In this document: positions 1 through 64,000 of the stretch, in pieces
How positions within the stretch are numbered: the stretch's first letter is position 1
Layout of the letters: every line of letters starts with the position of its first letter
Assembly (NCBI RefSeq): GCF_900142525.1
Contig: NZ_FRBD01000003.1
Span: 124,001 to 188,000 of the forward strand
Reading direction: 5' to 3'
DNA length: 64,000 nucleotides
From: Xylanibacter ruminicola
Lineage (GTDB): Bacteria; Bacteroidota; Bacteroidia; Bacteroidales; Bacteroidaceae
Translations under genes and position numbers: made by a program
The notes under the pieces: model-generated
Seen by the model: the letters and a program-made list of their open reading frames with translations, nothing else
What the model was told of the DNA's origin: nothing
Database searches by the model: none

Positions 1-1
1 C

Positions 2-922
2 CACCTAAGCTATTCCTCGCTGAGTACACTGGTGGAGTACCCGCTGGACTTTGTAATGGAGCGTATGCTGAACATTGTGAACACTGGTCCTGGCAGCATT
101 GCAGACGTGAAAACCACCAAGGGTACTGTGGCCCATGCCGTGATTGAGGGACTGTTTGCACCCCGTGACGGCAAGGAGCGCAGCACTGCTGATGAGATAG
201 AGCAGAGGGTGAAAGAGGAGTTTGAGGAACAGGTGAGAAAGAGCATCGAGGCCTGTGGTGCCATCCTGTATCTGCCCGAGAACAGGCTGGAGGCTGAACT
301 GCTGACGGAACAGTTGCAGAAGTGTCTGAAAGTGCTGCTGACCATTCTCCGCGAGAATCGCCTGACAGTAACAGGCTGTGAGCAACGTATCACCAAGGAC
401 ATGGGTATGATAAAGACCGAGGAAGGCTGGGATATGATAGGCTTCATCGACATGACCTTGGAGGATGAGAACCACCATCCTGTGATATTCGACTTCAAGT
501 GGACTTCATCGAAGTCGTACTACAGAGACCTGCTGGAAGCCAACCGCTCCATTCAGTTGGAACTCTATCGTACCATGCTATCAGCTGAGAAACGTGATGC
601 TGTTGAACGGGTGGCCTACTTCCTGATGCCAGAGAGTCACCTGTACAGTCTGGAGCACTTCGAGGGCTTGCACTGTACGCAGCTGGTGCCAGCCAACAAC
701 GACAACATCGTGGAGCAGTTGAAGAATGCCTTCTTCTATCGCAAGAAACAGATAGACAGTGGACAGATAGAGATAGGTGAAGGATTCCCATGCGGTATGC
801 TGGACTACTATAATGCCACAGAGGCAGACTCTCTGTTCCCACTGAATGTCAAGGACGGACAGCAGGAAACCAATATTTTCAGCAATTACACCATATTTAA
901 AGGATTGAAGGAGGGCGAATAA
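2..922 (+). CDS. AddB-like PD-(D/E)XK nuclease, C-terminal part (5' truncated)
   Basis: The reading frame is open from the window edge, so the start lies outside; the GTG at 32 is internal. The visible 306 residues match the C-terminal nuclease of AddB/RexB proteins. They open with the SYSSLSTL..YPLDFV stretch that introduces this domain. The catalytic pattern follows: GFID, then VIFDFKW, then QLELY. AddB partners the AddA helicase-nuclease to resect DNA ends and degrade foreign linear DNA. The stop codon overlaps the next start (TAATG at 920-924), so the two genes are translationally coupled. Cysteines of an iron-sulfur cluster are not evident in this fragment. The family is clear. Whether this is the housekeeping AddB or a defence paralogue cannot be settled without the missing part. 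Confidence 0.8.
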   Translation, partial: HLSYSSLSTLVEYPLDFVMERMLNIVNTGPGSIADVKTTKGTVAHAVIEGLFAPRDGKERSTADEIEQRVKEEFEEQVRKSIEACGAILYLPENRLEAELLTEQLQKCLKVLLTILRENRLTVTGCEQRITKDMGMIKTEEGWDMIGFIDMTLEDENHHPVIFDFKWTSSKSYYRDLLEANRSIQLELYRTMLSAEKRDAVERVAYFLMPESHLYSLEHFEGLHCTQLVPANNDNIVEQLKNAFFYRKKQIDSGQIEIGEGFPCGMLDYYNATEADSLFPLNVKDGQQETNIFSNYTIFKGLKEGE

Positions 923-3900
923 TGAAGAACGTAACATATATCAATGCCAGTGCCGGTAGTGGCAAGACCTATACGCTGACCCATACGCTTGCTGACCTGA
1001 TCAGCGACCAGAAAGTAAAGCCGGAGCAGGTCATCATGACAACCTTCACCGTGAAGGCTGCCAGTGAAATGAAGGAAGAAGCCAAGAAGGTGCTCTATGA
1101 AAAGGGACTCTTCGAGGAAGCCTCCCGACTGGATCAGGCCATGATAGGTACGATTCATAGTGTGGCCAATGCACTGATCAACAAGTATTGGTTCTTCCTG
1201 GGACTGTCGCCCGACATGGGTGTGATGGCAGAGGAAGATACGCAGTTCTATACCTCGCAGTCGCTGTCAGACCTGCCGACACAAGAGGAACTGAAGACGC
1301 TGCACGCCTTCTGTGAGGACTTTGATATCCAGTACAAATATGGTGTAGGCAAGCGAGGTGTCAACTACGACTATTGGAAGGAAGACATCCTGCGTGTGAT
1401 TACGTATACCACCAATTATGAGCTGGACAGCTATGAGCGCAGTATCAAAGAGTCGCTGGACTATATCCGTCAGTTTGTGAGGTCGAATATCAAGTCAGAT
1501 TACACCAAAGAGGAGCTGACGGCCATACTCAATGCCCAAAAGCGCTATGCCGAGACACAGCGTGAGAGCAAGAAGAAGCAGGACATTCTGGCTGAGATTC
1601 GCAGCATGCGACGTGGTTTAAGTGACCCCACCATCGGATGGTACAAGAGACTGGCCAAGCTGCTGAATGCCTGGACAAGTTGTGCGCCAGAGGCAGAGGA
1701 AATGAGAGACCGACTGGCTGAACTGTGGCACTGGCCACTGGTCTATCAGAAGCAGGAGGCATACATCCGTCTGCTATTTGACCTGGCTGCACGTTGGAGA
1801 GACAGATACACCAACTATAAGAAGGAGAAGAACCTGCTGGACTACAACGACATGGAGAAGTACATGCGAGACCTGTTGACCGACGAGAAACTGTCTGAGG
1901 AGATCTCGATGGACTACCGCTACCTGTTCGTGGACGAGTATCAGGACTGTTCTCCGATTCAGGTAAAAATCTTCGACCGCCTGTCAGAACTGATGGAACA
2001 CAGCTACTGGGTGGGCGACTACAAGCAGGCCATCTATGGTTTCCGTGGTAGTGACATCACACTGACCAAGGCTGTGGTTGACCGTATTGCTACGGGCCAG
2101 AATGGCTGTGAGATGGCCAAGCCGCTGGATACGTCATACCGTTCTCTGCCTGACATCGTGAAGGTATGCAACGAGACCTTTAAGCGTACCTTTGCGGGTG
2201 TGCTGGATGAGAAGTCTATCACGTTGAAGGAGCACCGAGAGAACAAGGAGGGTATTACATCGCTCCGCTATTGGGATTTGTCATCTCAGGAGGATGTGGG
2301 TCTGCCGCACCATATTGCACATCTGATTCAGCAAGGTGTGAAGCCCAGTGACATTGCTGTTTTGGGTAGGGCTAATGCACCCTTGAACGAAATGGCCGGT
2401 GTGCTAACTGATAACTTCGGTATTCCTGCCAGCAGAGAGAACCTGCCCGTATCGCAGATGGCAGCAACACCGCTTGTACTGGCGCTGCTGGCATTAGTGG
2501 CCAGTGAGAAGGACTCGTTGGCAAAGGCCCAGATAGCTATACTGACCGAACAGGACTTTGGCACCAAGGAACTGATAGAGAGTAAACTGTTGTTTGATGC
2601 AGAAGAGGACACCAAGGATAAGGACTTCCTGAATGATGTGCCTCTGGTAAAGCGTCTGCTGGAACTGCGTCCGATGCTGAAACAGCAGTCTGTAGCCGCT
2701 TTGGTGGAAACCATGATCATTGAACTTGACCTGTATAATGTGGTGAAGAAGATAGGCCGTGTATCTGAGTCGCAGTCCTGTCTGAACACGATTATCAGGA
2801 CGGCTTATACCTACGAGCAACACTGTGTGCAGATGAACCTGCCAGCAACCGTGAACGGCTTCATGGATTATCTGACGGTGATTGATCCTGTTGGAACGGG
2901 CGATGCCAATGGTGTGCAGCTGCATACCTACCACTCCAGTAAGGGTCTGCAGTGGAAGTATGTCATCCTGACTTCACTAAGGGAAAGAATGGATGATCCG
3001 GCAAAATGCGTGAAGCAGAGTATTTACGGCATCCACTTCAACTACTCGGAGCAGCCTTCTGCAGAAACACCTTATCCAGAGGTTTATATCCGTGTGATGC
3101 CGTTTGTCTATGGTTCTGGAAACACCAAAGTTCCCGAAGATATTCAGGAGGATATTGAGAAATCTGAACTTTATAAGAAGGTGAAGAGTGATTCGCTGTC
3201 TGAGTGCAATCGCCTGTTGTATGTCGGTATGACCAGACCGCAGGATGTGATGATTCTGGCCTTGGAGAAGCCTGCAAAGAATAACCATGAGCTTCAGTGG
3301 TTACAGGATGTGGGGCTGGATTGTGTACAGCCACAAGATAACAGCGACCTGCTGGGCGTAGGCATGCATTTCATTGATGAGACACTTACCCCAGAAGAGG
3401 GCGAGCAAATCAACTCATATCACTATATGGCTGATAACGAGAAGATGAAGACTCGTCGTATTCCTTATCAGCAGGAACTCTGTGAGGCTGACAGAAAGTA
3501 TCTGTCACCAAGCTCACAGTGGGAGAAAGGTCATGTGGAGAAGGACTATAAGATCTGTGATAGCCTTAAACGTGGTACTCTGGTTGGCAGAACAATGGCT
3601 GATGTGGGTAATTGCATCCACCAGATTTACTGTGGTATTGAGCAGAAAATCGATAATGAGGCCTACTATAAGGACCTGATTGCCAGCTATGGTCTTTCAA
3701 CTTACCTGATTGACTATGAGGGCATCAGAACTGCTTGGGAAGAACTGGTGGCATGGTTGACTGAGGAATATGGTCCGGCTACGCACATCTATCATGAGCG
3801 TCCCTTCTCCCATCTGAAGGATGGTCAGGTGTTTACGGGTAGTATCGACCTTGTATGGCAGACAGAAGAAGGTGATATTCTCATCGACTTCAAGACCTGT

Positions 3901-5358
3901 CCGTTGGGCCATAAGCATATTCTCAATGAGGAATCCGACCACTATGCAGGGTGGTATGCCGGACAGTTGGATGCCTACACCGATGCTTTGGAAGCAGCTG
4001 GCGAGAAGGTTATCAAACGTTACATCTACTATCCCGTCAGCGGTATGCTGTGTGAGATTAGCAGGGCTTTCAAGGCTCCCAAGATCGTGATGAACGCCAA
4101 TATTTATTGTTTCGATGCCAGCAATGGCTTTGATATTAACAAGATGATTGAGGGTGCTGCCAAGGTACTTGATGCTGCCATTATGTGTGCCGAGCACGAC
4201 CCTGACGAGGAAGAGATTGCAAGGACAACCATGTATATCAAGGGTGGTTCTTCCCAAGGTATTGAGACAATCCTGTTGAAGTCGGGCTTGTTTACCATCA
4301 ACTTGCCTTATCTGGCATCTCGGACAGACGTTGCTTTGGCATTTACTCTCATGAGGGAAGCCAAGAAGCTCCGTCCTGATTTGGTCATCTATGATGGCGA
4401 TGAAGAGACTTTCGCTGACTTGTCAGAGGATAACGAGGTTGAGACCTATTATTATCGTCTCGACAATATGTCAAACATCATCGAGAAGCAGGACAACCAT
4501 ATCGGAGTGAATGGTTTGATGCATGAGTTCCATATCTTCCCAGAGTACATCAAGGCACAAATGCCTGATGTTGAGCCGCAAGAATGGACGTACAAGGCAT
4601 TTGAGGACTTCATTGACATTCAGTGGAACTACGGGGACTATGACAATTTCAGCCGTGCAGAGATAGGTGCTCCAGACGGTGAAGAGTTTATCGGGCGAAT
4701 ACTCGGCAACAACAAGGGTTTTGCCGGAGTATGCCAGAAAGTAATACTCTATAAGGATAAAGAGACGAAGATTGTACCCATCGATGACTTCTTCGAGGCG
4801 ACAAAGGACAACAAGTACGTCAAGCGACTGGACTATGCCCAGTTTGTGATTGACGAAATGCCAGATGATGAGTGGGAGAGGTTCTATGACTCTTTTGAAG
4901 CAGAACCATTACGTCATCCCAAGACCTATCTGTTGCGCTGGAACCCGACTATCAGCAGCTATACATTGAATGACTATCGTAATGATATGGAGGAATATCC
5001 CGATGGATTCCGTTCAAACTGGAGCATCTATGAATGGGAAGAAGCTCATAAGGGTGACCGTTTCTTTATGCTGAGAACAGGTGATGACAAAGCTGGTATC
5101 GTATATCGCGGTGAGTTCCTCTCTGATCCATACGAGGGTGACGACTGGGCTGGCCAGAAAGGCAAAAAGCGTCAGTACATCGATATTGGCTGCTACGATT
5201 TTATTCCCGCTGATAATCAGTCACCCATTGACATTGAGCTGTTGGAAAAGGAAATCCCGGAAATAGACTGGCGCAAAGGCCACTCTGGAGAACTTCTCTC
5301 CGAAGAGACGGCAGATAAGTTGAATGATTTGTGGAATAATACATTTTTAGTAGAATGA
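922..5358 (+). CDS. AddA-like UvrD helicase/nuclease with extra C-terminal EVE-like module
   Basis: This 1478-residue protein has the superfamily 1 helicase motifs in order: Walker A ASAGSGKT (residues 9-16), Walker B VDEYQD (about 337), VGDYKQAIYGFRG (about 365), HTYHSSKGLQW (about 670) and LLYVGMTRPQD (about 765). A RecB-type nuclease follows, with GSIDLVW and LIDFKT near 973-992. With the upstream AddB-like protein it should form an ATP-driven end-resecting complex. AddA proteins normally end near residue 1100; here about 370 residues are added. The added part resembles the 720-aa protein encoded at 6135: an N-terminal LPYLASRTDV block, then WNPTIS..NWSIYEWEEAHKGDRFFMLRTG..AGIVYRG and GHSGELLS. 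The WN...W...GDR...RTG...GI pattern recalls EVE/PUA-like folds that read modified bases; that assignment is inference. Confidence 0.85.
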   Translation: MKNVTYINASAGSGKTYTLTHTLADLISDQKVKPEQVIMTTFTVKAASEMKEEAKKVLYEKGLFEEASRLDQAMIGTIHSVANALINKYWFFLGLSPDMGVMAEEDTQFYTSQSLSDLPTQEELKTLHAFCEDFDIQYKYGVGKRGVNYDYWKEDILRVITYTTNYELDSYERSIKESLDYIRQFVRSNIKSDYTKEELTAILNAQKRYAETQRESKKKQDILAEIRSMRRGLSDPTIGWYKRLAKLLNAWTSCAPEAEEMRDRLAELWHWPLVYQKQEAYIRLLFDLAARWRDRYTNYKKEKNLLDYNDMEKYMRDLLTDEKLSEEISMDYRYLFVDEYQDCSPIQVKIFDRLSELMEHSYWVGDYKQAIYGFRGSDITLTKAVVDRIATGQNGCEMAKPLDTSYRSLPDIVKVCNETFKRTFAGVLDEKSITLKEHRENKEGITSLRYWDLSSQEDVGLPHHIAHLIQQGVKPSDIAVLGRANAPLNEMAGVLTDNFGIPASRENLPVSQMAATPLVLALLALVASEKDSLAKAQIAILTEQDFGTKELIESKLLFDAEEDTKDKDFLNDVPLVKRLLELRPMLKQQSVAALVETMIIELDLYNVVKKIGRVSESQSCLNTIIRTAYTYEQHCVQMNLPATVNGFMDYLTVIDPVGTGDANGVQLHTYHSSKGLQWKYVILTSLRERMDDPAKCVKQSIYGIHFNYSEQPSAETPYPEVYIRVMPFVYGSGNTKVPEDIQEDIEKSELYKKVKSDSLSECNRLLYVGMTRPQDVMILALEKPAKNNHELQWLQDVGLDCVQPQDNSDLLGVGMHFIDETLTPEEGEQINSYHYMADNEKMKTRRIPYQQELCEADRKYLSPSSQWEKGHVEKDYKICDSLKRGTLVGRTMADVGNCIHQIYCGIEQKIDNEAYYKDLIASYGLSTYLIDYEGIRTAWEELVAWLTEEYGPATHIYHERPFSHLKDGQVFTGSIDLVWQTEEGDILIDFKTCPLGHKHILNEESDHYAGWYAGQLDAYTDALEAAGEKVIKRYIYYPVSGMLCEISRAFKAPKIVMNANIYCFDASNGFDINKMIEGAAKVLDAAIMCAEHDPDEEEIARTTMYIKGGSSQGIETILLKSGLFTINLPYLASRTDVALAFTLMREAKKLRPDLVIYDGDEETFADLSEDNEVETYYYRLDNMSNIIEKQDNHIGVNGLMHEFHIFPEYIKAQMPDVEPQEWTYKAFEDFIDIQWNYGDYDNFSRAEIGAPDGEEFIGRILGNNKGFAGVCQKVILYKDKETKIVPIDDFFEATKDNKYVKRLDYAQFVIDEMPDDEWERFYDSFEAEPLRHPKTYLLRWNPTISSYTLNDYRNDMEEYPDGFRSNWSIYEWEEAHKGDRFFMLRTGDDKAGIVYRGEFLSDPYEGDDWAGQKGKKRQYIDIGCYDFIPADNQSPIDIELLEKEIPEIDWRKGHSGELLSEETADKLNDLWNNTFLVE

Positions 5359-5412
5359 AGGTATTATCAGTTCACTAAATCGAGATCTCAATTATGAGCT
5401 ATAAGGTAAATT

Positions 5413-5445
5413 ATAAGTAGGTTGTCATTTAGGCAGCCTACTTAT
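5413..5445 (+). terminator. Inverted repeat after the helicase gene
   Basis: A perfect 9-bp inverted repeat (ATAAGTAGG at 5413-5421, CCTACTTAT at 5437-5445) lies 55 bp after the helicase stop and is followed by GTTTA. It could end transcription from both sides, since the next gene on the reverse strand stops at 5476. Confidence 0.55.
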
Positions 5446-5475
5446 GTTTATACGGAGTGAGACTTTTTCTATTTG

Positions 5476-5961
5476 CTAAGATTCGAATGGATACTCAAAC
5501 CCACGAGGCTCGTAAAAGTCTTTAAAAATATGGTCAAGCCCCAAACTGATATATTGTTCTCTGTCTACTGGAGGTATATTGGTGGGGACGGTATGCTTGC
5601 TGAAGTCAAACTTAGCCTTACAATCAAGTACGTCGTCGCTTGTTTTATCATCTGCACCCCATGCTTCCATAATCTCCTGAATCAAGCACTCTGACTGGGT
5701 ATCAATATAATCCCAGTCGTAATGAACGAACTCCCCTGTTTCATAGAAATGCTTTATAACTGCCAGAAATACCCAGCTATAATGCCTATTCCATAGGTCG
5801 TCAAACCATAGCGCAGCTCTTCCCTTGCCTCTATCACGTTCAATATTGGCCACAAATTCGTCATCGCTCATTGTGACGGTTTTGAGCCAAGGAAACTTTT
5901 TGCTGTCTTGGTCATAAAACCACTGCTCATCTGCAGTCATGTCCCTATATATTTTTCCCAT
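5476..5961 (-). CDS. Uncharacterized 161-aa protein, reverse strand within the helicase/HIRAN cluster
   Basis: No family was recognised. The protein is soluble, acidic and rich in aromatic residues (for example EQWFYDQD, FVHYDWDYID), with no signal peptide or membrane segment. The start is placed at 5961 (MGKIYRDM) rather than at the upstream ATG at 6018, because a well-formed Bacteroidetes promoter sits between them: TTTTG (6016-6020 on +), 20 bp, TACCTTTG (5988-5995). Transcription would begin just downstream, leaving a short leader. It has its own promoter and faces against all neighbours in the cluster, which suggests separate control, as for an immunity or regulatory gene, or simply an insertion of unrelated DNA. 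Confidence 0.7.
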   Translation of the reverse strand: MGKIYRDMTADEQWFYDQDSKKFPWLKTVTMSDDEFVANIERDRGKGRAALWFDDLWNRHYSWVFLAVIKHFYETGEFVHYDWDYIDTQSECLIQEIMEAWGADDKTSDDVLDCKAKFDFSKHTVPTNIPPVDREQYISLGLDHIFKDFYEPRGFEYPFES

Positions 5962-5987
5962 TGTAATCCTTTTTACCTTTTGTTGCA

Positions 5988-6020
5988 CAAAGGTACGATT
6001 TTTATTTGAAATAGGCAAAA
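5988..6020 (-). promoter_or_regulatory. Bacteroidetes-type promoter for the 161-aa gene
   Basis: On the reverse strand, TTTTG (6020-6016), a 20-bp spacer and TACCTTTG (5995-5988) match the Bacteroidetes -33/-7 consensus at the usual spacing. It fixes the start codon of the following gene at 5961. Confidence 0.75.
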
Positions 6021-6070
6021 GATAACCGGGAAAAACAACATTTTTACCATCTTTCCGAATAATTTCTGAG

Positions 6071-6108
6071 GTTGTCCCACGATTTGAGATAACCTAGATG
6101 TAATTTCG
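6071..6108 (+). promoter_or_regulatory. Shared operator/promoter, copy 1 (before the EVE-like gene)
   Basis: TGTCCCAC (6073-6080), 20 bp, then TAATTTCG (6101-6108) as a -7 box. The interval has imperfect dyad symmetry (GGTTGTCCCA against TGAGATAACC). There is no TTTG box at the standard -33 place. Very similar sequence with the same 20-bp spacing recurs before the HIRAN gene and before the tRNA-like RNA array, so it reads as a regulated promoter bound by one activator or an alternative sigma-like factor. Confidence 0.7.
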
Positions 6109-6134
6109 CCATCGTAAACTAAAAAAGTAAGGTT

Positions 6135-8297
6135 ATGGCATACAAATTCACAATTAAAGGAATCCGGAAGTTCAACGAAGAAAAGGTCGTTGAAAAAGCT
6201 CTTTTGTCGTTTAGGGGAATTGCTAACGACCCCGAAGTCAAGGTTATGTACCATGAACCTTCTGGAGAAGAAAAGGAATCATATACTGTGATGACGGTGA
6301 ATGTGTCTACACAAGGTGTTAACATCAAGCACCTGATTGGTGGAAACATCATTGTTGAACTACCTTGGTTGGCATCCCAGATGGATGTCCGTTTGTGCTA
6401 TGCCTATCTCAATGCTGTGAAAAAGGCTCATCGGGGCGCCAGAATCATGGACGAGGAGGATAAAGGTGTAAAACTGACCGAAGCAGATGCCAAAGAGCAA
6501 TGGCAGCAGCGGTGGCAGAATATGGATGAAATCATTAACAAGGGTGAGAAACTCGTGGTGGCTGGTGCGGTCAGAGACTTCCATCTGAACCCCTCGAAAT
6601 ACATCGGACGGGATGAAGCCACTAATAGAATTGGGGAAGCCTTTGACGATCTTGTCACCATCCAATGGGCCAATTTGGATGCCATTAACGTTAGAGAGGA
6701 AAAGCGTCACGTCTCTGAGGAGGAAGAGCTAAGCAGCATACGTATCGTAGATAATCAGGAGGATGTGTTTATTGGTGCTTGTCAGTATGTAGGCATGATG
6801 AAGGGTAATACCTGCAAGATGGTGAAATTCGAGGATTTCTGCCACTTGATGGAGAAACAGGATGAATTCCAACTCCTTGATGAAGCACAGGCCTTGCTTA
6901 ACAAGATGGACGTTGAGCAGTGGAACGAGCTGTTCGATAGGGCAGGGGGGATCGTTCGTGAAAACTTCCGCAAGACATTCATCATGCGCTGGAATACGGA
7001 CATCAGCAACTACACACTGTCTGAGTTTGAGGATGCTATGGAGGACTTCTTCGATGAAGGTTTCTACTACGACTGGAGCATCTGGGATTATCAGAAAGCC
7101 CATATTGGCGACAAGTTCTATATGATTCGCACTGGTGAGGGCGCTAATGGCGTTGTCATGCGAGGAACTATTATTGGTACTCCTTATCCTGATGAAGACT
7201 GGAGTGGCAAGGGTCGTAAGGTATACTATATCCGTATGAACCTCACAAATATGATTCATCCTGAGAAAACTCCGCTGCTGCTGACAACGGATGAGTTGAC
7301 CGAGGCAATCCCTGACTTCAACTGGAAGGAAGGCCACTCTGGAGAAATCCTTAGCGACAGTCAGGCTGACAAACTGGAGGAGGTCTGGAAGGACTATATC
7401 GAGCGTACACATGCTATTTCTTCTGAAGAAGTGATGGAAGGCGACTTCAACGAGTTCTACAAAGAGAAGGGATGGAAGAAGCCCGAATGTTATCAGGGTC
7501 ATGGCGACCACATTGACACCATCATGGAGCCGGAGGAATTCCTGACCCATCATCTTCCTGACGTTGGCAAATGGACTTTTTATGATACGGCCCATACGGA
7601 GATAACTCACAATGAATACGATAATGAAAAAGGAGATTTGCTTGTCGTAAAGACTGGTGGGGAAATGGGTATGGTGGCATTACTCCTGAACAACGAGAAG
7701 GTCGGACGTCTTGACTTTGTATGTACTTACCCTTTTCACAAGGGTATCCCTCATAAGCTGAAAATAAAGAAGGTCGCTGAGTGGGATAGCCAAGTGGAAG
7801 CTGTCGTCTATGCCGAGACAGAGGAGATGAATATTGCTTTCTATGCCACAGACTACTATACCAACAAAGCCAAGTATGTGCCTGGCGCAGAACTCGACAT
7901 TGAACTCGCTGCTAGTGGCTACAAGGTGGTTGAAGGCGAAGAAAAAACGGTGCTCGATGCTGAGACTTCGGCCAAAATGCGCAACGACATGGGTATTGAA
8001 CCTGAATATGATGATGAGGGCAATGTCCTTCCGATGGAGCTATATCATAATGAACTGGTAGCATACTTGTCCCACAACGAGGAATATCCTGATGATGCAG
8101 AGTTTGCTTCACCCATCAAGTCAGTTGAACAGGTTTCGCTCTTTGGCATCGACTTCATCAAGGCAGTCATCTCCATCTGCCATGAGCCGGAAGAGACTTA
8201 TGTGCATCTCTATTTCAAAAAGGAGTATCTGCCCAATGCCAAGAAAGGCACGTTGGTAAGAGGATTCTTATGGATGCAAGGTAAAATTAAAGCTTAA
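6135..8297 (+). CDS. Stand-alone paralogue of the helicase C-terminal EVE-like module
   Basis: This 720-residue protein of unknown function is homologous over residues about 45-440 to the last 370 residues of the helicase-nuclease encoded at 922. Shared landmarks are LPWLASQMDV, the WNTDIS..DWSIWDYQKAHIGDKFYMIRTG..NGVVMRG segment, the DWSG block, and PDFNWKEGHSGEILS followed by an ADKLEEVW helix. The central WN..W..GD..IRTG..G pattern resembles EVE/PUA-like domains, which in restriction and defence proteins bind modified nucleotides. Residues about 470-720 are unique and acidic and match nothing I recognise. There are no membrane segments. It is expressed from its own shared-type promoter (6071-6108). 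It could be a specificity or sensor subunit for the helicase-nuclease. Confidence 0.75.
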   Translation: MAYKFTIKGIRKFNEEKVVEKALLSFRGIANDPEVKVMYHEPSGEEKESYTVMTVNVSTQGVNIKHLIGGNIIVELPWLASQMDVRLCYAYLNAVKKAHRGARIMDEEDKGVKLTEADAKEQWQQRWQNMDEIINKGEKLVVAGAVRDFHLNPSKYIGRDEATNRIGEAFDDLVTIQWANLDAINVREEKRHVSEEEELSSIRIVDNQEDVFIGACQYVGMMKGNTCKMVKFEDFCHLMEKQDEFQLLDEAQALLNKMDVEQWNELFDRAGGIVRENFRKTFIMRWNTDISNYTLSEFEDAMEDFFDEGFYYDWSIWDYQKAHIGDKFYMIRTGEGANGVVMRGTIIGTPYPDEDWSGKGRKVYYIRMNLTNMIHPEKTPLLLTTDELTEAIPDFNWKEGHSGEILSDSQADKLEEVWKDYIERTHAISSEEVMEGDFNEFYKEKGWKKPECYQGHGDHIDTIMEPEEFLTHHLPDVGKWTFYDTAHTEITHNEYDNEKGDLLVVKTGGEMGMVALLLNNEKVGRLDFVCTYPFHKGIPHKLKIKKVAEWDSQVEAVVYAETEEMNIAFYATDYYTNKAKYVPGAELDIELAASGYKVVEGEEKTVLDAETSAKMRNDMGIEPEYDDEGNVLPMELYHNELVAYLSHNEEYPDDAEFASPIKSVEQVSLFGIDFIKAVISICHEPEETYVHLYFKKEYLPNAKKGTLVRGFLWMQGKIKA

Positions 8298-8314
8298 AAT
8301 TATTATTTTGGAAG

Positions 8315-8352
8315 GTTGTACCACGATTTGAAGCAACTTGATGATAATTTTG
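8315..8352 (+). promoter_or_regulatory. Shared operator/promoter, copy 2 (before the HIRAN gene)
   Basis: TGTACCAC (8317-8324), 20 bp, TAATTTTG (8345-8352). The first half, including ACCACGATTTGA, is almost identical to copy 1 at 6071. It lies about 30 bp before the HIRAN start codon. Confidence 0.7.
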
Positions 8353-8384
8353 CAGTGAAAATTGAAGTTGAACACTAATAATGA

Positions 8385-8753
8385 ATGGTTATGAAGGCTA
8401 AGAAGTTATTTTTTAAGGAATGTCATCTGGCAGGTCGTCAGTATCATGACGTAGATGAAGTATGGAACGAACTTCATGTTGGTACCCAGCTGGAACTTCA
8501 GCGTGATTTGGACAACAGGCATGACAAAAACGCTGTGGCAGTGGTTTATCGCACCGTTGACGTGGACACGGGAATCGTCGAGGAATACCTGCTTGGTTAT
8601 ATACCCAGTGGTGAAAATGAGACCATCGCTCAACTCTTGGAAATGGGTTGGGAAGACATCTTTGAGTGCCGTATCAGCAAAATTAATCCTGAAGCTCACT
8701 ACGAGAACCAGATACGTCTGACGATTCGCATTGTCAAAAACGAGAAGGAATAA
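8385..8753 (+). CDS. HIRAN-domain protein
   Basis: The 122-residue protein is essentially one HIRAN domain. It shows the initial AGRQYHD segment, then LELQRDLDNRHDKNAVAV, YLLGYIPSGENETIAQLLEMGW and a closing beta strand. HIRAN domains bind single-stranded or damaged DNA 3' ends in HLTF/Rad5-type helicases, and occur alone next to helicases and nucleases in bacteria. Here the gene follows the helicase-nuclease and EVE-like genes and has its own copy of the shared promoter. A role in recognising DNA ends for the complex is an inference from this context. ATG codons at 8385 and 8391 are both possible starts. Confidence 0.8.
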   Translation: MVMKAKKLFFKECHLAGRQYHDVDEVWNELHVGTQLELQRDLDNRHDKNAVAVVYRTVDVDTGIVEEYLLGYIPSGENETIAQLLEMGWEDIFECRISKINPEAHYENQIRLTIRIVKNEKE

Positions 8754-8761
8754 TTATTGTC

Positions 8762-9052
8762 ATGGCAGAGCCAGATTACGACAAACTACGTGAGATGATT
8801 GCCCGCTGTCAATGGACATTTGCTAAGACGATGCCCTGGGCACCGCATGAGTATATTGTGCGAGGCAAATGTCCGCTGGCAGACGAGGGTTTCGTATATT
8901 TCGTCAATATGCAAAGAGAGCATGGCGTTAAGGAACATTGGGGTAAGTATTTCCATCCATACCTCTATATTGACGATTCTAAATATTGGACGATGGGTGC
9001 TCCTATTGAGGAGACTATCATAATAAATAGAGCGAAAGTCGCCAATAAATGA
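8762..9052 (+). CDS. Uncharacterized 96-aa protein with YWTMGAPIEET motif
   Basis: A small soluble protein nine bases after the HIRAN gene and clearly in its operon. The C-terminal block YIDDSKYWTMGAPIEETIIINRA is a conserved-looking motif that I have seen in short Bacteroidetes proteins of unknown function. The N-terminus (KLREMIARCQWTFAKTMPWAPHEYIVR) is also distinctive. There is no signal peptide or transmembrane segment. I cannot assign an activity. Confidence 0.75.
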   Translation: MAEPDYDKLREMIARCQWTFAKTMPWAPHEYIVRGKCPLADEGFVYFVNMQREHGVKEHWGKYFHPYLYIDDSKYWTMGAPIEETIIINRAKVANK

Positions 9053-9070
9053 AGAGAATTTCAGGATAAC

Positions 9071-9946
9071 ATGGCAAGACTGGTTACACGACAAGAAGCG
9101 GCAAGATTGCTCAATGTGTCAACCCAGACGGTGAGCAATTGGATTGAGAAAGGCTATATCAAAGCCCACATGTTGGATAATCACTTGTTAGTTGACAGGG
9201 AAACCATCGAGCAACACTTTGATAGCCTTCAAGACTTGGCACATCTGGAGAAAACAGTAAAGGAAAAGACAGAATATTTGCGTAAAGAGGACTTTAACCT
9301 TGAGTTTGAGATAAATGATCTCCTTGAAGCCCGTGATAGGCTGAAAGATGAACGTCTGTATGGCGTTTATCGCTGGATTGCCGATTATGCTACAAGGTCT
9401 GCAGATGGTATGTTCACAGAACAACAGCAGAAAATATTTCATCGGATGATGGATAATGGAAGTGCAGACTATATTGGCAAGGAATTAGGGCTTAGTCGTA
9501 GTAGAGTCGTAGATACTTTTTTCAATTGCCTTCGAAAAATCGCTAAAGTGATTGACTTGGCGAAAACTCAGGAAAAATGGGATGAAATGGAACAGGAGAA
9601 CAAGCGATTGAAACTACAGAATGCCTCACTGATACAACAGCTTAATGAATACAAAGCGAACATGGCTGCCCAAACGGCTACACCCTCAATCCCTGAGAAT
9701 GAAGCAAAAATCAAATTGCTCGGAAGCAATTTTGAAGAGTTCGCTTTCAGCGTAAGAGCTACCAATGTTTTAAGAGGTCTGGGTTGTGTTACCATGGCTG
9801 ATGTAGCCTGTCTGAAAAAGGCTGATCTGATGAACGCAAAGTTGTGTGGCAAAAAAACTGTCGAAGACATTGAGAAACTCCTGGCAGAGCATGGACTTTC
9901 CCTTGGTTCAAAACTACAGCTCCTCATGCATCCATCTGTCAAGTAA
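9071..9946 (+). CDS. Regulator with excisionase-type HTH, sigma-region-4-like HTH and alpha-CTD-like end
   Basis: This 291-residue protein has three recognisable parts. Residues 3-45 (TRQEAARLLNVSTQTVSNWIEKGYI) are a MerR/excisionase-type helix-turn-helix. Residues about 115-160 (FTEQQQKIFHRMMDNGSADYIGKELGLSRSRVVDTFFNCLRKI) look like sigma factor region 4. After a coiled coil (about 170-200), residues 225-285 (NVLRGLGCVTMADVACLKKADLMNAKLCGKKTVEDIEKLLAEHGL) resemble the C-terminal domain of RNA polymerase alpha. Such a build suits a transcription activator that bridges DNA and polymerase. It is last in the HIRAN operon and is the best local candidate to act on the three copies of the shared promoter. 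That link is inference. Confidence 0.75.
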   Translation: MARLVTRQEAARLLNVSTQTVSNWIEKGYIKAHMLDNHLLVDRETIEQHFDSLQDLAHLEKTVKEKTEYLRKEDFNLEFEINDLLEARDRLKDERLYGVYRWIADYATRSADGMFTEQQQKIFHRMMDNGSADYIGKELGLSRSRVVDTFFNCLRKIAKVIDLAKTQEKWDEMEQENKRLKLQNASLIQQLNEYKANMAAQTATPSIPENEAKIKLLGSNFEEFAFSVRATNVLRGLGCVTMADVACLKKADLMNAKLCGKKTVEDIEKLLAEHGLSLGSKLQLLMHPSVK

Positions 9947-10020
9947 CCCCCCCAGACAGAAAAGGATGGCAAGGCTTTTATACCCTGTCACCCTTCTCAT
10001 TATTGAAAGCTGTAAAGATT

Positions 10021-12285
10021 CTATCCGTTCAAAAGCTTTGTCACATCAGCCGGATTAAGCGCCCACTCGTAGGTGTATGCTTCATCTGCATCCTCCACAT
10101 TCTCCACTACGATAAGGTTCTGGGCCTTTGCCTTCATGTCGAGCAACTGACCAATGGAAAGCTTGGCCTCCAACTTATGTAGCAATGCCTCGATGGCCTC
10201 ACTGTTGGCTCCTCTCAGTGTCTGTGAGGTGAATGGCATTTCAAGCCAGATGATCTCATGCTTTGCTACGTCGAGTACACCGAATACCAGACCCTTGGAG
10301 AGATTACCCTCACTGATACGGACCATGTGCTGTACGCAGGAAGGATCGTAGGCCACACCCTTCTTCTCGGAAATCTTCATCGGATTGGCTGAGTCCATCC
10401 ATCCAACCACCAAATTTGGGGAGAGAGCACCTACAGAGTAGGCATTGCAGGTGAAGGTGACATACTTGGCACCAGCATTTTCCAGTTCCGGCAGCGACAA
10501 TTCGATATACTCGGCAGTTCCTACCATCTCCGGGATGGAACGGATGTCTCCTGAGTGCTTAGCACCAACGCACCTTAGACTATAGTAAGCACATTCAGAT
10601 ACCTTTCCATTGGCCAAAGCAATACGGGCACTCAAGTCCATGTCGAGGTGCTGCGCATGCAAGCCCTTACCCCACTGAAGGAACAAGCGGACTGCGTCAT
10701 CTTCTACAGGGAAGCGCGTTCCCATCAGAGCACAGGATGTATCCTGAATGGTAGTTGAACGGTCACCAACGCTGACAGGAATGTTGTAAAGCGAAGAATC
10801 AATAAAGATTGTCTTCGCCTCAGTTCCCTGAGCAGCAAAGCGTCTCGCCATAGAAGCCTTGTACAGGCCATCGACAGCATCTACCATTGCCTTACGAGCA
10901 TCATCATCGTAAAGCGCCAGTAGCTTGTTGGGCTCTATCTTGTGAGTGACACCTGTGATTGGACGAGCCAGACGTACTTCCTTGGGATCGAAGTATGTCT
11001 CTGCAGCATTGCCCAGTGACAGGAGCAGACGAGCTGGCAACTTGTCGGCAATCTCCTCAAAAGCTACAATTACCTTATCACTGCCAAAGCGGAGCATGGA
11101 CGCGAACAGGCAACGAGCGAAGAGACCTGGACGTTCCTTCAGCAATGCCAGAGTCATGTCAGCATCGTTCTCTGAACGAGCCCTATCCACACGCCCCTGC
11201 CATGTAGAATACTCCTGCTTGTAGAACACATCGAGAATCTCTGCAAGATGGTCGAAACCATTCTTGCGTGAGTATTCTCCCAGACGGAGCGCACGAATCA
11301 TGCGTACCCACATGCCGCGCTTCGGGTTCATATTCTCAGCAGCCTGCTTTGCAGTCAAAGGAATCGCGTTCAGCCATAGTGCCACACGTAGACATGCCCT
11401 GTGGTCGTACTTCAGCATCAGCTTCTTCTTCATGTCCTTTGCGGCATCTACACCACGATCAAGCGGCCCCCACATGTGGTAGTACAGCTTACGGGCATGG
11501 GCAACAAGTGTCTTTGGCTCGATAATCTGAACGTAGCCGGTCTTCTCATACCAGAGGTAACGCAGTATATCGGTAGGAGTCTTCAGCAGCTTTGCTGCCT
11601 CGCCTGCCTTATCTTGCTCTACCAACAGCTTGATGACGAGCGTGGCCGTTTCCTTCATCGTGATATTGGCATCCTCGGGTATCGGGAACTCGCGTAGCAG
11701 TTGTTCCAGCGAATCCTTCTGGGTTGCATCCAGAGGAGTAGAAGAAGCCAAGAGCGACGTGAATACATGTTTCATGTCGCTGATAGTGAACAGTCGCAGT
11801 TCCTTCAGCTTACTTCCCTGTCCCTTATAGACAAAATCGGCAGTCTCGAATGGTGTACCGCAGAACGGGCAACCATTATAGCGCTCGATGGGGAAGGTTC
11901 CTTCAGGAATAAGGTGTCCGCAAGGAAGTGTCGTTCCCTTGAAGCCAGCCTCCTTGCCAAAGAAATTGGCAATGAAAGTGATAAGATGGTCTGCAAGTGT
12001 TTCATCTGTAGGAACATTCCAACCCTTTACGAGCGATGCCCAGTTGAGCTTAACACCCATAACGTCATTGATGCACTCAGTTATCTCGGCAAGACGATCA
12101 GCAGGAACAGCATTCAGAGCATGAAGCAGTTCCTCACTAACGCAGAAACCGTTTTCCTTTAAACGCTTTGTGAATGCCAATACTGGCACAGAAGCCTCTG
12201 ATCTCATGTTGATGTCCTCACGGTTAATGTCGAGGAACACAGCCCTGTAGCGCAAAGCTACTCTTGTCAAAATCTCGTTATTCAT
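10021..12285 (-). CDS. RING-like zinc finger and TerD-like domain protein of an RNA-repair operon
   Basis: The 754-residue protein starts 12 bp after the last element of the RNA array and reads in the same direction as rtcB. Residues about 120-147 hold a CGH..CPFCG zinc-binding pattern of RING or treble-clef type. The middle (about 220-480) is alpha-helical and repeat-like, compatible with an RNA-binding helical-repeat fold such as TROVE, though I cannot prove that. Residues about 560-690 resemble TerD: HLDMDLSARIAL, then HSGDIRSIP, then AEYIELSLPEL and VTFTCNAYS. TerD domains bind calcium in stress systems. The arrangement recalls the MXAN_6230/SCO0854-type RING proteins found near RNA-repair genes; that recall is from memory. 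It may be an RNA-binding partner for the array transcripts and RtcB. Confidence 0.75.
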   Translation of the reverse strand: MNNEILTRVALRYRAVFLDINREDINMRSEASVPVLAFTKRLKENGFCVSEELLHALNAVPADRLAEITECINDVMGVKLNWASLVKGWNVPTDETLADHLITFIANFFGKEAGFKGTTLPCGHLIPEGTFPIERYNGCPFCGTPFETADFVYKGQGSKLKELRLFTISDMKHVFTSLLASSTPLDATQKDSLEQLLREFPIPEDANITMKETATLVIKLLVEQDKAGEAAKLLKTPTDILRYLWYEKTGYVQIIEPKTLVAHARKLYYHMWGPLDRGVDAAKDMKKKLMLKYDHRACLRVALWLNAIPLTAKQAAENMNPKRGMWVRMIRALRLGEYSRKNGFDHLAEILDVFYKQEYSTWQGRVDRARSENDADMTLALLKERPGLFARCLFASMLRFGSDKVIVAFEEIADKLPARLLLSLGNAAETYFDPKEVRLARPITGVTHKIEPNKLLALYDDDARKAMVDAVDGLYKASMARRFAAQGTEAKTIFIDSSLYNIPVSVGDRSTTIQDTSCALMGTRFPVEDDAVRLFLQWGKGLHAQHLDMDLSARIALANGKVSECAYYSLRCVGAKHSGDIRSIPEMVGTAEYIELSLPELENAGAKYVTFTCNAYSVGALSPNLVVGWMDSANPMKISEKKGVAYDPSCVQHMVRISEGNLSKGLVFGVLDVAKHEIIWLEMPFTSQTLRGANSEAIEALLHKLEAKLSIGQLLDMKAKAQNLIVVENVEDADEAYTYEWALNPADVTKLLNG

Positions 12286-12296
12286 ATCGTTAATAA

Positions 12297-12381
12297 TTTA
12301 AAAGGTAATTGGCTGGCAGCGACAGGTTGCATGTCTGTCTCAATGTAGAGCACAGGAGTATGCCAGCCTTGACCTTGTTAA
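12297..12381 (-). ncRNA. Structured RNA element A (long hairpin, not tRNA-like)
   Basis: Seventh and last element of the array, ending just before the TerD/RING gene. Reverse-strand order: AAGGTCAA, stem GGCTGGCA, then TACTCC, an inner hairpin (GACAG/CTGTC), stem TGCCAGCC, AATTACCTT. The 8-bp inner stem (12311-12318 with 12361-12368) is perfect, and AGGT/ACCT closes it. It carries the array-wide GGTCAA-N8-TACTCC core. Confidence 0.65.
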
Positions 12382-12480
12382 TACTAAGAGGTAATTGAGA
12401 AACTGAGCTTGAAAAGTTAGAGCCGTAGCCCTATCCGAATTGAAGTAAGTCCCACTTAGACCTCGTTGTCTTGTCTCTGA
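12382..12480 (-). ncRNA. Structured RNA element B (hairpin type)
   Basis: Sixth element. An outer GAGGT/ACCTC pairing (ACCTC at 12460-12464 on +, GAGGT at 12389-12393 on +) encloses the core GGTCTAA-N8-TACTTC. A stem UAGGGC/GCUCUA is capped by a UACG tetraloop of the stable UNCG type. Its ends share AATTACCTCT with elements A and D. Confidence 0.6.
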
Positions 12481-12599
12481 GCTGCGAGCAGGGCTCGAAC
12501 CTGCGACCCATAGTACCACTTTAGAAGTATGTGGCGATTGGTCCTTCTCAGGAAATGTCATCACAAGACCTATTGCTCTACCAACTGAGCTATCGCAGC
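12481..12599 (-). ncRNA. tRNA-like RNA C with insertion in place of the anticodon loop
   Basis: On the reverse strand this 119-nt element has a complete tRNA frame. A 7-bp acceptor stem (GCTGCGA/TCGCAGC, 12593-12599 with 12481-12487) is followed by TA, a D arm (GCTC..AGTTGGTA..GAGC), and a T arm with GCAGG-TTCGAGC-CCTGC (12488-12504). CCA is not encoded. Between D and T arms only a 4-bp anticodon-type stem (ATAG/CTAT) remains. The anticodon loop is replaced by about 55 nt that fold as two hairpins, GGUCUU/AAGGACC and GCCAC/GUGGU; the second loop displays UACUUC. No usable anticodon is visible, so it is not a decoding tRNA. Confidence 0.8.
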
Positions 12600-12600
12600 A

Positions 12601-12683
12601 TAAAGAGAGGTAATTGAAACGGCTAATTGGAGCCTCTTTAGCGTAAAGTCATAGAAGTAAGCCGTTCTTGACCTTCTCTTTTT
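12601..12683 (-). ncRNA. Structured RNA element D (long two-step hairpin)
   Basis: On the reverse strand an outer helix (AGAGAAGGT with ACCTCTCT) encloses a perfect 7-bp inner helix (AACGGCT/AGCCGTT; 12618-12624 with 12660-12666). TACTTC follows immediately after the 5' strand of the inner helix, and a small CUUUA-CGC-UAAAG hairpin sits in the loop. It shares the GGTCAA-N8-TACTTC core and AATTACCTCT end with elements A and B. Confidence 0.7.
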
Positions 12684-12685
12684 GA

Positions 12686-12802
12686 GGTGCGGGGCAGAGT
12701 CGAACTGCCGACACTTGACGGAGTATGTACTAATTGGCCTTGCCGTCTGGAAGGAAATTTCAGCACAAATTATCAATGCTCTACCGTCTGAGCTACCGCA
12801 CC
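12686..12802 (-). ncRNA. tRNA-like RNA E with insertion in place of the anticodon loop
   Basis: The 117-nt element has a 7-bp acceptor stem (GGTGCGG/CCGCACC, 12796-12802 with 12686-12692), a D arm GCTC-AGACGGTA-GAGC, and a T arm GGCAG-TTCGACT-CTGCC (12693-12709), all at tRNA spacing. The anticodon arm is again cut to a 4-bp stem (TTGA/TCAA) holding an insertion of about 55 nt. The insertion shares ATTTCCT, AAGGCCAAT and ACATACTCC with element C. CCA is not encoded. It can be read as a tRNA with an intron-like insertion, or as a decoy. Confidence 0.8.
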
Positions 12803-12813
12803 AATATGTTTGA

Positions 12814-12904
12814 GCGGCGGGCTGGAATCGAACCAGCAGTAACCATTTAGGAGTAAGCAAGCGTTTTGGCCATCTCTTTGGCAATTACGAAGCTTAACCG
12901 CCGC
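12814..12904 (-). ncRNA. Degenerate tRNA-like RNA F
   Basis: The 91-nt element has a perfect 7-bp acceptor stem (GCGGCGG/CCGCCGC, 12898-12904 with 12814-12820) and an intact T arm GCTGG-TTCGATT-CCAGC (12821-12837). The D arm is not recognisable. A bulged hairpin TTGCCA/TGGCCAA and a GTAA/TTAC closing stem fill the middle, with the core GGCCAA-N10-TACTCC between them. Confidence 0.7.
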
Positions 12905-12913
12905 ATTTGGAAA

Positions 12914-12992
12914 AGACGGAAAGTGCGACTCTAAACACGCCCCACAGTTAGGGCTCTAACTGGCAAGGAGTAAGAACTCGCTTGGTCCGTCT
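12914..12992 (-). ncRNA. Degenerate tRNA-like RNA G, first in the array
   Basis: The 79-nt element has a perfect 7-bp terminal helix (AGACGGA/TCCGTCT, 12986-12992 with 12914-12920). A hairpin GCGAG-UUCUUACUC-CUUGC presents the TACTCC core in its loop. A perfect 7-bp hairpin CAGTTAG-AGCC-CTAACTG follows, then an imperfect T-arm-like stem-loop containing TTTAGAGTCGC. It begins about 10 nt after the predicted transcription start of the array. Confidence 0.65.
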
Positions 12993-13008
12993 ATTTAATT
13001 TCTGTGTG

Positions 13009-13046
13009 CAAAATTACTTGCACGTTGTGTCAATTTGTGGGACAGG
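13009..13046 (-). promoter_or_regulatory. Shared operator/promoter, copy 3 (drives the RNA array)
   Basis: On the reverse strand: TGTCCCAC (13044-13037), exactly 20 bp, TAATTTTG (13016-13009). It shares TGTCCCAC, the internal TTGA..AAC and the -7 box with copies at 6071 and 8315. Transcription should start near 13002, directly before RNA G, and run through the array into the TerD/RING gene. Confidence 0.7.
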
Positions 13047-13084
13047 ATGAAAGAAATTTCGTTTTGATTCAATTTTTCTTTTCT

Positions 13085-14257
13085 TTATCCCTTAATCACT
13101 GCCACAGGAAGCAGTCTGGTCTTCACTTTTACAAGGTCTCTTTCATTGGCAATGACCTCCTCAATGTCCTTGTATGCTCCTGAAGCCTCCTGCATGTCCT
13201 CCTGAGAACGAATGGCATGGACGATGCCTTTTGCCTCAAGCTGTGCCACCTCTTGCTGCAGGTCCAGCGTCTTAATGGCCATCTTTCTTGAAAGGACGCG
13301 ACCGGCTCCGTGAGAGCATGAACAAAACGAATCGGGATTACCCAGACCTTCTACAATGTACGATGCAGTACCCTGTGAACCAGGAATGATGCCGATGACT
13401 CCTTCACGGGCAAGTGTTGCACCCTTGCGATGTACAATGACATCCTGCCCGAAGTGATGCTCAAAAGCTGCATAGTTATGGGCGATGTTAATCATCGGCT
13501 CAAACTCTATGCCCTTAAGAGAATCTGCCAGCACCTCCTCAATGCGCTCCATCATGAGCTTCCTGTTGCAAAGGGCGAAGTCTATGCAGTACCTCATCTC
13601 CTTCCAGTACATCTCAAATTCCCTGCTACCTCTGGCGAGGAAAGGCAGATGGATGTCTGGAGATACATTAGAGTACCATTGTGCATTGAGAGTAGCTGCT
13701 ATCTTGTTGTAGTAATCACCCACCTGCTTACCGAGGTTACGTGAACCGGAGTGAATCATGATCCAAAGAGTACCTTCTTCGTCCTTCTGAAGCTCAATGA
13801 AATGGTTTCCACCACCCAGAGTACCTACTTCGTGACGAATAGAGTGCTGACGGCGATTAGCCACCTCCAACTTATCTATGTCATGACCTTCAGGCAGGTA
13901 TTTCTCATCCTGTGGCTCGTTGTGGTGATCCATTCCCAGAGGAATACGCTCACGGATTCCCTTCATGATTCCCTTTCGGAGAACCTCTATAGGAATCTCA
14001 CTTACCTTCCAGTTCGTCTTGACGGCACACATGCCACAACCGATATCCACACCTACGGCATTCGGGATAACTACATCCTTGCATGCAAGCACACCACCGA
14101 TAGGCATTCCCATACCAGCATGCACGTCAGGCATGATGGCCAGGTGATGGAAGAGGAAGGGTAGGGTAGTCAGATTTTCAATCTGACGCATGGCCGACTC
14201 TTCTACATTGTCCGTCCAAATCTTAACAGGACAGTTGTTGATCATCTTAACTTCCAT
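13085..14257 (-). CDS. rtcB: RNA-splicing ligase RtcB
   Basis: RtcB joins RNA ends bearing a 2',3'-cyclic or 3'-phosphate to a 5'-hydroxyl, using GTP and manganese. The 390-residue protein has the family blocks: HAGMGMPIGG (46-55), the metal site GVDIGCGM with D71 and C74, GGGNHFIEL (about 150), HSGSRNLG (about 170), and SHGAGRVLSR (about 315) with the histidine that takes GMP. Length and motifs indicate an active enzyme. It is divergent from a WYL regulator, and its promoter carries a palindrome shared with that regulator. A separate promoter for the tRNA-like RNAs follows its stop. This is the counterpart of the E. coli rtcBA/rtcR locus, but with a different regulator and accessory protein. 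Confidence 0.96.
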   Translation of the reverse strand: MEVKMINNCPVKIWTDNVEESAMRQIENLTTLPFLFHHLAIMPDVHAGMGMPIGGVLACKDVVIPNAVGVDIGCGMCAVKTNWKVSEIPIEVLRKGIMKGIRERIPLGMDHHNEPQDEKYLPEGHDIDKLEVANRRQHSIRHEVGTLGGGNHFIELQKDEEGTLWIMIHSGSRNLGKQVGDYYNKIAATLNAQWYSNVSPDIHLPFLARGSREFEMYWKEMRYCIDFALCNRKLMMERIEEVLADSLKGIEFEPMINIAHNYAAFEHHFGQDVIVHRKGATLAREGVIGIIPGSQGTASYIVEGLGNPDSFCSCSHGAGRVLSRKMAIKTLDLQQEVAQLEAKGIVHAIRSQEDMQEASGAYKDIEEVIANERDLVKVKTRLLPVAVIKG

Positions 14258-14349
14258 TGTCGTTTTCTTTTTAATTGTTACACATCTTTAATAATAAGTG
14301 GTGCCTCGTAGCTCATTTCTAAACGTATCCGTTTTTCAGGAACGCGATG

Positions 14350-14386
14350 CAAAGTTAACTATATACTACGCAATCTTTCTGCGTAG
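14350..14386 (-). promoter_or_regulatory. rtcB promoter with 21-bp palindrome (site 1)
   Basis: CTACGCA-N7-TGCGTAG at 14366-14386 is a perfect 7-bp inverted repeat. Read towards rtcB, it ends with TTGCGTAG, then exactly 8 bp, then the -7 box TAACTTTG (14357-14350). No TTTG occupies the normal -33 place, so an activator bound to the palindrome may be needed. Confidence 0.75.
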
Positions 14387-14434
14387 TCGGAAAAAACTTT
14401 CAAAAATCAGTGAAAAAAGTACAAATTTTGAGTT

Positions 14435-14471
14435 CTGCGCAAATAGGTTGCGTAGAAATTGCTTATCTTTG
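14435..14471 (+). promoter_or_regulatory. WYL-gene promoter with 21-bp palindrome (site 2)
   Basis: CTGCGCAA-N5-TTGCGTAG (14435-14455) matches site 1 in sequence and length. It is followed by 8 bp and the -7 box TATCTTTG (14464-14471). The layout mirrors the rtcB promoter exactly, so one protein probably controls both directions. Confidence 0.75.
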
Positions 14472-14499
14472 TGACGTCTTAATCAAAAACGTGATAATT

Positions 14500-15528
14500 A
14501 TGCCTGCAAACAAGAATGCTTTGATTCGGTACAAGACTATCGATAACTGTCTTCGCAACTACTATCGTCGGTGGACACTTGAAGACCTCGTGGATGCCTG
14601 CTGTGATGCCCTCTATGACATGGAGGGAATCCGCAAGGGTGTTTCTGTCAGAACCGTTCAGGGTGACATACAGATGATGCGTTCTGACAAACTCGGTTAC
14701 AATGCGCCCATTGAGGTGTACGACCATAAGTATTATCGGTATGCGGATAAAGGCTATTCCATCATGAATATGCCGATGTCACAAAATGACTACGATGTGA
14801 TGCAGGAGGCCGTTGACATGCTTCGCCAACTGGAGGACTTTGAACAATTCTCGGAAATGTCGGACGTGGTCAGCCGCTTGCAGGACAAGCTGGCCATTAG
14901 CCGTAATAATCGCAAACCCATCATCCATTTCGACAGTGTTCCGAATCTGGCAGGTATCCGTTTGCTTAACCCTCTCTACAACTATATCGCTCACAAGCAG
15001 ACGCTGCGCATCATGTATCAGTCATTCAATGCGAGGAAACCTACGGAGTTTATACTTTGTCCGTATCTCTTGAAGGAATTCCGTAACCGCTGGTTCCTTT
15101 TTGGCTCTAAGCAGGATGACTTGAAGCTTTATAATTTACCCCTTGACCGCATCAAGAGTGTAGAGCCAACTAAGATTCCGTTCAAAGAGAACCCAGACTT
15201 TGATCCGGAGCATTTCTTCGATGATGTCATCGGTGTCAGCAAGAACGTCGGCAACAAACCTCGAACGATTAAGTTTTGGGCCAATAGAGAGCAGAGCCAT
15301 TACATCAAGACAAAACCAATACATCGGTCTCAGCAAGTAATAAGTGAGAACCATGAAGATGGCAGTTGCATATTTCAGATTGAGGTGGTCATCAACTTCG
15401 AAATGTATTCAGTCTTCATGTCGTATGGCTCCGGCATTAAGATCATCTATCCCCGCAATGCCTCAATGTATATGCGAGACAAACTTAAAGAGGCTTTGGC
15501 ACTCTATAATACTGAAGAAGAAAAATAA
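14500..15528 (+). CDS. WYL-domain transcriptional regulator of the rtcB locus
   Basis: The 342-residue protein has an N-terminal winged helix-turn-helix (about 10-75; ALIRYKTIDNCLRN, then VSVRTVQGDIQMMR). The central WYL domain (about 150-225; LRIMYQSF, then LCPYLLKEFRNRWFLFG, then YNLPLDRIKSV) is followed by a C-terminal WCX-like region. WYL proteins sense ligands, probably nucleic acids or nucleotides, and often control defence or repair genes. The start at 14500 (MPANKNALIRY) is chosen because the promoter's -7 box at 14464-14471 lies inside any longer frame. The gene diverges from rtcB, and both promoters carry the same palindrome, so it most likely regulates itself and rtcB. In role it replaces RtcR. 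Confidence 0.88.
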   Translation: MPANKNALIRYKTIDNCLRNYYRRWTLEDLVDACCDALYDMEGIRKGVSVRTVQGDIQMMRSDKLGYNAPIEVYDHKYYRYADKGYSIMNMPMSQNDYDVMQEAVDMLRQLEDFEQFSEMSDVVSRLQDKLAISRNNRKPIIHFDSVPNLAGIRLLNPLYNYIAHKQTLRIMYQSFNARKPTEFILCPYLLKEFRNRWFLFGSKQDDLKLYNLPLDRIKSVEPTKIPFKENPDFDPEHFFDDVIGVSKNVGNKPRTIKFWANREQSHYIKTKPIHRSQQVISENHEDGSCIFQIEVVINFEMYSVFMSYGSGIKIIYPRNASMYMRDKLKEALALYNTEEEK

Positions 15529-15701
15529 GGTATATTCAAGACCGAAACAGGTTTTGACTGCATCCCAAATGGTGGTAATGTAGGAATCGTGGTCCTATTT
15601 GGTAATTCCAAGTGAGGGAATGAAAAGTGAATGAAACTGTTTTTTTCCTTGTTTGTTTCTAAATCAATGTGTACTTTTGCACTCAAAAATTGAAATTAGG
15701 A

Positions 15702-16397
15702 ATGAATACAAACAAAATGAATTCTTGTAACATACGTAAGATAAACGATGGTATTTCACAGAGATTTGTTCAAACTGCAGAAGAGTTACGCCTCACAGGA
15801 GCGCAGTTGTTCCGTGATGGTGTTGTAGCTAATGAGCAAGTTTTGAGCAAAATAAAGCATGGATGGCAGAAACCATCAGAAAAGTCAATCAATCTGTTTT
15901 GTAAGAAATATGATGTTAGTTTAGGTTGGATGTATTCAGGCGAGGGGAAACCATACCCTAACAAGAATGATCAATCTGAAAAATGCAAGAATGTGGGTGA
16001 CGTAATGTTATTATACAACACAGGATTCGACTCTTGCCTTGACAACAAAGGTCAGTTGGTAGCTACAGGCAACGAAGTCTCAATCTTATTCCCGAAGGCT
16101 GGCGACACGGATTTTTGGTGTATCAATTATGATAACTCACTTATGCCAGTTATTATGCCGGGAGATACCATTGCACTGAAGAAATTAGATGCTTGGCAGG
16201 AGTATATACCTGGGGATTATATCTGCGTATTTGTTACTGATTCTTATAAAATACTCCGTAAGGTATCTGCCAGACAAGATGATGAACAAAACATATCCAT
16301 CATCCAAATGGAAGATGGAGAAGCTGTAGAATCGAAAATTCCTAAGAACATTATCGTGGAGGTTTACAAGGTTGTAGGCTACTATCGTAAACTATAG
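15702..16397 (+). CDS. S24-family repressor (XRE-type HTH plus LexA/CI-like peptidase domain)
   Basis: The 231-residue protein has an N-terminal helix-turn-helix of the phage-repressor type (GISQRFVQTAEELRLTGAQLFRDGVVANEQVLSKIKHG..PSEKSINLFCKKYDVSLGWMYSGEG, 10-80). A C-terminal S24 domain has the serine in NYDNSLMPVIMPGDTIAL (about 140) and the lysine in YKILRKV (about 175). Such proteins cleave themselves during the SOS response. The start at 15702 follows a -7 box TACTTTTG (15672-15679). It stands alone, with no phage genes next to it. It could control an SOS-linked accessory region or be a remnant of a prophage. Confidence 0.85.
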   Translation: MNTNKMNSCNIRKINDGISQRFVQTAEELRLTGAQLFRDGVVANEQVLSKIKHGWQKPSEKSINLFCKKYDVSLGWMYSGEGKPYPNKNDQSEKCKNVGDVMLLYNTGFDSCLDNKGQLVATGNEVSILFPKAGDTDFWCINYDNSLMPVIMPGDTIALKKLDAWQEYIPGDYICVFVTDSYKILRKVSARQDDEQNISIIQMEDGEAVESKIPKNIIVEVYKVVGYYRKL

Positions 16398-16453
16398 TAT
16401 CCACACTGCAGCCCCTTCCTTGTCCCTTTCTACTTCCCATGCAACCTTCGCAC

Positions 16454-16537
16454 TTTTTCCAACGGCTTTTTGTGGAATCACCGTCATTTTTCCAACGACT
16501 TTTTGTTAAGCCGTCGTTATTTTTCCAACGACTTTTA
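16454..16537. repeat. Three-copy 33-bp tandem repeat
   Basis: TTTTTCCAACGRCTTTT recurs at 16454, 16487 and 16520, an exact 33-bp period. The spacer between copies 2 and 3 holds CCGTCGTTA, which can pair with AACGAC of the repeat. One reverse-strand frame would give an 11-residue SRWKN repeat, but no protein around it is convincing. It lies in the gap between the S24 gene and the membrane-protein gene. Confidence 0.8.
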
Positions 16538-16624
16538 GCTGAATAATCATACTTCTCGCTTTTTAGTAAAATAGCACCACCTTTGCCAAGAGCAGACGGC
16601 AAGGGTAGGGGAGGTGTTGAGGAA

Positions 16625-16960
16625 TCAGTCTTCGTTAGCATCGAAAATCTCAGGAGGGAAACGGATTTCATCCTCTGGATCATCGAGATAGTCATCATAA
16701 TGGTCTTGAAAGTACGATGCTTCGTCAAACTCGTGTTTAACCCCGCAGCCTTCCGAATCAACGGGCCACTCAGGAGGCAATGACTTAAGCTTCTTTGGCG
16801 TAGCGCTTGGGCGAGGAGTTGTAGCCTGATGCACCACCACATCATCTTTCTTACTGTTCTTTTTCTTCGGCTCAATCATCCAGGCGTAGCCAATCATATA
16901 GAGTGCAAAGATGATGACAATGATGATAACATCGGTTCTTTTAAACTTTGATCTGTTCAT
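16625..16960 (-). CDS. Small membrane-anchored protein (111 aa)
   Basis: One N-terminal transmembrane segment (DVIIIVIIFALYMIGYAWMI, about 10-29) is followed by a lysine-rich linker, a TP-rich stretch and an acidic tail (FQDHYDDYLDDPEDE). It probably sits in the inner membrane with the tail on one face. The start overlaps the end of the upstream glycosylase gene by 20 bp, which supports co-translation. No family was recognised. Confidence 0.7.
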   Translation of the reverse strand: MNRSKFKRTDVIIIVIIFALYMIGYAWMIEPKKKNSKKDDVVVHQATTPRPSATPKKLKSLPPEWPVDSEGCGVKHEFDEASYFQDHYDDYLDDPEDEIRFPPEIFDANED

Positions 16961-17723
16961 CGATGATTTCTTTCACAATACGCCATGCTTCCAATTTTTC
17001 ATCAAATGCCTTAGCTAAGGAATTCGATGTAGAAGGCAAAGAAATGACTCTGTATTTTTGCCCAAGTCTTGCTACTGCAAAATTCTGCTCAAAGATTTTT
17101 GTTGTTTCTCCTGTTCCATTCAAAACGATGGTTGTTATCGTCGGATGAAGAGCCAGAAAACTTTCTATCTCATTAGGCACATAGCTCTTAATGTTGGAAT
17201 CGAGACTTCCTTTCCTATCTGCCTCCTTCATGCAATCCCAAAGTGAAATGTGATTCTGGGTGATGAAATCTTTATCAGATATGCCAACAGGACGGCTAAA
17301 TAGCGTTTCCATTATCTTGTAAAAAGAGTTATGTGCCCTGTCTTGATAATAAGCCTGGGCTGACAATGATTTTTCGCCAGGGAAAGTACCAAGAATAAGT
17401 ACGATAGGGTTATCTCCAGACCATGCATCAAGGCCTGCTTTCATTGGGCTATCCATTTTGTGATTCTTGCTTTTCTCGACTATGCTTGTTGGTGCGCTAA
17501 TGACTTGCTTGGCATCTGATAATTTAATTTGGCCTGTCTCTATCAATCCACGGAATTTTTCTATTGTCATGTCATTAATGCCGTAGTCACTCCCATAAAA
17601 ACCCAAACTACGCATCTTACTGCGTATGTTCTTCTGCTGAGACTTGTCAGCATTACATCTTTGCTGAATTAATGATTCTATCAATTCAACTTCTCTTTTG
17701 CTGAAGACACTTTTACCCTTCAT
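16941..17723 (-). CDS. DNA-deoxyinosine (uracil-DNA-glycosylase superfamily) glycosylase with N-terminal extension
   Basis: Residues about 85-255 match the hypoxanthine-DNA glycosylase branch of the uracil-DNA glycosylase superfamily. They include LILGTFPGEKSLSAQAYYQDRAHNSFYKIM (motif 1 and the following helix) and the later LPSTSNS motif before a C-terminal helix. The enzyme removes deaminated bases such as hypoxanthine from DNA and acts in the cytoplasm. Residues 1-75 form an extra helical domain (REVELIESLIQQRC, then IRSKMRSLGFYGSDYGI) that I do not recognise. It overlaps both neighbours by 11-20 bp, so a three-gene operon is likely. The extra domain may add a binding function. Confidence 0.8.
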   Translation of the reverse strand: MKGKSVFSKREVELIESLIQQRCNADKSQQKNIRSKMRSLGFYGSDYGINDMTIEKFRGLIETGQIKLSDAKQVISAPTSIVEKSKNHKMDSPMKAGLDAWSGDNPIVLILGTFPGEKSLSAQAYYQDRAHNSFYKIMETLFSRPVGISDKDFITQNHISLWDCMKEADRKGSLDSNIKSYVPNEIESFLALHPTITTIVLNGTGETTKIFEQNFAVARLGQKYRVISLPSTSNSLAKAFDEKLEAWRIVKEIIDEQIKV

Positions 17724-18096
17724 AAATGTATTTTATTAGATGATTCGTATTCTCTTCAAAATTCTTTGTGGCCATCTTTTTTGCTTTTTTCCAACTCTTC
17801 ACAACTTCTATTCTGTGCTTTCTTAGTTCGTCGCGTAATTGGTAGAGCGGCTTATAGTTTTCAGAAACGGCCCCTCCCATCATGCACAGAAAATGGTGGA
17901 CATTCGTCTGAAATAAATCTCCATACTCATCTTCGAGGACGAGATATACTTGGTTTTCGTCCTCGTTAATGAACAAACTTTTGAAGCAAAGTTGCCTCTG
18001 AGAGCCATCCCTAAAGAAAAAGACTTGCTGGACATCGTAATGCCCAGCATCCGTCCAGTCTTGCAGATAGCAATATAACTGATGACCTATTCTCAT
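17713..18096 (-). CDS. Uncharacterized 127-aa protein, first gene of the glycosylase operon
   Basis: The protein has a beta-rich N-terminal half (HYDVQQVFFFRDGSQRQLCFKSLFINEDENQVYLVLEDEYGDLFQTNVHHF) and a basic helical C-terminus (HRIEVVKSWKKAKKMATKNFEEN). No signal peptide or membrane segment. It overlaps the glycosylase gene by 11 bp. Its upstream region holds the 12-bp-period repeat that is split by the insertion sequence, so the IS may have changed its expression. Function unknown. Confidence 0.65.
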   Translation of the reverse strand: MRIGHQLYCYLQDWTDAGHYDVQQVFFFRDGSQRQLCFKSLFINEDENQVYLVLEDEYGDLFQTNVHHFLCMMGGAVSENYKPLYQLRDELRKHRIEVVKSWKKAKKMATKNFEENTNHLIKYIYEG

Positions 18097-18114
18097 ACAT
18101 TATTCTTTAATGTT

Positions 18115-18156
18115 GTCCCCATATATGTCCCCGTGGTTGTCCCTGCATGTGTCCCC
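18115..18156. repeat. 12-bp-period GTCCCC array, interrupted by the IS
   Basis: GTCCC(C) begins at 18115, 18127, 18139 and 18151, exactly 12 bp apart. A fifth copy starts at 19608. Removing the IS and one copy of its 4-bp target duplication puts that fifth copy exactly 12 bp after the fourth. The array lies just upstream of the start of the 127-aa gene. Confidence 0.8.
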
Positions 18157-18201
18157 AAAGTGAAGTGAACCCAGAAAGTTGGACACAACTTAAAGGTTCA
18201 A

Positions 18202-18735
18202 ATGAAAAAGGAATTTAGTTTAGAAGAGAAGTTGGAAGCGATTTCTTTAGTGTTCCAAGGAGAGTCTGCCCGTTCTGTCTCAGACAGGCTTCATCTAGGT
18301 CATCATTTGCTTTATGAGTGGTTGGAGGCATATAAGAGTAAGGGTACATTAGGTCTTAAACCCAAGAGAAAAGGCAGAAATAGGCTTCGTTATGAAGAAA
18401 AATGCAGAATTGTTCGTGAATATCAGGAAAGTGATTTAACTTTGTTCCGGCTTTCCGTGAGATATGACATATCGAGTTCACTATTAAGTAACTGGGTTAG
18501 ATTGGTAGAAGAAGGTGGATTCGAAGCACTGCTTCCCCAAAAACGTGGGCCAAAGACTGGTATGGTAAGAACAAAACGACTTCCAAAAGAAGAGTACGAG
18601 AAGGAGAATGAGCGCCTTCGCAAAGAGAACGAACGCTTAAGGCTGGAGAATCTCCTGCTAAAAAAAGTGAGAGCCTTAGTCGAGGAAAGAGAAGCCCGAA
18701 ACAGAGCGATTGGGCGCAAGCCATCGAAGAACTAA
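18202..18735 (+). CDS. IS3-family OrfA (HTH protein)
   Basis: The 177-residue OrfA has two helix-turn-helix units (EEKLEAISLVFQGESARSVSDRLHLGHHLLYEWLEAYKSKG, 8-50, and a second at about 65-105) and a leucine-zipper-like C-terminus (ENERLRKENERLRLENLLLKK, about 133-155). It binds the IS ends. The run of seven A residues at 18660-18666 sits in zero frame as A-AAA-AAA. A -1 slip there leads, without a stop, into the OrfB frame and gives the OrfAB transposase usual for this family. Confidence 0.92.
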   Translation: MKKEFSLEEKLEAISLVFQGESARSVSDRLHLGHHLLYEWLEAYKSKGTLGLKPKRKGRNRLRYEEKCRIVREYQESDLTLFRLSVRYDISSSLLSNWVRLVEEGGFEALLPQKRGPKTGMVRTKRLPKEEYEKENERLRKENERLRLENLLLKKVRALVEEREARNRAIGRKPSKN

Positions 18736-18755
18736 GGCGTAATGAGCATGCGGAC

Positions 18756-19574
18756 TTGGATGTTCTGCTGGAGCTCAAGAAGATGGCACGTAGCACGTTC
18801 TATTATCACCTCAAGCATGGCAAGAAGAAAGACAAGTACAAGGAAGTAAAAGATATGATATACACCATATTCCATAAGCACAAAGGTCGTTACGGCTACA
18901 GGCGTATAACGCTAGAACTCCGTAATGAGGGGCGTCTTATCAATCATAAGACGGTCAAGAAACTTATGGATGAACTTGGGCTGAAAAGCGAGGTAAGGAA
19001 GGTGAAATACCGTTCCTATAAAGGAGATGTAGGTAAGACTGCTCCCAACATCATCAACAGGAATTTTACGGCAGAGAGGCCTTACCAGAAACTTGCGACG
19101 GACGTGACTCAGGTGACGATAGAAGGGCGTAAGGCCTACCTCTCACCGATACTCGACATGTGCGGCGGAGAAGTGCTCTCTTATGTCATAACAGACACTC
19201 CGAACCTTGAAATGGTAATCACTATGCTCAATCGGATGTATGAGAGTGTAGATCTCCCTGAAGGCGTCGTATTGCACTCTGATCAGGGTTGGCACTACCA
19301 GCATGCAGCCTATCAGAACAGCCTGAAGAAGCATGGTATTATCCAGAGCATGTCTCGTAAGGGAAACTGTCTGGACAACGCCATGATGGAGAACTTCTTT
19401 GGTATCATGAAGTCAGAACTGCTGTATCCAGGCAAGTACACATCTATGGAAGTCTTCATAAAAGACCTGAAAGAGTACATTGACTATTATAATAATGAGA
19501 GAATAAAGCTCAGATTAAAAGGAATGAGCCCAGTACAATACCGGACTCAATTCCAAATGAGCAATAGTGTTTAA
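18756..19574 (+). CDS. IS3-family OrfB (DDE integrase-type transposase)
   Basis: The 272-residue frame lies in -1 phase to OrfA. It has the HTH_21-like segment (KHKGRYGYRRITLELRNEG) and the DDE triad: D in LATDVTQ, D in VVLHSDQGWHY and E in NAMMENFFGIMKSE. The family end IDYYNNERIKLRLKGMSPVQYR is complete. In vivo it is probably made mainly as the OrfAB fusion from the A-run frameshift. No truncation or stop is visible. Confidence 0.93.
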   Translation: MDVLLELKKMARSTFYYHLKHGKKKDKYKEVKDMIYTIFHKHKGRYGYRRITLELRNEGRLINHKTVKKLMDELGLKSEVRKVKYRSYKGDVGKTAPNIINRNFTAERPYQKLATDVTQVTIEGRKAYLSPILDMCGGEVLSYVITDTPNLEMVITMLNRMYESVDLPEGVVLHSDQGWHYQHAAYQNSLKKHGIIQSMSRKGNCLDNAMMENFFGIMKSELLYPGKYTSMEVFIKDLKEYIDYYNNERIKLRLKGMSPVQYRTQFQMSNSV

Positions 19575-19717
19575 TCCGTCCAAACTTTGGGGTTCACTTC
19601 AAAAGGTGTCCCCACTTTAAAAACTGATTTTTGCAAAAATATAAAAAATAATTCAGATTAAAGAAAAAGAAGTGCTAAAAAATTGAAATATGCTCGAGAT
19701 TTGTGCTTTTGAAAGAT

Positions 19718-20533
19718 TTAATCATCATGAATGACTACTCCAGGAATAAGATCAATAAAAGCGGTAATGGATTTCACTATTTTGTATAGAAGCCCGTTTG
19801 GAAGCATATAATTGCCATCTGTCAGACTATTCTTCATCGAGGAGAACATGCTGTCATTATCAAAATGGCCGCCATAGCCGACCTCATTATCCCAGTAATT
19901 CTCAAAACCGCCATCAACAACTTCCCAAACGTGGTCAGGCAGATAGAAGCCGATTTGCTGATTCACGACCATGTGAAGAGTATATGAGGTAAACGCATTG
20001 ACTTGAAACGGTGATATAAGTTGTATAGACGATGCGACTTCCCTTTCAGATAATGTTTCCTCTGCCTTTCCCGTTGATGGTATGTGTGATAATGCTATTA
20101 TTCTTGTGACATCGTCTTCATCATCGTCTAATATATATTCATCTGTCGCTTTGCTGTCTGTTTGCAGATGCACAATTTTATGTATCTCATCCATGAGCAT
20201 GCGAATGGAGACATAATAGTTGTTGCCAAATAAATAATTGCTCAGGATTTCCATTTCTGCCTGATCAATCAGACAGTCACTTTGGTAAATAAGATAGTAA
20301 AGTTCCTTCTTCTGCTGTTCGACTGATTGCAGCCTGACACAAAGGTTATCGACAACTCTTTTCACGTCATCGTCGGAAAGGTTATCGAGATATTCGCCAA
20401 ACGCGCGATAGGGTAGGGAGAACTGTTCTGGCTTCAGATGGGCATATCCATCCAGATATGGTCGAATCTCAGCCAGACTTTCCAGGCCAGACACCTCTAA
20501 TAACCTTTGTATGAATGTATCTGTGAAGCTCAT
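19718..20533 (-). CDS. Uncharacterized 271-aa protein
   Basis: No known domain recognised. The N-terminal third is helical and acidic. The C-terminal half (residues about 170-270) has aromatic stretches (FTSYTLHMVVNQQIGFYLPDHVWEVVDGGFENYWDNEVGYGG). No signal peptide or membrane segment. It follows the agmatine-deiminase-family gene by 20 bp on the same strand and probably shares its promoter. Its stop lies 117 bp from the IS end. Confidence 0.65.
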   Translation of the reverse strand: MSFTDTFIQRLLEVSGLESLAEIRPYLDGYAHLKPEQFSLPYRAFGEYLDNLSDDDVKRVVDNLCVRLQSVEQQKKELYYLIYQSDCLIDQAEMEILSNYLFGNNYYVSIRMLMDEIHKIVHLQTDSKATDEYILDDDEDDVTRIIALSHIPSTGKAEETLSEREVASSIQLISPFQVNAFTSYTLHMVVNQQIGFYLPDHVWEVVDGGFENYWDNEVGYGGHFDNDSMFSSMKNSLTDGNYMLPNGLLYKIVKSITAFIDLIPGVVIHDD

Positions 20534-20553
20534 TGCTGTCCTATTGCATCAAG

Positions 20554-21438
20554 CTACTTATTTATATTCCAGGTAATACAGTGGATAGCACCGCCATTTC
20601 TGGCAATATTTCTCATACGGAAACCTCGAACTATGCATTCTGGGTTGGCCGCACGAATATACTTTAGGGCCTGTTTGTCTTCAGGTATGCCGAATGTGGG
20701 GACAATTATCTTGTTGCCAACTCTAAGGTAGTTGATATATGCCCAATTGAAATCTTTGCTGGGATTGGGCACATCAAACAGCATCTCAGTTACCTCGAAT
20801 CCGGCATCTTCCAATCGGGACCTTATTTCATCTGCCTCCTCTGGCTGGGATTCACGATGGTTTGACATCAGGACTTTGTTTCCTCCAGTCCATTGCACAA
20901 AACCATCTGCATGGCCATAGACATCTGCATATGGGTCATGGGGGTAAAGGCAGCGCCAAGGCAGCAAAATGAGATTTGGAGATAGAACTGCTTTCAAATA
21001 GTTACAGAAGTCGGAATCATATAGGAACTGGCCATTCTCCCTAAAGACCTTGTCTGTAAGGACTACATAGTCGCCACACACAACAAAGTTGCCACCATCC
21101 ATTTTAATTCTTATATCTCTACAATGGGAGTGATGGAGTACGATTTTGAATATGGTTTTGGAGTCTGTCAGGAACTTCGTGCCAGTTTCCTTCAGGTAAT
21201 CTGGATCGTATTTATAAACCAGGAAGTGGTCATGAGAGATTTGGATAGGCATGTAATCACGAATCCAAATATCCTTTGTACCTTTAATCACGTCCCACTC
21301 AATATCCATCTCGTCGAAAAGACGAGTAAGACGTGTATAGGTACCAGGATAAAATTCCTTCAGCTTGTCTGAGATATACACGAAATTGGTACATGCATCA
21401 TTAATAATTGTTCTTGAATTAATCTTCTTTTTGTTCAT
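20554..21438 (-). CDS. Agmatine deiminase / peptidylarginine deiminase family protein
   Basis: The 294-residue protein is of the PAD_porph/AguA family, which hydrolyses guanidino groups to ureido groups. Family motifs present are KDIWIRDYMPIQ (N-terminal; W, R, D), IKMDGGNF, GHADGFVQW with the catalytic histidine and aspartate, and the C-terminal nucleophile in GGAIHCITW. At 294 residues it is shorter than AguA (about 345-370) and lacks a signal peptide, so a cytoplasmic enzyme with a small substrate is more likely than a secreted PAD. A promoter TTTG-N20-TAACTTTG lies just upstream. The substrate cannot be set from sequence alone. Confidence 0.85.
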   Translation of the reverse strand: MNKKKINSRTIINDACTNFVYISDKLKEFYPGTYTRLTRLFDEMDIEWDVIKGTKDIWIRDYMPIQISHDHFLVYKYDPDYLKETGTKFLTDSKTIFKIVLHHSHCRDIRIKMDGGNFVVCGDYVVLTDKVFRENGQFLYDSDFCNYLKAVLSPNLILLPWRCLYPHDPYADVYGHADGFVQWTGGNKVLMSNHRESQPEEADEIRSRLEDAGFEVTEMLFDVPNPSKDFNWAYINYLRVGNKIIVPTFGIPEDKQALKYIRAANPECIVRGFRMRNIARNGGAIHCITWNINK

Positions 21439-21460
21439 AATCTTACGCTTTAGTTCGATG

Positions 21461-21492
21461 CAAAGTTAGAAGGAATAACCTTACAATCCAAA
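21461..21492 (-). promoter_or_regulatory. Bacteroidetes promoter for the deiminase gene
   Basis: On the reverse strand TTTG (21492-21489), 20 bp, TAACTTTG (21468-21461): an exact match to the -33/-7 consensus at the standard spacing. The rest of 21493-21744 is AT-rich and holds only the terminator listed next. Confidence 0.75.
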
Positions 21493-21577
21493 TTTTGCGC
21501 GAGGAAAATGGCACCTAGAAAAGAACATTTAACACGCTGTATATCAGTTATTTATAATATATTTTATATACAGATTT

Positions 21578-21595
21578 ACAGGGGTAAACCCCTGT
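21578..21595 (-). terminator. Terminator hairpin after the 221-aa gene
   Basis: ACAGGGG-TAAA-CCCCTGT is a perfect 7-bp hairpin in AT-rich sequence, downstream of the gene stopping at 21745. The T-run is weak, so termination is likely but not certain. Confidence 0.5.
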
Positions 21596-21744
21596 TAAAA
21601 CAATAATAATATATAACCTAAAAAGCACGATTTACACTTTTTAAGAGATGCAAATCTGTATGATGTGTTTTCAAGAGCGGGTATGGGAATACTCAAAAAA
21701 AGCTATTCCTTTTGCAGAAATAGCTTCATGATAATTTATCTTGA

Positions 21745-22410
21745 TTATAAAACGATATCTTCTTCCCTCCAGAATGCCCACTTACGGTTGTCTCTTTCTG
21801 TAGTTGGGATGTATTCCGTTTCCAATTCTGACCGAAAGACTCCTTGTCTATATGGTTTTACAGTTATCTCTTTTTCCTGTTTACGGCATTCATTCACCCA
21901 AGTTATTTCGGTATTTCCGCCCATTGGAAAGCCATTAAGAAAAGTTTTCAAGTAAGTACTTTGAGTATTATAGGTCTTGCGCCCAGACACTTTTCCCAAC
22001 TCTCTTCTAACAAATTTCCCTTTCCCATTAGTGACTTCCCAACACCATAAACAATGCTCTTTCACATCATACACTTCATAAGCTCTGATTAGCACCGAGG
22101 AGCGTATTTCTTTCTTCTTATTTTCAAATGCAATATCAAAGCCGGAACTATGTGAATGAAGTGTCATGGCAGGATAATATGGGACTTGACCATCAACATC
22201 CTTATTATTCCTATGGTATACAATAGGATCTTTTATTGGACCTTTCTCTTCATGATAATAGAACTCAACAGCACGTAGATATATGAAAAAACGGTCTCTT
22301 ACGTTAATATAGCCGTTGTAAAGGAAATCATTAGCCAATTCTTTAAACTTGCTGTCTATTTCCGTTTCATTAGTGGAGAAATTCTCTAGTTTTTTCTGTA
22401 ATTCCATCAT
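21745..22410 (-). CDS. Uncharacterized 221-aa protein, last gene of the SGDV-repeat operon
   Basis: No family assigned. Notable conserved-looking segments are VRDRFFIYLRAVEFYYHEEKGPIKDPIVYHRN, YYPAMTLHSHSSGFDIAFEN and SSVLIRAYEV. The HSHSSGFDI..RSSVLIRA arrangement recalls enzymes or DNA-glycosylase-like folds with a conserved H..S..D..R set, but this is too weak to name. There is no signal peptide or membrane segment. It lies 36 bp after the 54-aa gene on the same strand. Confidence 0.65.
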   Translation of the reverse strand: MMELQKKLENFSTNETEIDSKFKELANDFLYNGYINVRDRFFIYLRAVEFYYHEEKGPIKDPIVYHRNNKDVDGQVPYYPAMTLHSHSSGFDIAFENKKKEIRSSVLIRAYEVYDVKEHCLWCWEVTNGKGKFVRRELGKVSGRKTYNTQSTYLKTFLNGFPMGGNTEITWVNECRKQEKEITVKPYRQGVFRSELETEYIPTTERDNRKWAFWREEDIVL

Positions 22411-22446
22411 CTTGTTACGTAGTTAACATGCTTTATGATATCTTCC

Positions 22447-22611
22447 CTATTTGTCGGTTGCCTTTTCGTATGTCTTATCGTCAATGGTGAATTCTACAAA
22501 CTCAGCATTATCACCAGTCAACAGGATGTCTCTTTCACTCTGTGGAGCATCCTTGCCATGGACGTGGACGTATTTGGCATCCTTGCCAGTCATCAATATT
22601 CTTCTTCCCAT
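22447..22611 (-). CDS. Small 54-aa protein with internal duplication
   Basis: A short frame fills the gap between two larger genes of the operon: ATG at 22611, TAG at 22449-22447. The product is acidic and seems to be two copies of one unit, ILMTGKDAKYVHV and ILLTGDNAEFVEF. Its spacing (28 bp after the 346-aa gene, 36 bp before the 221-aa gene) and reading direction fit an operon member. Function unknown. Confidence 0.55.
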   Translation of the reverse strand: MGRRILMTGKDAKYVHVHGKDAPQSERDILLTGDNAEFVEFTIDDKTYEKATDK

Positions 22612-22639
22612 ATTGTCCTTGTTCTAATTTGGTATTTCT

Positions 22640-23680
22640 TCAGTTCTTCAACTTGGGTTTGGGCTTGCGACGGATGTCCATGTCGGCCATGCCGGTGGGC
22701 ATACTGCCATCGGCAACACCTTGCTCACCATATATCAAGCCCCAGTAGAAGACCTCTGCAGCAGCCTTGTCGTCAGCGGCAGTAACAATTTGCTTTGACA
22801 GCTTGTCGCCCATCAGCGACTTCTTCGCGGCCTGGTACACCAGTTTCGCATTGTCCCTCGAACTTACAATACCCTTACGGTTGATGTTCTTGCCAGGCAT
22901 CATCATAGCGAAGGTTCCTGTCATAAAGATGCCGAAAGCCGTATCTTCTTTTTCCTGACAAAAGCGCAGAACATCACCTGAAGCCAGCATATCAACCAAC
23001 TTGCGGAATCCCTGTTGCAACTGGTTCACATGCTCTTTGCCTTGTGCCATCTCCTCGTCGTTCACATACATGCGCTTGGGTTTCTTCTTCCAAGGAAGCG
23101 GACCGTCTGCCTCGCGCAGTCTGGTACGCTCTTCGGTGACGTTCAGGGCTGTCTCGTGGCGGTTCATCGCATTGACAAAGCGGTAGTTCTTCGGTTCATC
23201 CTTACCCAGCCAGCGCATCAGATCTTTGGCGGGTGTGTTGAAGAAGTAAAGGCCGAATAGGGTAGCGTATGCAGTCTGAAGCATGTCCTCCTCCCATTCC
23301 TCATAGGGAACATTGTCAGGCCACTCAAAACTTTCGTCCAGTCCCTTTTCTACGGCATTCTTTGCAGGAGTGCGGAAACGAACGAGGTCGAGTAGGGTGA
23401 CATCGTGTTCCTTCTTGAAAAGTTCGATGGGGTTCTTGAAATCCTCTGTGGATGGTGCTTCGAGTTCATCGGTAAAACGGCTCAGGCACCATGAGGTGAA
23501 GTTGAAGAGGTTGCCTTCACCCTCGGGTTTGCCAGCCGATTCTGCCAATTCATGATGTTCACTAATCATGTGGACCAGCACAAATGTTATCCTTGCCTCG
23601 CGGTCGCTTATCTTAGCGGCAACATTCACCTGACGCTTCATCTCAGCCAGTACCTCTTTATTTTTATAGTCTTTCAGCAT
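22640..23680 (-). CDS. Uncharacterized 346-aa protein
   Basis: A soluble protein with a mostly helical N-terminal half (ISDREARITFVLVHMISEHHELAES) and a C-terminal end rich in lysine and proline (IRRKPKPKLKN). No catalytic motif or known domain recognised; no signal peptide. It starts one base after the stop of the preceding 176-aa gene, so the pair is coupled. The proximity suggests joint action with the 176-aa and SGDV-repeat proteins. Confidence 0.65.
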   Translation of the reverse strand: MLKDYKNKEVLAEMKRQVNVAAKISDREARITFVLVHMISEHHELAESAGKPEGEGNLFNFTSWCLSRFTDELEAPSTEDFKNPIELFKKEHDVTLLDLVRFRTPAKNAVEKGLDESFEWPDNVPYEEWEEDMLQTAYATLFGLYFFNTPAKDLMRWLGKDEPKNYRFVNAMNRHETALNVTEERTRLREADGPLPWKKKPKRMYVNDEEMAQGKEHVNQLQQGFRKLVDMLASGDVLRFCQEKEDTAFGIFMTGTFAMMMPGKNINRKGIVSSRDNAKLVYQAAKKSLMGDKLSKQIVTAADDKAAAEVFYWGLIYGEQGVADGSMPTGMADMDIRRKPKPKLKN

Positions 23681-23681
23681 A

Positions 23682-24212
23682 CTACTTCTTTTTCTTCTTA
23701 AATTGGTCTATTCTTCTTTTCAATTCCTTATTGTCTCCCTTCAGAGGATGGTAGACTCCCCATTCGAGGACAGACGGATCAAAGTCTTTAAGAGCACGCT
23801 CCATAATGCCAAGTGCTGCAGGAGCACTCTTGGCAAAGCACCAAAAAGACAATGCCGTACCATCTAAATCGCTCTCCAGCCTGAGTGTCCGCAGACTGGC
23901 GTATGAAACCGTCATGAAATGGTCCACTTCTACGAGCGCAACAGGTTCTATATTCATTAATTCCTGGTACATTTCCGTAACAGGAACATCTTTATTTGCC
24001 TTCCATGGAACCCTTCGTTCTACAACATAGATCTTCTCTGCAGATATTTCATCCATCGTAACGGCATCCAAATCAACAGCTTCGTAGAACAGTTCCCTTC
24101 CTGTACGCATATCACGACAGTATCTCTTGGCAGTTTTCTCGTCGCTCACAGCACAGACGATTATCTCCCTATAACCATAGCCATTCTCCTTGATAACGTA
24201 TATCATGCTCAT
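23682..24212 (-). CDS. Uncharacterized 176-aa protein
   Basis: The protein begins with a short alpha/beta segment (MSMIYVIKENGYGYREIIVCAVSDEKTAKRYCRDM), as in small regulatory or binding domains, and ends in a polylysine tail (RRIDQFKKKKK). No family recognised. It lies 9 bp after the SGDV-repeat gene and one base before the 346-aa gene, so it is an inner member of one operon. Confidence 0.65.
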   Translation of the reverse strand: MSMIYVIKENGYGYREIIVCAVSDEKTAKRYCRDMRTGRELFYEAVDLDAVTMDEISAEKIYVVERRVPWKANKDVPVTEMYQELMNIEPVALVEVDHFMTVSYASLRTLRLESDLDGTALSFWCFAKSAPAALGIMERALKDFDPSVLEWGVYHPLKGDNKELKRRIDQFKKKKK

Positions 24213-24221
24213 CTGAAGTCT

Positions 24222-25109
24222 TCATCGATTATAGATGTCACCACTACCTGTTGAAACCATACCGGTGATATTCTTGCAATGAACGTCGCCACTGCCGGTA
24301 TTGACGTTCACGGCATCATTGCATTCTACGTCACCACTGCCTGTACGGATATTCTGGACGTTGCCATTCACTGTGACATCACCGCTTGAAGTGGCCAGGT
24401 TCTGCACGTCACCATTGATCTCAATGCTCACGACACTGCTTTCCGCATACTCACCTCCAATGGAGTCCCAATCGACGGCCTTTCCGTCGGCATACCAGCG
24501 TCCATCAATCTTCTCAATCGTGTCACCCTTGATGGTATATTTCTTGTCACCACGTCTGATGTTGACAGAGCCGCCCTTGATGACAGTACGTCTTCCTGTC
24601 TTAATGGTGGTTGTGCCAGTACCGTGGATGATGGTTTCACCGCCTGAAAAATCGTTCTTGATATTGAAACTACGAGTTGATGACTTATGCTTACTGCCTG
24701 TTTGGTTGCAATTGATATTGGTGATTCCGAATGTGTTAAGAAAGCTGTTAACAGCATCGTCTACCTTTTCATCTACCTTTTCTTCCATCTCCGTGATGTC
24801 TTCGGCCATGTGTGGAGCTTGCTCTTGCTCAGGCAAATCGACAATGCTTCCGTCAACGTACCAAATACCGCCTTTGCGCTCAACCAGATTGCCTGTCATC
24901 CGATAGTCCTTACCATTGAGTCGCAGACTGATGTCGGCATTCTCATAGCGGACATCCTTATCGTCCATGAGGGTCACGATTGCACCCTCATAAGTACTTG
25001 TACCAAACTGGGTGCGCTGAGTACCACGATGCACAATCATTACGCCGTCTTTCTTCTTTTGTTTATCTACCCACTCTTTAAGTGGCTTACCCTGTATGTT
25101 AATACTCAT
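24222..25109 (-). CDS. SGDV-repeat (beta-helix-like) protein, first gene of its operon
   Basis: The 295-residue protein has two similar blocks, DVRYENADISLRLNGKDYRMTGNLVERKGGIWYVDGSIVD (about 52-91) and VIKGGSVNIRRGDKKYTIKGDTIEKIDGRWYADGKAVD (about 175-212). An acidic linker separates them. The end (about 228-295) has short repeats built on NGDVQN, SSGDV, GSGDVEC, GSGDVHC and GSGDIYN, spaced about 16 residues apart, which suggests a small parallel beta-helix. No signal peptide, so it is cytoplasmic unless exported in another way. A -7 box TATCTTTG is at 25144-25137. Function unknown; the repeats may form a scaffold for the next four proteins. Confidence 0.7.
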   Translation of the reverse strand: MSINIQGKPLKEWVDKQKKKDGVMIVHRGTQRTQFGTSTYEGAIVTLMDDKDVRYENADISLRLNGKDYRMTGNLVERKGGIWYVDGSIVDLPEQEQAPHMAEDITEMEEKVDEKVDDAVNSFLNTFGITNINCNQTGSKHKSSTRSFNIKNDFSGGETIIHGTGTTTIKTGRRTVIKGGSVNIRRGDKKYTIKGDTIEKIDGRWYADGKAVDWDSIGGEYAESSVVSIEINGDVQNLATSSGDVTVNGNVQNIRTGSGDVECNDAVNVNTGSGDVHCKNITGMVSTGSGDIYNR

Positions 25110-25136
25110 ATACTACCTTAATTTTGAATCAGATCA

Positions 25137-25144
25137 CAAAGATA
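25137..25144 (-). promoter_or_regulatory. -7 box for the SGDV-repeat operon
   Basis: TATCTTTG on the reverse strand, 28 bp before the start codon. No clear TTTG lies 20 bp upstream. Confidence 0.5.
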
Positions 25145-25233
25145 CTAAAAAGATTCGAATTTAAGGCTGAAATCTATCTGCAATTAACCTATTTAACAGT
25201 AAAATATTGATAGAACTGTCCGTTTTTACCGTA

Positions 25234-25269
25234 TTTTGAATGCCGTTTCACGATTATTTAGTACCTTTG
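25234..25269 (+). promoter_or_regulatory. Promoter of the 147-aa gene, giving a nearly leaderless mRNA
   Basis: TTTTG (25234-25238) and TACCTTTG (25262-25269) are 23 bp apart. The start codon is at 25275, so transcription would begin at or within a base or two of the ATG. Confidence 0.6.
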
Positions 25270-25274
25270 CACCC

Positions 25275-25718
25275 ATGATTGAAGCGGAATATATTACAAG
25301 AAACGAGCACAAGAACGCTACAGAGGATTTTGTTCGTGGCTCAGTATGGGCATATAAGAAGGTCACTGAAGTTACATTTGCTGACAAGTCAAATACGCCT
25401 TACGAACTATTGCAGATTGTTTTAGGATTAGAGAAGACCTTCCCAGATATGATTGCTGCAGAGAAGGATTCGTTTGAGTTTAATCGTGGTGCTGAATGGT
25501 CGTTCAACCGTTTTGCACTTCAGGTGGCAAAAGACCAAGATATGTCTATCGAGGATATTATGGTCACCATCGGTGGATTCGGGTACGATGTGATTAAGGT
25601 CAGAGAGGAATTAATCAGTCACCAGGAATCCGAAGGTGATTTTGATCCTGAACTTCTCAAACAGAACAAAGCAGAATTAGAGCAACTGAAGGAAATCGAC
25701 AGAACCAAGGGCTGGTAA
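25275..25718 (+). CDS. Uncharacterized 147-aa protein
   Basis: A soluble helical protein without recognised domains (TEDFVRGSVWAYKKVTEV, then EFNRGAEWSFNRFALQVAKDQ). The two RG(S/A)xW(A/S) segments may be a repeat. The start at 25275 (MIEAEYITRN) is chosen because the -7 box TACCTTTG ends at 25269; the longer frame from 25236 would begin upstream of the promoter. A weak hairpin (AACAG/CTGTT, 25728-25752) follows the stop. It stands alone between two reverse-strand units. Confidence 0.65.
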   Translation: MIEAEYITRNEHKNATEDFVRGSVWAYKKVTEVTFADKSNTPYELLQIVLGLEKTFPDMIAAEKDSFEFNRGAEWSFNRFALQVAKDQDMSIEDIMVTIGGFGYDVIKVREELISHQESEGDFDPELLKQNKAELEQLKEIDRTKGW

Positions 25719-25885
25719 ATAATTAACAGGCTCCAATAGGGGTTCTGTTAAACCATCTTCTTGCGTCTATTTATCATAACATGGATTATATTCATAAAAG
25801 TCTGACACTCAGGCGGTTAAAATATGAGAATCGCGATTATGATAAGTAGAGCCTACAGAACCATCATATATCTGCGCTCCAGAGG

Positions 25886-26284
25886 TCATTCTGAAACGCA
25901 GAAATTTTCGAGATCGTCGAGGGCTTGCTGAAGTTTGGTTCTGGCTTCGTCAATCGCATTGTTCATATCCTGACGAACCATTTTGCACTTACCACGGATG
26001 ATAACATCATGTTGCTTGTTGTCGGTACACAAGCTGCGCTCATCGGTGATATCATACGTATCGCCTGGCTGCAGGAGGAAATTGAGATTGAGCTTTCCAC
26101 GGAAGAAACAGAGAACATCGAGCAAGACAGAGGCGTAGACCATGCCACCATTTTCAAACTTCGACAGAATGGCCTGATTCAAGTCCAGGGCCTGAGCTAA
26201 GTCTTTCTGTGTAATACCTAACTCCTGACGGATGAGTTTCAGCCGTGGCCCGAGTTCTGCTACTGTTATATGACCTTCCTTCAT
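25886..26284 (-). CDS. XRE-family helix-turn-helix regulator
   Basis: Residues about 6-60 form a Cro/CI-type helix-turn-helix (LGPRLKLIRQELGITQKDLAQALDLNQAILSKFENG). The rest is a short beta segment and a C-terminal helix (MNNAIDEARTKLQQALDDL). The start at 26284 (MKEGHITVAEL) fits the family better than the ATG at 26320. It lies downstream of the structured RNA at 26365-26573 and could be controlled by read-through past the hairpin there. Probably a regulator of the neighbouring mobilization module; antitoxin is an alternative, but no toxin gene is next to it. Confidence 0.8.
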   Translation of the reverse strand: MKEGHITVAELGPRLKLIRQELGITQKDLAQALDLNQAILSKFENGGMVYASVLLDVLCFFRGKLNLNFLLQPGDTYDITDERSLCTDNKQHDVIIRGKCKMVRQDMNNAIDEARTKLQQALDDLENFCVSE

Positions 26285-26364
26285 AAACGTTGACTTTATA
26301 TCGTTAGCTCGCCGCACCAAGGCAAAGCTGGTCTTTAGTTAGAAAGCGTGGTGCCAGACCTTCG

Positions 26365-26573
26365 AAAAAACGGAGGCTTCGGCAAGCCGATCATCTTCTC
26401 AAGAATGACACACACGCCTGAGGATATGTGATTCCATAAGGACACAATTATCCCATTGGCGCGTCTTCCTTCATCTGATGATCTTTTGGGGAATTTTGCC
26501 GAATTTCCGTTTAGAATCCAGAATGCGCTTTGCAAGGTTAAATTATTCCACTTTCGTGAATTTTTCGCCTATG
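26365..26573 (-). ncRNA. Candidate structured ncRNA or attenuated leader
   Basis: A consensus promoter is at 26612-26580, and a terminator-like hairpin (GGCTT/AAGCC, 26388-26375) followed by six T is at 26370-26365; about 209 nt lie between. The RNA can form a long rod: GATCATC with GATGATC (26483-26477 with 26395-26389), then ACGCGCC with GGCGTGT, then GGATA..TGTG with CACATATCC, then UCC-UUAU-GGA. An upstream CAC-GAAA-GUG hairpin is also present. The 66-aa frame that crosses it does not look like a protein. It may be a separate small RNA or a leader that limits the XRE gene. Confidence 0.6.
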
Positions 26574-26579
26574 CGGTTG

Positions 26580-26612
26580 CAAAGATACTGCGAAATTTTC
26601 ATTTAAACAAAA
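26580..26612 (-). promoter_or_regulatory. Consensus Bacteroidetes promoter upstream of the candidate ncRNA
   Basis: On the reverse strand TTTTG (26612-26608), exactly 20 bp, TATCTTTG (26587-26580). It starts just after the topB stop codon. Confidence 0.75.
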
Positions 26613-26619
26613 CTTCTGC

Positions 26620-28419
26620 TCACTTTTTTAGAATTTTTTTGCCCGAAGAGTCGGCTTGCACCTCTTTGATGATGTCGATAAGCTGCGACTGAAGTTCCTG
26701 CATGAACTTATCAAGGCTGTAATGGCCTCGCTCAATCTCACGGAGCTTCTTCTCCCAAACCCCAGTCAATTCTGGACTTTTCAGCATCTGGGCATTGATG
26801 ACATCAATCAGTTCACGACCTGCCGCACAGGAAATGAGCGCTTTTTTATCACGTCGGATATAACCTCGTTTGAGCAGCGTCTCGATGATGCCCGCACGAC
26901 TGGACGGACGGCCAATGCCGTTTTCCTTCATCGCCTCGCGCAGGGCTTCGTCGTTGACCAGCCTTCCCGCAGTTTCCATCGCCTGCAATAGTGAGGCCTC
27001 CGTATAGCGCTTTGGCGGTGTGGTGGTCTTCTGTTGGAGCGTGGGCTGATGGGCACCCGACTCCCCTACCCTGAATGCTGGTAATGATGCCTCTTCTGGA
27101 GAGTCATCTTCCTCGTCACGCTGAACGTTGGCATAGACCCCTCGCCAGCCCTGGTTCAGGATGGTACGGCCTGTGGCCTTATACTCTATAGGACCGGTTG
27201 TGGCCAACACAGATGTCTGGGCATACTCACAGTTGGGATAGAACACGGCACAGAAGCGACGCACAATGAGGTCATAGACCTTGCGCTCAAAGTCGTTGAT
27301 GCTGTTCAGCGCACGGGTATCACCTGTAGGAATGATAGCATGATGGTCGGTGACCTTCGAGTTGTCGAAGACGCGCTTGCTTTTCTGCAACTGCTGCCCC
27401 ACAAGCGGACGGGCTGCATCATAGACCTTGGAGAGGTTCTGGATGATGCTAGGACACTTGGCGTAGATATCCTCGGTCAGGAACTTGGTATCGACACGCG
27501 GATAGGTGGTCAGACGCTTCTCATACAGCGATTGGATATTGCGCAGCGTCGTCTCGGCAGAGTAGCCGAACTTACGGTTACAGTCCACCTGCAACGAGGT
27601 GAGGTCGTAAAGCTGTGGCGGTTGTTCGCTGCCACGCTTCTGCTGTACATCCTGAATGGTCAACGGGTACTGCTTGGACTGTGCCAGAACGAGACTGCCT
27701 ACCTGATCGGTATCGAAGCGCACATGGCTGCTGCAGGTGAACGGGATGCCACGGTAGAGGGTGGTCAGCAACCAATAGGGCTTTGACTTGAAGTTCTCAA
27801 TCTCCTTGTCACGAGCCACAATCATGGCCAAGGTGGGTGTCTGCACACGACCGATACTGAGCACCTGTTTGAAACCGCCATACTTCAATGTGAACAGTCG
27901 GGTGGCGTTCATTCCCAAGAGCCAGTCACCCTCGGCACGGGCCAGTCCGGCCTGATATAGTGAATCGTAGTCGGATTGTGGTTTCAAGTGCTGGAACCCC
28001 TGTCGGATGGCTTCGTCGGTCAGGGACGAAATCCACAGGCGTTTGACGGGGCATTTGACGCCCGCCAGTTCCATGACCCAACGCTGGATGAGTTCACCCT
28101 CCTGACCCGCATCGCCGCAGTTGATAATCTCGGAGGCATGCTTATACAGGTCCTTAACGATTTTGAACTGTTTCTTCACACCCGGATTGGCAATCACCTC
28201 GACGCGATACGTCGGGGGAATCATCGGGAGAACCGACAGATCCCAGCGCTTCCACTGAGGATAATAGCCGTCGGGAGGCAACAGTTCACACAAGTGGCCA
28301 AAGGTCCACGTTACCTGATAGCCATTACCTTCGTAATAGCCATCCTTCTTCACTCTCGCGCCCAGAATATTCGCAATTGACTGGGCTACACTCGGTTTTT
28401 CTGCTATACAAACTATCAT
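26620..28419 (-). CDS. topB: DNA topoisomerase III (TopB)
   Basis: This type IA topoisomerase passes single DNA strands. Motifs are the Toprim segment MIVCIAEKPSVAQSIA (1-16), CGDAGQEGELIQRW (about 100), LWISSLTDEAI, and YPRVDTKFL near residue 305 with the active-site tyrosine. The 599-residue length covers the catalytic core but lacks a C-terminal zinc-ribbon tail. TopB proteins of this size are common in Bacteroidetes conjugative and mobilizable elements, and this gene lies next to a mobilization operon on the opposite strand. It probably resolves DNA during transfer, though a chromosomal function cannot be excluded. Confidence 0.93.
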   Translation of the reverse strand: MIVCIAEKPSVAQSIANILGARVKKDGYYEGNGYQVTWTFGHLCELLPPDGYYPQWKRWDLSVLPMIPPTYRVEVIANPGVKKQFKIVKDLYKHASEIINCGDAGQEGELIQRWVMELAGVKCPVKRLWISSLTDEAIRQGFQHLKPQSDYDSLYQAGLARAEGDWLLGMNATRLFTLKYGGFKQVLSIGRVQTPTLAMIVARDKEIENFKSKPYWLLTTLYRGIPFTCSSHVRFDTDQVGSLVLAQSKQYPLTIQDVQQKRGSEQPPQLYDLTSLQVDCNRKFGYSAETTLRNIQSLYEKRLTTYPRVDTKFLTEDIYAKCPSIIQNLSKVYDAARPLVGQQLQKSKRVFDNSKVTDHHAIIPTGDTRALNSINDFERKVYDLIVRRFCAVFYPNCEYAQTSVLATTGPIEYKATGRTILNQGWRGVYANVQRDEEDDSPEEASLPAFRVGESGAHQPTLQQKTTTPPKRYTEASLLQAMETAGRLVNDEALREAMKENGIGRPSSRAGIIETLLKRGYIRRDKKALISCAAGRELIDVINAQMLKSPELTGVWEKKLREIERGHYSLDKFMQELQSQLIDIIKEVQADSSGKKILKK

Positions 28420-28606
28420 AATTCTGAAAATTTTGGCTGCAAAGGAACGGAAAAACGCAGAAGGAGCAGGCTTCAGGAAATTCTTTTCCGGTTTTTAACG
28501 CTGACACAGATGGGGAGAGAAGTGCGGGTTTTTAGCCCGAAAATCGTGAAATAGTTAATAACCAGAATGAAGTGTTAAGCGGGAACGGGTTGTGTGGGGT
28601 TTGTCG

Positions 28607-28614
28607 TAGTTTTG
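28607..28614 (+). promoter_or_regulatory. -7 box for the mobilization operon
   Basis: TAGTTTTG 34 bp before the lipoprotein start. The 228-bp gap between topB and this gene holds divergent promoters; the topB side has TTCCTTTG at about 28445-28452 as a weaker -7 box. Confidence 0.5.
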
Positions 28615-28647
28615 CAGCCCGAAAACAACAACGAAATCGAAACAGGT

Positions 28648-29418
28648 ATGAAACAGCGTATTCTACACAACACACGACACCTTATTATTATAAGTTCAGT
28701 CGTCATGGCAGCAGCCTTCATGGGTTGCAGCCACAACAAACACCCCTTCGTGTTCCACACACCGCAGGAGGCCGTCGTGGCCTGCCACGAGGAGTTGGCG
28801 AAGGTGAAACAGATGAACAGTGCCACCATTGACGAACTGGCACAAGTGATTAACACCTGGGCAGAGCTGCAGGACTCCACGATGAGCCTGATGATGCGGG
28901 ATTCGACAATGACCGTCCACAACGACCTCGCCAGCGAGTTCTTTGCCGTGGCCGACAGCTTCAGGATGGAGATTACCGACCTGGCACTGACCCAGAAGCG
29001 CTCGATGGCCGACGTGATGAAACTGAAGGTGGCCACGTCGAGCAACCGAAAGGCGGCTCTGGCATCGGAGGAATTCAAGTCGGTGAGACAATACTATATG
29101 GACTTCAACCGAAGGATTATCCAGAGTGCTGAAAGCTGCAGAAACGACATCAACGCCAAGAAGCCGTTGACGGCAAAGCAGGGAGCCAACTACCGATGGT
29201 TGCTTATCCAGCCGTTCCTGGCATTGGACAACTACGCCACGGCAGCACTGACAGACCAGCAGATTGAGACACTCAACCAGCTGGCCGAAGAACTGCCCAA
29301 ACTCCTCGCCTACGTTGACGGCAAGGACTATGACCGTTCGCCCAAGGAAGAGACGGAAAAACTCTCCACTGTGTTGAGCGAGTATTTCCTGAAGTCGTAC
29401 CTCAAATCCATCCTCTGA
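28648..29418 (+). CDS. Lipoprotein of the mobilization operon (256 aa)
   Basis: The start at 28648 gives a signal peptide with lipobox (IIISSVVMAAAFMGC, cysteine near residue 27), so the protein is attached to a membrane on the periplasmic side or beyond. The mature part is helical with no recognised domain (TPQEAVVACHEELAKVKQMNSATIDELAQVINTWAELQDSTMSLMM). It is the first gene of a forward operon that leads to the relaxase and coupling ATPase. A TraI/TraJ-like accessory function in conjugation is possible but not shown. Confidence 0.75.
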   Translation: MKQRILHNTRHLIIISSVVMAAAFMGCSHNKHPFVFHTPQEAVVACHEELAKVKQMNSATIDELAQVINTWAELQDSTMSLMMRDSTMTVHNDLASEFFAVADSFRMEITDLALTQKRSMADVMKLKVATSSNRKAALASEEFKSVRQYYMDFNRRIIQSAESCRNDINAKKPLTAKQGANYRWLLIQPFLALDNYATAALTDQQIETLNQLAEELPKLLAYVDGKDYDRSPKEETEKLSTVLSEYFLKSYLKSIL

Positions 29419-29419
29419 C

Positions 29420-29893
29420 ATGGACGCTATGGATAAGACCATCCGCATGGCTGGTGACATGATAGCTGAGAACTTCGACAGGTTCAGCGAGGAGATAGGC
29501 AATACTGCCCTGTTCACGAATGAAGAAGTGACCCTGCAGCGCAGTGAGAAGAGCGGTATGGCGACCTTCCACCTGAAAAAGCAGGTGATGATGGAGGACT
29601 TCATCGACGAGCTGACCAAGTATCTGGCAGTGGAGGTGCTCTGCGCCTACTGTCAGAACGAGGGGCAGGACTATAAGGCCATCGCCTACAGCAAGCCCTA
29701 TCAGGAAGAGATGTATGTCATCGTAATGGAGTCGAACCAGCACGGGCTGATGGATGAAATCAGCGTCGTGTTCTTCGAGTCGATGGATGCCATGCTGGAG
29801 ATGTTGGAGAAACAGCTCCACCAACTGAAAGGTAAGCAGGTTGAAGTGCTCGAACAGCAACATGAAACGGCATTTTACAAGAACTTTATTTAA
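29420..29893 (+). CDS. Uncharacterized 157-aa protein of the mobilization operon
   Basis: A soluble acidic protein starting one base after the lipoprotein stop. It has an alpha/beta look (LQRSEKSGMATFHLKKQVMMEDFIDELTKYLAVEVLCAYC) and a C-terminal coiled-coil stretch (DAMLEMLEKQLHQLKGKQVEVLEQQ). No known family. ATG codons at 29420 and 29429 are both possible. Tight spacing indicates co-expression with its neighbours. Confidence 0.65.
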   Translation: MDAMDKTIRMAGDMIAENFDRFSEEIGNTALFTNEEVTLQRSEKSGMATFHLKKQVMMEDFIDELTKYLAVEVLCAYCQNEGQDYKAIAYSKPYQEEMYVIVMESNQHGLMDEISVVFFESMDAMLEMLEKQLHQLKGKQVEVLEQQHETAFYKNFI

Positions 29894-29908
29894 ACCAATC
29901 ACACGATT

Positions 29909-30493
29909 ATGATAGACGCAAAACTGATCATTGTTTTTCTGCTTTCAGCAATACCCTTTCTGATTGCTTCATCCTGGCGCTCCAAGAGACTGCGCCGGTT
30001 CTATGAAGGGATGAAGCGTAGTGACAATTTCCGCAAGTTCTTCACACTGATGATCCTGATGGGGATGATTCTCATCCAGTTCGTGGATTTCCACGCATCG
30101 ACGGAGATAGCAAGGATGATTCAGGACAGCAGTGTGACCAGCACTGAGGCCGCCAAGATGATTGCCATCTATGCGCCCCTGATGACAAGACCGTATGCCA
30201 CACTGTTGGCAGCAGCCGTCAGCCTGTCGTTCTTCTCTTATAGATGGGCCGACTACGTGCTGACTTTCTTGCACGATTATCCGAAACTCTTTCTCGCGGT
30301 GGCTGCGGTATCGATGGCCATCCCGATGGTCTCGGTCCGCTACCTGATTGTAACGGAAATTATGTATATCATCCTCATTGCCGCTTATCTGTACCCAGAC
30401 AAGAACGGCAGACAGACTCCTCGACTCAGGCTGCAATGGCCATTGCGGAATCTGTTGGGGAATAAACGAACATCAACCAATCCGAGCGTATGA
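29909..30493 (+). CDS. Membrane protein of the mobilization operon (194 aa)
   Basis: There are about five hydrophobic segments: 5-20, 46-62 (FTLMILMGMILIQFVDF), 90-110, 120-145 and 146-160. The end is basic and soluble (KNGRQTPRLRLQWPLRNLLGNKR). It is an inner-membrane protein of unknown function. Its stop overlaps the next start by 4 bp (ATGA), so the two are coupled. Confidence 0.7.
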   Translation: MIDAKLIIVFLLSAIPFLIASSWRSKRLRRFYEGMKRSDNFRKFFTLMILMGMILIQFVDFHASTEIARMIQDSSVTSTEAAKMIAIYAPLMTRPYATLLAAAVSLSFFSYRWADYVLTFLHDYPKLFLAVAAVSMAIPMVSVRYLIVTEIMYIILIAAYLYPDKNGRQTPRLRLQWPLRNLLGNKRTSTNPSV

Positions 30494-30819
30494 ACACAAT
30501 AGAACAAAACAACAGTGACAAGACGCAGCTGAAGATTGTGACGGACACCCGTCTCTGGAATCTCCTGCTGCAGGGCATGAAGAAGTCGGAGAAGCTGACC
30601 AAGGTGGAAGCTTTCAACGACCTGATAGAACGTCAGCGCATCGCGCTGCTGACAAGTTATGACGAATACATGAAAGGCAACGTGCTGGAGTTCTCCAAAG
30701 CCTGGGGCTGGGACAGAGAGACTGTCAACCGTTTCCTCGAACGCCTTCAGGAACTGGACATCGTAACCATCAGCATGGCTGGTAACCGAAAGGCCATCAA
30801 GTTGAACTACATCATCTGA
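30490..30819 (+). CDS. Small winged-helix-like protein before oriT (109 aa)
   Basis: The protein has a segment ending in WDRETVNRFLERLQELDIVTISMAGNRKAIKLNYII, which looks like a winged helix-turn-helix with its wing. LWNLLLQGMKKSEKLTKVEAFNDLIERQRIALL precedes it. DNA binding is therefore likely. Lying right before the inverted-repeat region and the relaxase, it resembles auxiliary relaxosome proteins such as MobB-type proteins or local regulators. Confidence 0.65.
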   Translation: MNTIEQNNSDKTQLKIVTDTRLWNLLLQGMKKSEKLTKVEAFNDLIERQRIALLTSYDEYMKGNVLEFSKAWGWDRETVNRFLERLQELDIVTISMAGNRKAIKLNYII

Positions 30820-30849
30820 AACCCCAACGGGGGAAGGGTGAACACCATA

Positions 30850-30980
30850 GCGCTTGCGCGTATTGCGGCCCCAATGCCGCAATAGTGGTAGCCTAATCCC
30901 ACCTTTGCATCGGAATGCCGCAGGTGAGAGGCCACACTTTAAAAATGAGCAAGCTCAGTGGCCGGAATTAGGCTCAGGGT
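30850..30980. other. Probable origin of transfer (oriT), nested inverted repeats
   Basis: The 197-bp gap before the relaxase is packed with dyads: GCGC-TT-GCGC (30850-30859); TATTGCGGC/GCCGCAATA (30861-30869 with 30876-30884); AGCCTAAT/ATTAGGCT (30890-30897 with 30967-30974). The last pair encloses GGCCAC/GTGGCC (30930-30935 with 30958-30963), which encloses TGAGC/GCTCA (30946-30957). Such nested repeats beside a MobV-type relaxase gene are typical of oriT. The nick site is not determined. Confidence 0.65.
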
Positions 30981-31016
30981 TTCACCCTAAGAACCCCATT
31001 AACACAATAATCGAAT

Positions 31017-32543
31017 ATGGCAAAAGAACAAAAACAGGTCTGTGACCTGAAATCAGGCAAAAGAATGACTGTCGCACAGAGCAACGAGCATCTGCGCGTA
31101 GGCGAATCATCGGCATGGAATGCCAAAAGAGCAGGTAATCTTGACCTCACGAGGTCACATTTGAACTTTGAAGTAGGTAAAGGAGGCGTTATACTGGAGG
31201 TGGATAAGAAGACATCCATTCCACAGCGCATCAAGTCGATCTTTGCTGAACGAGGCATCAAAGACCCCAATGCAGGTTTATCAGACGAAGCGCTGGAGAA
31301 GCCAAGAGTCGGGGTACGAACCCATGCAAACATTATCCTGAATGGCTCGACTGAGACCATGAGGAAACTTGCTTTCGGCAATCAGGATGTGAAGTATGAA
31401 AAAGATGCAGATAATTCACATGTCACTCGATGCAAGGACATCGAAACATGGGCAGTGGATATGTACAACTTCATAGCGAAAAAGTATGGTGAGGAAAACA
31501 TTGCTGCATTTGTGGTGCATTTGGACGAGTCAAACCCACACTGCCATTGCACACTGTTACCCATCACCAAGACCAACAAACTTTCATGGGTAGAGGTCTT
31601 CTCCGGTAAAGACAAATATGAATTCGGACAACGGCTGAGACAACTCCATGATGAACTTGCTGAAGTCAATGACAAGTGGGGACTAAAACGCGGGGATAGT
31701 ATCTTGGAAACTGGCGCCCAGCATAAGTCGTATCTGCAATGGCTCAAAGAACAGGTGGCTACCAACAAAGAAACCATCAAAGTTCAAGTCCAAACTATAC
31801 AGGAAAACAAAGATCAGCTTTACTTGATTAATGCCGCAATCAAAAGGGCAGAGACAAAGTTGAAAGGCCTGACCACGATGGTCAAGAATCTGGAGAACAA
31901 AAAGCAACAGATTGACGACCAGATTAGGACTCTCGATAAAGAGTTGGAGAATGGCAAGGCTTCTAACCGCGAAGAGCTGGAGGCACTCAAGCAGAAACTG
32001 AATGCCGAGCGTGAGAAAATCGAAGCCAACATTGCTGATAAGAATGAGAAGCTTAATGCGGCTACTTCGGAACTGCAGGAGTTGGCTCAGCGTAAAGCGA
32101 AGTTAAAGGAGAACTATGACGAACTACAGCGTAAGGTCAACAAAGAACTGCCTACAATCTTCGACAAGGCCACACATGACATGAGTGTGAGCCTGTGGGA
32201 AGAAACGGTTCAGAATTTCAAGAAGGATAAAGCAGACTTCGAGCAGTTTTCCCGTGAGTTGCCGCCCAACCTCAGGGTGAAGTTCGACAGTTTGTTGGAA
32301 GATTCGGTTCTCGTTGAGATGGCAGAGCATGGAAACGACATTGCAGCGACTGCGGCAGCCCTCTTCCTGGGATATGTTGACAAGGCCACGGACTTTGCCG
32401 AGAGCAACGGCGGTGGCGGTGCCAGTCCTGGTACTGGATGGGGACGCAAGGAGGACGAGGACGAAGAAGCCTACAAGCGCCGCTGTTGCATCATGGGCCG
32501 CATGATGATGCGACCTGCTGGACGGAAACTTAAACGATCATAA
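31017..32543 (+). CDS. MobV-family relaxase (Mob/Pre)
   Basis: The 508-residue protein nicks DNA at oriT and leads the strand into the recipient cell. The N-terminal part has the MobV marks, including NLDLTRSHLNFEVGKGG near the start, GVRTHANIILNG, and the metal-binding HLDESNPHCHCTLLP at about 168-182 (HxDE..PH.H). Residues about 240-400 are a long coiled coil (KQQIDDQIRTLDKELENGKASNREELEALKQKL). A glycine-rich stretch (SNGGGGASPGTGWGRKEDEDEE) precedes the basic C-terminus. The nested repeats just upstream should be its target. Confidence 0.92.
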   Translation: MAKEQKQVCDLKSGKRMTVAQSNEHLRVGESSAWNAKRAGNLDLTRSHLNFEVGKGGVILEVDKKTSIPQRIKSIFAERGIKDPNAGLSDEALEKPRVGVRTHANIILNGSTETMRKLAFGNQDVKYEKDADNSHVTRCKDIETWAVDMYNFIAKKYGEENIAAFVVHLDESNPHCHCTLLPITKTNKLSWVEVFSGKDKYEFGQRLRQLHDELAEVNDKWGLKRGDSILETGAQHKSYLQWLKEQVATNKETIKVQVQTIQENKDQLYLINAAIKRAETKLKGLTTMVKNLENKKQQIDDQIRTLDKELENGKASNREELEALKQKLNAEREKIEANIADKNEKLNAATSELQELAQRKAKLKENYDELQRKVNKELPTIFDKATHDMSVSLWEETVQNFKKDKADFEQFSRELPPNLRVKFDSLLEDSVLVEMAEHGNDIAATAAALFLGYVDKATDFAESNGGGGASPGTGWGRKEDEDEEAYKRRCCIMGRMMMRPAGRKLKRS

Positions 32544-32558
32544 AAACAGATAAGCACA

Positions 32559-32864
32559 ATGGAACAGAACAAGTTGAAACAGATGAAAGCGAGCGAAGTG
32601 CATCGCATCATGGCCACCGTGTTGGCTACGGCTGAAAAGGCAAGTTTCTCACCCTCTGCAGATGTGAACATCCAAGAGGTGGGACAAGACCACTGGAAAA
32701 TGGTGTTCAACAAGAAGAGTACCACACTCGACGAACTGACCAACCTCCGCAAGGAACTGGGTCAGAACTTCCAGGTGAACGTCGCACCCAAGGACAAGGC
32801 CATGCTCCAAATCAGCATCGAGGCACCAAGCAGCGACTTTGCGGCTCTCTTACAAAAGAGTTAA
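32559..32864 (+). CDS. Uncharacterized 101-aa protein of the mobilization operon
   Basis: A small soluble protein 15 bp after the relaxase. It has an N-terminal helix (KLKQMKASEVHRIMATVLATAEKA) and an alpha/beta C-terminus (WKMVFNKKSTTLDELTNLRKELGQNFQVNVAPKDKAMLQISIEAPSS). No known family. It may be a relaxosome component; only position supports this. Confidence 0.65.
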   Translation: MEQNKLKQMKASEVHRIMATVLATAEKASFSPSADVNIQEVGQDHWKMVFNKKSTTLDELTNLRKELGQNFQVNVAPKDKAMLQISIEAPSSDFAALLQKS

Positions 32865-32949
32865 AAGCAGAAATGGAATTTCGCGGGGGTATACGTCTCT
32901 GGAAGATGTTGTACCTTCGCGCCATCTTAACACAAAAACGAAATCGCAA

Positions 32950-34110
32950 ATGAAGAAAACAGCTATTTTATTCGCAGTCTGTCTCACAGTGGGAACGGCT
33001 GCTGCACAGACCCCGGCTGAAGACTGGGGTTCAAACTGGTTCCTCTCGGTGAAGGGAGGCGTGTCGGCCTTTGTGGGGAAACCTGTGGGGCATGGTGACT
33101 TGTTTGACAGGGAGAAACCATTGCTGAATGTGTCAGCGGGTAAGTGGTTCACTCCTTACGTCGGTGGCCGACTGGCTTTTCAGGGTCTGCAACTGAAGGA
33201 TGCCAACATGGTGGCGTGCAACTACCAGAACCTGCACGTGGACTTCCTCTACAACCTGACGGGGCATAGTGACGGTATGCAGAAGTGGGACATCATCCCC
33301 TATGCCGGTTGCGGATTGATACACAACAGTCATAACGGGCAGAAGCCATTCGCCATCTCGTATGGTCTGATAGGTCGCTACAGACTGAATGACCGTTTGC
33401 ACCTGTCGGGAGAACTCGGAGCCACGACGACCTGGCAGAACTTCGACGTACAGGGCGTATCGAACAAACTCGGTGACCATCTGCTACAGGCCAGCATCGG
33501 TCTGAGCGTCACCATCGGCAAGGTGGGATGGAAGAAAGGTCGCGTGCATGATACCGAACTGGTTTGTGACACCTGGCAAAGCCGCGATAAGGTTCTTGTT
33601 GCTTCGGAGAAAACCACAAAGAGCTACGAGCGTAACAACTACAGCGGACTCAACTCGCTGCGCAAACGTCTCGCCAATAAGGACTGGGACGGCATCAGCG
33701 ACACCACGACGGTGGACAGTCTGGCTGATTCAACCGCCACAGCTGCCAACAAATACCTCCACGTCATCAAGACGGGTAAGAAGTATATCGGTGCGCCTAT
33801 CTATTTCTTCTTTAAGATTGGCACCCATGAGCTGACTGAGAACGCTCAGTTCATCAATATCAAGGAGGTGGCAGAGGTTATCAAGAAGTACGGCCTTCAG
33901 GCACGAATCATCGGTGCTGCCGACAGTGAAACGGGTACGCCGGAGATTAATGAGCGCCTGAGTGCAGAGCGAGCCGACTATATCGCTGGACTGCTGAAGG
34001 CTCATGGCGTGGACGAGAGTCATATCCAAAAGAAGCACCGAGGCGGTATCGACAGCTACGAGCCGCTGAATGGTAACCGAAACACCTGTGTCGTTCTTTA
34101 CTTCAAGTAG
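32950..34110 (+). CDS. OmpA-like outer-membrane protein of the mobilization operon
   Basis: The start at 32950 gives a clear signal peptide (MKKTAILFAVCLTVGTAAAQ). Residues about 25-200 are a beta-rich barrel-like part with alternating aromatic strands (YGLIGRYRLNDRLHLSGELGATTTW). Residues about 265-386 are an OmpA C-terminal domain (APIYFFFKIGTHELTENAQFINIKEVAEVIKKYG, then INERLSAERADYIAGLLKAHGVDESHIQKKHRGG), which binds peptidoglycan. A TACCTTCG element about 30 bp upstream (32910-32917) may be its own promoter. Outer-membrane proteins of this kind occur in Bacteroidetes mobile elements and may aid mating contact or anchor the envelope. Confidence 0.85.
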   Translation: MKKTAILFAVCLTVGTAAAQTPAEDWGSNWFLSVKGGVSAFVGKPVGHGDLFDREKPLLNVSAGKWFTPYVGGRLAFQGLQLKDANMVACNYQNLHVDFLYNLTGHSDGMQKWDIIPYAGCGLIHNSHNGQKPFAISYGLIGRYRLNDRLHLSGELGATTTWQNFDVQGVSNKLGDHLLQASIGLSVTIGKVGWKKGRVHDTELVCDTWQSRDKVLVASEKTTKSYERNNYSGLNSLRKRLANKDWDGISDTTTVDSLADSTATAANKYLHVIKTGKKYIGAPIYFFFKIGTHELTENAQFINIKEVAEVIKKYGLQARIIGAADSETGTPEINERLSAERADYIAGLLKAHGVDESHIQKKHRGGIDSYEPLNGNRNTCVVLYFK

Positions 34111-34113
34111 GCT

Positions 34114-36123
34114 ATGGCAATCAGGAAATACAGTAATCCGCGAGAGCTGGATCTCTCGACGGGGCTTCAGGAGGTCTTGCGCAAGAACGGTATGCAGGCG
34201 CATATCAGTTTGGCGAAGGACGGTGGTCGTGAACTCATTGTATTGGGTCACGACTCTCCTGTTTTGACCTATAAGCTGAATGAGAAACAGGTAGAGGACC
34301 TGATGGGTTGGGGCAGCACCTACGAGAACAAGAAAGCCTACAACACCTTCGCCTCGATTGTGAAGAACGACTTCTATATGCCGCAGAACTTCGTTTCTGC
34401 CAGCAATGCCTTCGGTCGTGTGGCCATGGGATTGCACGGCTATCGCATCGGACATGGCGAGTATGGCTATGATGCCAGACCTGCCAGACGGATGCCTTGG
34501 TTTGCGCCTTTCAGCCGTCAGGGACGAGGATGGGCTGGTGACTTCGTAGGCTTCGCACCTCGTGGTGAAGGTTTCCACCTGCGCCGTATAGGTGACCATG
34601 CCTATCGCCCGATGGGAGGTGGCCCGATGGTCACGGAACGACCCGACAACCGAGTGAAACCAGGAGAAATGCTTTCCGGTGGGTATGGGTTCAACTACAA
34701 AGGTCAGCAAAAGGACAACCCCGTCGAAGTGCTCGACAAGATAGCCATTGAACCGAAGATCAAGCCACTGGAGGCGGCACCCCGTCCACAAGGGCAGGGA
34801 ATCCCCTACTCTTCTGTCATCACATCGGATGTCTATTTCAGTAATGACAAGTTTCAGGAGGTGTTGAAGTCGCACGGCATCGTCATCGATGCGGACAAGA
34901 AGACGCTTACTATCCAGTCGAACCTCTCGAAGGTGGATCTCCAGTATGACCTGAAGCCAGAGGAAATCCAAAAACTGATGGCTAATAAGGTCAGTGGCAA
35001 GGGGGGCGTTTCAGTCGATGCCCGACTGGCCATCATCAACGACATTATCGGTAAGGACTTCGACACAAAGCTCACCAAGGACATGCTCGAGACCAAGGAA
35101 CTGGTATCGCTCGACCTGAAGCCAGAGGTTCGTCAGGAAGTGGAAGCACCTTTCATCGAACAGGAGCGACGGATTGCCGAACAGCAGCGTCTCGCCGAAG
35201 CCAGAGCTGAACAGCAAAGGGAGGCAGAGCGCATCGAGCGAGACCCGAATGCCATCAATGGCCGGGAGATTCAGGCTATTCTGGGTAACAAGGGTTGGTT
35301 CCAGCCAGTGGCCAATGGCCGTGAGATGGTCGTTGGCGAGATTCGTGTGGATAAGACACTTAATGGTAATTATGTGATGGAGGCAGAGGTCAATGGCCGA
35401 CTCCTCGCCCACTCTATCTCTGCCAAGGACTATCGGAAGTTCCTCGACCTCGACGATGCCCATCGCCTGAAGATGTTCGATAAGGTATTCTCTGAAGTAG
35501 AAATTAAGTCGGCACACGGTGAGAGCCTGTATCAAGACGACTTATACCTTGCGCATGACGGGCAAAGCATCGTCCACCAAGAGGTCGTGGACATCCAGAA
35601 TGCCACTTCCAACAGGGTGGACGGTGCAGCCCTTTTGGAGTTGAATGAGCGCAAGGGCTTCTACCGCGAGAGAGCACATGGCCGTGAGGTGGAGGTGGGA
35701 AATATCCAGGTTGACCCGACAGCAAACGGGAAGTATAAGATGACGGCTGTTATCAATGGACAGACCATCTCGCATGAGATTACCCAGAAACAGTACGACA
35801 AGTTCCTCGCTGTGGATGACTACCACCGTATGCAGCTCTTCTCGAAGATATTCAATGAGGTGGATATCAAGACACGTCCTGGAGAGGGTCATAATATCGG
35901 TGCTGCGCTGTTGGCGGCTTTGGTCGTTGGTGGTGAAGTGATGCGTGACGGATTGGTCACTCCCCATGAGCCAAGACCAGAGATCTATGAGACCCGTACA
36001 GGACCTGTCTATCACAAGGCTGGTGTGGTCAGTCCGGCAGATGTGGCCGCTGCTAACTTCCGCTCAGAGGAAGCTAATCTGGGTATTCCCGGGCCTGATG
36101 AAGGTATCAGACGGGGCATGTAG
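34114..36123 (+). CDS. DUF3945-like conjugation-associated protein (669 aa)
   Basis: The protein starts 3 bp after the OmpA-like gene. The first 100 residues resemble segments of the DUF3945/DUF4099 proteins of Bacteroides conjugative elements. Two similar domains follow near 390-465 (NGREIQAILGNKGWFQPVANGREMVVGEIRVD..) and 510-590 (LLELNERKGFYRERAHGREVEVGNIQVD..), each ending in a KFLxxDDxHRxxxFxKxFxEV(D/E)IK block. A glutamine/arginine-rich coiled stretch (ERRIAEQQRLAEARAEQQREAERIERD) separates them from the front. No catalytic motif. Probably cytoplasmic, with an undefined role in transfer or in host control. Confidence 0.7.
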   Translation: MAIRKYSNPRELDLSTGLQEVLRKNGMQAHISLAKDGGRELIVLGHDSPVLTYKLNEKQVEDLMGWGSTYENKKAYNTFASIVKNDFYMPQNFVSASNAFGRVAMGLHGYRIGHGEYGYDARPARRMPWFAPFSRQGRGWAGDFVGFAPRGEGFHLRRIGDHAYRPMGGGPMVTERPDNRVKPGEMLSGGYGFNYKGQQKDNPVEVLDKIAIEPKIKPLEAAPRPQGQGIPYSSVITSDVYFSNDKFQEVLKSHGIVIDADKKTLTIQSNLSKVDLQYDLKPEEIQKLMANKVSGKGGVSVDARLAIINDIIGKDFDTKLTKDMLETKELVSLDLKPEVRQEVEAPFIEQERRIAEQQRLAEARAEQQREAERIERDPNAINGREIQAILGNKGWFQPVANGREMVVGEIRVDKTLNGNYVMEAEVNGRLLAHSISAKDYRKFLDLDDAHRLKMFDKVFSEVEIKSAHGESLYQDDLYLAHDGQSIVHQEVVDIQNATSNRVDGAALLELNERKGFYRERAHGREVEVGNIQVDPTANGKYKMTAVINGQTISHEITQKQYDKFLAVDDYHRMQLFSKIFNEVDIKTRPGEGHNIGAALLAALVVGGEVMRDGLVTPHEPRPEIYETRTGPVYHKAGVVSPADVAAANFRSEEANLGIPGPDEGIRRGM

Positions 36124-36146
36124 ATAATTTATCTTTAATAAATACG

Positions 36147-36866
36147 ATGAATTATTCTTTAATAATTAAGAAGCAATGCAGACTACTGGCTATGGCTGTC
36201 CTGATGGGCATGCCTGCCAGTAGTTTGGCACAGGTTGGAGAGGCTAATCCGTTGCAATATGCCGCTATTGCCGAGGGTACGTACATGCTGAACAGTGCCA
36301 TCAACAGTCAGACGAAAGGGATGCAGAAAACGGCAGCATTTCAGGGAACTATTGCAGCTGAGTTCACGAAGATGAAGCAGTGGGAAGGTAAATATAACGC
36401 CTATCTGAAGACGGCTCGCGGTTATGCGGAAGCCCTGAAAGCTGGTACGACACTCTATGCCGATGGCGTTCAGACCCTACAGCACCTGTATGAGATACAA
36501 CGGGCTGTCAATGCCAATCCGGCGGGTATCGGTGCCACACTGGCCATGAACGACCTCTATCTGGAGACAGCAAGTGAATTTATCAAGACCTACCGCCTGT
36601 TAAAGGTGTCGGTGGCCAAGGGTGGTACAGACAACATGCTGACGGGTGCAGAACGGACGGAAATGCTCTGGCAACTGGCCGACGAGCTGGCCCGACTGAA
36701 CGCCAAACTGCGTACCCTCGCCATCAGTATTGCCTACCATAACTTCACCGATGTATGGAACCAATATACGGCAGGAATGGTTGACAAGAGCCATGGCGAG
36801 ATAGCCGCTGATGCCTACGAACGCTGGCGAAGGGCAAGCAACGTGAGTAGAATATTAAGTGAATAG
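36147..36866 (+). CDS. Secreted helical protein, paralogue 1 (239 aa)
   Basis: A signal peptide (CRLLAMAVLMGMPASSLAQ, cleaved after about residue 28) is followed by a helical protein. The end of the protein (LADELARLNAKLRTLAISIAYHNFTDVWNQYTAGM) matches the same region of the next protein (IRPKLRTINKQLRQLTLTLRYTSFLDVWNELMD). The pair is therefore a duplication. They resemble periplasmic conjugation proteins of Bacteroidetes elements, but I cannot name a Tra protein. Confidence 0.7.
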   Translation: MNYSLIIKKQCRLLAMAVLMGMPASSLAQVGEANPLQYAAIAEGTYMLNSAINSQTKGMQKTAAFQGTIAAEFTKMKQWEGKYNAYLKTARGYAEALKAGTTLYADGVQTLQHLYEIQRAVNANPAGIGATLAMNDLYLETASEFIKTYRLLKVSVAKGGTDNMLTGAERTEMLWQLADELARLNAKLRTLAISIAYHNFTDVWNQYTAGMVDKSHGEIAADAYERWRRASNVSRILSE

Positions 36867-36874
36867 TTATATAT

Positions 36875-37564
36875 ATGGTTTTCAGATATTTCATTCTTTT
36901 TATTATAGTATTACTTTTATCCACAAAACCCGCTTTTGCAGGGATAGACCCTGGGCGTGTGGCGGCCATAGAGTTGGCCTCTGACCAGGCCAAAAAGGCG
37001 CTTAAGTCGCAAGAGAAGGCACAGCTGCTGATGACGACCGGCCATGCCTGGATCAAGGAGGAGGTGGAAGCAACGACGGACTTTCAGCGGGAGTTCAACG
37101 ACTACCTGGATAAGTTCCATGACGTGCTGTCTATCGCTGCTGAGATCTATGGCATTTACTATGAGGTGACGCAAACCTCAAAGAATGTAAAGGCCTTGGG
37201 CGAAGTATTGTCGGACAGTCCGTCGAATGCCTTGGCCGTGGCGTTCTCGACCCGCAGGAATGTGGTTTATCGCAACATTGTGCGCACCACGCTCGATGTC
37301 ATCATGGATATTCGCAAGGTGTGTTTCGAGAAGAGTAAGATGACGGAAGAAGAGAAAAACAAGGTGATTTCAAGCATCCGTCCCAAGCTGCGCACCATCA
37401 ACAAACAGCTGCGCCAGCTTACCCTCACGCTCCGTTACACGTCGTTTCTGGACGTATGGAACGAGCTGATGGACCGGGCCTATTACCTGAATCCGGCCAC
37501 CAAACATGATATCATTACCCGTTGTCGCCGCCAGTGGTGGAACAACGCCAAATCCGTAAGATAA
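36875..37564 (+). CDS. Secreted helical protein, paralogue 2 (229 aa)
   Basis: A signal peptide (FILFIIVLLLSTKPAFA) leads into a helical periplasmic protein related to the preceding one in its last 60 residues, including FLDVWNELM and a final RRQWWNNA. The gene ends in TAATG, which also starts the coupling ATPase. This ties the periplasmic pair to the transfer machinery. Confidence 0.7.
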   Translation: MVFRYFILFIIVLLLSTKPAFAGIDPGRVAAIELASDQAKKALKSQEKAQLLMTTGHAWIKEEVEATTDFQREFNDYLDKFHDVLSIAAEIYGIYYEVTQTSKNVKALGEVLSDSPSNALAVAFSTRRNVVYRNIVRTTLDVIMDIRKVCFEKSKMTEEEKNKVISSIRPKLRTINKQLRQLTLTLRYTSFLDVWNELMDRAYYLNPATKHDIITRCRRQWWNNAKSVR

Positions 37565-39753
37565 TGGAAGAGTCGAAAGAAATACAGAGTATATACAGCA
37601 TATTCCGAGTCGTTATTTACGTCTCGCTGGTCATTGAGTTTTTCGAGTATGCATGCAACCCCGACTTGCTCGATTCGTTCGCCGGAGTCCTGACAGACAT
37701 CCATGAGCGAATGGGACGATGGACGATTTATCAGCCGGGACATCTGGCCTACAGCAAGGTGGCCACATTGTTGCTGGTCATCATCACTTGCATCGGTACA
37801 CGCAACAAAAAACAGATAGAGTTTGATGCCCGCAAGATGGTGTTTTGGCCTATCTCTATCGGGCTTATTTTGGTTATAGTATCGGTTTGGCTTTATTATA
37901 CTAATATACTGGATTATAGGTTATTATGGTTTCCTGTAAATATATGGCTTTACATGATTGCTTCCATCGTAGGCACGGTGTGCATCCATGTGGCTCTCGA
38001 CAACGTTTCGAAGTATCTGAAGGAGGGTCTGATGAAGGACCGATTCAATTTCGAGAACGAAAGCTTCGAGCAAAATGAGAAGCGGATCGACACGAAATAT
38101 GGGGTGAATATTCCCATGCGATATTACTATCACGGCAAGTTCCGTCACGGGTGGATTAACATCAACAACCCCTTCCGTGGCACTTTCGTCGTGGGTACGC
38201 CTGGATCTGGTAAGACCTTCTCGGTCATCGAGCCGTTCATCCGTCAGCACTCGGCCAAGGGTTTCTCAATGGTGGTTTACGACTACAAGTTCCCTACCCT
38301 CGCCCAGAAGCTCTACTATCACTACCGCATCAACAAGGCGAAAGGCAGGACGCCTGCAGGCTGTCAGTTCAACATCATCAACTTCGTGAATGTGGAGTAT
38401 TCGCGACGGGTGAACCCTATTCAGCACAAGTATATCGACTCGCTGGCGGCTGCTCAGGAGACGGCTGAGACGCTGGTTGACTCTCTGAACAAAGGTAAGA
38501 ACGAGGGTGGCGGTGGCTCTGATCAGTTCTTCAAGACTTCTGCCGTGAACTTCCTCGCGGCCTGTATCTATTTCTTTGTAAACTACAAGCGTCTGCCCTA
38601 CGACAAGGACGGCCACGAGTTGGTGCCGGAATACACGGAGGACAAAGAGACGCACCACAAGAAACTGACTGGCCGTGTGTTCGACCATAACGGCAAGGTG
38701 GTGACGCCTGCCTATTGGCTGGGCAAGTACAGCGATATGCCGCATGTGCTCTCGTTCCTGAACATCGACTATAAGACCATGTTCGAGATTCTGCAGACCG
38801 ACCCTGAGATATTCCCGTTAATTGCGCCTTTCAAGTCGGCCCTCGACGGAAAAGCTATGGAACAGTTGGAAGGTATGATTGGTACGCTCCGAGTGCAGAC
38901 CTCGAAGCTGGCCACCAAGGAGGCTTACTGGATATTCCACAAGGATGGTGATGACTTCGACCTGAAGGTGAGCGACCCCAAGAGTCCGTCGTACCTGCTG
39001 ATTGCCAACGACCCGGAGAAGGAACAGATTGTGGGTGCCCTGAATGCTATGATTCTGAACCGTCTGGTGACGCGAGTGAACAGTGGACAGGGCAAGAACA
39101 TCCCCGTTGACATCTGTGTGGACGAGGTGCCAACGCTCTATTTCCACAAGATTGACCGTCTGATTGGTACGGCACGAAGCAACAAGGTGGCAGTCATCCT
39201 CGGATTCCAGGAACTGCCACAGCTGGAAGCCGACTACGGCAAGGTGGGTATGCAGAAGATTATCACCACCATCGGTAATGTCGTGTCCGGCTCTGCCCGT
39301 TCCAAAGAGACGCTGGAGTGGCTCTCCAACGACATCTTCGGCAAGACAGTTCAGCTGAAGAAAGGTGTCACCATTGATCGCGACCGCACCAGCATCAATC
39401 TCAACGAGAACATGGACTCGATGGTGCCTGCCTCTAAAATCTCGGATATGCCCTCTGGCTGGATTTGCGGACAGGTAGCCCGCGACTTCACCCCCACCAA
39501 GACCGGCCGTCATGGCTCGATGAACATTCAGAAGTCAGAGGAGTTCCAGACCTCGAAGTTCTATTGCAAGACCAACTTCAATATGGCAGAAATCAAGGCA
39601 GAGGAAGAGGATTACAAGAACTACCCTCTCCCCATTGCCTACGATTTCAAATCCGTCGATGCCCGCGAGCGCATCCTATACATGAACTACAACCGCGTCA
39701 AGGCCGATGTAGACCAGCTCATCATCGAAGTGCAGCAGGAGTTTAAGAAGTAA
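37564..39753 (+). CDS. Type IV coupling protein (TraG/VirD4/MobC-like ATPase)
   Basis: The 729-residue protein has N-terminal membrane segments (about 10-30, 55-75, 90-110 and 125-150) followed by a cytoplasmic ATPase with Walker A VVGTPGSGKTFS (about 212) and Walker B VDICVDEVPTLYF (about 520). It brings the relaxase-DNA complex to a secretion channel. The start at 37564 overlaps the preceding stop. The module has relaxase, oriT-like region and coupling protein but no set of channel genes, so it would need a helper element for conjugation. Confidence 0.92.
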   Translation: MEESKEIQSIYSIFRVVIYVSLVIEFFEYACNPDLLDSFAGVLTDIHERMGRWTIYQPGHLAYSKVATLLLVIITCIGTRNKKQIEFDARKMVFWPISIGLILVIVSVWLYYTNILDYRLLWFPVNIWLYMIASIVGTVCIHVALDNVSKYLKEGLMKDRFNFENESFEQNEKRIDTKYGVNIPMRYYYHGKFRHGWININNPFRGTFVVGTPGSGKTFSVIEPFIRQHSAKGFSMVVYDYKFPTLAQKLYYHYRINKAKGRTPAGCQFNIINFVNVEYSRRVNPIQHKYIDSLAAAQETAETLVDSLNKGKNEGGGGSDQFFKTSAVNFLAACIYFFVNYKRLPYDKDGHELVPEYTEDKETHHKKLTGRVFDHNGKVVTPAYWLGKYSDMPHVLSFLNIDYKTMFEILQTDPEIFPLIAPFKSALDGKAMEQLEGMIGTLRVQTSKLATKEAYWIFHKDGDDFDLKVSDPKSPSYLLIANDPEKEQIVGALNAMILNRLVTRVNSGQGKNIPVDICVDEVPTLYFHKIDRLIGTARSNKVAVILGFQELPQLEADYGKVGMQKIITTIGNVVSGSARSKETLEWLSNDIFGKTVQLKKGVTIDRDRTSINLNENMDSMVPASKISDMPSGWICGQVARDFTPTKTGRHGSMNIQKSEEFQTSKFYCKTNFNMAEIKAEEEDYKNYPLPIAYDFKSVDARERILYMNYNRVKADVDQLIIEVQQEFKK

Positions 39754-39777
39754 TGTGAGCTTCAGAATGGTGCCTAA

Positions 39778-40950
39778 TTATGGCTGATAGCGTTTCGCCT
39801 TACTGTCAAGTTCCGACAATCGGTCAAGGGCGGCATTCAGCGTTTCGTCGCGCTTGGCAAAATGGAAACGGATTAGGTGATGCACATCCTCGCGGAAGAA
39901 ACAACTGCCCGGGACAGCACCTACTCCGACATGCTCAGCCAACCACTCGCAGAAATGCAGGTCATCCTTTACCCCATATTTCGACACATCGAGTAACACG
40001 TAGTAGGCTCCCTGCGGGTCTGTGAATGTCAGACCAAACTGATGCAGCCTGTCGCAAAAAAGCCGTTTCATGTGTCTATAGTGTTGCTTTAACTCATCAT
40101 AATAACTATCTGGAAAACAGAGTCCAACAGTGGCAGCTTCCATTAAAGGAGCAGCAGCGCCGACAGTCAGGAAGTCATGTACTTTCTTCACCCGTTCGAT
40201 GATGAGTTCTGGGGCTATGACATAGCCCAGCCGCCAGCCTGTGATGCTGTAGGTCTTGGACAGCGAACTACAGGAAATGGTACGCTCCCACATGCCAGGC
40301 AAGGTGGAGATATAGACATGCTGATGGGGTGCATAGACGATGTGCTCATACACCTCATCGGTGATGACATAGCCGTCATACTTGATGACAATATCTGCTA
40401 TCGTCTGGAGTTCCTCACGGGTAAACACCTTGCCACAGGGATTCGATGGATTGCATAGAACAAGAGCCTTTGCCCCATTCCTGAATGCATCCTCCAGCAG
40501 GTTGGCATCAAAGGAAAAAGTTGGCGGTACAAGCGGGATATAGACTGGTTCCGCTCCCGTCAGGATGGTATCAGCGGTATAGTTCTCATAGAACGGTGAG
40601 AAGATGGCCACCTTATCGCCAGGATTCACCACAGTCATCATCGCTGCCATCATCGCTTCGGTAGAACCGCAGGTCACGACGATATTCTTATCCGCATCAA
40701 TCGGCAGTCCGGTCCAATGGCTCTGTTTCTTAGCCAATGCCTCACGGAAGTTCTGTGCTCCCCAGGTAATCGCATACTGATGCGGGCCGACATTGGCTAT
40801 CTCTACCAACCGGTTAGTTATTTCCTTTGGCGGGTCAAAGTCGGGGAATCCCTGCGAGAGATTGATGGCACCATACTTATTGGATATGCGGGTCATCCGT
40901 CGTATGACGGAATCAGTGAAGCCTGCTGTTCGTGTCGATAATGGTCTCAT
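39778..40950 (-). CDS. Class I/II pyridoxal-phosphate aminotransferase
   Basis: The 390-residue enzyme is a fold-type I aminotransferase near the methionine aminotransferase/kynurenine aminotransferase group. Motifs: INLSQGFPDFDPP at the front, CGSTEAMMAAM, NPSNPCGKVF, TDEVYEH, and SSLSKTYSITGWRLGY with the lysine that binds PLP, then the arginine in HLIRFHFAK. It would transfer amino groups between methionine or aromatic amino acids and keto acids in the cytoplasm. It lies 4 bp from the next gene on the same strand and back-to-tail with the mobilization operon, so it marks the return to chromosomal sequence. Confidence 0.9.
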   Translation of the reverse strand: MRPLSTRTAGFTDSVIRRMTRISNKYGAINLSQGFPDFDPPKEITNRLVEIANVGPHQYAITWGAQNFREALAKKQSHWTGLPIDADKNIVVTCGSTEAMMAAMMTVVNPGDKVAIFSPFYENYTADTILTGAEPVYIPLVPPTFSFDANLLEDAFRNGAKALVLCNPSNPCGKVFTREELQTIADIVIKYDGYVITDEVYEHIVYAPHQHVYISTLPGMWERTISCSSLSKTYSITGWRLGYVIAPELIIERVKKVHDFLTVGAAAPLMEAATVGLCFPDSYYDELKQHYRHMKRLFCDRLHQFGLTFTDPQGAYYVLLDVSKYGVKDDLHFCEWLAEHVGVGAVPGSCFFREDVHHLIRFHFAKRDETLNAALDRLSELDSKAKRYQP

Positions 40951-40954
40951 ACTT

Positions 40955-41452
40955 TCACTTCACAATATCATCGATGCCCTTGCGATTCTTTGGCTTCACT
41001 TCGTCAGCAGCATAACCCAAGGGAATAATCACTGCTGGTTCCTCGTTTTCGGGCAGCGCGAACAGTTCCTTACACATAACAGAATCGAAATTACATACCC
41101 AACAGGTAGCCAATCCCTGCTCAGTAGCTGCCAGACAGAGGTGTTCAACCGCAATGGCAATATCGATATCGCCATGATGCTTACCGTCTGCCCTCACCCA
41201 CTCTTCATCATGCAGAATGGAGGCAACGATATACATTGGAGCCGTCTTGAACCAGTCACGGTTATAGCATTGCTGCAGCTTCGCCTTATCGTCCTCACCA
41301 TTGACAATGTGGAATCGCCAAGGCTGTTTATTGACTGCTGAAGGTGCAAAACGAACACACTCCAGGATGTAGTCCAACTTCTCTTTCTCCACGTCGAGGG
41401 ACTGATAGGCCCTGCAACTGTATCTGTTCTTAACAAGTTCCAAAAAGTTCAT
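40955..41452 (-). CDS. Nitroreductase-family FMN oxidoreductase
   Basis: The 165-residue protein has the nitroreductase start FLELVKNRYSCRAYQ, the ECVRFAPSAVNKQPWRFHIV block that holds FMN, and the late GLATCWVCNFD and PLGYAADEVKPKNR segments. It reduces small compounds with NAD(P)H. The start at 41452 (MNFLELVKNRYS) is preferred over the upstream ATG at 41485 because the family begins there. A -7 box TAATTTTG (41490-41483) is just upstream and faces the ldhA promoter. Substrate unknown. Confidence 0.88.
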   Translation of the reverse strand: MNFLELVKNRYSCRAYQSLDVEKEKLDYILECVRFAPSAVNKQPWRFHIVNGEDDKAKLQQCYNRDWFKTAPMYIVASILHDEEWVRADGKHHGDIDIAIAVEHLCLAATEQGLATCWVCNFDSVMCKELFALPENEEPAVIIPLGYAADEVKPKNRKGIDDIVK

Positions 41453-41511
41453 AAGTTCATAAACTATCATAAATAACAGGTGCAAAATTAATAAATCTCG
41501 CCCAAAATGCG

Positions 41512-41519
41512 TAAATTTG
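41512..41519 (+). promoter_or_regulatory. -7 box for the D-lactate dehydrogenase gene
   Basis: TAAATTTG about 29 bp before the ATG, divergent from the nitroreductase -7 box at 41490-41483. Confidence 0.5.
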
Positions 41520-41547
41520 CTCAGTTAATACAACATCATTTAAGATT

Positions 41548-42546
41548 ATGGCAATAAGAATAGCGTTTTTCGATGCGAAGAGCTACGATCGCGAGAACTT
41601 CGCCAAGGTGAATGAGAACTTCGGTTTCGACATTCAGTACTACAAAGAGCGTCTCAGCCTGAACACCGTTTCGCTGACTCAGGGGGCTGACGCCGTGTGC
41701 ATCTTCGTCAATGCAGAGTGTGACGCTCGTGTCATTGAACGCATGGCAGGCTATGGCGTGAAGCTGATAGCCCTGCGCTGTGCCGGTTTCAACAATGTGG
41801 ACGTACAAGCTGCCAAGCAGTTCGGCATCCGCGTAGTCCGTGTACCAGCCTATTCGCCTCATGCTGTGGCCGAGTATGCCGTCACGCTGATGCTGGCCCT
41901 GAACCGCAAGGTGTATCGCTCTGTCTATCGCACCCGTGAAGGCAACTTCCGCTTGGGTGGATTGTTGGGTTTCGATATGTACGGCAAGACCGTAGGACTC
42001 ATCGGCATGGGAAAGATTGCCAAGGAACTGGTGAAGATCCTGCGTGGCTTCGGCATGAACGTGCTGGCCTACGACCTCTATCCAGATGAAGCCTTTGCCA
42101 AGGAGCATCAGGTAAAGATCGTGTCGCTCGATGAACTCTATGAGCAGTCGGACATCATCTCGCTGCACTGTCCGCTGACCAAGGAGACGCAGTTCATCAT
42201 AAACAGCGACTCCATTACGAAGATGAAGTACGGTGTGATGATTATCAATACCGGTCGTGGCAAGCTCATCAAGACTGCCGACCTTATCGACGGCCTGCGC
42301 TCCCATCAGGTAGGCTCTGCCGCCCTCGACGTGTACGAAGAGGAAGCCAACTACTTCTACGAGGACCGCTCCGACAAGATGATTGACGACGACAAGCTGG
42401 CCCTACTCCTGATGATGCCCAACGTCATCGTCACCTCCCACCAGGCATTCTTCACCCGCGAGGCCGTGCATAACATCGCCCTCACTACCCTCCAGAACAT
42501 CCTCGACTTCAGCGAGGGCAAGGAATTGGTGAATGAGGTGAAATAG
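41548..42546 (+). CDS. ldhA: D-lactate dehydrogenase (2-hydroxyacid dehydrogenase)
   Basis: The 332-residue enzyme reduces pyruvate to D-lactate with NADH. It has the substrate-side CAGFNNVD block, the nucleotide-binding VGLIGMGKIAKELVKIL, and the catalytic residues in NTGRGKLI (arginine), LDVYEEE (glutamate) and TSHQAFFTREA (histidine). The FYEDRSDKMI insert is characteristic of LdhA. It acts in mixed fermentation. It stands alone and ends before a strong inverted repeat. Confidence 0.93.
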   Translation: MAIRIAFFDAKSYDRENFAKVNENFGFDIQYYKERLSLNTVSLTQGADAVCIFVNAECDARVIERMAGYGVKLIALRCAGFNNVDVQAAKQFGIRVVRVPAYSPHAVAEYAVTLMLALNRKVYRSVYRTREGNFRLGGLLGFDMYGKTVGLIGMGKIAKELVKILRGFGMNVLAYDLYPDEAFAKEHQVKIVSLDELYEQSDIISLHCPLTKETQFIINSDSITKMKYGVMIINTGRGKLIKTADLIDGLRSHQVGSAALDVYEEEANYFYEDRSDKMIDDDKLALLLMMPNVIVTSHQAFFTREAVHNIALTTLQNILDFSEGKELVNEVK

Positions 42547-42583
42547 TTCTGTTTATTAGGGATACCTACTTCTGAGACCCTCG

Positions 42584-42614
42584 CGGGACGAACCTTTTGT
42601 TAGGCCTCGTCCCG
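42584..42614 (+). terminator. Terminator hairpin after ldhA
   Basis: CGGGACGA (42584-42591) pairs perfectly with TCGTCCCG (42607-42614), an 8-bp stem, followed by TTATAAG. It probably serves the convergent genes from both sides. Confidence 0.65.
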
Positions 42615-42648
42615 TTATAAGCTATTTACAATCGTCGAAATGGCTTCC

Positions 42649-43596
42649 CTATCTATTGATCAAATCCAACCAATAGCACGATTCTATTTCATACTGGGTC
42701 TCTTTCCCCTCCTTCTTTATCATCATTAATTGCTTTCCATCCTCATAAAACGAATCCCCAAACTCTATTTCTATGTTTCCATTCTTGAAAACATAATCCA
42801 TCATATTTGCAGAACCACCTATATCAACATATCCTGTTGATGATATTTGGGGCTTTTCGTTTAGCTTATATCCTTTAGGGTAAACTGACAGTCTAAACTC
42901 TTCGTCACCTCTTATCTTGAATGCCTGAAGTTGCGGATAAGCCAAGGCGACCCCATCTTTATGGAAGTTATTCTCCTCCATAGTTCCCCTCGCTCTAATA
43001 TCTACACGCACGATTGAGCCATCTGTTAAGTTCTTATAGCAACAGAATGGATACCAACCGTTTCCTCTTAATGATTCATGTAGACTTGCCATCTCTTTCT
43101 TAACCAGTTGGTCATATAGTGCTTTTTCTTGTGCAGAATAATAATTGATGATAGTCAGTGAATCATAGACCCACAAGGCATTGTCCTCTCCATAGCTGTA
43201 GCCTCTCCATCCATAGCTATGCCAGTCTGAGGCCCTTGATGATTTCATCCTGTCTCTGAACTTTTGATCGAAAATTAGGTCAAATCTCTTAACCATGTCG
43301 GAGGGACTGACTATATTATGCAGAGGATACCTTCTTTCAATAGGATAAATGGCTAATGCGGCCAGTGTCTTGGTATCGCCACTTGCAATGCTCTTCATAA
43401 TGGCTCCAATATGTTCGGTGCTTCCCGATACATTTGGATCTCCATCAAATAGAGTCTCTGATTGCACATTGCTGTATTTCTGTTCTTGTACAACAATGCT
43501 ATCTCTTTCAGCATTATCGCTTGATGCCTTACGAGCTCCACATGAAGTGATTACAAAACAAATCGCACCTATCAAAAATATACTTTTCATACCCAT
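42649..43596 (-). CDS. Lipoprotein of unknown function (315 aa)
   Basis: The signal peptide and lipobox (SIFLIGAICFVITSC) attach the protein to a membrane. The mature part is beta-rich and shows no recognised domain (YGWRGYSYGEDNALWVYDSLTIINYYSAQEKALYDQLV, then ENKFHK-like and YKLNEKPQISSTGYVDIGG segments). It lies 4 bp after the BspA-like lipoprotein gene on the same strand. Confidence 0.75.
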   Translation of the reverse strand: MGMKSIFLIGAICFVITSCGARKASSDNAERDSIVVQEQKYSNVQSETLFDGDPNVSGSTEHIGAIMKSIASGDTKTLAALAIYPIERRYPLHNIVSPSDMVKRFDLIFDQKFRDRMKSSRASDWHSYGWRGYSYGEDNALWVYDSLTIINYYSAQEKALYDQLVKKEMASLHESLRGNGWYPFCCYKNLTDGSIVRVDIRARGTMEENNFHKDGVALAYPQLQAFKIRGDEEFRLSVYPKGYKLNEKPQISSTGYVDIGGSANMMDYVFKNGNIEIEFGDSFYEDGKQLMMIKKEGKETQYEIESCYWLDLINR

Positions 43597-43600
43597 TATT

Positions 43601-44755
43601 TTAATCGTAAAATGAATGTCTAATCACCCCCAGGCCTTTAACGACATTAGTATTCTTGCCATATCGGAGTTCTATTTCCTTCGATGGATATTCCTTGCTT
43701 TTATGCTTAACTTTCCCGTCGAAGCCATAAGTGATGTCTTCAAAAGCAAAGTCCATTTCTGCCGAACATTCTGCCTCAGGAGTAGTGCATCTTGTTTCTG
43801 AAGCAACCGTGAAGCCATCTTTTTCTAATCTCCATGCAGCAACCCCGTTCACAAGTTTGGCTTTAAGCGTCTTTGTATCTACTTGATAGATGATAAGCGT
43901 ACTTATCCATCCGGTACTATTGGCTAGAATATCACCAACCACATAGACAAATCTTCCATCAGGGCTTGCAAATCCAGATAGTCCAGCTGCCCCGTCATTC
44001 AGATAAACATCTGCATTAAAGTCGATGTCATAGTACTTGTCCTTGGAAGAATCATATACCATAAACCGATAACAGCTTTCTCCACGAGTAATGAAGAAAT
44101 CACGATACAGTCCACTGCCCAGCGATTTCTTATAGACAGACATGTAACCGTTTTCCTCTTCTATTGCCTTGAAGTTTTTCCAACCTTCACTCTTCCTATA
44201 TAACCCTTTGGTACCCTTGGGAACATAAAGGACACATGAATCCTTATTAACACCATCCATGCTGAATTCCTCAATATAGGGAGGCTTTAGATTTCCCAAA
44301 TGCAATTCCCTTAGATGGTCATAATGATTAAAGCATCTAAAAGGAATGGTGTCAATGGAAGCATACAGATATACATATTCCAGCTTATGGCAACTCTCGA
44401 AAGCTGCCATTTCTATATGATTAATGGATCTGGGTACATACACTTCTTCGAGTTCTTTGCAACCCAAGAAAGCTCTTTCTTGTATATACCTGACTGTATA
44501 TGGGATAGAATATGTTCCTCCCATCTTTATTCTTGGGAATCTGTATAATGTATCTTTCTTCTCCGAGAAAGACACCTCTGTCTGGTCTTTGTCATACCAA
44601 TACGGACTCATCGGCTCTAATTCCACAACAGAATCAGTAGCCACGCTATCAGTCTCTATTGGCTGTTGACCTTGTTTGGTACTAGTTTTATTTGTGCAAG
44701 ACAGATTGGTCATGAGCATTCCTGCTATAGTTATCAATACAATCCTTTTATTCAT
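43601..44755 (-). CDS. Lipoprotein with BspA-type leucine-rich repeats
   Basis: Lipobox LMTNLSC gives a membrane-anchored protein of 384 residues. Residues about 80-165 are BspA-like leucine-rich repeats (IQERAFLGCKELEEVYVPRSINHIEMAAFESCHKLEYVYLYASIDTIPFRCFNH), which in oral and gut Bacteroidetes bind host proteins or other cells. A second, beta-rich half (FFITRGESCYRFMVYDSSKDKYYDIDFNADVYLNDGAAG) follows. It forms a likely operon with the 315-aa lipoprotein. Confidence 0.8.
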   Translation of the reverse strand: MNKRIVLITIAGMLMTNLSCTNKTSTKQGQQPIETDSVATDSVVELEPMSPYWYDKDQTEVSFSEKKDTLYRFPRIKMGGTYSIPYTVRYIQERAFLGCKELEEVYVPRSINHIEMAAFESCHKLEYVYLYASIDTIPFRCFNHYDHLRELHLGNLKPPYIEEFSMDGVNKDSCVLYVPKGTKGLYRKSEGWKNFKAIEEENGYMSVYKKSLGSGLYRDFFITRGESCYRFMVYDSSKDKYYDIDFNADVYLNDGAAGLSGFASPDGRFVYVVGDILANSTGWISTLIIYQVDTKTLKAKLVNGVAAWRLEKDGFTVASETRCTTPEAECSAEMDFAFEDITYGFDGKVKHKSKEYPSKEIELRYGKNTNVVKGLGVIRHSFYD

Positions 44756-44772
44756 TCTTCCTCATTTGTTTG

Positions 44773-45342
44773 TTACACATTCGAGTTTGAGAAGCAGAAG
44801 TCCTCATGGCAAGAATTATCACTTCGCCAACCAAAGCAATTCTCCTTTTGCATGGAAAGTCTCTGATTTTCTGGACTATTAAGCAAGGCGATGGCCTTTT
44901 CTGCAATATCTTCATCAAGACCTACAAATGGATTTACGATTAGCAGTCTTGGGATCTGATGCTCATTAAAGTTGTTAGCCTCTAAGTCATCGATAATGAT
45001 ATACAGGCATTCTGTGCGACATTCTTCAATCCAAGCATCAATTTCATCGCCGCGATTACGTCTGTTAGGAGGTTCTGGAGTAACATCTGTCACAAAGCCT
45101 GGTAAGCCTCTGTCTTTCCACATATTCAGGAAATCCTGATAACTCATTAGGTATTTCCATGATGATGACACTACAATATCTGCGCCTGTCTCATCAATTA
45201 TGTGCTTGAGATTCTTGATACAATTAGGGTCAAACACACAGCCATATTCATCGTTTCCTGGTTTCCCTTCTTTGGCAAGCACGTGGTCATAATATGCTGT
45301 GTCCATTACACCGTCAAAATCAAGGAATATCACTTTCATCAT
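44773..45342 (-). CDS. HAD-superfamily protein of the RNA-repair-associated (SAK) type
   Basis: The 189-residue protein begins with MKVIFLDFDGVMDT, the HAD nucleophile motif (DxDG). VFDPNCIKNLKHIIDETGADIVVSSSWKYLM (motif 2 serine), PPNRRNRGDEIDAWI and a late YIIIDDLEAN complete the active site. This layout fits the HAD domains found in Swiss-army-knife RNA-repair proteins, here alone. Such proteins may remove phosphates from RNA ends or nucleotides. ATG codons at 45342 and 45339 are both possible. There is no direct link to the rtcB locus, which lies 30 kb away. Confidence 0.8.
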   Translation of the reverse strand: MMKVIFLDFDGVMDTAYYDHVLAKEGKPGNDEYGCVFDPNCIKNLKHIIDETGADIVVSSSWKYLMSYQDFLNMWKDRGLPGFVTDVTPEPPNRRNRGDEIDAWIEECRTECLYIIIDDLEANNFNEHQIPRLLIVNPFVGLDEDIAEKAIALLNSPENQRLSMQKENCFGWRSDNSCHEDFCFSNSNV

Positions 45343-45434
45343 AGACTTATCACCTTAACAAGAGTTTACCAAATATCAATTCCACATATCTCTAATTGAA
45401 TGTCAGGGAATGACACCATAGCACTTCTCCTTTT

Positions 45435-46235
45435 TCATTCTACAATTCTATTCTCAACAAGCTTTAATGAGTCATTGACCAACTTATATGTGGCAATATG
45501 TTCTTTTCCATCAGCCCACCATTCATGCTCTTCCTGCTTGACGACCTTTATTTTGGCTTCGTTACCGAAATTGTCACCTTCAAAATACTTCGCCCAGGTT
45601 TTATAGTATGAACAGCATCCCATCGTTTCATAAATATAAACCTCTTTCTTCTTGCGGTCGAACACAGTATATGCTGGTTGGACTTTGCCAAGACCTGATA
45701 CGATATTGTTATAAGGCGGTTCGTTGTTGGCTTCAAGAATACCTGGACATGCTCCATTAAAATTGCCGTTTACCAAGTCGAAACAGGCATAATAATAACG
45801 ATTGTACCCTTCATGCATGACAATGAATTCCTCTTCACTATCAAAGTTAACATCCATGAAGAACATTTCAGGAGCATCTTTAGAGCCTCCCAACGTGTCT
45901 AATTGGAGAATAGGAAAATCTATGTCCACATAGAATACACCTATAGAATCTTCTTCATATTGTCTAAGTTCAAAAGGAAGTTCATGAATTGCGCAATACC
46001 GACTAATCGAATCCCCTCTTTCAAAATGGACTAAATCTAATTGCTTGTTATGAATAAGGGATATTCGATATCCATTCTGGAGATCTTTGACAACAAACAC
46101 TGCTGTGCTGTCACCAAAGAAGGAAAGGTCACATGGCGATAGAGTGTTAATCTCAACGCGGTCTTTGTCAGATTTACACATTGTAAATACAATAGCTGAC
46201 AAAACGAAAATCAGCAAGTGCGCTATTCTTTTCAC
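45435..46235 (-). CDS. Lipoprotein of unknown function (266 aa)
   Basis: Lipobox IVFTMC near residue 20 follows a hydrophobic signal. The mature protein has a beta-rich repeat-like look (FPILQLDTLGGSKDAPEMFFMDVNFDSEEEFIVMHEGYNRYYYACFD), where DVNFDSEEEFI resembles FG-GAP-type or calcium-binding loops. It overlaps the ADP-ribosylglycohydrolase gene by 4 bp, so the two are co-translated. Function unknown. Confidence 0.7.
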   Translation of the reverse strand: MKRIAHLLIFVLSAIVFTMCKSDKDRVEINTLSPCDLSFFGDSTAVFVVKDLQNGYRISLIHNKQLDLVHFERGDSISRYCAIHELPFELRQYEEDSIGVFYVDIDFPILQLDTLGGSKDAPEMFFMDVNFDSEEEFIVMHEGYNRYYYACFDLVNGNFNGACPGILEANNEPPYNNIVSGLGKVQPAYTVFDRKKKEVYIYETMGCCSYYKTWAKYFEGDNFGNEAKIKVVKQEEHEWWADGKEHIATYKLVNDSLKLVENRIVE

Positions 46236-47035
46236 TGTCTACTTTTGACTAAATTAAGGAACCTGTCTTGTATTTCCCTCAGATCTTCTGTCAATATATT
46301 ATTGCAGCGTTCCGCAATTACTTCAGGTATTGGATACATGCAAGCAGCAATGGCTCCAGCCATAGCTCCAATAGTATCAGAGTCACCACCAAGAGAGATG
46401 GCTAAGCGAATCACTTCCTCAAACGAATTACCTTCTAAGAAAGCAATGATTGCTTCTGGCGCACTCCCCTGACAGGAAACGTCAAAATCATATCCTGGAC
46501 GAATCTCAGCAATAGTACGATGTAGGTTGTAACCAAAAGTCCTCTCCACATAATCCTTAATTTCTTGCTTCGATTTTCCTTGCTTACAAAGAAACACACA
46601 CGTAGCGATTGCCTGAGCTCCTTTTACTCCCTCAGGATGGTTGTGGCTAACGGAAGCGGTTAGAGCGGCAAGGGCCAAAGCTTCATCAAGCGTCTTTGCA
46701 TATAGTCCCACAGGACTTACACGCATTCCTGCCCCGTTCCCCCAGCTATTATAAGGTTGTGGATTATCTTCACATAGCCATCCTGCAAATCGCCCACCGT
46801 AACCAGCATTGGGATGATGATCACCAAGTTCCTGCATACAATATATCAAGTAATGAATGGTATGCGCTTCGTCTTCCAATAACCATTTTGCTACAGCCAA
46901 TGTCATCACTGAGTCATCCGTGAAGTTACTTGCTCTACAGAACAACTCAAAATCTGTTGATTTTGTATTGTAAAATTCATACACCGAACCAATTATATCA
47001 CCCGCCAGTGCACCTAACATCTTTGTTTTATTCAT
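46232..47035 (-). CDS. ADP-ribosylglycohydrolase family protein
   Basis: The 267-residue enzyme is of the DraG/ARH type and removes ADP-ribose from proteins or nucleic acids. Family motifs are LGALAGDIIGSVYE, FTDDSVMTLAVAKWL (metal ligands in TDD) and the C-terminal ISLGGDSDTIGAMAGAIAACMYP (DSDT). It is full-length and cytoplasmic. The promoter region has a -7 box TATTTTTG at 47049-47056, set in a string also found before the 57-aa gene at 49614. No ADP-ribosyltransferase is visible nearby. Confidence 0.92.
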   Translation of the reverse strand: MNKTKMLGALAGDIIGSVYEFYNTKSTDFELFCRASNFTDDSVMTLAVAKWLLEDEAHTIHYLIYCMQELGDHHPNAGYGGRFAGWLCEDNPQPYNSWGNGAGMRVSPVGLYAKTLDEALALAALTASVSHNHPEGVKGAQAIATCVFLCKQGKSKQEIKDYVERTFGYNLHRTIAEIRPGYDFDVSCQGSAPEAIIAFLEGNSFEEVIRLAISLGGDSDTIGAMAGAIAACMYPIPEVIAERCNNILTEDLREIQDRFLNLVKSRQ

Positions 47036-47118
47036 ATCCGACTATTTTGATGCAAAAATACGAAAAACCTCTGAATAAAAAGAATGAAATACTATCACAA
47101 GCCTTGTGGAAACAAAAA

Positions 47119-48522
47119 TCACTCCCACACAACCAGTTTCCTTGGCAGAGAAATTTTTTTCGTTTCTCCACGCTGTCCATCAACATAGTAGCTCCTTGCC
47201 ATGTAGTCATCAAACTCGCCCAAAAAGGCTGCACGTATTCGAGCGCATTTCTCATTAATAGAGTTCAGCATGGGATTCGTCACGTCCTCAATACTTTGTA
47301 TGGCTCTATCGGTTAGCCCCGACGGTTTTAATTTATTGTAGATTATGGTCAATTCCTCCCGATAGTCAGGCAATTGTTTGAATGCGATTCCTTCCGAATG
47401 CCTGAGGAACAACAGATATACAGCCTTTACCAGCGGTTCCATTTTAATCTCCATATTATTATAGTCAGGCAAAATGATGCGGAAGTCCTTTGTAATTACC
47501 ATCCGACTTAAACGGTTGTCAGGGTGAATTAGCTGCTCTAATATATACTCTGCTATACCTCTTTGCCGTAACTTTGATATTCTCTCTCGTACCCCTTCAA
47601 TCAGTTCGTCAGTTGTCTCATCCTCTCTCCCAGAGTCAAAGTCCAAATCTGTAGGTGGCTCAATAATATCATCCCAGCTACTAGCTTCCGATGATTTGTT
47701 TTCCAAATATCTGTCGTACTTCCCTTTTTCGACAGATATTTGTTTCCCTATTCTGTGAAGTTGGTCTGCCAATGGTTCACCACTCGTCGACGACAAGGGA
47801 TAAAAACGATTTGTCGCCTTATCCTTGCCGTCTCTCCCTCGGTGAATGTTCTCAGTACGGATAAATCCTTGCTTTATTTTCTTCCTATCAGAAGGATTCT
47901 CCAAATACTGAAGCATAAAGTCGTTGCCAACAGCCACATCCGACAATTCTGCGTCACTCAAATATGGAGCCCTATATCGCAGAACACGCTTGTCCTTCAA
48001 TTTTTTCAAGAGCAGCGGTAGATAGATAATTTGGAACCCTATCATCTGCCCCCAACCTTCAAGCACCTCAGGATGTGTCTCAAAGAGTTCTGTCAGAGCC
48101 TTGTCTTCCTCACTTGCCACATAAACAAGTTCCTTGGGCGACAACTTACCATTGAGTTTAAAGACTATCTCATTGTCTTCAAATGGTACTTGTTCTTGCG
48201 GTGAAAACTGCTGATAGCTAACTGTAACCTTTTTCAAATGTCGTCTCTCTAGAATAAACAATCCTATCAACAGTACTGCCACTAAAACATCTATCACATT
48301 CCATGTCACTCGTCCTAATGCAATCTTGTATATGGGCTGAAACAGCAGTGCTAGCACTCCAAACGTGACAGATGCTATAGCCTTCTGTCTCGTATAGTAC
48401 TGATATGCCATCAAGCCAAATGCTACCATCGCCACAAATCGTACCAACATGTAATAGCCATATGGCATTGGAGCGAGGCAAAGCAGCATCAAGGCTGCAA
48501 GAATGAGATAGACCTGTTTCAC
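47119..48522 (-). CDS. Membrane protein with large cytoplasmic domain (467 aa)
   Basis: Residues 1-95 have four hydrophobic segments (YLILAALMLLCLAPM, MLVRFVAMVAFGLMAYQYY, SVTFGVLALLFQPIY, VIDVLVAVLLIGLFIL) and resemble the small DUF6804-type membrane proteins. The rest (100-467) is soluble with no recognised domain: a helical part with KRVLRYRAPYLSDAELSD and a late EYILEQLIHPDNRLSRMVITKDFRIILPDYNNMEIKMEPLVKAVYLLFLRHSEG. The latter segment could be a winged or kinase-associated fold. Located between the DraG-type and phosphorylase genes. Confidence 0.7.
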   Translation of the reverse strand: MKQVYLILAALMLLCLAPMPYGYYMLVRFVAMVAFGLMAYQYYTRQKAIASVTFGVLALLFQPIYKIALGRVTWNVIDVLVAVLLIGLFILERRHLKKVTVSYQQFSPQEQVPFEDNEIVFKLNGKLSPKELVYVASEEDKALTELFETHPEVLEGWGQMIGFQIIYLPLLLKKLKDKRVLRYRAPYLSDAELSDVAVGNDFMLQYLENPSDRKKIKQGFIRTENIHRGRDGKDKATNRFYPLSSTSGEPLADQLHRIGKQISVEKGKYDRYLENKSSEASSWDDIIEPPTDLDFDSGREDETTDELIEGVRERISKLRQRGIAEYILEQLIHPDNRLSRMVITKDFRIILPDYNNMEIKMEPLVKAVYLLFLRHSEGIAFKQLPDYREELTIIYNKLKPSGLTDRAIQSIEDVTNPMLNSINEKCARIRAAFLGEFDDYMARSYYVDGQRGETKKISLPRKLVVWE

Positions 48523-48536
48523 TGTTGATAAAGAAA

Positions 48537-49412
48537 TTAGATTCTATCCAAAACCAATTTTATTAGGGAATTAAAAGCTCTGTTTTCGCTTAAATTGGAA
48601 ATACGCTTTGCATCATCAACAATGCAACACGAGATGGCTTTATGTCCCAACAATGAAGCGAGACCGGTTATCGAAGCCGATTCCATGTCAATATTACAAA
48701 TATGGTACCCCCCGTACTCAAATGCAGCAAGTTTCTCTTTGAAATTTTCATCCTCTGAAGTTAGTCTTAATCCGCGGCCCTGGGGAGCATAGAAACCAAT
48801 GCAGGATATAGTATAACCACACATAATGTCAGTTTGAGCAATCTGTTTCAAAAGATCTTCCTCAGTTGTAACAACATAAGGTGTACCCTTGATAGGATTC
48901 CAATTCATATAGTCCATAAAGCATTTTTCAAGTTGTAAGTCACAAACCTCATTTCTTCCAGCATAAAAGTTAAGAAGTCCATCAAGACCAATGTTCTTCT
49001 TCGAAGCTACTATTGTCCCTGGGGCAATTTGTGATTGTACGCCTTCGCTAATTCCAATGTTTACCATTGTCAGTGCTCGATGTTCGTCTTTCTCTTCACG
49101 AGTTTGATAATCAACATTAGCAAGCGTATCGAGTTCGTTGATTACTATGTCCATGTTTTCAGAGCCAAAACCATAAGACAAGCATGTAATCCTCTTTCCC
49201 TTATAAGTGCCAGTGATAGTGCGGAACTCACGACTTTCTACTTCACAATCTTTTGAATCAAAGTGTCCTGCGACCAATTCAACGGAAGCGGGATCACTAA
49301 CAAGTACTATACGATCTGCTAATTGTTCAGGACGAACGTGAAGATGGAAACATGAACCATCTCCGTTGATAATTAATTCTGATTCTGGAAAAACGCGCTT
49401 CATAATCTTCAA
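48537..49412 (-). CDS. Uridine/purine nucleoside phosphorylase family enzyme
   Basis: The 291-residue protein belongs to the PNP/UDP family and cleaves nucleosides with phosphate. Landmarks: DRIVLVSDPASVELVAGHF at the front (phosphate site), SYGFGSENMDIVINEL (GxGxxN-like), MVNIGISEGVQ, and the base-binding ICNIDMESASITGLASLLGH (MES motif). Uridine is the likely substrate as in Bacteroidetes paralogues, but this is not certain. It is chromosomal and needs no partner. Confidence 0.88.
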   Translation of the reverse strand: MKIMKRVFPESELIINGDGSCFHLHVRPEQLADRIVLVSDPASVELVAGHFDSKDCEVESREFRTITGTYKGKRITCLSYGFGSENMDIVINELDTLANVDYQTREEKDEHRALTMVNIGISEGVQSQIAPGTIVASKKNIGLDGLLNFYAGRNEVCDLQLEKCFMDYMNWNPIKGTPYVVTTEEDLLKQIAQTDIMCGYTISCIGFYAPQGRGLRLTSEDENFKEKLAAFEYGGYHICNIDMESASITGLASLLGHKAISCCIVDDAKRISNLSENRAFNSLIKLVLDRI

Positions 49413-49440
49413 ATATTAAGTATTACATATAGAATAGTTG

Positions 49441-49614
49441 TCATTTTTTTCCAAATAGTCCTTTTAAAATGATATTTCCTATCTTGCGTTCAAGACCTGC
49501 CTTAGATGTTGGCACTCCAGTTTCGCGTGCGAGTTTTTGTTTTGCTTGTGATATACCCAAAGCTCTCTTCCATGAGAAACTTAGTCCTGGGATAGGGGTC
49601 GAATTCTTTGCCAT
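49441..49614 (-). CDS. Small basic 57-aa protein
   Basis: A short frame from ATG at 49614 to TGA at 49443-49441, with a -7 box TATTTTTG (49645-49638) 24 bp upstream. The product is basic (WKRALGISQAKQKLARETGVP) with a helix that could bind nucleic acid, and ends in LKGLFGKK. I recall similar short proteins in Bacteroidetes with no assigned function. Promoter, length and base composition support a real gene. Confidence 0.65.
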   Translation of the reverse strand: MAKNSTPIPGLSFSWKRALGISQAKQKLARETGVPTSKAGLERKIGNIILKGLFGKK

Positions 49615-49745
49615 AATTATATCTATTTGTTTTGATGCAAAAATACGAAAAAAAATCCAAAAATGATGCGAAATAACCGCATTATAATCAAAAAAACAAA
49701 TAAAAAGGTAAAAAAATGATTTTATTACGCTTATTAATGTCTTTT

Positions 49746-52577
49746 TTAATACTGTTCACCTATCATTATAGTTTCACAGAAATGACTATTTGCTTGTATC
49801 TTTTTTAAGTAAGAGACAACTTCATCTAAAGTCATGGCCTCAATTGTCTTTCGCCTATTTGTATATAAATCGATATTTCTATGTTCTTTTTGCCATATGG
49901 CATCGAGCCAAAAACCATTTTTCATTCTTATCAGTTCGTCACATGATTTTAACATACTTTCTTTGGCACTAATAAACATCTCCTGAGTGATATTGTCTGG
50001 AAGATCTGCAAATCCCTGCTTCATCATTAACAAAACTGAATCACATTTTTCTGATTCCATTGAACAATCTGCAGAAAAACCTATCTGGCAATCATCTTTT
50101 TCACCACGAATTAGATAATAGTCAGCACTACAATCATAAGTAGAACTATTCTCTTCCCTTATAGTTTTCTCATATAACCTATTTAGGAGTTCGCTAATTA
50201 TACATGATTTCATCCTGTTTTCAAGTGTAAATGGTAGTTCTTCAGTAAACCATTCCATAGACACCATAGACTTGGGTGTATCCATTTTACGCTTGAAGTG
50301 GCAATAAGTATCCTTTTGTAACCAGGTCTTTATGTAATTTCCTCTTTCAACTGTTTTCCTCAATGGTAGAGACGCAAGATATTGCTCTACAAGTGGCCGG
50401 ATACTCTTTTCGTCATAATTCCCTACAAATATGAAGGTATAATTAGATGGGCAAGAAGTTTGCTCTTCAATTATTTTGTGAATACGATCGAGATTAGCAG
50501 CCCGTAAAGCATCTTCAGTTAATAATTTGTATCTTGGATGATGTCCCTTTGTAGTTACATATACAGAATCAGAAAAAGCACTTTCAGGATCAGACTTGCT
50601 ATTAACAATTGACAAGCGTAATTCCTCTATTGTTTTTTGGTACTCTTTTGGATCATCACTTATATTTGTGAAATCTGCGTGTATCATTTCCATCAATGTG
50701 GCCAGATCATTGGGATTTGCACTACCTGTAAAAGTAAACATCCTTTGGGTAATATCATGACTAAGATTTACACGTTTCCCTGCTAACAGTTTGTTACATT
50801 GAGAAACAGAAAGCCCATTATTCCCAAATGTAACACGACCAACCATCATAATATTGGTGTCATCTTCAGGACCATACATTGTCCATCCCCCATCACCATA
50901 TGCTTTAAACAAAACTTGGCTGTTTTCAATATTTGTATGTTTTATCAGAACCTTTGCTCCGTTGCTTAACGTCAATTTAGTATAATCAAGAGCATTGCAG
51001 TATTCTTCCTTTATAATATTCCCTTTCGGTGGCACAGATGACAATAGCTTTGCATCTGCCATATCATTAGTATATGGTGTAATAACGGCATTACGTCCTG
51101 TCATCAAGGACAGATATAGTTCTTCTTGTGTTGGATAACAAGTACTATCCTTATCTATCGTCCAACAACCAATTACCATATTATCATTTTTATCCGGCAA
51201 CAATTCTTTCATCCTCTGATTTATTTCCAGGAGTGAGGTTGTCAGAACAATTTCCTTCATAATGCTAACATAATCTTCGATAGAAGACATTTCATAGCCA
51301 TGAAGATAATTTTCATATAATTCTGAGGTAAGAGATACATTCGTTCTCTTATCAGCTTTCATTAGAAGATTGTCATAGCTTGATATTTCTTCTTTCTGAA
51401 ATCTATCATACTCATCTTGGTTGAAACCAAAAAACGCTGCTCTGCGACATTCGACAAGCATATCGGTCAGGGCTTTCATCTGCATCCCATCTTTTGTTGA
51501 TGCAGATAATCCAAAAGCAGCTTTTGTTGATGCCATAAAATAGTCATCGTCACTAGCCGATGCCGAAAGATAACTGCAAGTGTCTTCTAATGCGAGGTCT
51601 TCATATCGTTCGTTTAGCATACTAATTGCAGCATTGGTTTTGAAATTATCGCGCAAGTAGCCTACATATTTTCTATCATCAGGAGTATATGCTCGATGCT
51701 TAAACATTATAAAAACGGAATTGTCTTGGAGCTCTTTATCTTTATCAATAGAATAAATTATGCCATGATGATCTTCTACCTTTTCCTTATTAATGACTCC
51801 TGTAGATGTCTTCGAAACAATAGTCCCAAATAAATCCTTTATTTTTTCTTCGATATAATTAACATCAACATCACCGACGACTACAACACACTGAGACGAT
51901 GGAGTATACCATTTTTCATAGTAGTCTCTTAATTCTTGGTGGTTGAAATTATCTACGACATCCATCAAACCAATCGGTAAACGGCTACCGTACCGTGAAT
52001 CAGGGAATAATATTGGGAGCTGCCGTTCATAAATTCTTGATATTGCATCACGTCCATTACGCCATTCTTCATGGACTACGCCACGCTCTTTTTCTATCTC
52101 GATAGAATCCAAAGTAAGGGCATTAGCCCAATCATATAGTACTATTAAGCAACTATCAAGTTTTTCTTTACCTACACTAGTTGGCACATCATCAATATTA
52201 TAGACAGTCTCTTCAAAGCCAGTATAGGCATTCATTTCGCCTTTACTTAATCCTAAACTTCTACTAAATCTGTCAACGTCGTTCCCTTTAAAGTGTTGAG
52301 TGCCATTAAAACACATGTGTTCCAAAAAATGAGCCAATCCACGTTGGTTTTCCTCTTCTTGGAGACTACCAACTTTTTGCACTAGATAAAAACATGCTCT
52401 ATTCTCTGGCCAGTTGTTGTGTCTTATATAATAGGTAAGTCCGTTTCCCAGTTTCCCAATTATTGTTCGATTATCTATGGGTATTAGTCTTGTAGTATCA
52501 ATATCTATACGAGGTGCACCATATGCACCCCATACAAATATAATCTGAAATAACAGAAATACTAACCACTTGTTCAT
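49746..52577 (-). CDS. M16-family zinc protease (943 aa), secreted
   Basis: A signal peptide (WLVFLLFQIIFVWGAYG) is followed by two M16 modules. The first has HFLEH at residues 83-87 (zinc-binding HxxEH), with the downstream glutamate in the ETVYNIDDVPT region. The second module lacks the zinc motif, as expected for a two-domain clam-shell enzyme. It degrades peptides in the periplasm. The gene ends in the final lobe with ISAKESMLKSCDELIRMKNG. It lies next to the TPR-retropepsin genes on the same strand, 13 bp apart, and may share an operon with them. Confidence 0.9.
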   Translation of the reverse strand: MNKWLVFLLFQIIFVWGAYGAPRIDIDTTRLIPIDNRTIIGKLGNGLTYYIRHNNWPENRACFYLVQKVGSLQEEENQRGLAHFLEHMCFNGTQHFKGNDVDRFSRSLGLSKGEMNAYTGFEETVYNIDDVPTSVGKEKLDSCLIVLYDWANALTLDSIEIEKERGVVHEEWRNGRDAISRIYERQLPILFPDSRYGSRLPIGLMDVVDNFNHQELRDYYEKWYTPSSQCVVVVGDVDVNYIEEKIKDLFGTIVSKTSTGVINKEKVEDHHGIIYSIDKDKELQDNSVFIMFKHRAYTPDDRKYVGYLRDNFKTNAAISMLNERYEDLALEDTCSYLSASASDDDYFMASTKAAFGLSASTKDGMQMKALTDMLVECRRAAFFGFNQDEYDRFQKEEISSYDNLLMKADKRTNVSLTSELYENYLHGYEMSSIEDYVSIMKEIVLTTSLLEINQRMKELLPDKNDNMVIGCWTIDKDSTCYPTQEELYLSLMTGRNAVITPYTNDMADAKLLSSVPPKGNIIKEEYCNALDYTKLTLSNGAKVLIKHTNIENSQVLFKAYGDGGWTMYGPEDDTNIMMVGRVTFGNNGLSVSQCNKLLAGKRVNLSHDITQRMFTFTGSANPNDLATLMEMIHADFTNISDDPKEYQKTIEELRLSIVNSKSDPESAFSDSVYVTTKGHHPRYKLLTEDALRAANLDRIHKIIEEQTSCPSNYTFIFVGNYDEKSIRPLVEQYLASLPLRKTVERGNYIKTWLQKDTYCHFKRKMDTPKSMVSMEWFTEELPFTLENRMKSCIISELLNRLYEKTIREENSSTYDCSADYYLIRGEKDDCQIGFSADCSMESEKCDSVLLMMKQGFADLPDNITQEMFISAKESMLKSCDELIRMKNGFWLDAIWQKEHRNIDLYTNRRKTIEAMTLDEVVSYLKKIQANSHFCETIMIGEQY

Positions 52578-52590
52578 TATTGTTCAATAG

Positions 52591-54663
52591 TTACCCATTA
52601 ATTCTAATAAGCATATTGTCATTATCGATTTCAATACGACCTAAGCGCTCCAATACCGATTGACCAAGTAGAAGGGGGGCACTCTGGTTGGTAACAATAC
52701 CCGCCTTAACATTTGTCAGAGTTAATCCTGCAAACATAACATTACGCAAACATACCTTCACGCCTTCAGCAATACTTCCATCAGCAGTCCGATAATAATG
52801 CTTCCCTGATAAATCGGACTCATTCAGATACCCATTCTTCAACATAAAGGTTGCTTCTACAGATGACATAGTCACATCAGATGCTCCTGTGTCAAAAATA
52901 AAGTGTAGTGGCAAGCCATTTATTTCACATTTAACTTTGCACATCTTGCCATCACGAACAAATGGAATCTCTGCCTTAATAATATTACGTTGATTGTTTG
53001 ATAGTTTATCAATACTATTCACAATATCCTCCTTTTCCTTGTCCTTCCGTTCTTTCAATTCGTTCATAAACTCCATGAACTCTTCGGAATCAGACAATGG
53101 AGACAATAATTTTCCATTTGCCATATACCATAAACGGCAGCTACAGGCTTCAATGCTCTTTTTAAGGCACTCCATAGCTTTCTCCATGATTTGTGTACGG
53201 CAATAAAGTGCCGCAGCATACAAGTAGAAATCACCATTGATTTGACGATTAGCTTCTTGATCTGCTTGATATACTAACGAATGACATTTAGCTACAGCTT
53301 CATCATTGTAATCAAGAAAATACAATGCTAAAGGTAGAGCATATTGGGTGTCTTCCAAAATGTCTTCCTTTTCAACAATAGTCTGCCAGATCTTAGTAGC
53401 TTCCTCTTCGTTGTGACTCTCAGACAAAGCCCAACCCTTATATAAAAGAGACAAAGCCTTATTGTCTTGTAGCGAGAGTGCAGAATCAAAATCCTTTATA
53501 GCATTCTCATAATCTCCAAGCTCAAAATAATAACGGCCTCTATTAAAATAAAGGCGCTGGTTATCTGGTTGTTGCTCTATTATTTCCGTTGTTTCTATGA
53601 TAGCATCATTTAGTTGGCCTATTTCTGCCTTAAAGGACGAAAGTTTTTCCTTAAATTCAAGATTCTGTGGAGCTTTACTCAAAGCCATAGTTTCTTCTTC
53701 TATAGCTTTATCATATGCGCCAATTCTGCTCCAACAGAAAGCTATATAATCATATAGTTCAGGAGATGCACTGATCTTATAAGCATTCCGATAAGCAAGA
53801 ATGGCCTGTTTAAAATCACCATTCCCAGAGCACAACCATCCCAATAATCTGTACCAGCTATCATTGTCTTGATTTTGAATTGCTTTTGCCTTAATTTTCA
53901 GACTAAGCCCTTGAAAATCAGTATTTGCAATATTCACCATTATATTACCTATCTTCGGGTCTTGCTCGTATATACTAAAGGCTGCAATAATGGAATCGAT
54001 TGCTTCTGACTTCTTGCCAAGAGCTAATAAGCTTTCTGCTTTAAAAGAATAGGCTGCACTATAATCAGAATCAAGTTGTGCAGCCCTTTCAAAATGTGCA
54101 ATAGCTGCTTTGTGCTCATTTCTCCCTTGGTCATTGCGTCCACGTCCCATATATCCAAATGGATTATGGGGCTGAAGATCTATTATCTTGTTATATTGAA
54201 TATCAGACGCATCATAATCCTCAGAATAGAAATAATAGTCCCCTAATTCTCCAAGCGCATCAACAAAATCGGACTTATAATATAAAGAATTCTTAATATC
54301 ATTATACCAATTATCCTTTTCTTCAAGAGCACGATACACCCGGCCACGTATATAATAAATTTGTGAAAGATACTCTGGATTACCTGTTGGCTTCAAATGT
54401 TCAAGTGCGTTATTGGATGCCTTAAGAGCAGTTCCAATAACATTATGCTGAAGATGTATATCTGCTATTTGAAGATGAGCCATGCCATTTTCAGGGTGCT
54501 CATCTAATTCCAACTTCAGTTCTTCAAAAGCATCACTATCACGCCCCTGATTATGCAATTCTACCCCGCGCTGATAATGGTAGCTTTGCATGTATTCCTG
54601 TAATTTCAGATTTTTCTTTTCTTCTGCAGACTGGAATAGCGAGAGGATATTTCCTATTTTCAT
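52591..54663 (-). CDS. TPR-repeat protein with retropepsin-like aspartyl protease domain, paralogue 1
   Basis: The 690-residue protein has an N-terminal run of TPR helices (about 30-540, at least ten units such as FELGDYENAIKDFDSALSLQ). A C-terminal retropepsin-like domain (about 575-690) carries the catalytic FIFDTGASDVTM, then PLLLGQSVLERLGRIEID. No signal peptide is present, unlike the second paralogue. The TPR array probably binds a protein that the protease domain then cuts. A membrane protein lies between the two paralogues. Confidence 0.88.
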   Translation of the reverse strand: MKIGNILSLFQSAEEKKNLKLQEYMQSYHYQRGVELHNQGRDSDAFEELKLELDEHPENGMAHLQIADIHLQHNVIGTALKASNNALEHLKPTGNPEYLSQIYYIRGRVYRALEEKDNWYNDIKNSLYYKSDFVDALGELGDYYFYSEDYDASDIQYNKIIDLQPHNPFGYMGRGRNDQGRNEHKAAIAHFERAAQLDSDYSAAYSFKAESLLALGKKSEAIDSIIAAFSIYEQDPKIGNIMVNIANTDFQGLSLKIKAKAIQNQDNDSWYRLLGWLCSGNGDFKQAILAYRNAYKISASPELYDYIAFCWSRIGAYDKAIEEETMALSKAPQNLEFKEKLSSFKAEIGQLNDAIIETTEIIEQQPDNQRLYFNRGRYYFELGDYENAIKDFDSALSLQDNKALSLLYKGWALSESHNEEEATKIWQTIVEKEDILEDTQYALPLALYFLDYNDEAVAKCHSLVYQADQEANRQINGDFYLYAAALYCRTQIMEKAMECLKKSIEACSCRLWYMANGKLLSPLSDSEEFMEFMNELKERKDKEKEDIVNSIDKLSNNQRNIIKAEIPFVRDGKMCKVKCEINGLPLHFIFDTGASDVTMSSVEATFMLKNGYLNESDLSGKHYYRTADGSIAEGVKVCLRNVMFAGLTLTNVKAGIVTNQSAPLLLGQSVLERLGRIEIDNDNMLIRING

Positions 54664-55272
54664 TTATTTTTGTATTTTAGATATAACTGGAGGAACTACA
54701 AATTGTATAATAAGCAAAACAATCCAACAAGCCCAAGTTATTGTCCACACAATAGAAGGAATAAAGTTGGTATCAAACACATATTGTTCTAACAACATTG
54801 CTCCCCATATACATGCTAGGACGATGTAAGCTGGATTAGCAATTTTGGAAATACTTGCTGATAATAAATTCTTCATTCCGATTCTATAATCATCCTTTTG
54901 GGGCTTCATAGAGTGCAACTTTTTCATTATCTTATATGCCTCCCAATACCTTTCTAGCTTATATAGAACAGAACACTTACTCTCCATGATTGTTTCAATG
55001 GAATTCTTATACTCATTTTCATATAGCTTACCTTTGTTTTTATCAACGATATCAAGAGCTTTGTCGATATACTCTAACGACTGTTGAGCATAGCCATCAT
55101 TGTATAGGAACATTCCATATCTATAAAAACTTGCACTCAAAACCATCACCTCTTCATCTGTATCAACATGGGTGATGGACTGGATATAATTGCCATTTCT
55201 CTGCCACCAATCCTCTATTCTTTCAGTTCCATCGGCAATAGGCTGCCAAATGGTTATTAATTGATTATCCAT
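54664..55272 (-). CDS. Membrane protein between the two TPR-protease genes (202 aa)
   Basis: Residues 1-130 are helical with a TPR-like element (YRYGMFLYNDGYAQQSLEYIDKALDIVDKNKGKLYENEYKN). The C-terminus has two transmembrane segments (NPAYIVLACIWGAMLLEQYVF, SIVWTITWACWIVLLIIQFVV). It lies one base from paralogue 1 and 9 bp from paralogue 2, so all three probably form one complex at the membrane. Function unknown. Confidence 0.7.
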   Translation of the reverse strand: MDNQLITIWQPIADGTERIEDWWQRNGNYIQSITHVDTDEEVMVLSASFYRYGMFLYNDGYAQQSLEYIDKALDIVDKNKGKLYENEYKNSIETIMESKCSVLYKLERYWEAYKIMKKLHSMKPQKDDYRIGMKNLLSASISKIANPAYIVLACIWGAMLLEQYVFDTNFIPSIVWTITWACWIVLLIIQFVVPPVISKIQK

Positions 55273-55281
55273 AACTAATAA

Positions 55282-57327
55282 TTATTTACTGTGCGTAATT
55301 TTTAAAACGTTCTTGCTATTGTCAATCTCAATTTTACCAAGTCTGCCAAGGACACTTTGGCCTAAAAGAAGTGGCGCTTTTTGATTACGCACAACTGAAG
55401 CTCTAACGTTATTCAATTCCAGACCGCCAAAATTGACAGTTTTTATATTGACAATGGTGCCAACACTTACATCTCCATTAGCATCCATATATCTCTGACT
55501 GCCTACAACATCATTGCCGTTCAAATATCCATTCTTCATCATAAAAGTTGCCTCTACCATTGAGATAGTCACATCACTAGCACCTGTATCAAAAACAAAG
55601 TGCAATGGGAGTCCATTTACATTACATTTCACCTTACAGATGCCACTCTCCTTTGTGAATGGGACTTCCGTAGTAACCATTTCTTTATTTGATGCAGAAC
55701 CTGAGTCTGAGTTAATGCTTTGCTCGTGAGCTGTCTTGTATTTATGAATAAGCGCCTTATATTCCTCTGTGCTTCTGATGAAGTCCATGTCAAAATCTCG
55801 TTCGATATGGGCAAATCGCATATATCCCAATTCTAGTGATTTTTCCAAGCACTTTAATGCGTTGTCTTTGTCCTTCATTCGTGAATATAGGCATGCAGCA
55901 TCATAATAGCTGCCAGAACGATCTTCGTCTCTCGCTATGATACTGTCTATAGCTTCAACTGCCTTATCATACATCCCTAGTCCCTGATATGCATAATGTA
56001 CACAACTATATTTCTCAGGTGAATCTTCTAACTCAATCACCTTCTTGAAATCAGCTTCAGCAAGTTGGGTTTTACCTTGTTTTTGGTAAACGTCACCTCT
56101 GCTTACATAAGCATATGATTCCTCTGGGTCAAGAACTATAGCCATAGACAGATCTTCGATAGCACCATCCATATCGCCATCCAATTCTTTAAACCACCCT
56201 CGCCTGTAATAACCGAAACCATATTCTGGTTGAAGAGTCAGAACCTTATCCCATTCTGCAATAGCGGACTTCGCATCACCCATTTCATAATAAATATTTG
56301 CCTTCTTTGCCATATTAGACAAGTCCGTACTATCTATGTTAAGAGACTGATTAATATTCCTTAAGGCATCATCGTATGCCCCTAACTCGTAGTAACAGTC
56401 AGAAATTCTCCGATAAATGGAAGGTGAAGCGTCTTTTTTGTTTGCGTCCTTGTATAATTCTATTGCTTTATTATATTTCTTATCTTGTTCGTACATCAAT
56501 CCCGCAAGATAAGACCAAGTATTTTCATTTGGTGCTTTTGCGGCTTGTATCTTTAACTTTGACACCATCATAGTAAACGCAGGCTCTTTTAATCCCGTCA
56601 TGTGATAAACAGCCTTTTTATCCCATTCACATTGCATTGCTGCTATTAAGTCATTGGTAGCCTCATTCCACATTTCTTTCTCTAATTCTGCTTCTGCCCT
56701 AAAAGAGTATCCAGATGAATATCTATCTTCCAATTTGACGACATGATTAAATTGGGAAATGGCATCATCTAGATGATGCTGTCGAAGCGCATTACGTCCC
56801 AATCCCATGTACCCCATCACATCACCAGGATTTAATTCTGTCATTTTTCGGTAATCAGCATCAGACAATTCGTATTTCTCTTGCTCAAAATATATTTGGG
56901 CACGTTTATCGTAAAGACTGCTTTGGTCGGGCTTAATACGGATTGCCGTAGTATAGTCGCTCATTGCCTTTATTGTATCCTCTAAACAAAGATACACATT
57001 AGCTCTGGTCGAATAAGCAAAGATCACATACTCAGTATCCTTTTTAGGCAAATATTTGATTGCCAGATCTGCAGCCGTTAGAGCCTTTCCATATTCTTCA
57101 TTTTGAAGTCTTATCATAGCTATCCATGAGAAAGAATAGCCATTCTTGGGATTTTCTGAAATATCTTTATTAAGATACTCTAATGCTTCTTGTGGGTTAT
57201 CATTTTGTATAGCTTCCACACCGCGTTGGTAGTTATACGAATCTGGGCGTTTTACGTTTTGAGACATTGCTGCATCTATACAACACAAGAAGCATATAAT
57301 GAATAATAACTTTGATTTCATAATCAT
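55282..57327 (-). CDS. TPR-repeat protein with retropepsin-like aspartyl protease domain, paralogue 2
   Basis: The 681-residue protein has a signal peptide (KLLFIICFLCCIDAAMSQ), then TPR repeats (about 30-510; for example YYEMGDAKSAIAEWDKVLTLQPEYGFGYYRRGW), and the C-terminal retropepsin-like domain with FVFDTGASDVTISMVEATFMMKNGYLNG and PLLLGQSVLGRLGKIEID. The protease domain is very close to paralogue 1. This copy has a signal peptide, so the two probably work on opposite sides of the inner membrane. Confidence 0.88.
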   Translation of the reverse strand: MIMKSKLLFIICFLCCIDAAMSQNVKRPDSYNYQRGVEAIQNDNPQEALEYLNKDISENPKNGYSFSWIAMIRLQNEEYGKALTAADLAIKYLPKKDTEYVIFAYSTRANVYLCLEDTIKAMSDYTTAIRIKPDQSSLYDKRAQIYFEQEKYELSDADYRKMTELNPGDVMGYMGLGRNALRQHHLDDAISQFNHVVKLEDRYSSGYSFRAEAELEKEMWNEATNDLIAAMQCEWDKKAVYHMTGLKEPAFTMMVSKLKIQAAKAPNENTWSYLAGLMYEQDKKYNKAIELYKDANKKDASPSIYRRISDCYYELGAYDDALRNINQSLNIDSTDLSNMAKKANIYYEMGDAKSAIAEWDKVLTLQPEYGFGYYRRGWFKELDGDMDGAIEDLSMAIVLDPEESYAYVSRGDVYQKQGKTQLAEADFKKVIELEDSPEKYSCVHYAYQGLGMYDKAVEAIDSIIARDEDRSGSYYDAACLYSRMKDKDNALKCLEKSLELGYMRFAHIERDFDMDFIRSTEEYKALIHKYKTAHEQSINSDSGSASNKEMVTTEVPFTKESGICKVKCNVNGLPLHFVFDTGASDVTISMVEATFMMKNGYLNGNDVVGSQRYMDANGDVSVGTIVNIKTVNFGGLELNNVRASVVRNQKAPLLLGQSVLGRLGKIEIDNSKNVLKITHSK

Positions 57328-57381
57328 ATTTGTTTATTCTTTCTAACTAATAACTTGAATGGTATATATATTATAGGCTCA

Positions 57382-57678
57382 TCACTGTGGATCACCATAC
57401 TCGTTTTCTCCTTCATCACCTTTGGCAATCATAAGCCATATAAAATAAAAAGGAATAAGTTGCCACCAACCAGAATTACCAATATCATGGCACCTCTTAG
57501 CTCCTTGCATTAACATGAAAACCCAAAGGACTATCAATATAACTGCATAGGCACCATTTTTACTAGGTGACCCCAATGTAACATTACAGATCAAATCACC
57601 TCCCAAAAAGATCAAGATGGATAGTATATATTCAATTCTTCCTATTCTTCCGTTTGAGTAAAAAGGAGCCTTAAACAT
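57382..57678 (-). CDS. DUF805 small membrane protein
   Basis: The 98-residue protein fits DUF805: FYSNGRIGRIEYILSILIFLGG at the front, KRCHDIGNSGWWQLIPF in the middle, and GDEGENEYGDP at the end. It has three to four hydrophobic segments. Function unknown in all species; it lies just after the TPR-protease group on the reverse strand. Confidence 0.88.
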   Translation of the reverse strand: MFKAPFYSNGRIGRIEYILSILIFLGGDLICNVTLGSPSKNGAYAVILIVLWVFMLMQGAKRCHDIGNSGWWQLIPFYFIWLMIAKGDEGENEYGDPQ

Positions 57679-57770
57679 AATAGTATATATTAATAGATTT
57701 AGTTTGTAATTTCGAACTATTTATCAAGGATTAGAGGGCACTCAAAAAGTGCCTCTAATCCTTCGATATA

Positions 57771-58148
57771 TCAGAGAAGTTCTTCCAGAATCTTCGGGAA
57801 GTTCTTAGATTTGCTCTTAATGTTCAGCAGGAGAGCCTTTTCCGTACCATCAACTTGACCGTCACCTTTAATCTTGTCATAAAGATACTGAGCTTCATCG
57901 TCATCAATTTCTCCAGGACTTGTTTCGTCATCAAGTACAAATGATGTTATAGCTTTGATAAAGAAATCTTCCCATGAAGGATCATTTGCTTTACCTGTTA
58001 CAGCATCATTGAGATCGAAGAGAAAGTCTGCTTCATCTTTGTCAATAACACCATCCTCATACAGGACATCTTCAAGTTCTTTTACTTCATTAGCATCGAT
58101 AATACCATCTGCCAATAAGTCTTTTTTCAATTCTTCTAATGTCTTCAT
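57771..58148 (-). CDS. TerB-like acidic protein with EF-hand-like loops
   Basis: The 125-residue acidic protein has four similar loops, DGIIDANEVKELE, DGVIDKDEADFL, GEIDDDEAQYL and DGQVDGTEKALL. They resemble the metal-binding acidic helices of the TerB-like fold or EF hands. It lies 11 bp upstream of the stop of nothing else but directly after the calcium-type P-ATPase gene (58160). The pairing suggests calcium sensing or buffering. There is no signal peptide, so it is cytoplasmic. Confidence 0.75.
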   Translation of the reverse strand: MKTLEELKKDLLADGIIDANEVKELEDVLYEDGVIDKDEADFLFDLNDAVTGKANDPSWEDFFIKAITSFVLDDETSPGEIDDDEAQYLYDKIKGDGQVDGTEKALLLNIKSKSKNFPKILEELL

Positions 58149-58159
58149 AACTCTACATT

Positions 58160-61069
58160 TTAGATTTTCTTTAATAAAGCGAACAATTCACGGATAATCA
58201 TAACAAGAGCAGAGCCAACAATTATAATTCCCCAATCTACCAACTTAAGAGGAACCACGTTGAAGAAACTGTTAAGGAACGGAGCTTGAACAATAAGAAT
58301 CTGACCCACAAGAATTATAATGGTGATTGTTATAAAGCCATCACATCCTTTAAGATTAAGGCCACTTCCTCCACTCTTATATGCTCTTGCATTGAACATA
58401 TACCAGAAATGAGTCATCACAAAAATGGTAAAGAGCAGTGTTAACTCATATGGTGTCACTGCATTCTTCTCTGCAGAAAGTGACAGTGATGCAAGATCTG
58501 TGAGCTGCTGAATATCACTGTGCTGGAAAATATAGAGGAATCCAAGTAATAATACAAAGAAGAAGCCACCAACGCCAATGATATTTGCAAGCATTGACTT
58601 ATCCAGAATAAAGGCTTTTCTGTCTCTTGGCTTGTCATTCATTACTCTATCGGTTGGAGGCAGAGCAGACAATGCAAATGCAGCGAAAGTGTCCATGATA
58701 AGATTCACCCACAACATCTGTGTAACTGTTAATGGTGATTCTGTTCCCATAAAAGCGCCACAAAGAACCAAGAAGCAAGCCGCCACATTGACAGTAAGCT
58801 GGAACAGCAAGAAACGCTGTATGTTCTGGAAGAGCGAGCGTCCCCATTTTACAGCACGGGCAATACTAGCAAATGAGTTATCAATAATAGTAATGTCACT
58901 GGCCTCCTTTGCTACACTAGTACCAGCACCCATTGACAGACCAACATGGGCAGCATTAAGTGCCGGAGCATCATTAGTTCCGTCACCTGTTACAGCAACA
59001 ACTTGGTCTTTTGCTTGCAATGCTTCAACAAGCCTCTTCTTGTCCATAGGACGAGCACGAGCAATAATCTTAAGGTCATTAACTCGTTCTAACAGTTCCT
59101 TCTCTGATAATGAAGCAAAAGTACGTCCGTCAATTATGTTGCGATCTGTATATGAATCCTTCCAAATTCCGATTTGACGACCAATCTCACGAGCCGTTGC
59201 AATTGTATCACCAGTTACAATCTTAACGTCAATACCCGCATGCAGACATTTCTCGACAGCATCCTTTACGTCCTCACGAATTGGATCTTCAATGCCAACG
59301 ATACCCATAAAGGTTAAATCATCAGCAACAAGTTTTCCGTTTTCAATGCCTGTCTTACCATCTTCAATGATCTGATATGCAAAGCCAAGGGTTCTCATAG
59401 CTTTTTTCTGATAGTCAAGAAGCGTTTTCTCATATTCTTCCTTGCTATGGTTCGCTGGCATGTGCTTGCACAATCCAATGACTATTTCAGGAGCACCTTT
59501 AACATAAAGTACTTTCTTTCCTTCTTTTACGCCAGACTGTACCATTGTTGCCATATACTTCCTTTCTGTTGAGAATGGGACTTCAGCTATACGGCTAGTA
59601 GCTTCGCGTAATTCTTGGTAACTCTGTTTCTTGTTATAGAGCCAAAGAAGAAGAGCTCCCTCCGTTGGATTACCGATGGCATGGGGCTTTCCCTCAGAGA
59701 AATCAAGAGAAGCAGTAGAATTGACAGCCATTGCTTCAAAAACAAAAGCATCCTCATCAATAACACTTTCTTTTACCTGCATCAGGTTCTGAGTAAGAGT
59801 ACCTGTCTTATCCGTGCAAATAACAGTAGTTGCACCCATGGTCTCACAAGCATGCATCTTACGAACAAGATTATTCGTCTTAAGCATCTTTCTCATAGAA
59901 TTTGCAAGAGAAAGAGACACAGCCATAGGTAATCCTTCAGGAACAGCGACAACAACCAATGTTACGGCAATCATAATTGTTTCCAAAGAATATGCCATCA
60001 GATGAGACATTTCTGCTTCTGGTAAAAGCAAGTTATGTAGTCCGATGACTGCTCCTATAAATATGGCGAAGAACACAACGATTGTCGTCATACATTGCCA
60101 TTTGCTGAAATCTTCAAACTTCTTAATAACAAGCCAGAAGAAAATAGCAGTAGGAATGATCAAAGCCCATACAGGTAATGCCCAGTCAAAATAGACAAGC
60201 AGTTTACCAACAATAATCAAGCCAGCAAATACGTAACTGATATTCGTGATGAGATCACTGAGCCCGTCCAGCTGCTCATTAAGCGGAGTCTTAACTTTCT
60301 TAGACACCTTATTCTTTCTTTGTAGCTTGACAGCCCTTTTCTGCTTCTCATCCAGCTCTTCCAATGCGTCATCATCCTCTTCTTCGTCATCAAAGTCTGC
60401 ACCAACAAGAGATTGCATGATTTTTCCGTTTTCAGTGTTGTCTCCGACAGCTATTACTTCGGCATAACCATGACCTTCCATAATCTGGGTACCACGATAT
60501 ATCTGATTGCAAGGATACGTAGCTTCAGCATCAAACTCTGCCTCATTGGTAGTCTTGGCATGAACAGGTTCACCTGTAAGGGATGACTCATCAACATTCA
60601 AACTAACGGCTTCCAATAGTTTTGCATCAGCAGGAATCTCTTGACCAGTCTGAAGTACCAAGATGTCACCAACAACAATATCGCATTTGGGAACTTCTAC
60701 GACATTTCCATTTCGAATGGCTAGGACAATCTCTTCATCGTTCACTTGATTCAGAAGGGTAAACTCTTTTTGTGCCTTCAACTCGAAATAGAATCCGAGA
60801 CCAGTTGCCAATAGAATCGCAACAAAGATTCCAATCGGCTCAAAGAAAACAGCAAATTTTTCTCCTAATCCCCAATATTCGTAACAAGATACTCCAATAG
60901 CGAAGAAACCGATAACCATCAATATTACGATCAATGGATCTTCAAATTTCTCAAAATACAATTTCCAAAGAGATTCTTTCTCTGGCGGTGTCAATCGGTT
61001 TTCACCATACTTTTTGCGGCTTTCGAGCACCTGTGCATCGGTCAAGCCTGTGTAATGATTCTGTTTCAT
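58160..61069 (-). CDS. Calcium-translocating P-type ATPase (PMCA/SERCA-type)
   Basis: The 969-residue inner-membrane pump has an N-terminal cation-ATPase domain (GLTDAQVLESRKKYGENRL), the TGE motif in SLTGEPVHA (about 165), DKTGTLTQN with the phosphorylated aspartate (about 418), KGAPEIV (nucleotide site), TGD and VTGDGTNDAPAL in the hinge, and about ten transmembrane helices. A highly acidic then lysine-rich insert (FDDEEEDDDALEELDEKQKRA) before the fourth helix is unusual. It most likely exports calcium. It is followed on the same strand by the acidic TerB-like protein. Confidence 0.93.
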   Translation of the reverse strand: MKQNHYTGLTDAQVLESRKKYGENRLTPPEKESLWKLYFEKFEDPLIVILMVIGFFAIGVSCYEYWGLGEKFAVFFEPIGIFVAILLATGLGFYFELKAQKEFTLLNQVNDEEIVLAIRNGNVVEVPKCDIVVGDILVLQTGQEIPADAKLLEAVSLNVDESSLTGEPVHAKTTNEAEFDAEATYPCNQIYRGTQIMEGHGYAEVIAVGDNTENGKIMQSLVGADFDDEEEDDDALEELDEKQKRAVKLQRKNKVSKKVKTPLNEQLDGLSDLITNISYVFAGLIIVGKLLVYFDWALPVWALIIPTAIFFWLVIKKFEDFSKWQCMTTIVVFFAIFIGAVIGLHNLLLPEAEMSHLMAYSLETIMIAVTLVVVAVPEGLPMAVSLSLANSMRKMLKTNNLVRKMHACETMGATTVICTDKTGTLTQNLMQVKESVIDEDAFVFEAMAVNSTASLDFSEGKPHAIGNPTEGALLLWLYNKKQSYQELREATSRIAEVPFSTERKYMATMVQSGVKEGKKVLYVKGAPEIVIGLCKHMPANHSKEEYEKTLLDYQKKAMRTLGFAYQIIEDGKTGIENGKLVADDLTFMGIVGIEDPIREDVKDAVEKCLHAGIDVKIVTGDTIATAREIGRQIGIWKDSYTDRNIIDGRTFASLSEKELLERVNDLKIIARARPMDKKRLVEALQAKDQVVAVTGDGTNDAPALNAAHVGLSMGAGTSVAKEASDITIIDNSFASIARAVKWGRSLFQNIQRFLLFQLTVNVAACFLVLCGAFMGTESPLTVTQMLWVNLIMDTFAAFALSALPPTDRVMNDKPRDRKAFILDKSMLANIIGVGGFFFVLLLGFLYIFQHSDIQQLTDLASLSLSAEKNAVTPYELTLLFTIFVMTHFWYMFNARAYKSGGSGLNLKGCDGFITITIIILVGQILIVQAPFLNSFFNVVPLKLVDWGIIIVGSALVMIIRELFALLKKI

Positions 61070-61163
61070 ATTTAAAAAATTAATGTTACTTCAAAAGAAT
61101 TTGGAATACGATTATGCATTTAGACATATATATAAACGTGTCTATCAATAATTGTATGTGTCC

Positions 61164-61964
61164 CTATTTTGTTATATTCTGAAACAATTGAGGAACCTGG
61201 CCATAAGTGGGAAGCTTTCCATCCCATTTTTCAATATACATTTGCTGTATAATTAAAGGTGTTAAAGCGGATGCCTTAAGATCATTTGCTTTTTTCTCAG
61301 CTTCGGCTGCTATTATCTTTGCTTTAGCTTCTGCCTCTGCTTTACGTAACTTGTTCTCTGATTGTATCGCCTCCTGTGTAGTTTTATTCTTGGCATCAAT
61401 AGCATCTTTAAGTGATTGGGGGGCATTTAAATTAGAAGTGAGTTGCTGAAACTCAAACCCTTCTTTTTTTAATTGCTCTACTATCATCGTTTGAACGGCA
61501 GCTTCAAATTGTGGGCGGTGACTAATCAGCGAATCAGATAGATATAAGTTCGCCACATTTCTATAACAATCCATAATAACATTACGCAAATAAGTGTTTT
61601 CAAGTTCAGGTAGACCTCTCCTGAAATTCCGAAATATGTCTGGTACTTTTATTGCATTTACCTTATATGAAAAGGTTGGATCAACGGTAAACTCAGAACC
61701 ATCTTTTGCATTAATTGCAAATGGATCATAATCTTTGACCTGAGTGTAAACAGGGAACTCGTGTATTTCAGTAAATAAGGGCATATATACAACCCATCCG
61801 GAACACTCTGTAATGTCGGCAACACCTCTTTCGTTACCAACCAGATTAACCTTGATTCCAACACATCCGGCATCAATTCGTTCTACAGCCATAAACCAAT
61901 GGAAGAACGCTATCGAAAGAACTATAACAATAAAAACTATAAGTGTAATCCTAATTTTCTTCAT
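61164..61964 (-). CDS. SPFH/Band 7 (prohibitin-like) membrane protein
   Basis: One N-terminal transmembrane segment (IRITLIVFIVIVLSIAFFHWFMA) is followed by an SPFH domain (ERIDAGCVGIKVNLVGNERG, then FAINAKDGSEFTVDPTFSYKV) and an alanine/glutamate-rich coiled coil (LRKAEAEAKAKIIAAEAEKKANDL). Such proteins form rings at the inner membrane and guard proteases or transporters. It ends with a short C-terminal helix (IEKWDGKLPTYGQ) of the prohibitin-like kind. Confidence 0.9.
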   Translation of the reverse strand: MKKIRITLIVFIVIVLSIAFFHWFMAVERIDAGCVGIKVNLVGNERGVADITECSGWVVYMPLFTEIHEFPVYTQVKDYDPFAINAKDGSEFTVDPTFSYKVNAIKVPDIFRNFRRGLPELENTYLRNVIMDCYRNVANLYLSDSLISHRPQFEAAVQTMIVEQLKKEGFEFQQLTSNLNAPQSLKDAIDAKNKTTQEAIQSENKLRKAEAEAKAKIIAAEAEKKANDLKASALTPLIIQQMYIEKWDGKLPTYGQVPQLFQNITK

Positions 61965-61976
61965 ATTATTTATATT

Positions 61977-62300
61977 TTAGAGTAAAACCAATATAAAAAG
62001 CAATATCGAGCAAAGAACCAAATACTTAGTATCAACAAATAACTTATCACCCAGTCTAACATTGGGTATCTTATTAAAGAATTGCAATATTGGGGTAAGA
62101 AAGATACTTACTGAATCCATGATTTTGGCATACTTAGGATATAATTGGTTCTTGTAAGGGAATATTTTCCAATATAGAATAATTCCTATCGTAATTAGAG
62201 AAATAGCAATCTTTAATATTGCAATCGCATTTATGTATAATAATAGCCCAACTAGCAAGATAAAAGCTGTGGCAAACAAAAATTTATCTGTTGTCTTCAT
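61977..62300 (-). CDS. Small membrane protein (107 aa)
   Basis: Several hydrophobic segments (FATAFILLVGLLLYINAIAIL, ISLITIGIILYW, and a C-terminal LVLCSILLFILVLL). No family was recognised. It lies 12 bp upstream of the SPFH gene and next to another small membrane protein; the three likely share a transcript. Confidence 0.65.
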   Translation of the reverse strand: MKTTDKFLFATAFILLVGLLLYINAIAILKIAISLITIGIILYWKIFPYKNQLYPKYAKIMDSVSIFLTPILQFFNKIPNVRLGDKLFVDTKYLVLCSILLFILVLL

Positions 62301-62306
62301 TATATC

Positions 62307-62483
62307 TTAATTGATTCTATTAACTTCTTTCTTAATCCATCCTTTAAGGCTGAATAATAAGTATACTACAACTAATAGGGTTATAACAATTGCTATGATT
62401 TCTCCAGTTCCATCATATGTAAGACCAATATAAAAAAGGCCCCAAAACAGAATTACAAATATTATTGGAAGGCTCTTGTTCAT
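62307..62483 (-). CDS. Small membrane protein (58 aa)
   Basis: A short frame, ATG at 62483 to TAA at 62309-62307, gives two hydrophobic segments (PIIFVILFWGLFYIGL and IAIVITLLVVVYLLFSL) and a basic end (KGWIKKEVNRIN). It fills the gap between the 107-aa membrane protein and the 145-aa secreted protein on the same strand. Function unknown. Confidence 0.65.
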   Translation of the reverse strand: MNKSLPIIFVILFWGLFYIGLTYDGTGEIIAIVITLLVVVYLLFSLKGWIKKEVNRIN

Positions 62484-62491
62484 GCCAATAA

Positions 62492-62929
62492 TTATTTATT
62501 ACTTTCAAATTCGGCCTTAGAGATACCTTGGCCTGTTCCACCGCCACCAGAACTAACAAAAAACTCTAGCGTAGCCTGAGAATAACCTTCTTCATCACAT
62601 TGTATCGAAAACATACCAGACTTTTTGTATAAAGTTTCCAATCCCTTGGATGCCTTGGTCTTTGTAAAGAATGTATCAGAACTGTAGAATGATACTGTAC
62701 TTGAAGATTTGGGAGAAATTGAAACTGTCTGATACAACCCACGTCCACCTGTCTTCATGATTTTGACAGTTAGAGTGTAACTAGAGCGATTCATAATAGT
62801 AAGAGAAGCAGTAGCCGAGGTTTGGTAGGTGCTTCTGGAACTATTGCCAGAGTTAGAATACCAACTTTGTCCATTCATGTTCAGAACGAAACCAATCACA
62901 AGTGCGAAAATAAATAAAACCTTTTTCAT
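62492..62929 (-). CDS. Secreted protein of unknown function (145 aa)
   Basis: The signal peptide (VLFIFALVIGFVLNMNGQ) is followed by a serine- and threonine-rich beta protein (SATASLTIMNRSSYTLTVKIMKTG), then a glycine-rich turn (SSGGGGTGQG) near the end. A -7 box TATCTTTG (62970-62963) lies upstream. It seems to be the first gene of the run leading to the SPFH gene. Confidence 0.7.
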   Translation of the reverse strand: MKKVLFIFALVIGFVLNMNGQSWYSNSGNSSRSTYQTSATASLTIMNRSSYTLTVKIMKTGGRGLYQTVSISPKSSSTVSFYSSDTFFTKTKASKGLETLYKKSGMFSIQCDEEGYSQATLEFFVSSGGGGTGQGISKAEFESNK

Positions 62930-63030
62930 CTTTTGAATTTTAAATTATTACTTTTGATGGTGCAAAGATACGCATTCTTTATCGTCTTTGTATATTTTCT
63001 CTAATATTGCAATACTTTCATATCCCATAT

Positions 63031-63684
63031 CTATTTTTTTGTTGCAAGGTTACATGGTAATCTGTTCTTAACCCTAAATGGTTGATAATGACCAGGTAAT
63101 ACCAATGTATCCTTGTCTAGGTTTAATATGTATTCTATGCTATATTTTAAGGTAGAAGAATCTCCTCCGTCAAAATCAGTTCTACCTTGTCCGTTTTTAA
63201 AGAGTACATCACCACAAAAGATGACTTTCTTTGACTCACAGTGAAATGAAATACTTCCAGGCGAGTGTCCAGGGGTTGGAATGACAGAGAATACATTATC
63301 TCCAATCATCAATTTCTCATATGGTTCCTCTATCCATTGAATGTGTTCTGTTGATAGCAGTTCTTTTTCCTCGTTGCTTAATCCCATTAATACACAACAA
63401 AGCTTATTCCATTCTAAAAGATCATAGTCAAGAATACAAGCCTTAGTCATGATATGATATTTGTCGTATATGTAATTGATACCGAACATATGGTCAAAAT
63501 GCAAGTGAGTACAAAAACTGTATTTTAAACTCAATTTATTCTCATTTACATAACTTACGATTTTATTAAATTCTTCCTGAGAAGTGCAACCACAGTCTAT
63601 TATCATAGTTTCCTTTGTTATTTCATCGGAAACTATGTATGTATTTACTTGATTTCTATTAAATACAAACGACTGTATTATCAT
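63031..63684 (-). CDS. Metallo-beta-lactamase-fold hydrolase (glyoxalase II-like)
   Basis: The 217-residue protein has the zinc-binding THLHFDHMFG (HxHxDH), TPGHSPGSISFH and a late VLPGHY. It matches the glyoxalase II/MBL-fold hydrolases of bacteria that act on thioesters such as S-lactoyl derivatives. Its start overlaps the stop of the upstream membrane protein (TAATG). The substrate is unknown. Confidence 0.9.
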   Translation of the reverse strand: MIIQSFVFNRNQVNTYIVSDEITKETMIIDCGCTSQEEFNKIVSYVNENKLSLKYSFCTHLHFDHMFGINYIYDKYHIMTKACILDYDLLEWNKLCCVLMGLSNEEKELLSTEHIQWIEEPYEKLMIGDNVFSVIPTPGHSPGSISFHCESKKVIFCGDVLFKNGQGRTDFDGGDSSTLKYSIEYILNLDKDTLVLPGHYQPFRVKNRLPCNLATKK

Positions 63685-64000
63685 TATTTTCTCAATTTTG
63701 ATTGATAGTTAATTCCTTGCTTTAAATATATAGTTAAAAGCATCAGCCCAAAGAACACAAGAATCAGTGGAATAATTGGGTAGTTTGCTATAGAATCATA
63801 TAGTCCATGTATCAACGCCGGAATGAAAAGAGCTAGAACACGTAATCCCCATCTATATTTTGGGTATAGTTCAGAGAAGGAAAGAAAGTATCCTGCTATA
63901 CCACACCAACATGCGTGTAAGAATGGTAAACTTGTAAGTCTCGCAATATTTAGGAAGAAAGAAATGTCGTATTGTTGTTCTGCATTGACAGTTACTTGAT
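63684..64000 (-). CDS. PrsW-like intramembrane protease, C-terminal part (5' truncated)
   Basis: A reverse-strand frame open at the window edge reads 105 residues with hydrophobic segments. It holds FLHACWCGIAGYFLSF and ALFIPALIHGLYDS, which resemble the histidine motifs of PrsW-family glutamic intramembrane proteases. The EE motif would lie upstream, outside the window. The stop TAA overlaps the start of the MBL-fold gene. Confidence 0.65.
   Translation of the reverse strand, partial: QVTVNAEQQYDISFFLNIARLTSLPFLHACWCGIAGYFLSFSELYPKYRWGLRVLALFIPALIHGLYDSIANYPIIPLILVFFGLMLLTIYLKQGINYQSKLRK

Follow-up and report, generated by a model that had tools for sequence, protein, structure and literature searches.

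A seven-unit array of predicted clamp RNAs, partly tRNA-like, ahead of a RING-TerD gene in an rtcB locus

On the minus strand of the window, by which we mean the whole 64,000-nucleotide stretch of DNA analysed here, from a Prevotella-like bacterium, the RNA ligase gene rtcB is followed by seven RNA-like elements (12993–12299) and then by a gene for a RING-TerD protein (Table 1). rtcB heads the likely operon and brings RNA repair into the array's gene row; a WYL/WCX-domain regulator is encoded divergently. The genome holds a single match to the whole array, as well as a second rtcB (contig C24:71767-72846, a 469-codon frame) about 64 kb from the one in the window. Elsewhere in the window lie a protein in which an excisionase-like HTH and the C-terminal domain of RNA polymerase alpha are fused (9071–9946), a small HIRAN-domain protein (8385–8753) 3' of a 720-aa gene (6135–8297), and an adjacent pair of ORFs that by eye resembles an IS3-type transposase (18202–19574).

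Table 1. Features of the rtcB–array–RING-TerD locus, in window coordinates.
Feature	Coordinates	Strand	Basis
RING-TerD protein, 754 aa, divergent relative of the NCBIfam MXAN_6230/SCO0854 RING family	10021..12285	-	NF041916
TerD-fold domain, residues ~525-700	10186..10713	-	predicted model
Middle helical domain, residues 160-490; best structural match Ro60	10816..11808	-	structural comparison
RING-like zinc finger, residues 119-143	11857..11931	-	Pfam Prok-RING_4 24.0 bits, under cut-off 27
Element A: linear clamp hairpin; 18 nt separate its end from the RING-TerD start codon	12299..12379	-	R2 42.7 bits
Element B: linear clamp hairpin	12385..12467	-	R2 54.5 bits
Element C: tRNA body, permuted clamp replacing the anticodon loop	12480..12599	-	Rfam tRNA 50.9 bits; clamp 6/7 pairs
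Element D: linear clamp hairpin GGUCAA-GAACGGCU-UACUUC ... AGCCGUUU-CAAUUACC	12604..12678	-	R2 34.6 bits
Element E: tRNA body (acceptor, D, T arms), permuted clamp replacing the anticodon loop	12685..12802	-	Rfam tRNA 46.0 bits
Element F: tRNA-like, only acceptor and T arms, without D arm	12813..12904	-	acceptor 7/7 pairs; fold; inspection
Element G: linear clamp hairpin (GGACCAA-helix-UUACUCC ... UUUCC), outer helix GACGGA/UCCGUC	12913..12993	-	R2 34.3 bits; fold
Promoter-like TTG-N14-TAATTTTG, just ahead of the array	13009..13033	-	sequence
rtcB, RNA ligase; heads the likely operon	13085..14257	-	Pfam RtcB 371.9 bits
WYL/WCX-domain regulator, divergent	14500..15528	+	Pfam WYL 43.4 bits, WCX 36.2 bits

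The letters A to G run from low to high coordinate and are ours, the first-pass annotation having given no coordinates per letter. Its claim of seven consecutive elements on the rtcB strand with little spacer between them is borne out: the spacers are short, the 799-nt array region has a better fold than any of 20 dinucleotide shuffles (z = −4.4), and a common core, GGnC..AA followed by YWTACTYC, is present in all seven elements. This common motif is an addition of the present analysis; the short core YWTACTYC has chance occurrences in other parts of the window as well, and the longer pattern occurs once within the RING coding sequence. The first-pass annotation had further divided the array into four tRNA-like RNAs (G, F, E and C) and three hairpins. 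That assignment stands for C and E, which at 120 and 118 nt both exceed the gathering score of the Rfam tRNA family (RF00005), and for F with its acceptor and T arms, but not for G, a clamp hairpin of the same kind as A, B and D; these four are the window elements found by our covariance model R2. C and E have no decoding anticodon loop, its place being taken by the clamp described below, and ARAGORN predicts 0 tRNA genes in the window. The clamp of E reads GUGCUGA-AAUUUCC..GGCCAA-UUAGUAC-AUACUCC with 7 of 7 pairs; that of F (AAUUGCC..GGCCAA..UUACUCC) is likewise permuted, has a helix that is irregular by inspection, and stands outside the 12 permuted units counted by the detector.

In linear units, an outer helix leads to GGn-CnAA, an 8-bp helix, UACUNC and a variable part, the display, after which come the returning helix, AAUU-nCC and the outer helix again. 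The clamp comprises the internal loop CnAA/AAUU, the helix of fixed 8 bp and UACUNC. In tRNA-like units the same motif is opened at the display loop, closed at the outer helix and inserted where the anticodon loop would be. Units were collected from 78 loci, namely 73 RING-TerD loci from public genomes, the window and four relatives, a set with some redundancy (L009 and L075 are apparently one contig). In 69 of the 78 leaders the detector reported units, 131 altogether (119 linear, 12 permuted), against 0 or 1 in each of 20 dinucleotide-shuffle sets, 0 on the reverse strand and 2 in another 1.74 Mb searched on both strands. Locus L054, from the cultured commensal Palleniella intestinalis PINT, holds seven units. 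By the count used in the synteny analysis, eight of the 78 loci are unit-less, four of them with a leader of 209 nt or less and one (L071) with an R2 match.

Pairing in the clamp is conserved through sequence change. In a set of 80 distinct stems, the pairs formed numbered 6.55 of 7, compared with 4.28 for shuffled partners (shuffle maximum 4.65), a figure biased towards pairing by the detector's requirement for at least five pairs. When 46 units were aligned with MAFFT, free of structure fitting, RNAalifold predicted the 8-bp helix, with both-sided changes in 8 of 8 pairs; the base just before UACU was also paired, as U-A in 32 and A-U in 14 of the 46. In a model-fitted alignment of 138 matches, which is biased towards its own structure, 89.4% of cells were paired versus 65.8% after shuffling, and covariation was 0.636 versus 0.181 shuffled and at most 0.127 for slid structures. 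Covariation in the helices across homologues, which the first-pass annotation had proposed to look for, was thus found.

Because the 78 loci had been picked by their RING gene, the pairing of units and genes was tested by genome scans independent of it. R2 matched 7 of 395 genomes of the phylum and 24 of 399 genomes of the family, and in the window's own genome the matches are confined to this array. The six other genomes from the phylum scan are all of a single genus, from a different family of that class, and in 6 of 6 the match lies directly upstream of a RING-TerD gene; in that genus, arrays with tRNA-like units and permuted clamps occur at 10 of 10 full-length RING-TerD loci, with a WYL gene in 7 and an rtcB (33% identity) in 3 of the 10. 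The family scan gave the same picture, a RING-TerD gene following within 1.5 kb downstream in 22 of 23 other genomes, while the remaining one, with rtcB upstream, is cut by the contig end. The conserved neighbour of the units is the RING-TerD gene, which is itself present in only 5 of 60 relatives. A solitary clamp unit of 54.6 bits, with no RING gene within 1.5 kb, was seen at about 1500–1560 on the minus strand of L230 (G605 contig 193); it is followed by a terminator-like T run, adjoins an ORF resembling pyrE by eye, and may be a free-standing small RNA.

Similar units also occur outside the phylum. A tblastn search with the RING-TerD protein returned 20 plasmid and 7 phage records, 11 of which were examined with a generalised detector built from a T[AC]CTTC core plus helix, loop and outer helix, its core having been widened after such cores were seen in L167, L170, L173 and L234. 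Nine of the 11 have a unit no more than 450 nt from the RING gene and on its strand: Hymenobacter, Segatella, Variovorax, Streptomyces, Niallia, the phages Weasels2, LpeD and RcXuper, and one uncultured phage. Streptomyces, a GC-rich record with one match, is the weakest of these cases. The tenth record (L172) has a near-RING unit from R2 only, and the eleventh (L173) gave no match with this detector and shows, by eye, four UUCCUUC cores with stems upstream. Two matches fell away from the RING gene on the other strand (L168, L172), and 66 shuffled loci yielded 4 plus-strand matches. Clamps of the same build beside RING-TerD relatives in other bacteria and in phages therefore suggest that the RNAs are likely partners of the RING-TerD protein. 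The RNA-repair setting that the first-pass annotation had drawn from the adjacent rtcB recurs here, since Variovorax carries rtcR 1.3 kb away from the RING gene, the interval holding three small genes, and Rhodococcus phage Weasels2, which has tRNAs nearby, carries rtcB 3 kb downstream of its RING-TerD relative. In unit 3 of Weasels2 (L170), a permuted tRNA (T arm, acceptor, D arm) sits on an unpermuted clamp with 8 of 8 pairs, and in Rhodobacter phage RcXuper (L234) a tmRNA (1507–1923, Rfam permuted tmRNA 108 bits) shares the stretch with clamp units before the RING-TerD relative. At the level of sequence, we regard as established the clamp, its covariation, its placement by RING-TerD genes and two ways of bearing a tRNA body, the clamp being the permuted part in the bacteria and the tRNA in a phage. 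Phage record L173 likewise has a tmRNA upstream, and in Lactobacillus phage LpeD an annotated PemK-type mRNA interferase adjoins the RING-TerD relative (L233 2980-3318). Among viral contigs, none of 15 pattern matches was a RING-TerD relative; the annotated phage collection nonetheless gave the 7 records.

The RING-TerD protein of the window matches NF041916 over residues 12–688 (169.7 bits, E = 9.1e-50), below the curated cut-off of 600, and the C-terminal TerD domain expected of members of that family is found in its predicted model. Prok-RING_4 was matched in 40 of 42 aligned relatives (E up to 1), with CxH and CPxC present in the Bacteroidota compared and CxH/CPxC-like motifs in Variovorax and Streptomyces. 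The best structural match of the middle helical domain is Ro60. Pfam TROVE, in turn, matches neither the window protein nor appears among the 21 families matched by 42 scanned members; TROVE homology was not significant by profile comparison, the protein profile reached a best E of 0.65 against the sequences of solved structures, and Foldseek alone gave no match at E ≤ 0.001. A VIA-align listing contained no other Ro60 structures and is uninformative either way. In literature searches no paper turned up that addresses what MXAN_6230/SCO0854 RING-TerD proteins do or what their partner is; one search, judged on titles and the beginnings of abstracts, gave no mention of SCO0854 or MXAN6230.

The displays carried by the clamp include several copies of translation RNAs. 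tRNA bodies of 114–125 nt reach the Rfam tRNA gathering score in the leaders of 9 of 10 loci from one scan and of several in others. One unit, in L029, carries an 88-nt copy of 23S rRNA (Rfam LSU positions 1074-1162; 70.9 bits, E = 1.3e-18, and 65.1 bits in a second scan), a region that we take to be the GTPase-associated centre; by nhmmer this copy was found in L029 only, among 88 leaders, and blastn gave two chance-level matches. Exact copies of anticodon stem-loops, 14 nt of tRNA-His in L015 and 13 nt of tRNA-Thr in L030, are longer than any in 20 shuffles per display. A few clear cases aside, the 113 displays are no richer in anticodon-loop matches than shuffles, and mimicry of 16S was not seen against the 16S of one relative. 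Beyond tRNA, LSU rRNA, tmRNA and sub-threshold YrlA, no family of Rfam 15 matched units recurrently in the loci scanned; sub-threshold matches to snoR77, MIR7993, plastid, ceN53, IRES and tRNA-Sec models were treated as chance. In or before some arrays there are also tRNA matches of normal length (73–75 nt, without clamp), at L020 5347-5419, L072 2424-2496 and L022 5548-5622.

Such copies could serve as bait, bound or cut by the tRNA and rRNA nucleases of phages, competitors or the cell itself, with RtcB resealing them and the RING-TerD protein holding them. The tRNA bodies, the GTPase-centre copy and the anticodon-arm copies would all suit this role, tRNAs and tmRNA are found in phage loci too, and PMC7790460 suggests that the tRNA-like domain of YrlA may compete with an anticodon nuclease. 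Against it, the tRNA-like units lack the anticodon loop, which is the target of anticodon nucleases, the bulk of the displays match anticodon loops about as often as shuffles do, and the GTPase-centre copy is confined to a single leader. We consider a bait array unlikely.

Upstream of the array lies a promoter-like signal whose TAnnTTTG box, presumably the Bacteroidales −7 box, ends 20 nt before the first GG; its spacing is, we believe, shorter than the Bacteroidales consensus. Of 70 loci, 34 have a TAnnTTTG box in the 130 nt ahead of their first unit, where mononucleotide shuffles lead one to expect 3.4. At the other end, 47 of 69 loci have 13–28 nt between the last linear unit and the aligned start of RING. 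This position, and the single unit present at many loci, fit a cis-acting leader in which the units are operators in the RING-TerD mRNA and the bound protein or another ligand sets translation, as in ribosomal-protein leaders or tandem riboswitches. Such a leader would leave the tRNA bodies and the up to eight units per locus unexplained, and it does not suit the units downstream of the RING-TerD gene in Niallia, Variovorax and two phage relatives, nor the solitary L230 unit with its T run, away from any RING gene. As an account of the array as a whole we find it improbable.

Gene neighbourhoods bear on the role of RtcB. Synteny was counted over 66 loci with at least 3 kb upstream, using flanks of about 8 kb at most. 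An rtcB precedes the RING-TerD gene on its strand in just 15 of them, versus at least one unit in 62. Loci with both rtcB and WYL (n = 12) have a mean of 4.3 units, those with rtcB only (n = 3) 3.3, those with WYL only (n = 10) 3.1 and those with neither (n = 41) 1.4; tRNA-like units were counted in 9, 2, 6 and 2 of these loci, respectively, numbers that are rough because the simple scanner errs both ways, with false candidates (AAAACTT starts) and misses that include element C of the window. The WYL assignments for L016 and L043 rest on matches below 30% identity. The minimum is therefore a single unit ahead of RING-TerD, and expanded arrays accompany repair and regulator genes. The first-pass annotation had proposed, from the position of the array behind rtcB, that the RNAs are substrates, sensors or decoys for RNA damage; as RtcB substrates, their anticodon inserts would be introns or cleavage sites that it joins. 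The adjacent rtcB in the window and the location of the insert, in the usual intron position of the anticodon loop, agree with this. Since the units track the RING-TerD gene and rtcB lies upstream at so few loci, an RtcB-centred reading is not the best one; moreover, removal of the insert would by inspection leave no normal anticodon loop, and the clamp also exists without any tRNA body, so that we judge the proposal very improbable. The clamp could also be a small self-cleaving ribozyme: two conserved loops one fixed helix apart, in two circular permutations, would suit a catalytic core, and 2',3'-cyclic-phosphate ends would suit RtcB. This is hardly credible given that no Rfam ribozyme matched in the loci scanned and that nearly every genome matched has the motif next to a RING-TerD gene.

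The closest known counterpart is YrlA with its protein Rsr. According to PMC7790460, the Salmonella rsr-yrlBA-rtcBA operon is induced by tRNA fragments, and PMC8394870 has YrlA joining Rsr to PNPase. The Y-RNA-like character that the first-pass annotation saw in the array holds in that the units are tRNA-like or YrlA-like: like YrlA (RF02553), C and E have bodies with acceptor, D and T arms, and as in Salmonella, tRNA-like bodies and a likely protein-binding stem lie beside rtcB and a divergent regulator. RF02553 scores stay below the gathering threshold of 69 bits, at 26.7 in the window (spanning two elements) and 28.9, 26.4 and 40.7 (L234 1977-2040) in relatives. The YrlA layout, a permuted body on an unpermuted stem, is seen in unit 3 of L170 and, by eye, in L234, whereas the window, as in Bacteroidota, has the opposite arrangement, with a permuted clamp and an intact tRNA body. 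The clamp sequence also differs from that of YrlA, loci hold up to eight units, and some displays are not tRNAs. With genuine tRNA genes (RF00005) the units share the acceptor, D and T arms; lacking an anticodon loop, they are predicted to be non-decoding. NF041916, to which the RING-TerD protein is related, had no RNA partner in our literature searches, which also gave, among titles and the beginnings of abstracts, no description of these RNAs.

On balance, and with some confidence, we read the array as seven predicted modular RNAs built on one clamp, by which the RING-TerD protein likely binds them, yielding a predicted Y-RNA-like ribonucleoprotein with a link to RNA repair. Its closest working model is Ro60 with its Y RNA. 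Transcription would start at the promoter ahead of the array, and the tRNA-like bodies might act as processing points. The helical, perhaps Ro60-like, middle domain of the RING-TerD protein would hold the clamp, leaving the displays, be they tRNA bodies, other hairpins or, in one relative, the 23S GTPase-centre copy, to recruit the enzymes that act on translation RNAs, or to compete with them. A nucleic-acid-sensing WYL regulator, or RtcR, could induce the operon upon RNA damage, and the copy ending about 18 nt before the RING-TerD start codon may mediate autoregulation. In a bolder form, which we hold tentatively and think rather more apt to fail than to stand, the units would be a new, phylum-crossing class of non-coding RNA and dedicated partner of the MXAN_6230/SCO0854-type RING-TerD proteins of bacteria and phages, in which a clamp of two permutations mounts copies of translation RNAs (tRNA bodies, GTPase centre, anticodon arms) on a protein that is a hidden likeness of Ro60. 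The result would be a second Ro/Y-RNA world, independent of the first, protecting tRNA and rRNA from cleavage.

A conserved RNA beside RING-TerD genes, in Bacteroidota and with similar units in other phyla and several phages, makes the role of the protein directly testable, and the units are candidates for a new Rfam family. If the proposed ribonucleoprotein is real, it would be the second case, after Ro/Y RNA, of protein-mounted tRNA mimics in an RNA-repair setting. The current best reading works like Ro/Y RNA; should the Ro60 likeness fail, the RNAs would be categorically new. Ro60 ends in a vWA domain. The RING-TerD protein differs from it in having a RING-like finger towards the N-terminus, a TerD fold at the C-terminus and no TROVE match by sequence or profile. 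The TROVE family of Rsr (PF05731) was found in 0 of 40 genomes searched, the window's own included, and in 27 of the 395 genomes of the phylum. In one genome (G348, contig C54), about 72 kb separate a TROVE gene (397911-398750) from a RING-TerD gene that has a clamp unit (323848-326101).
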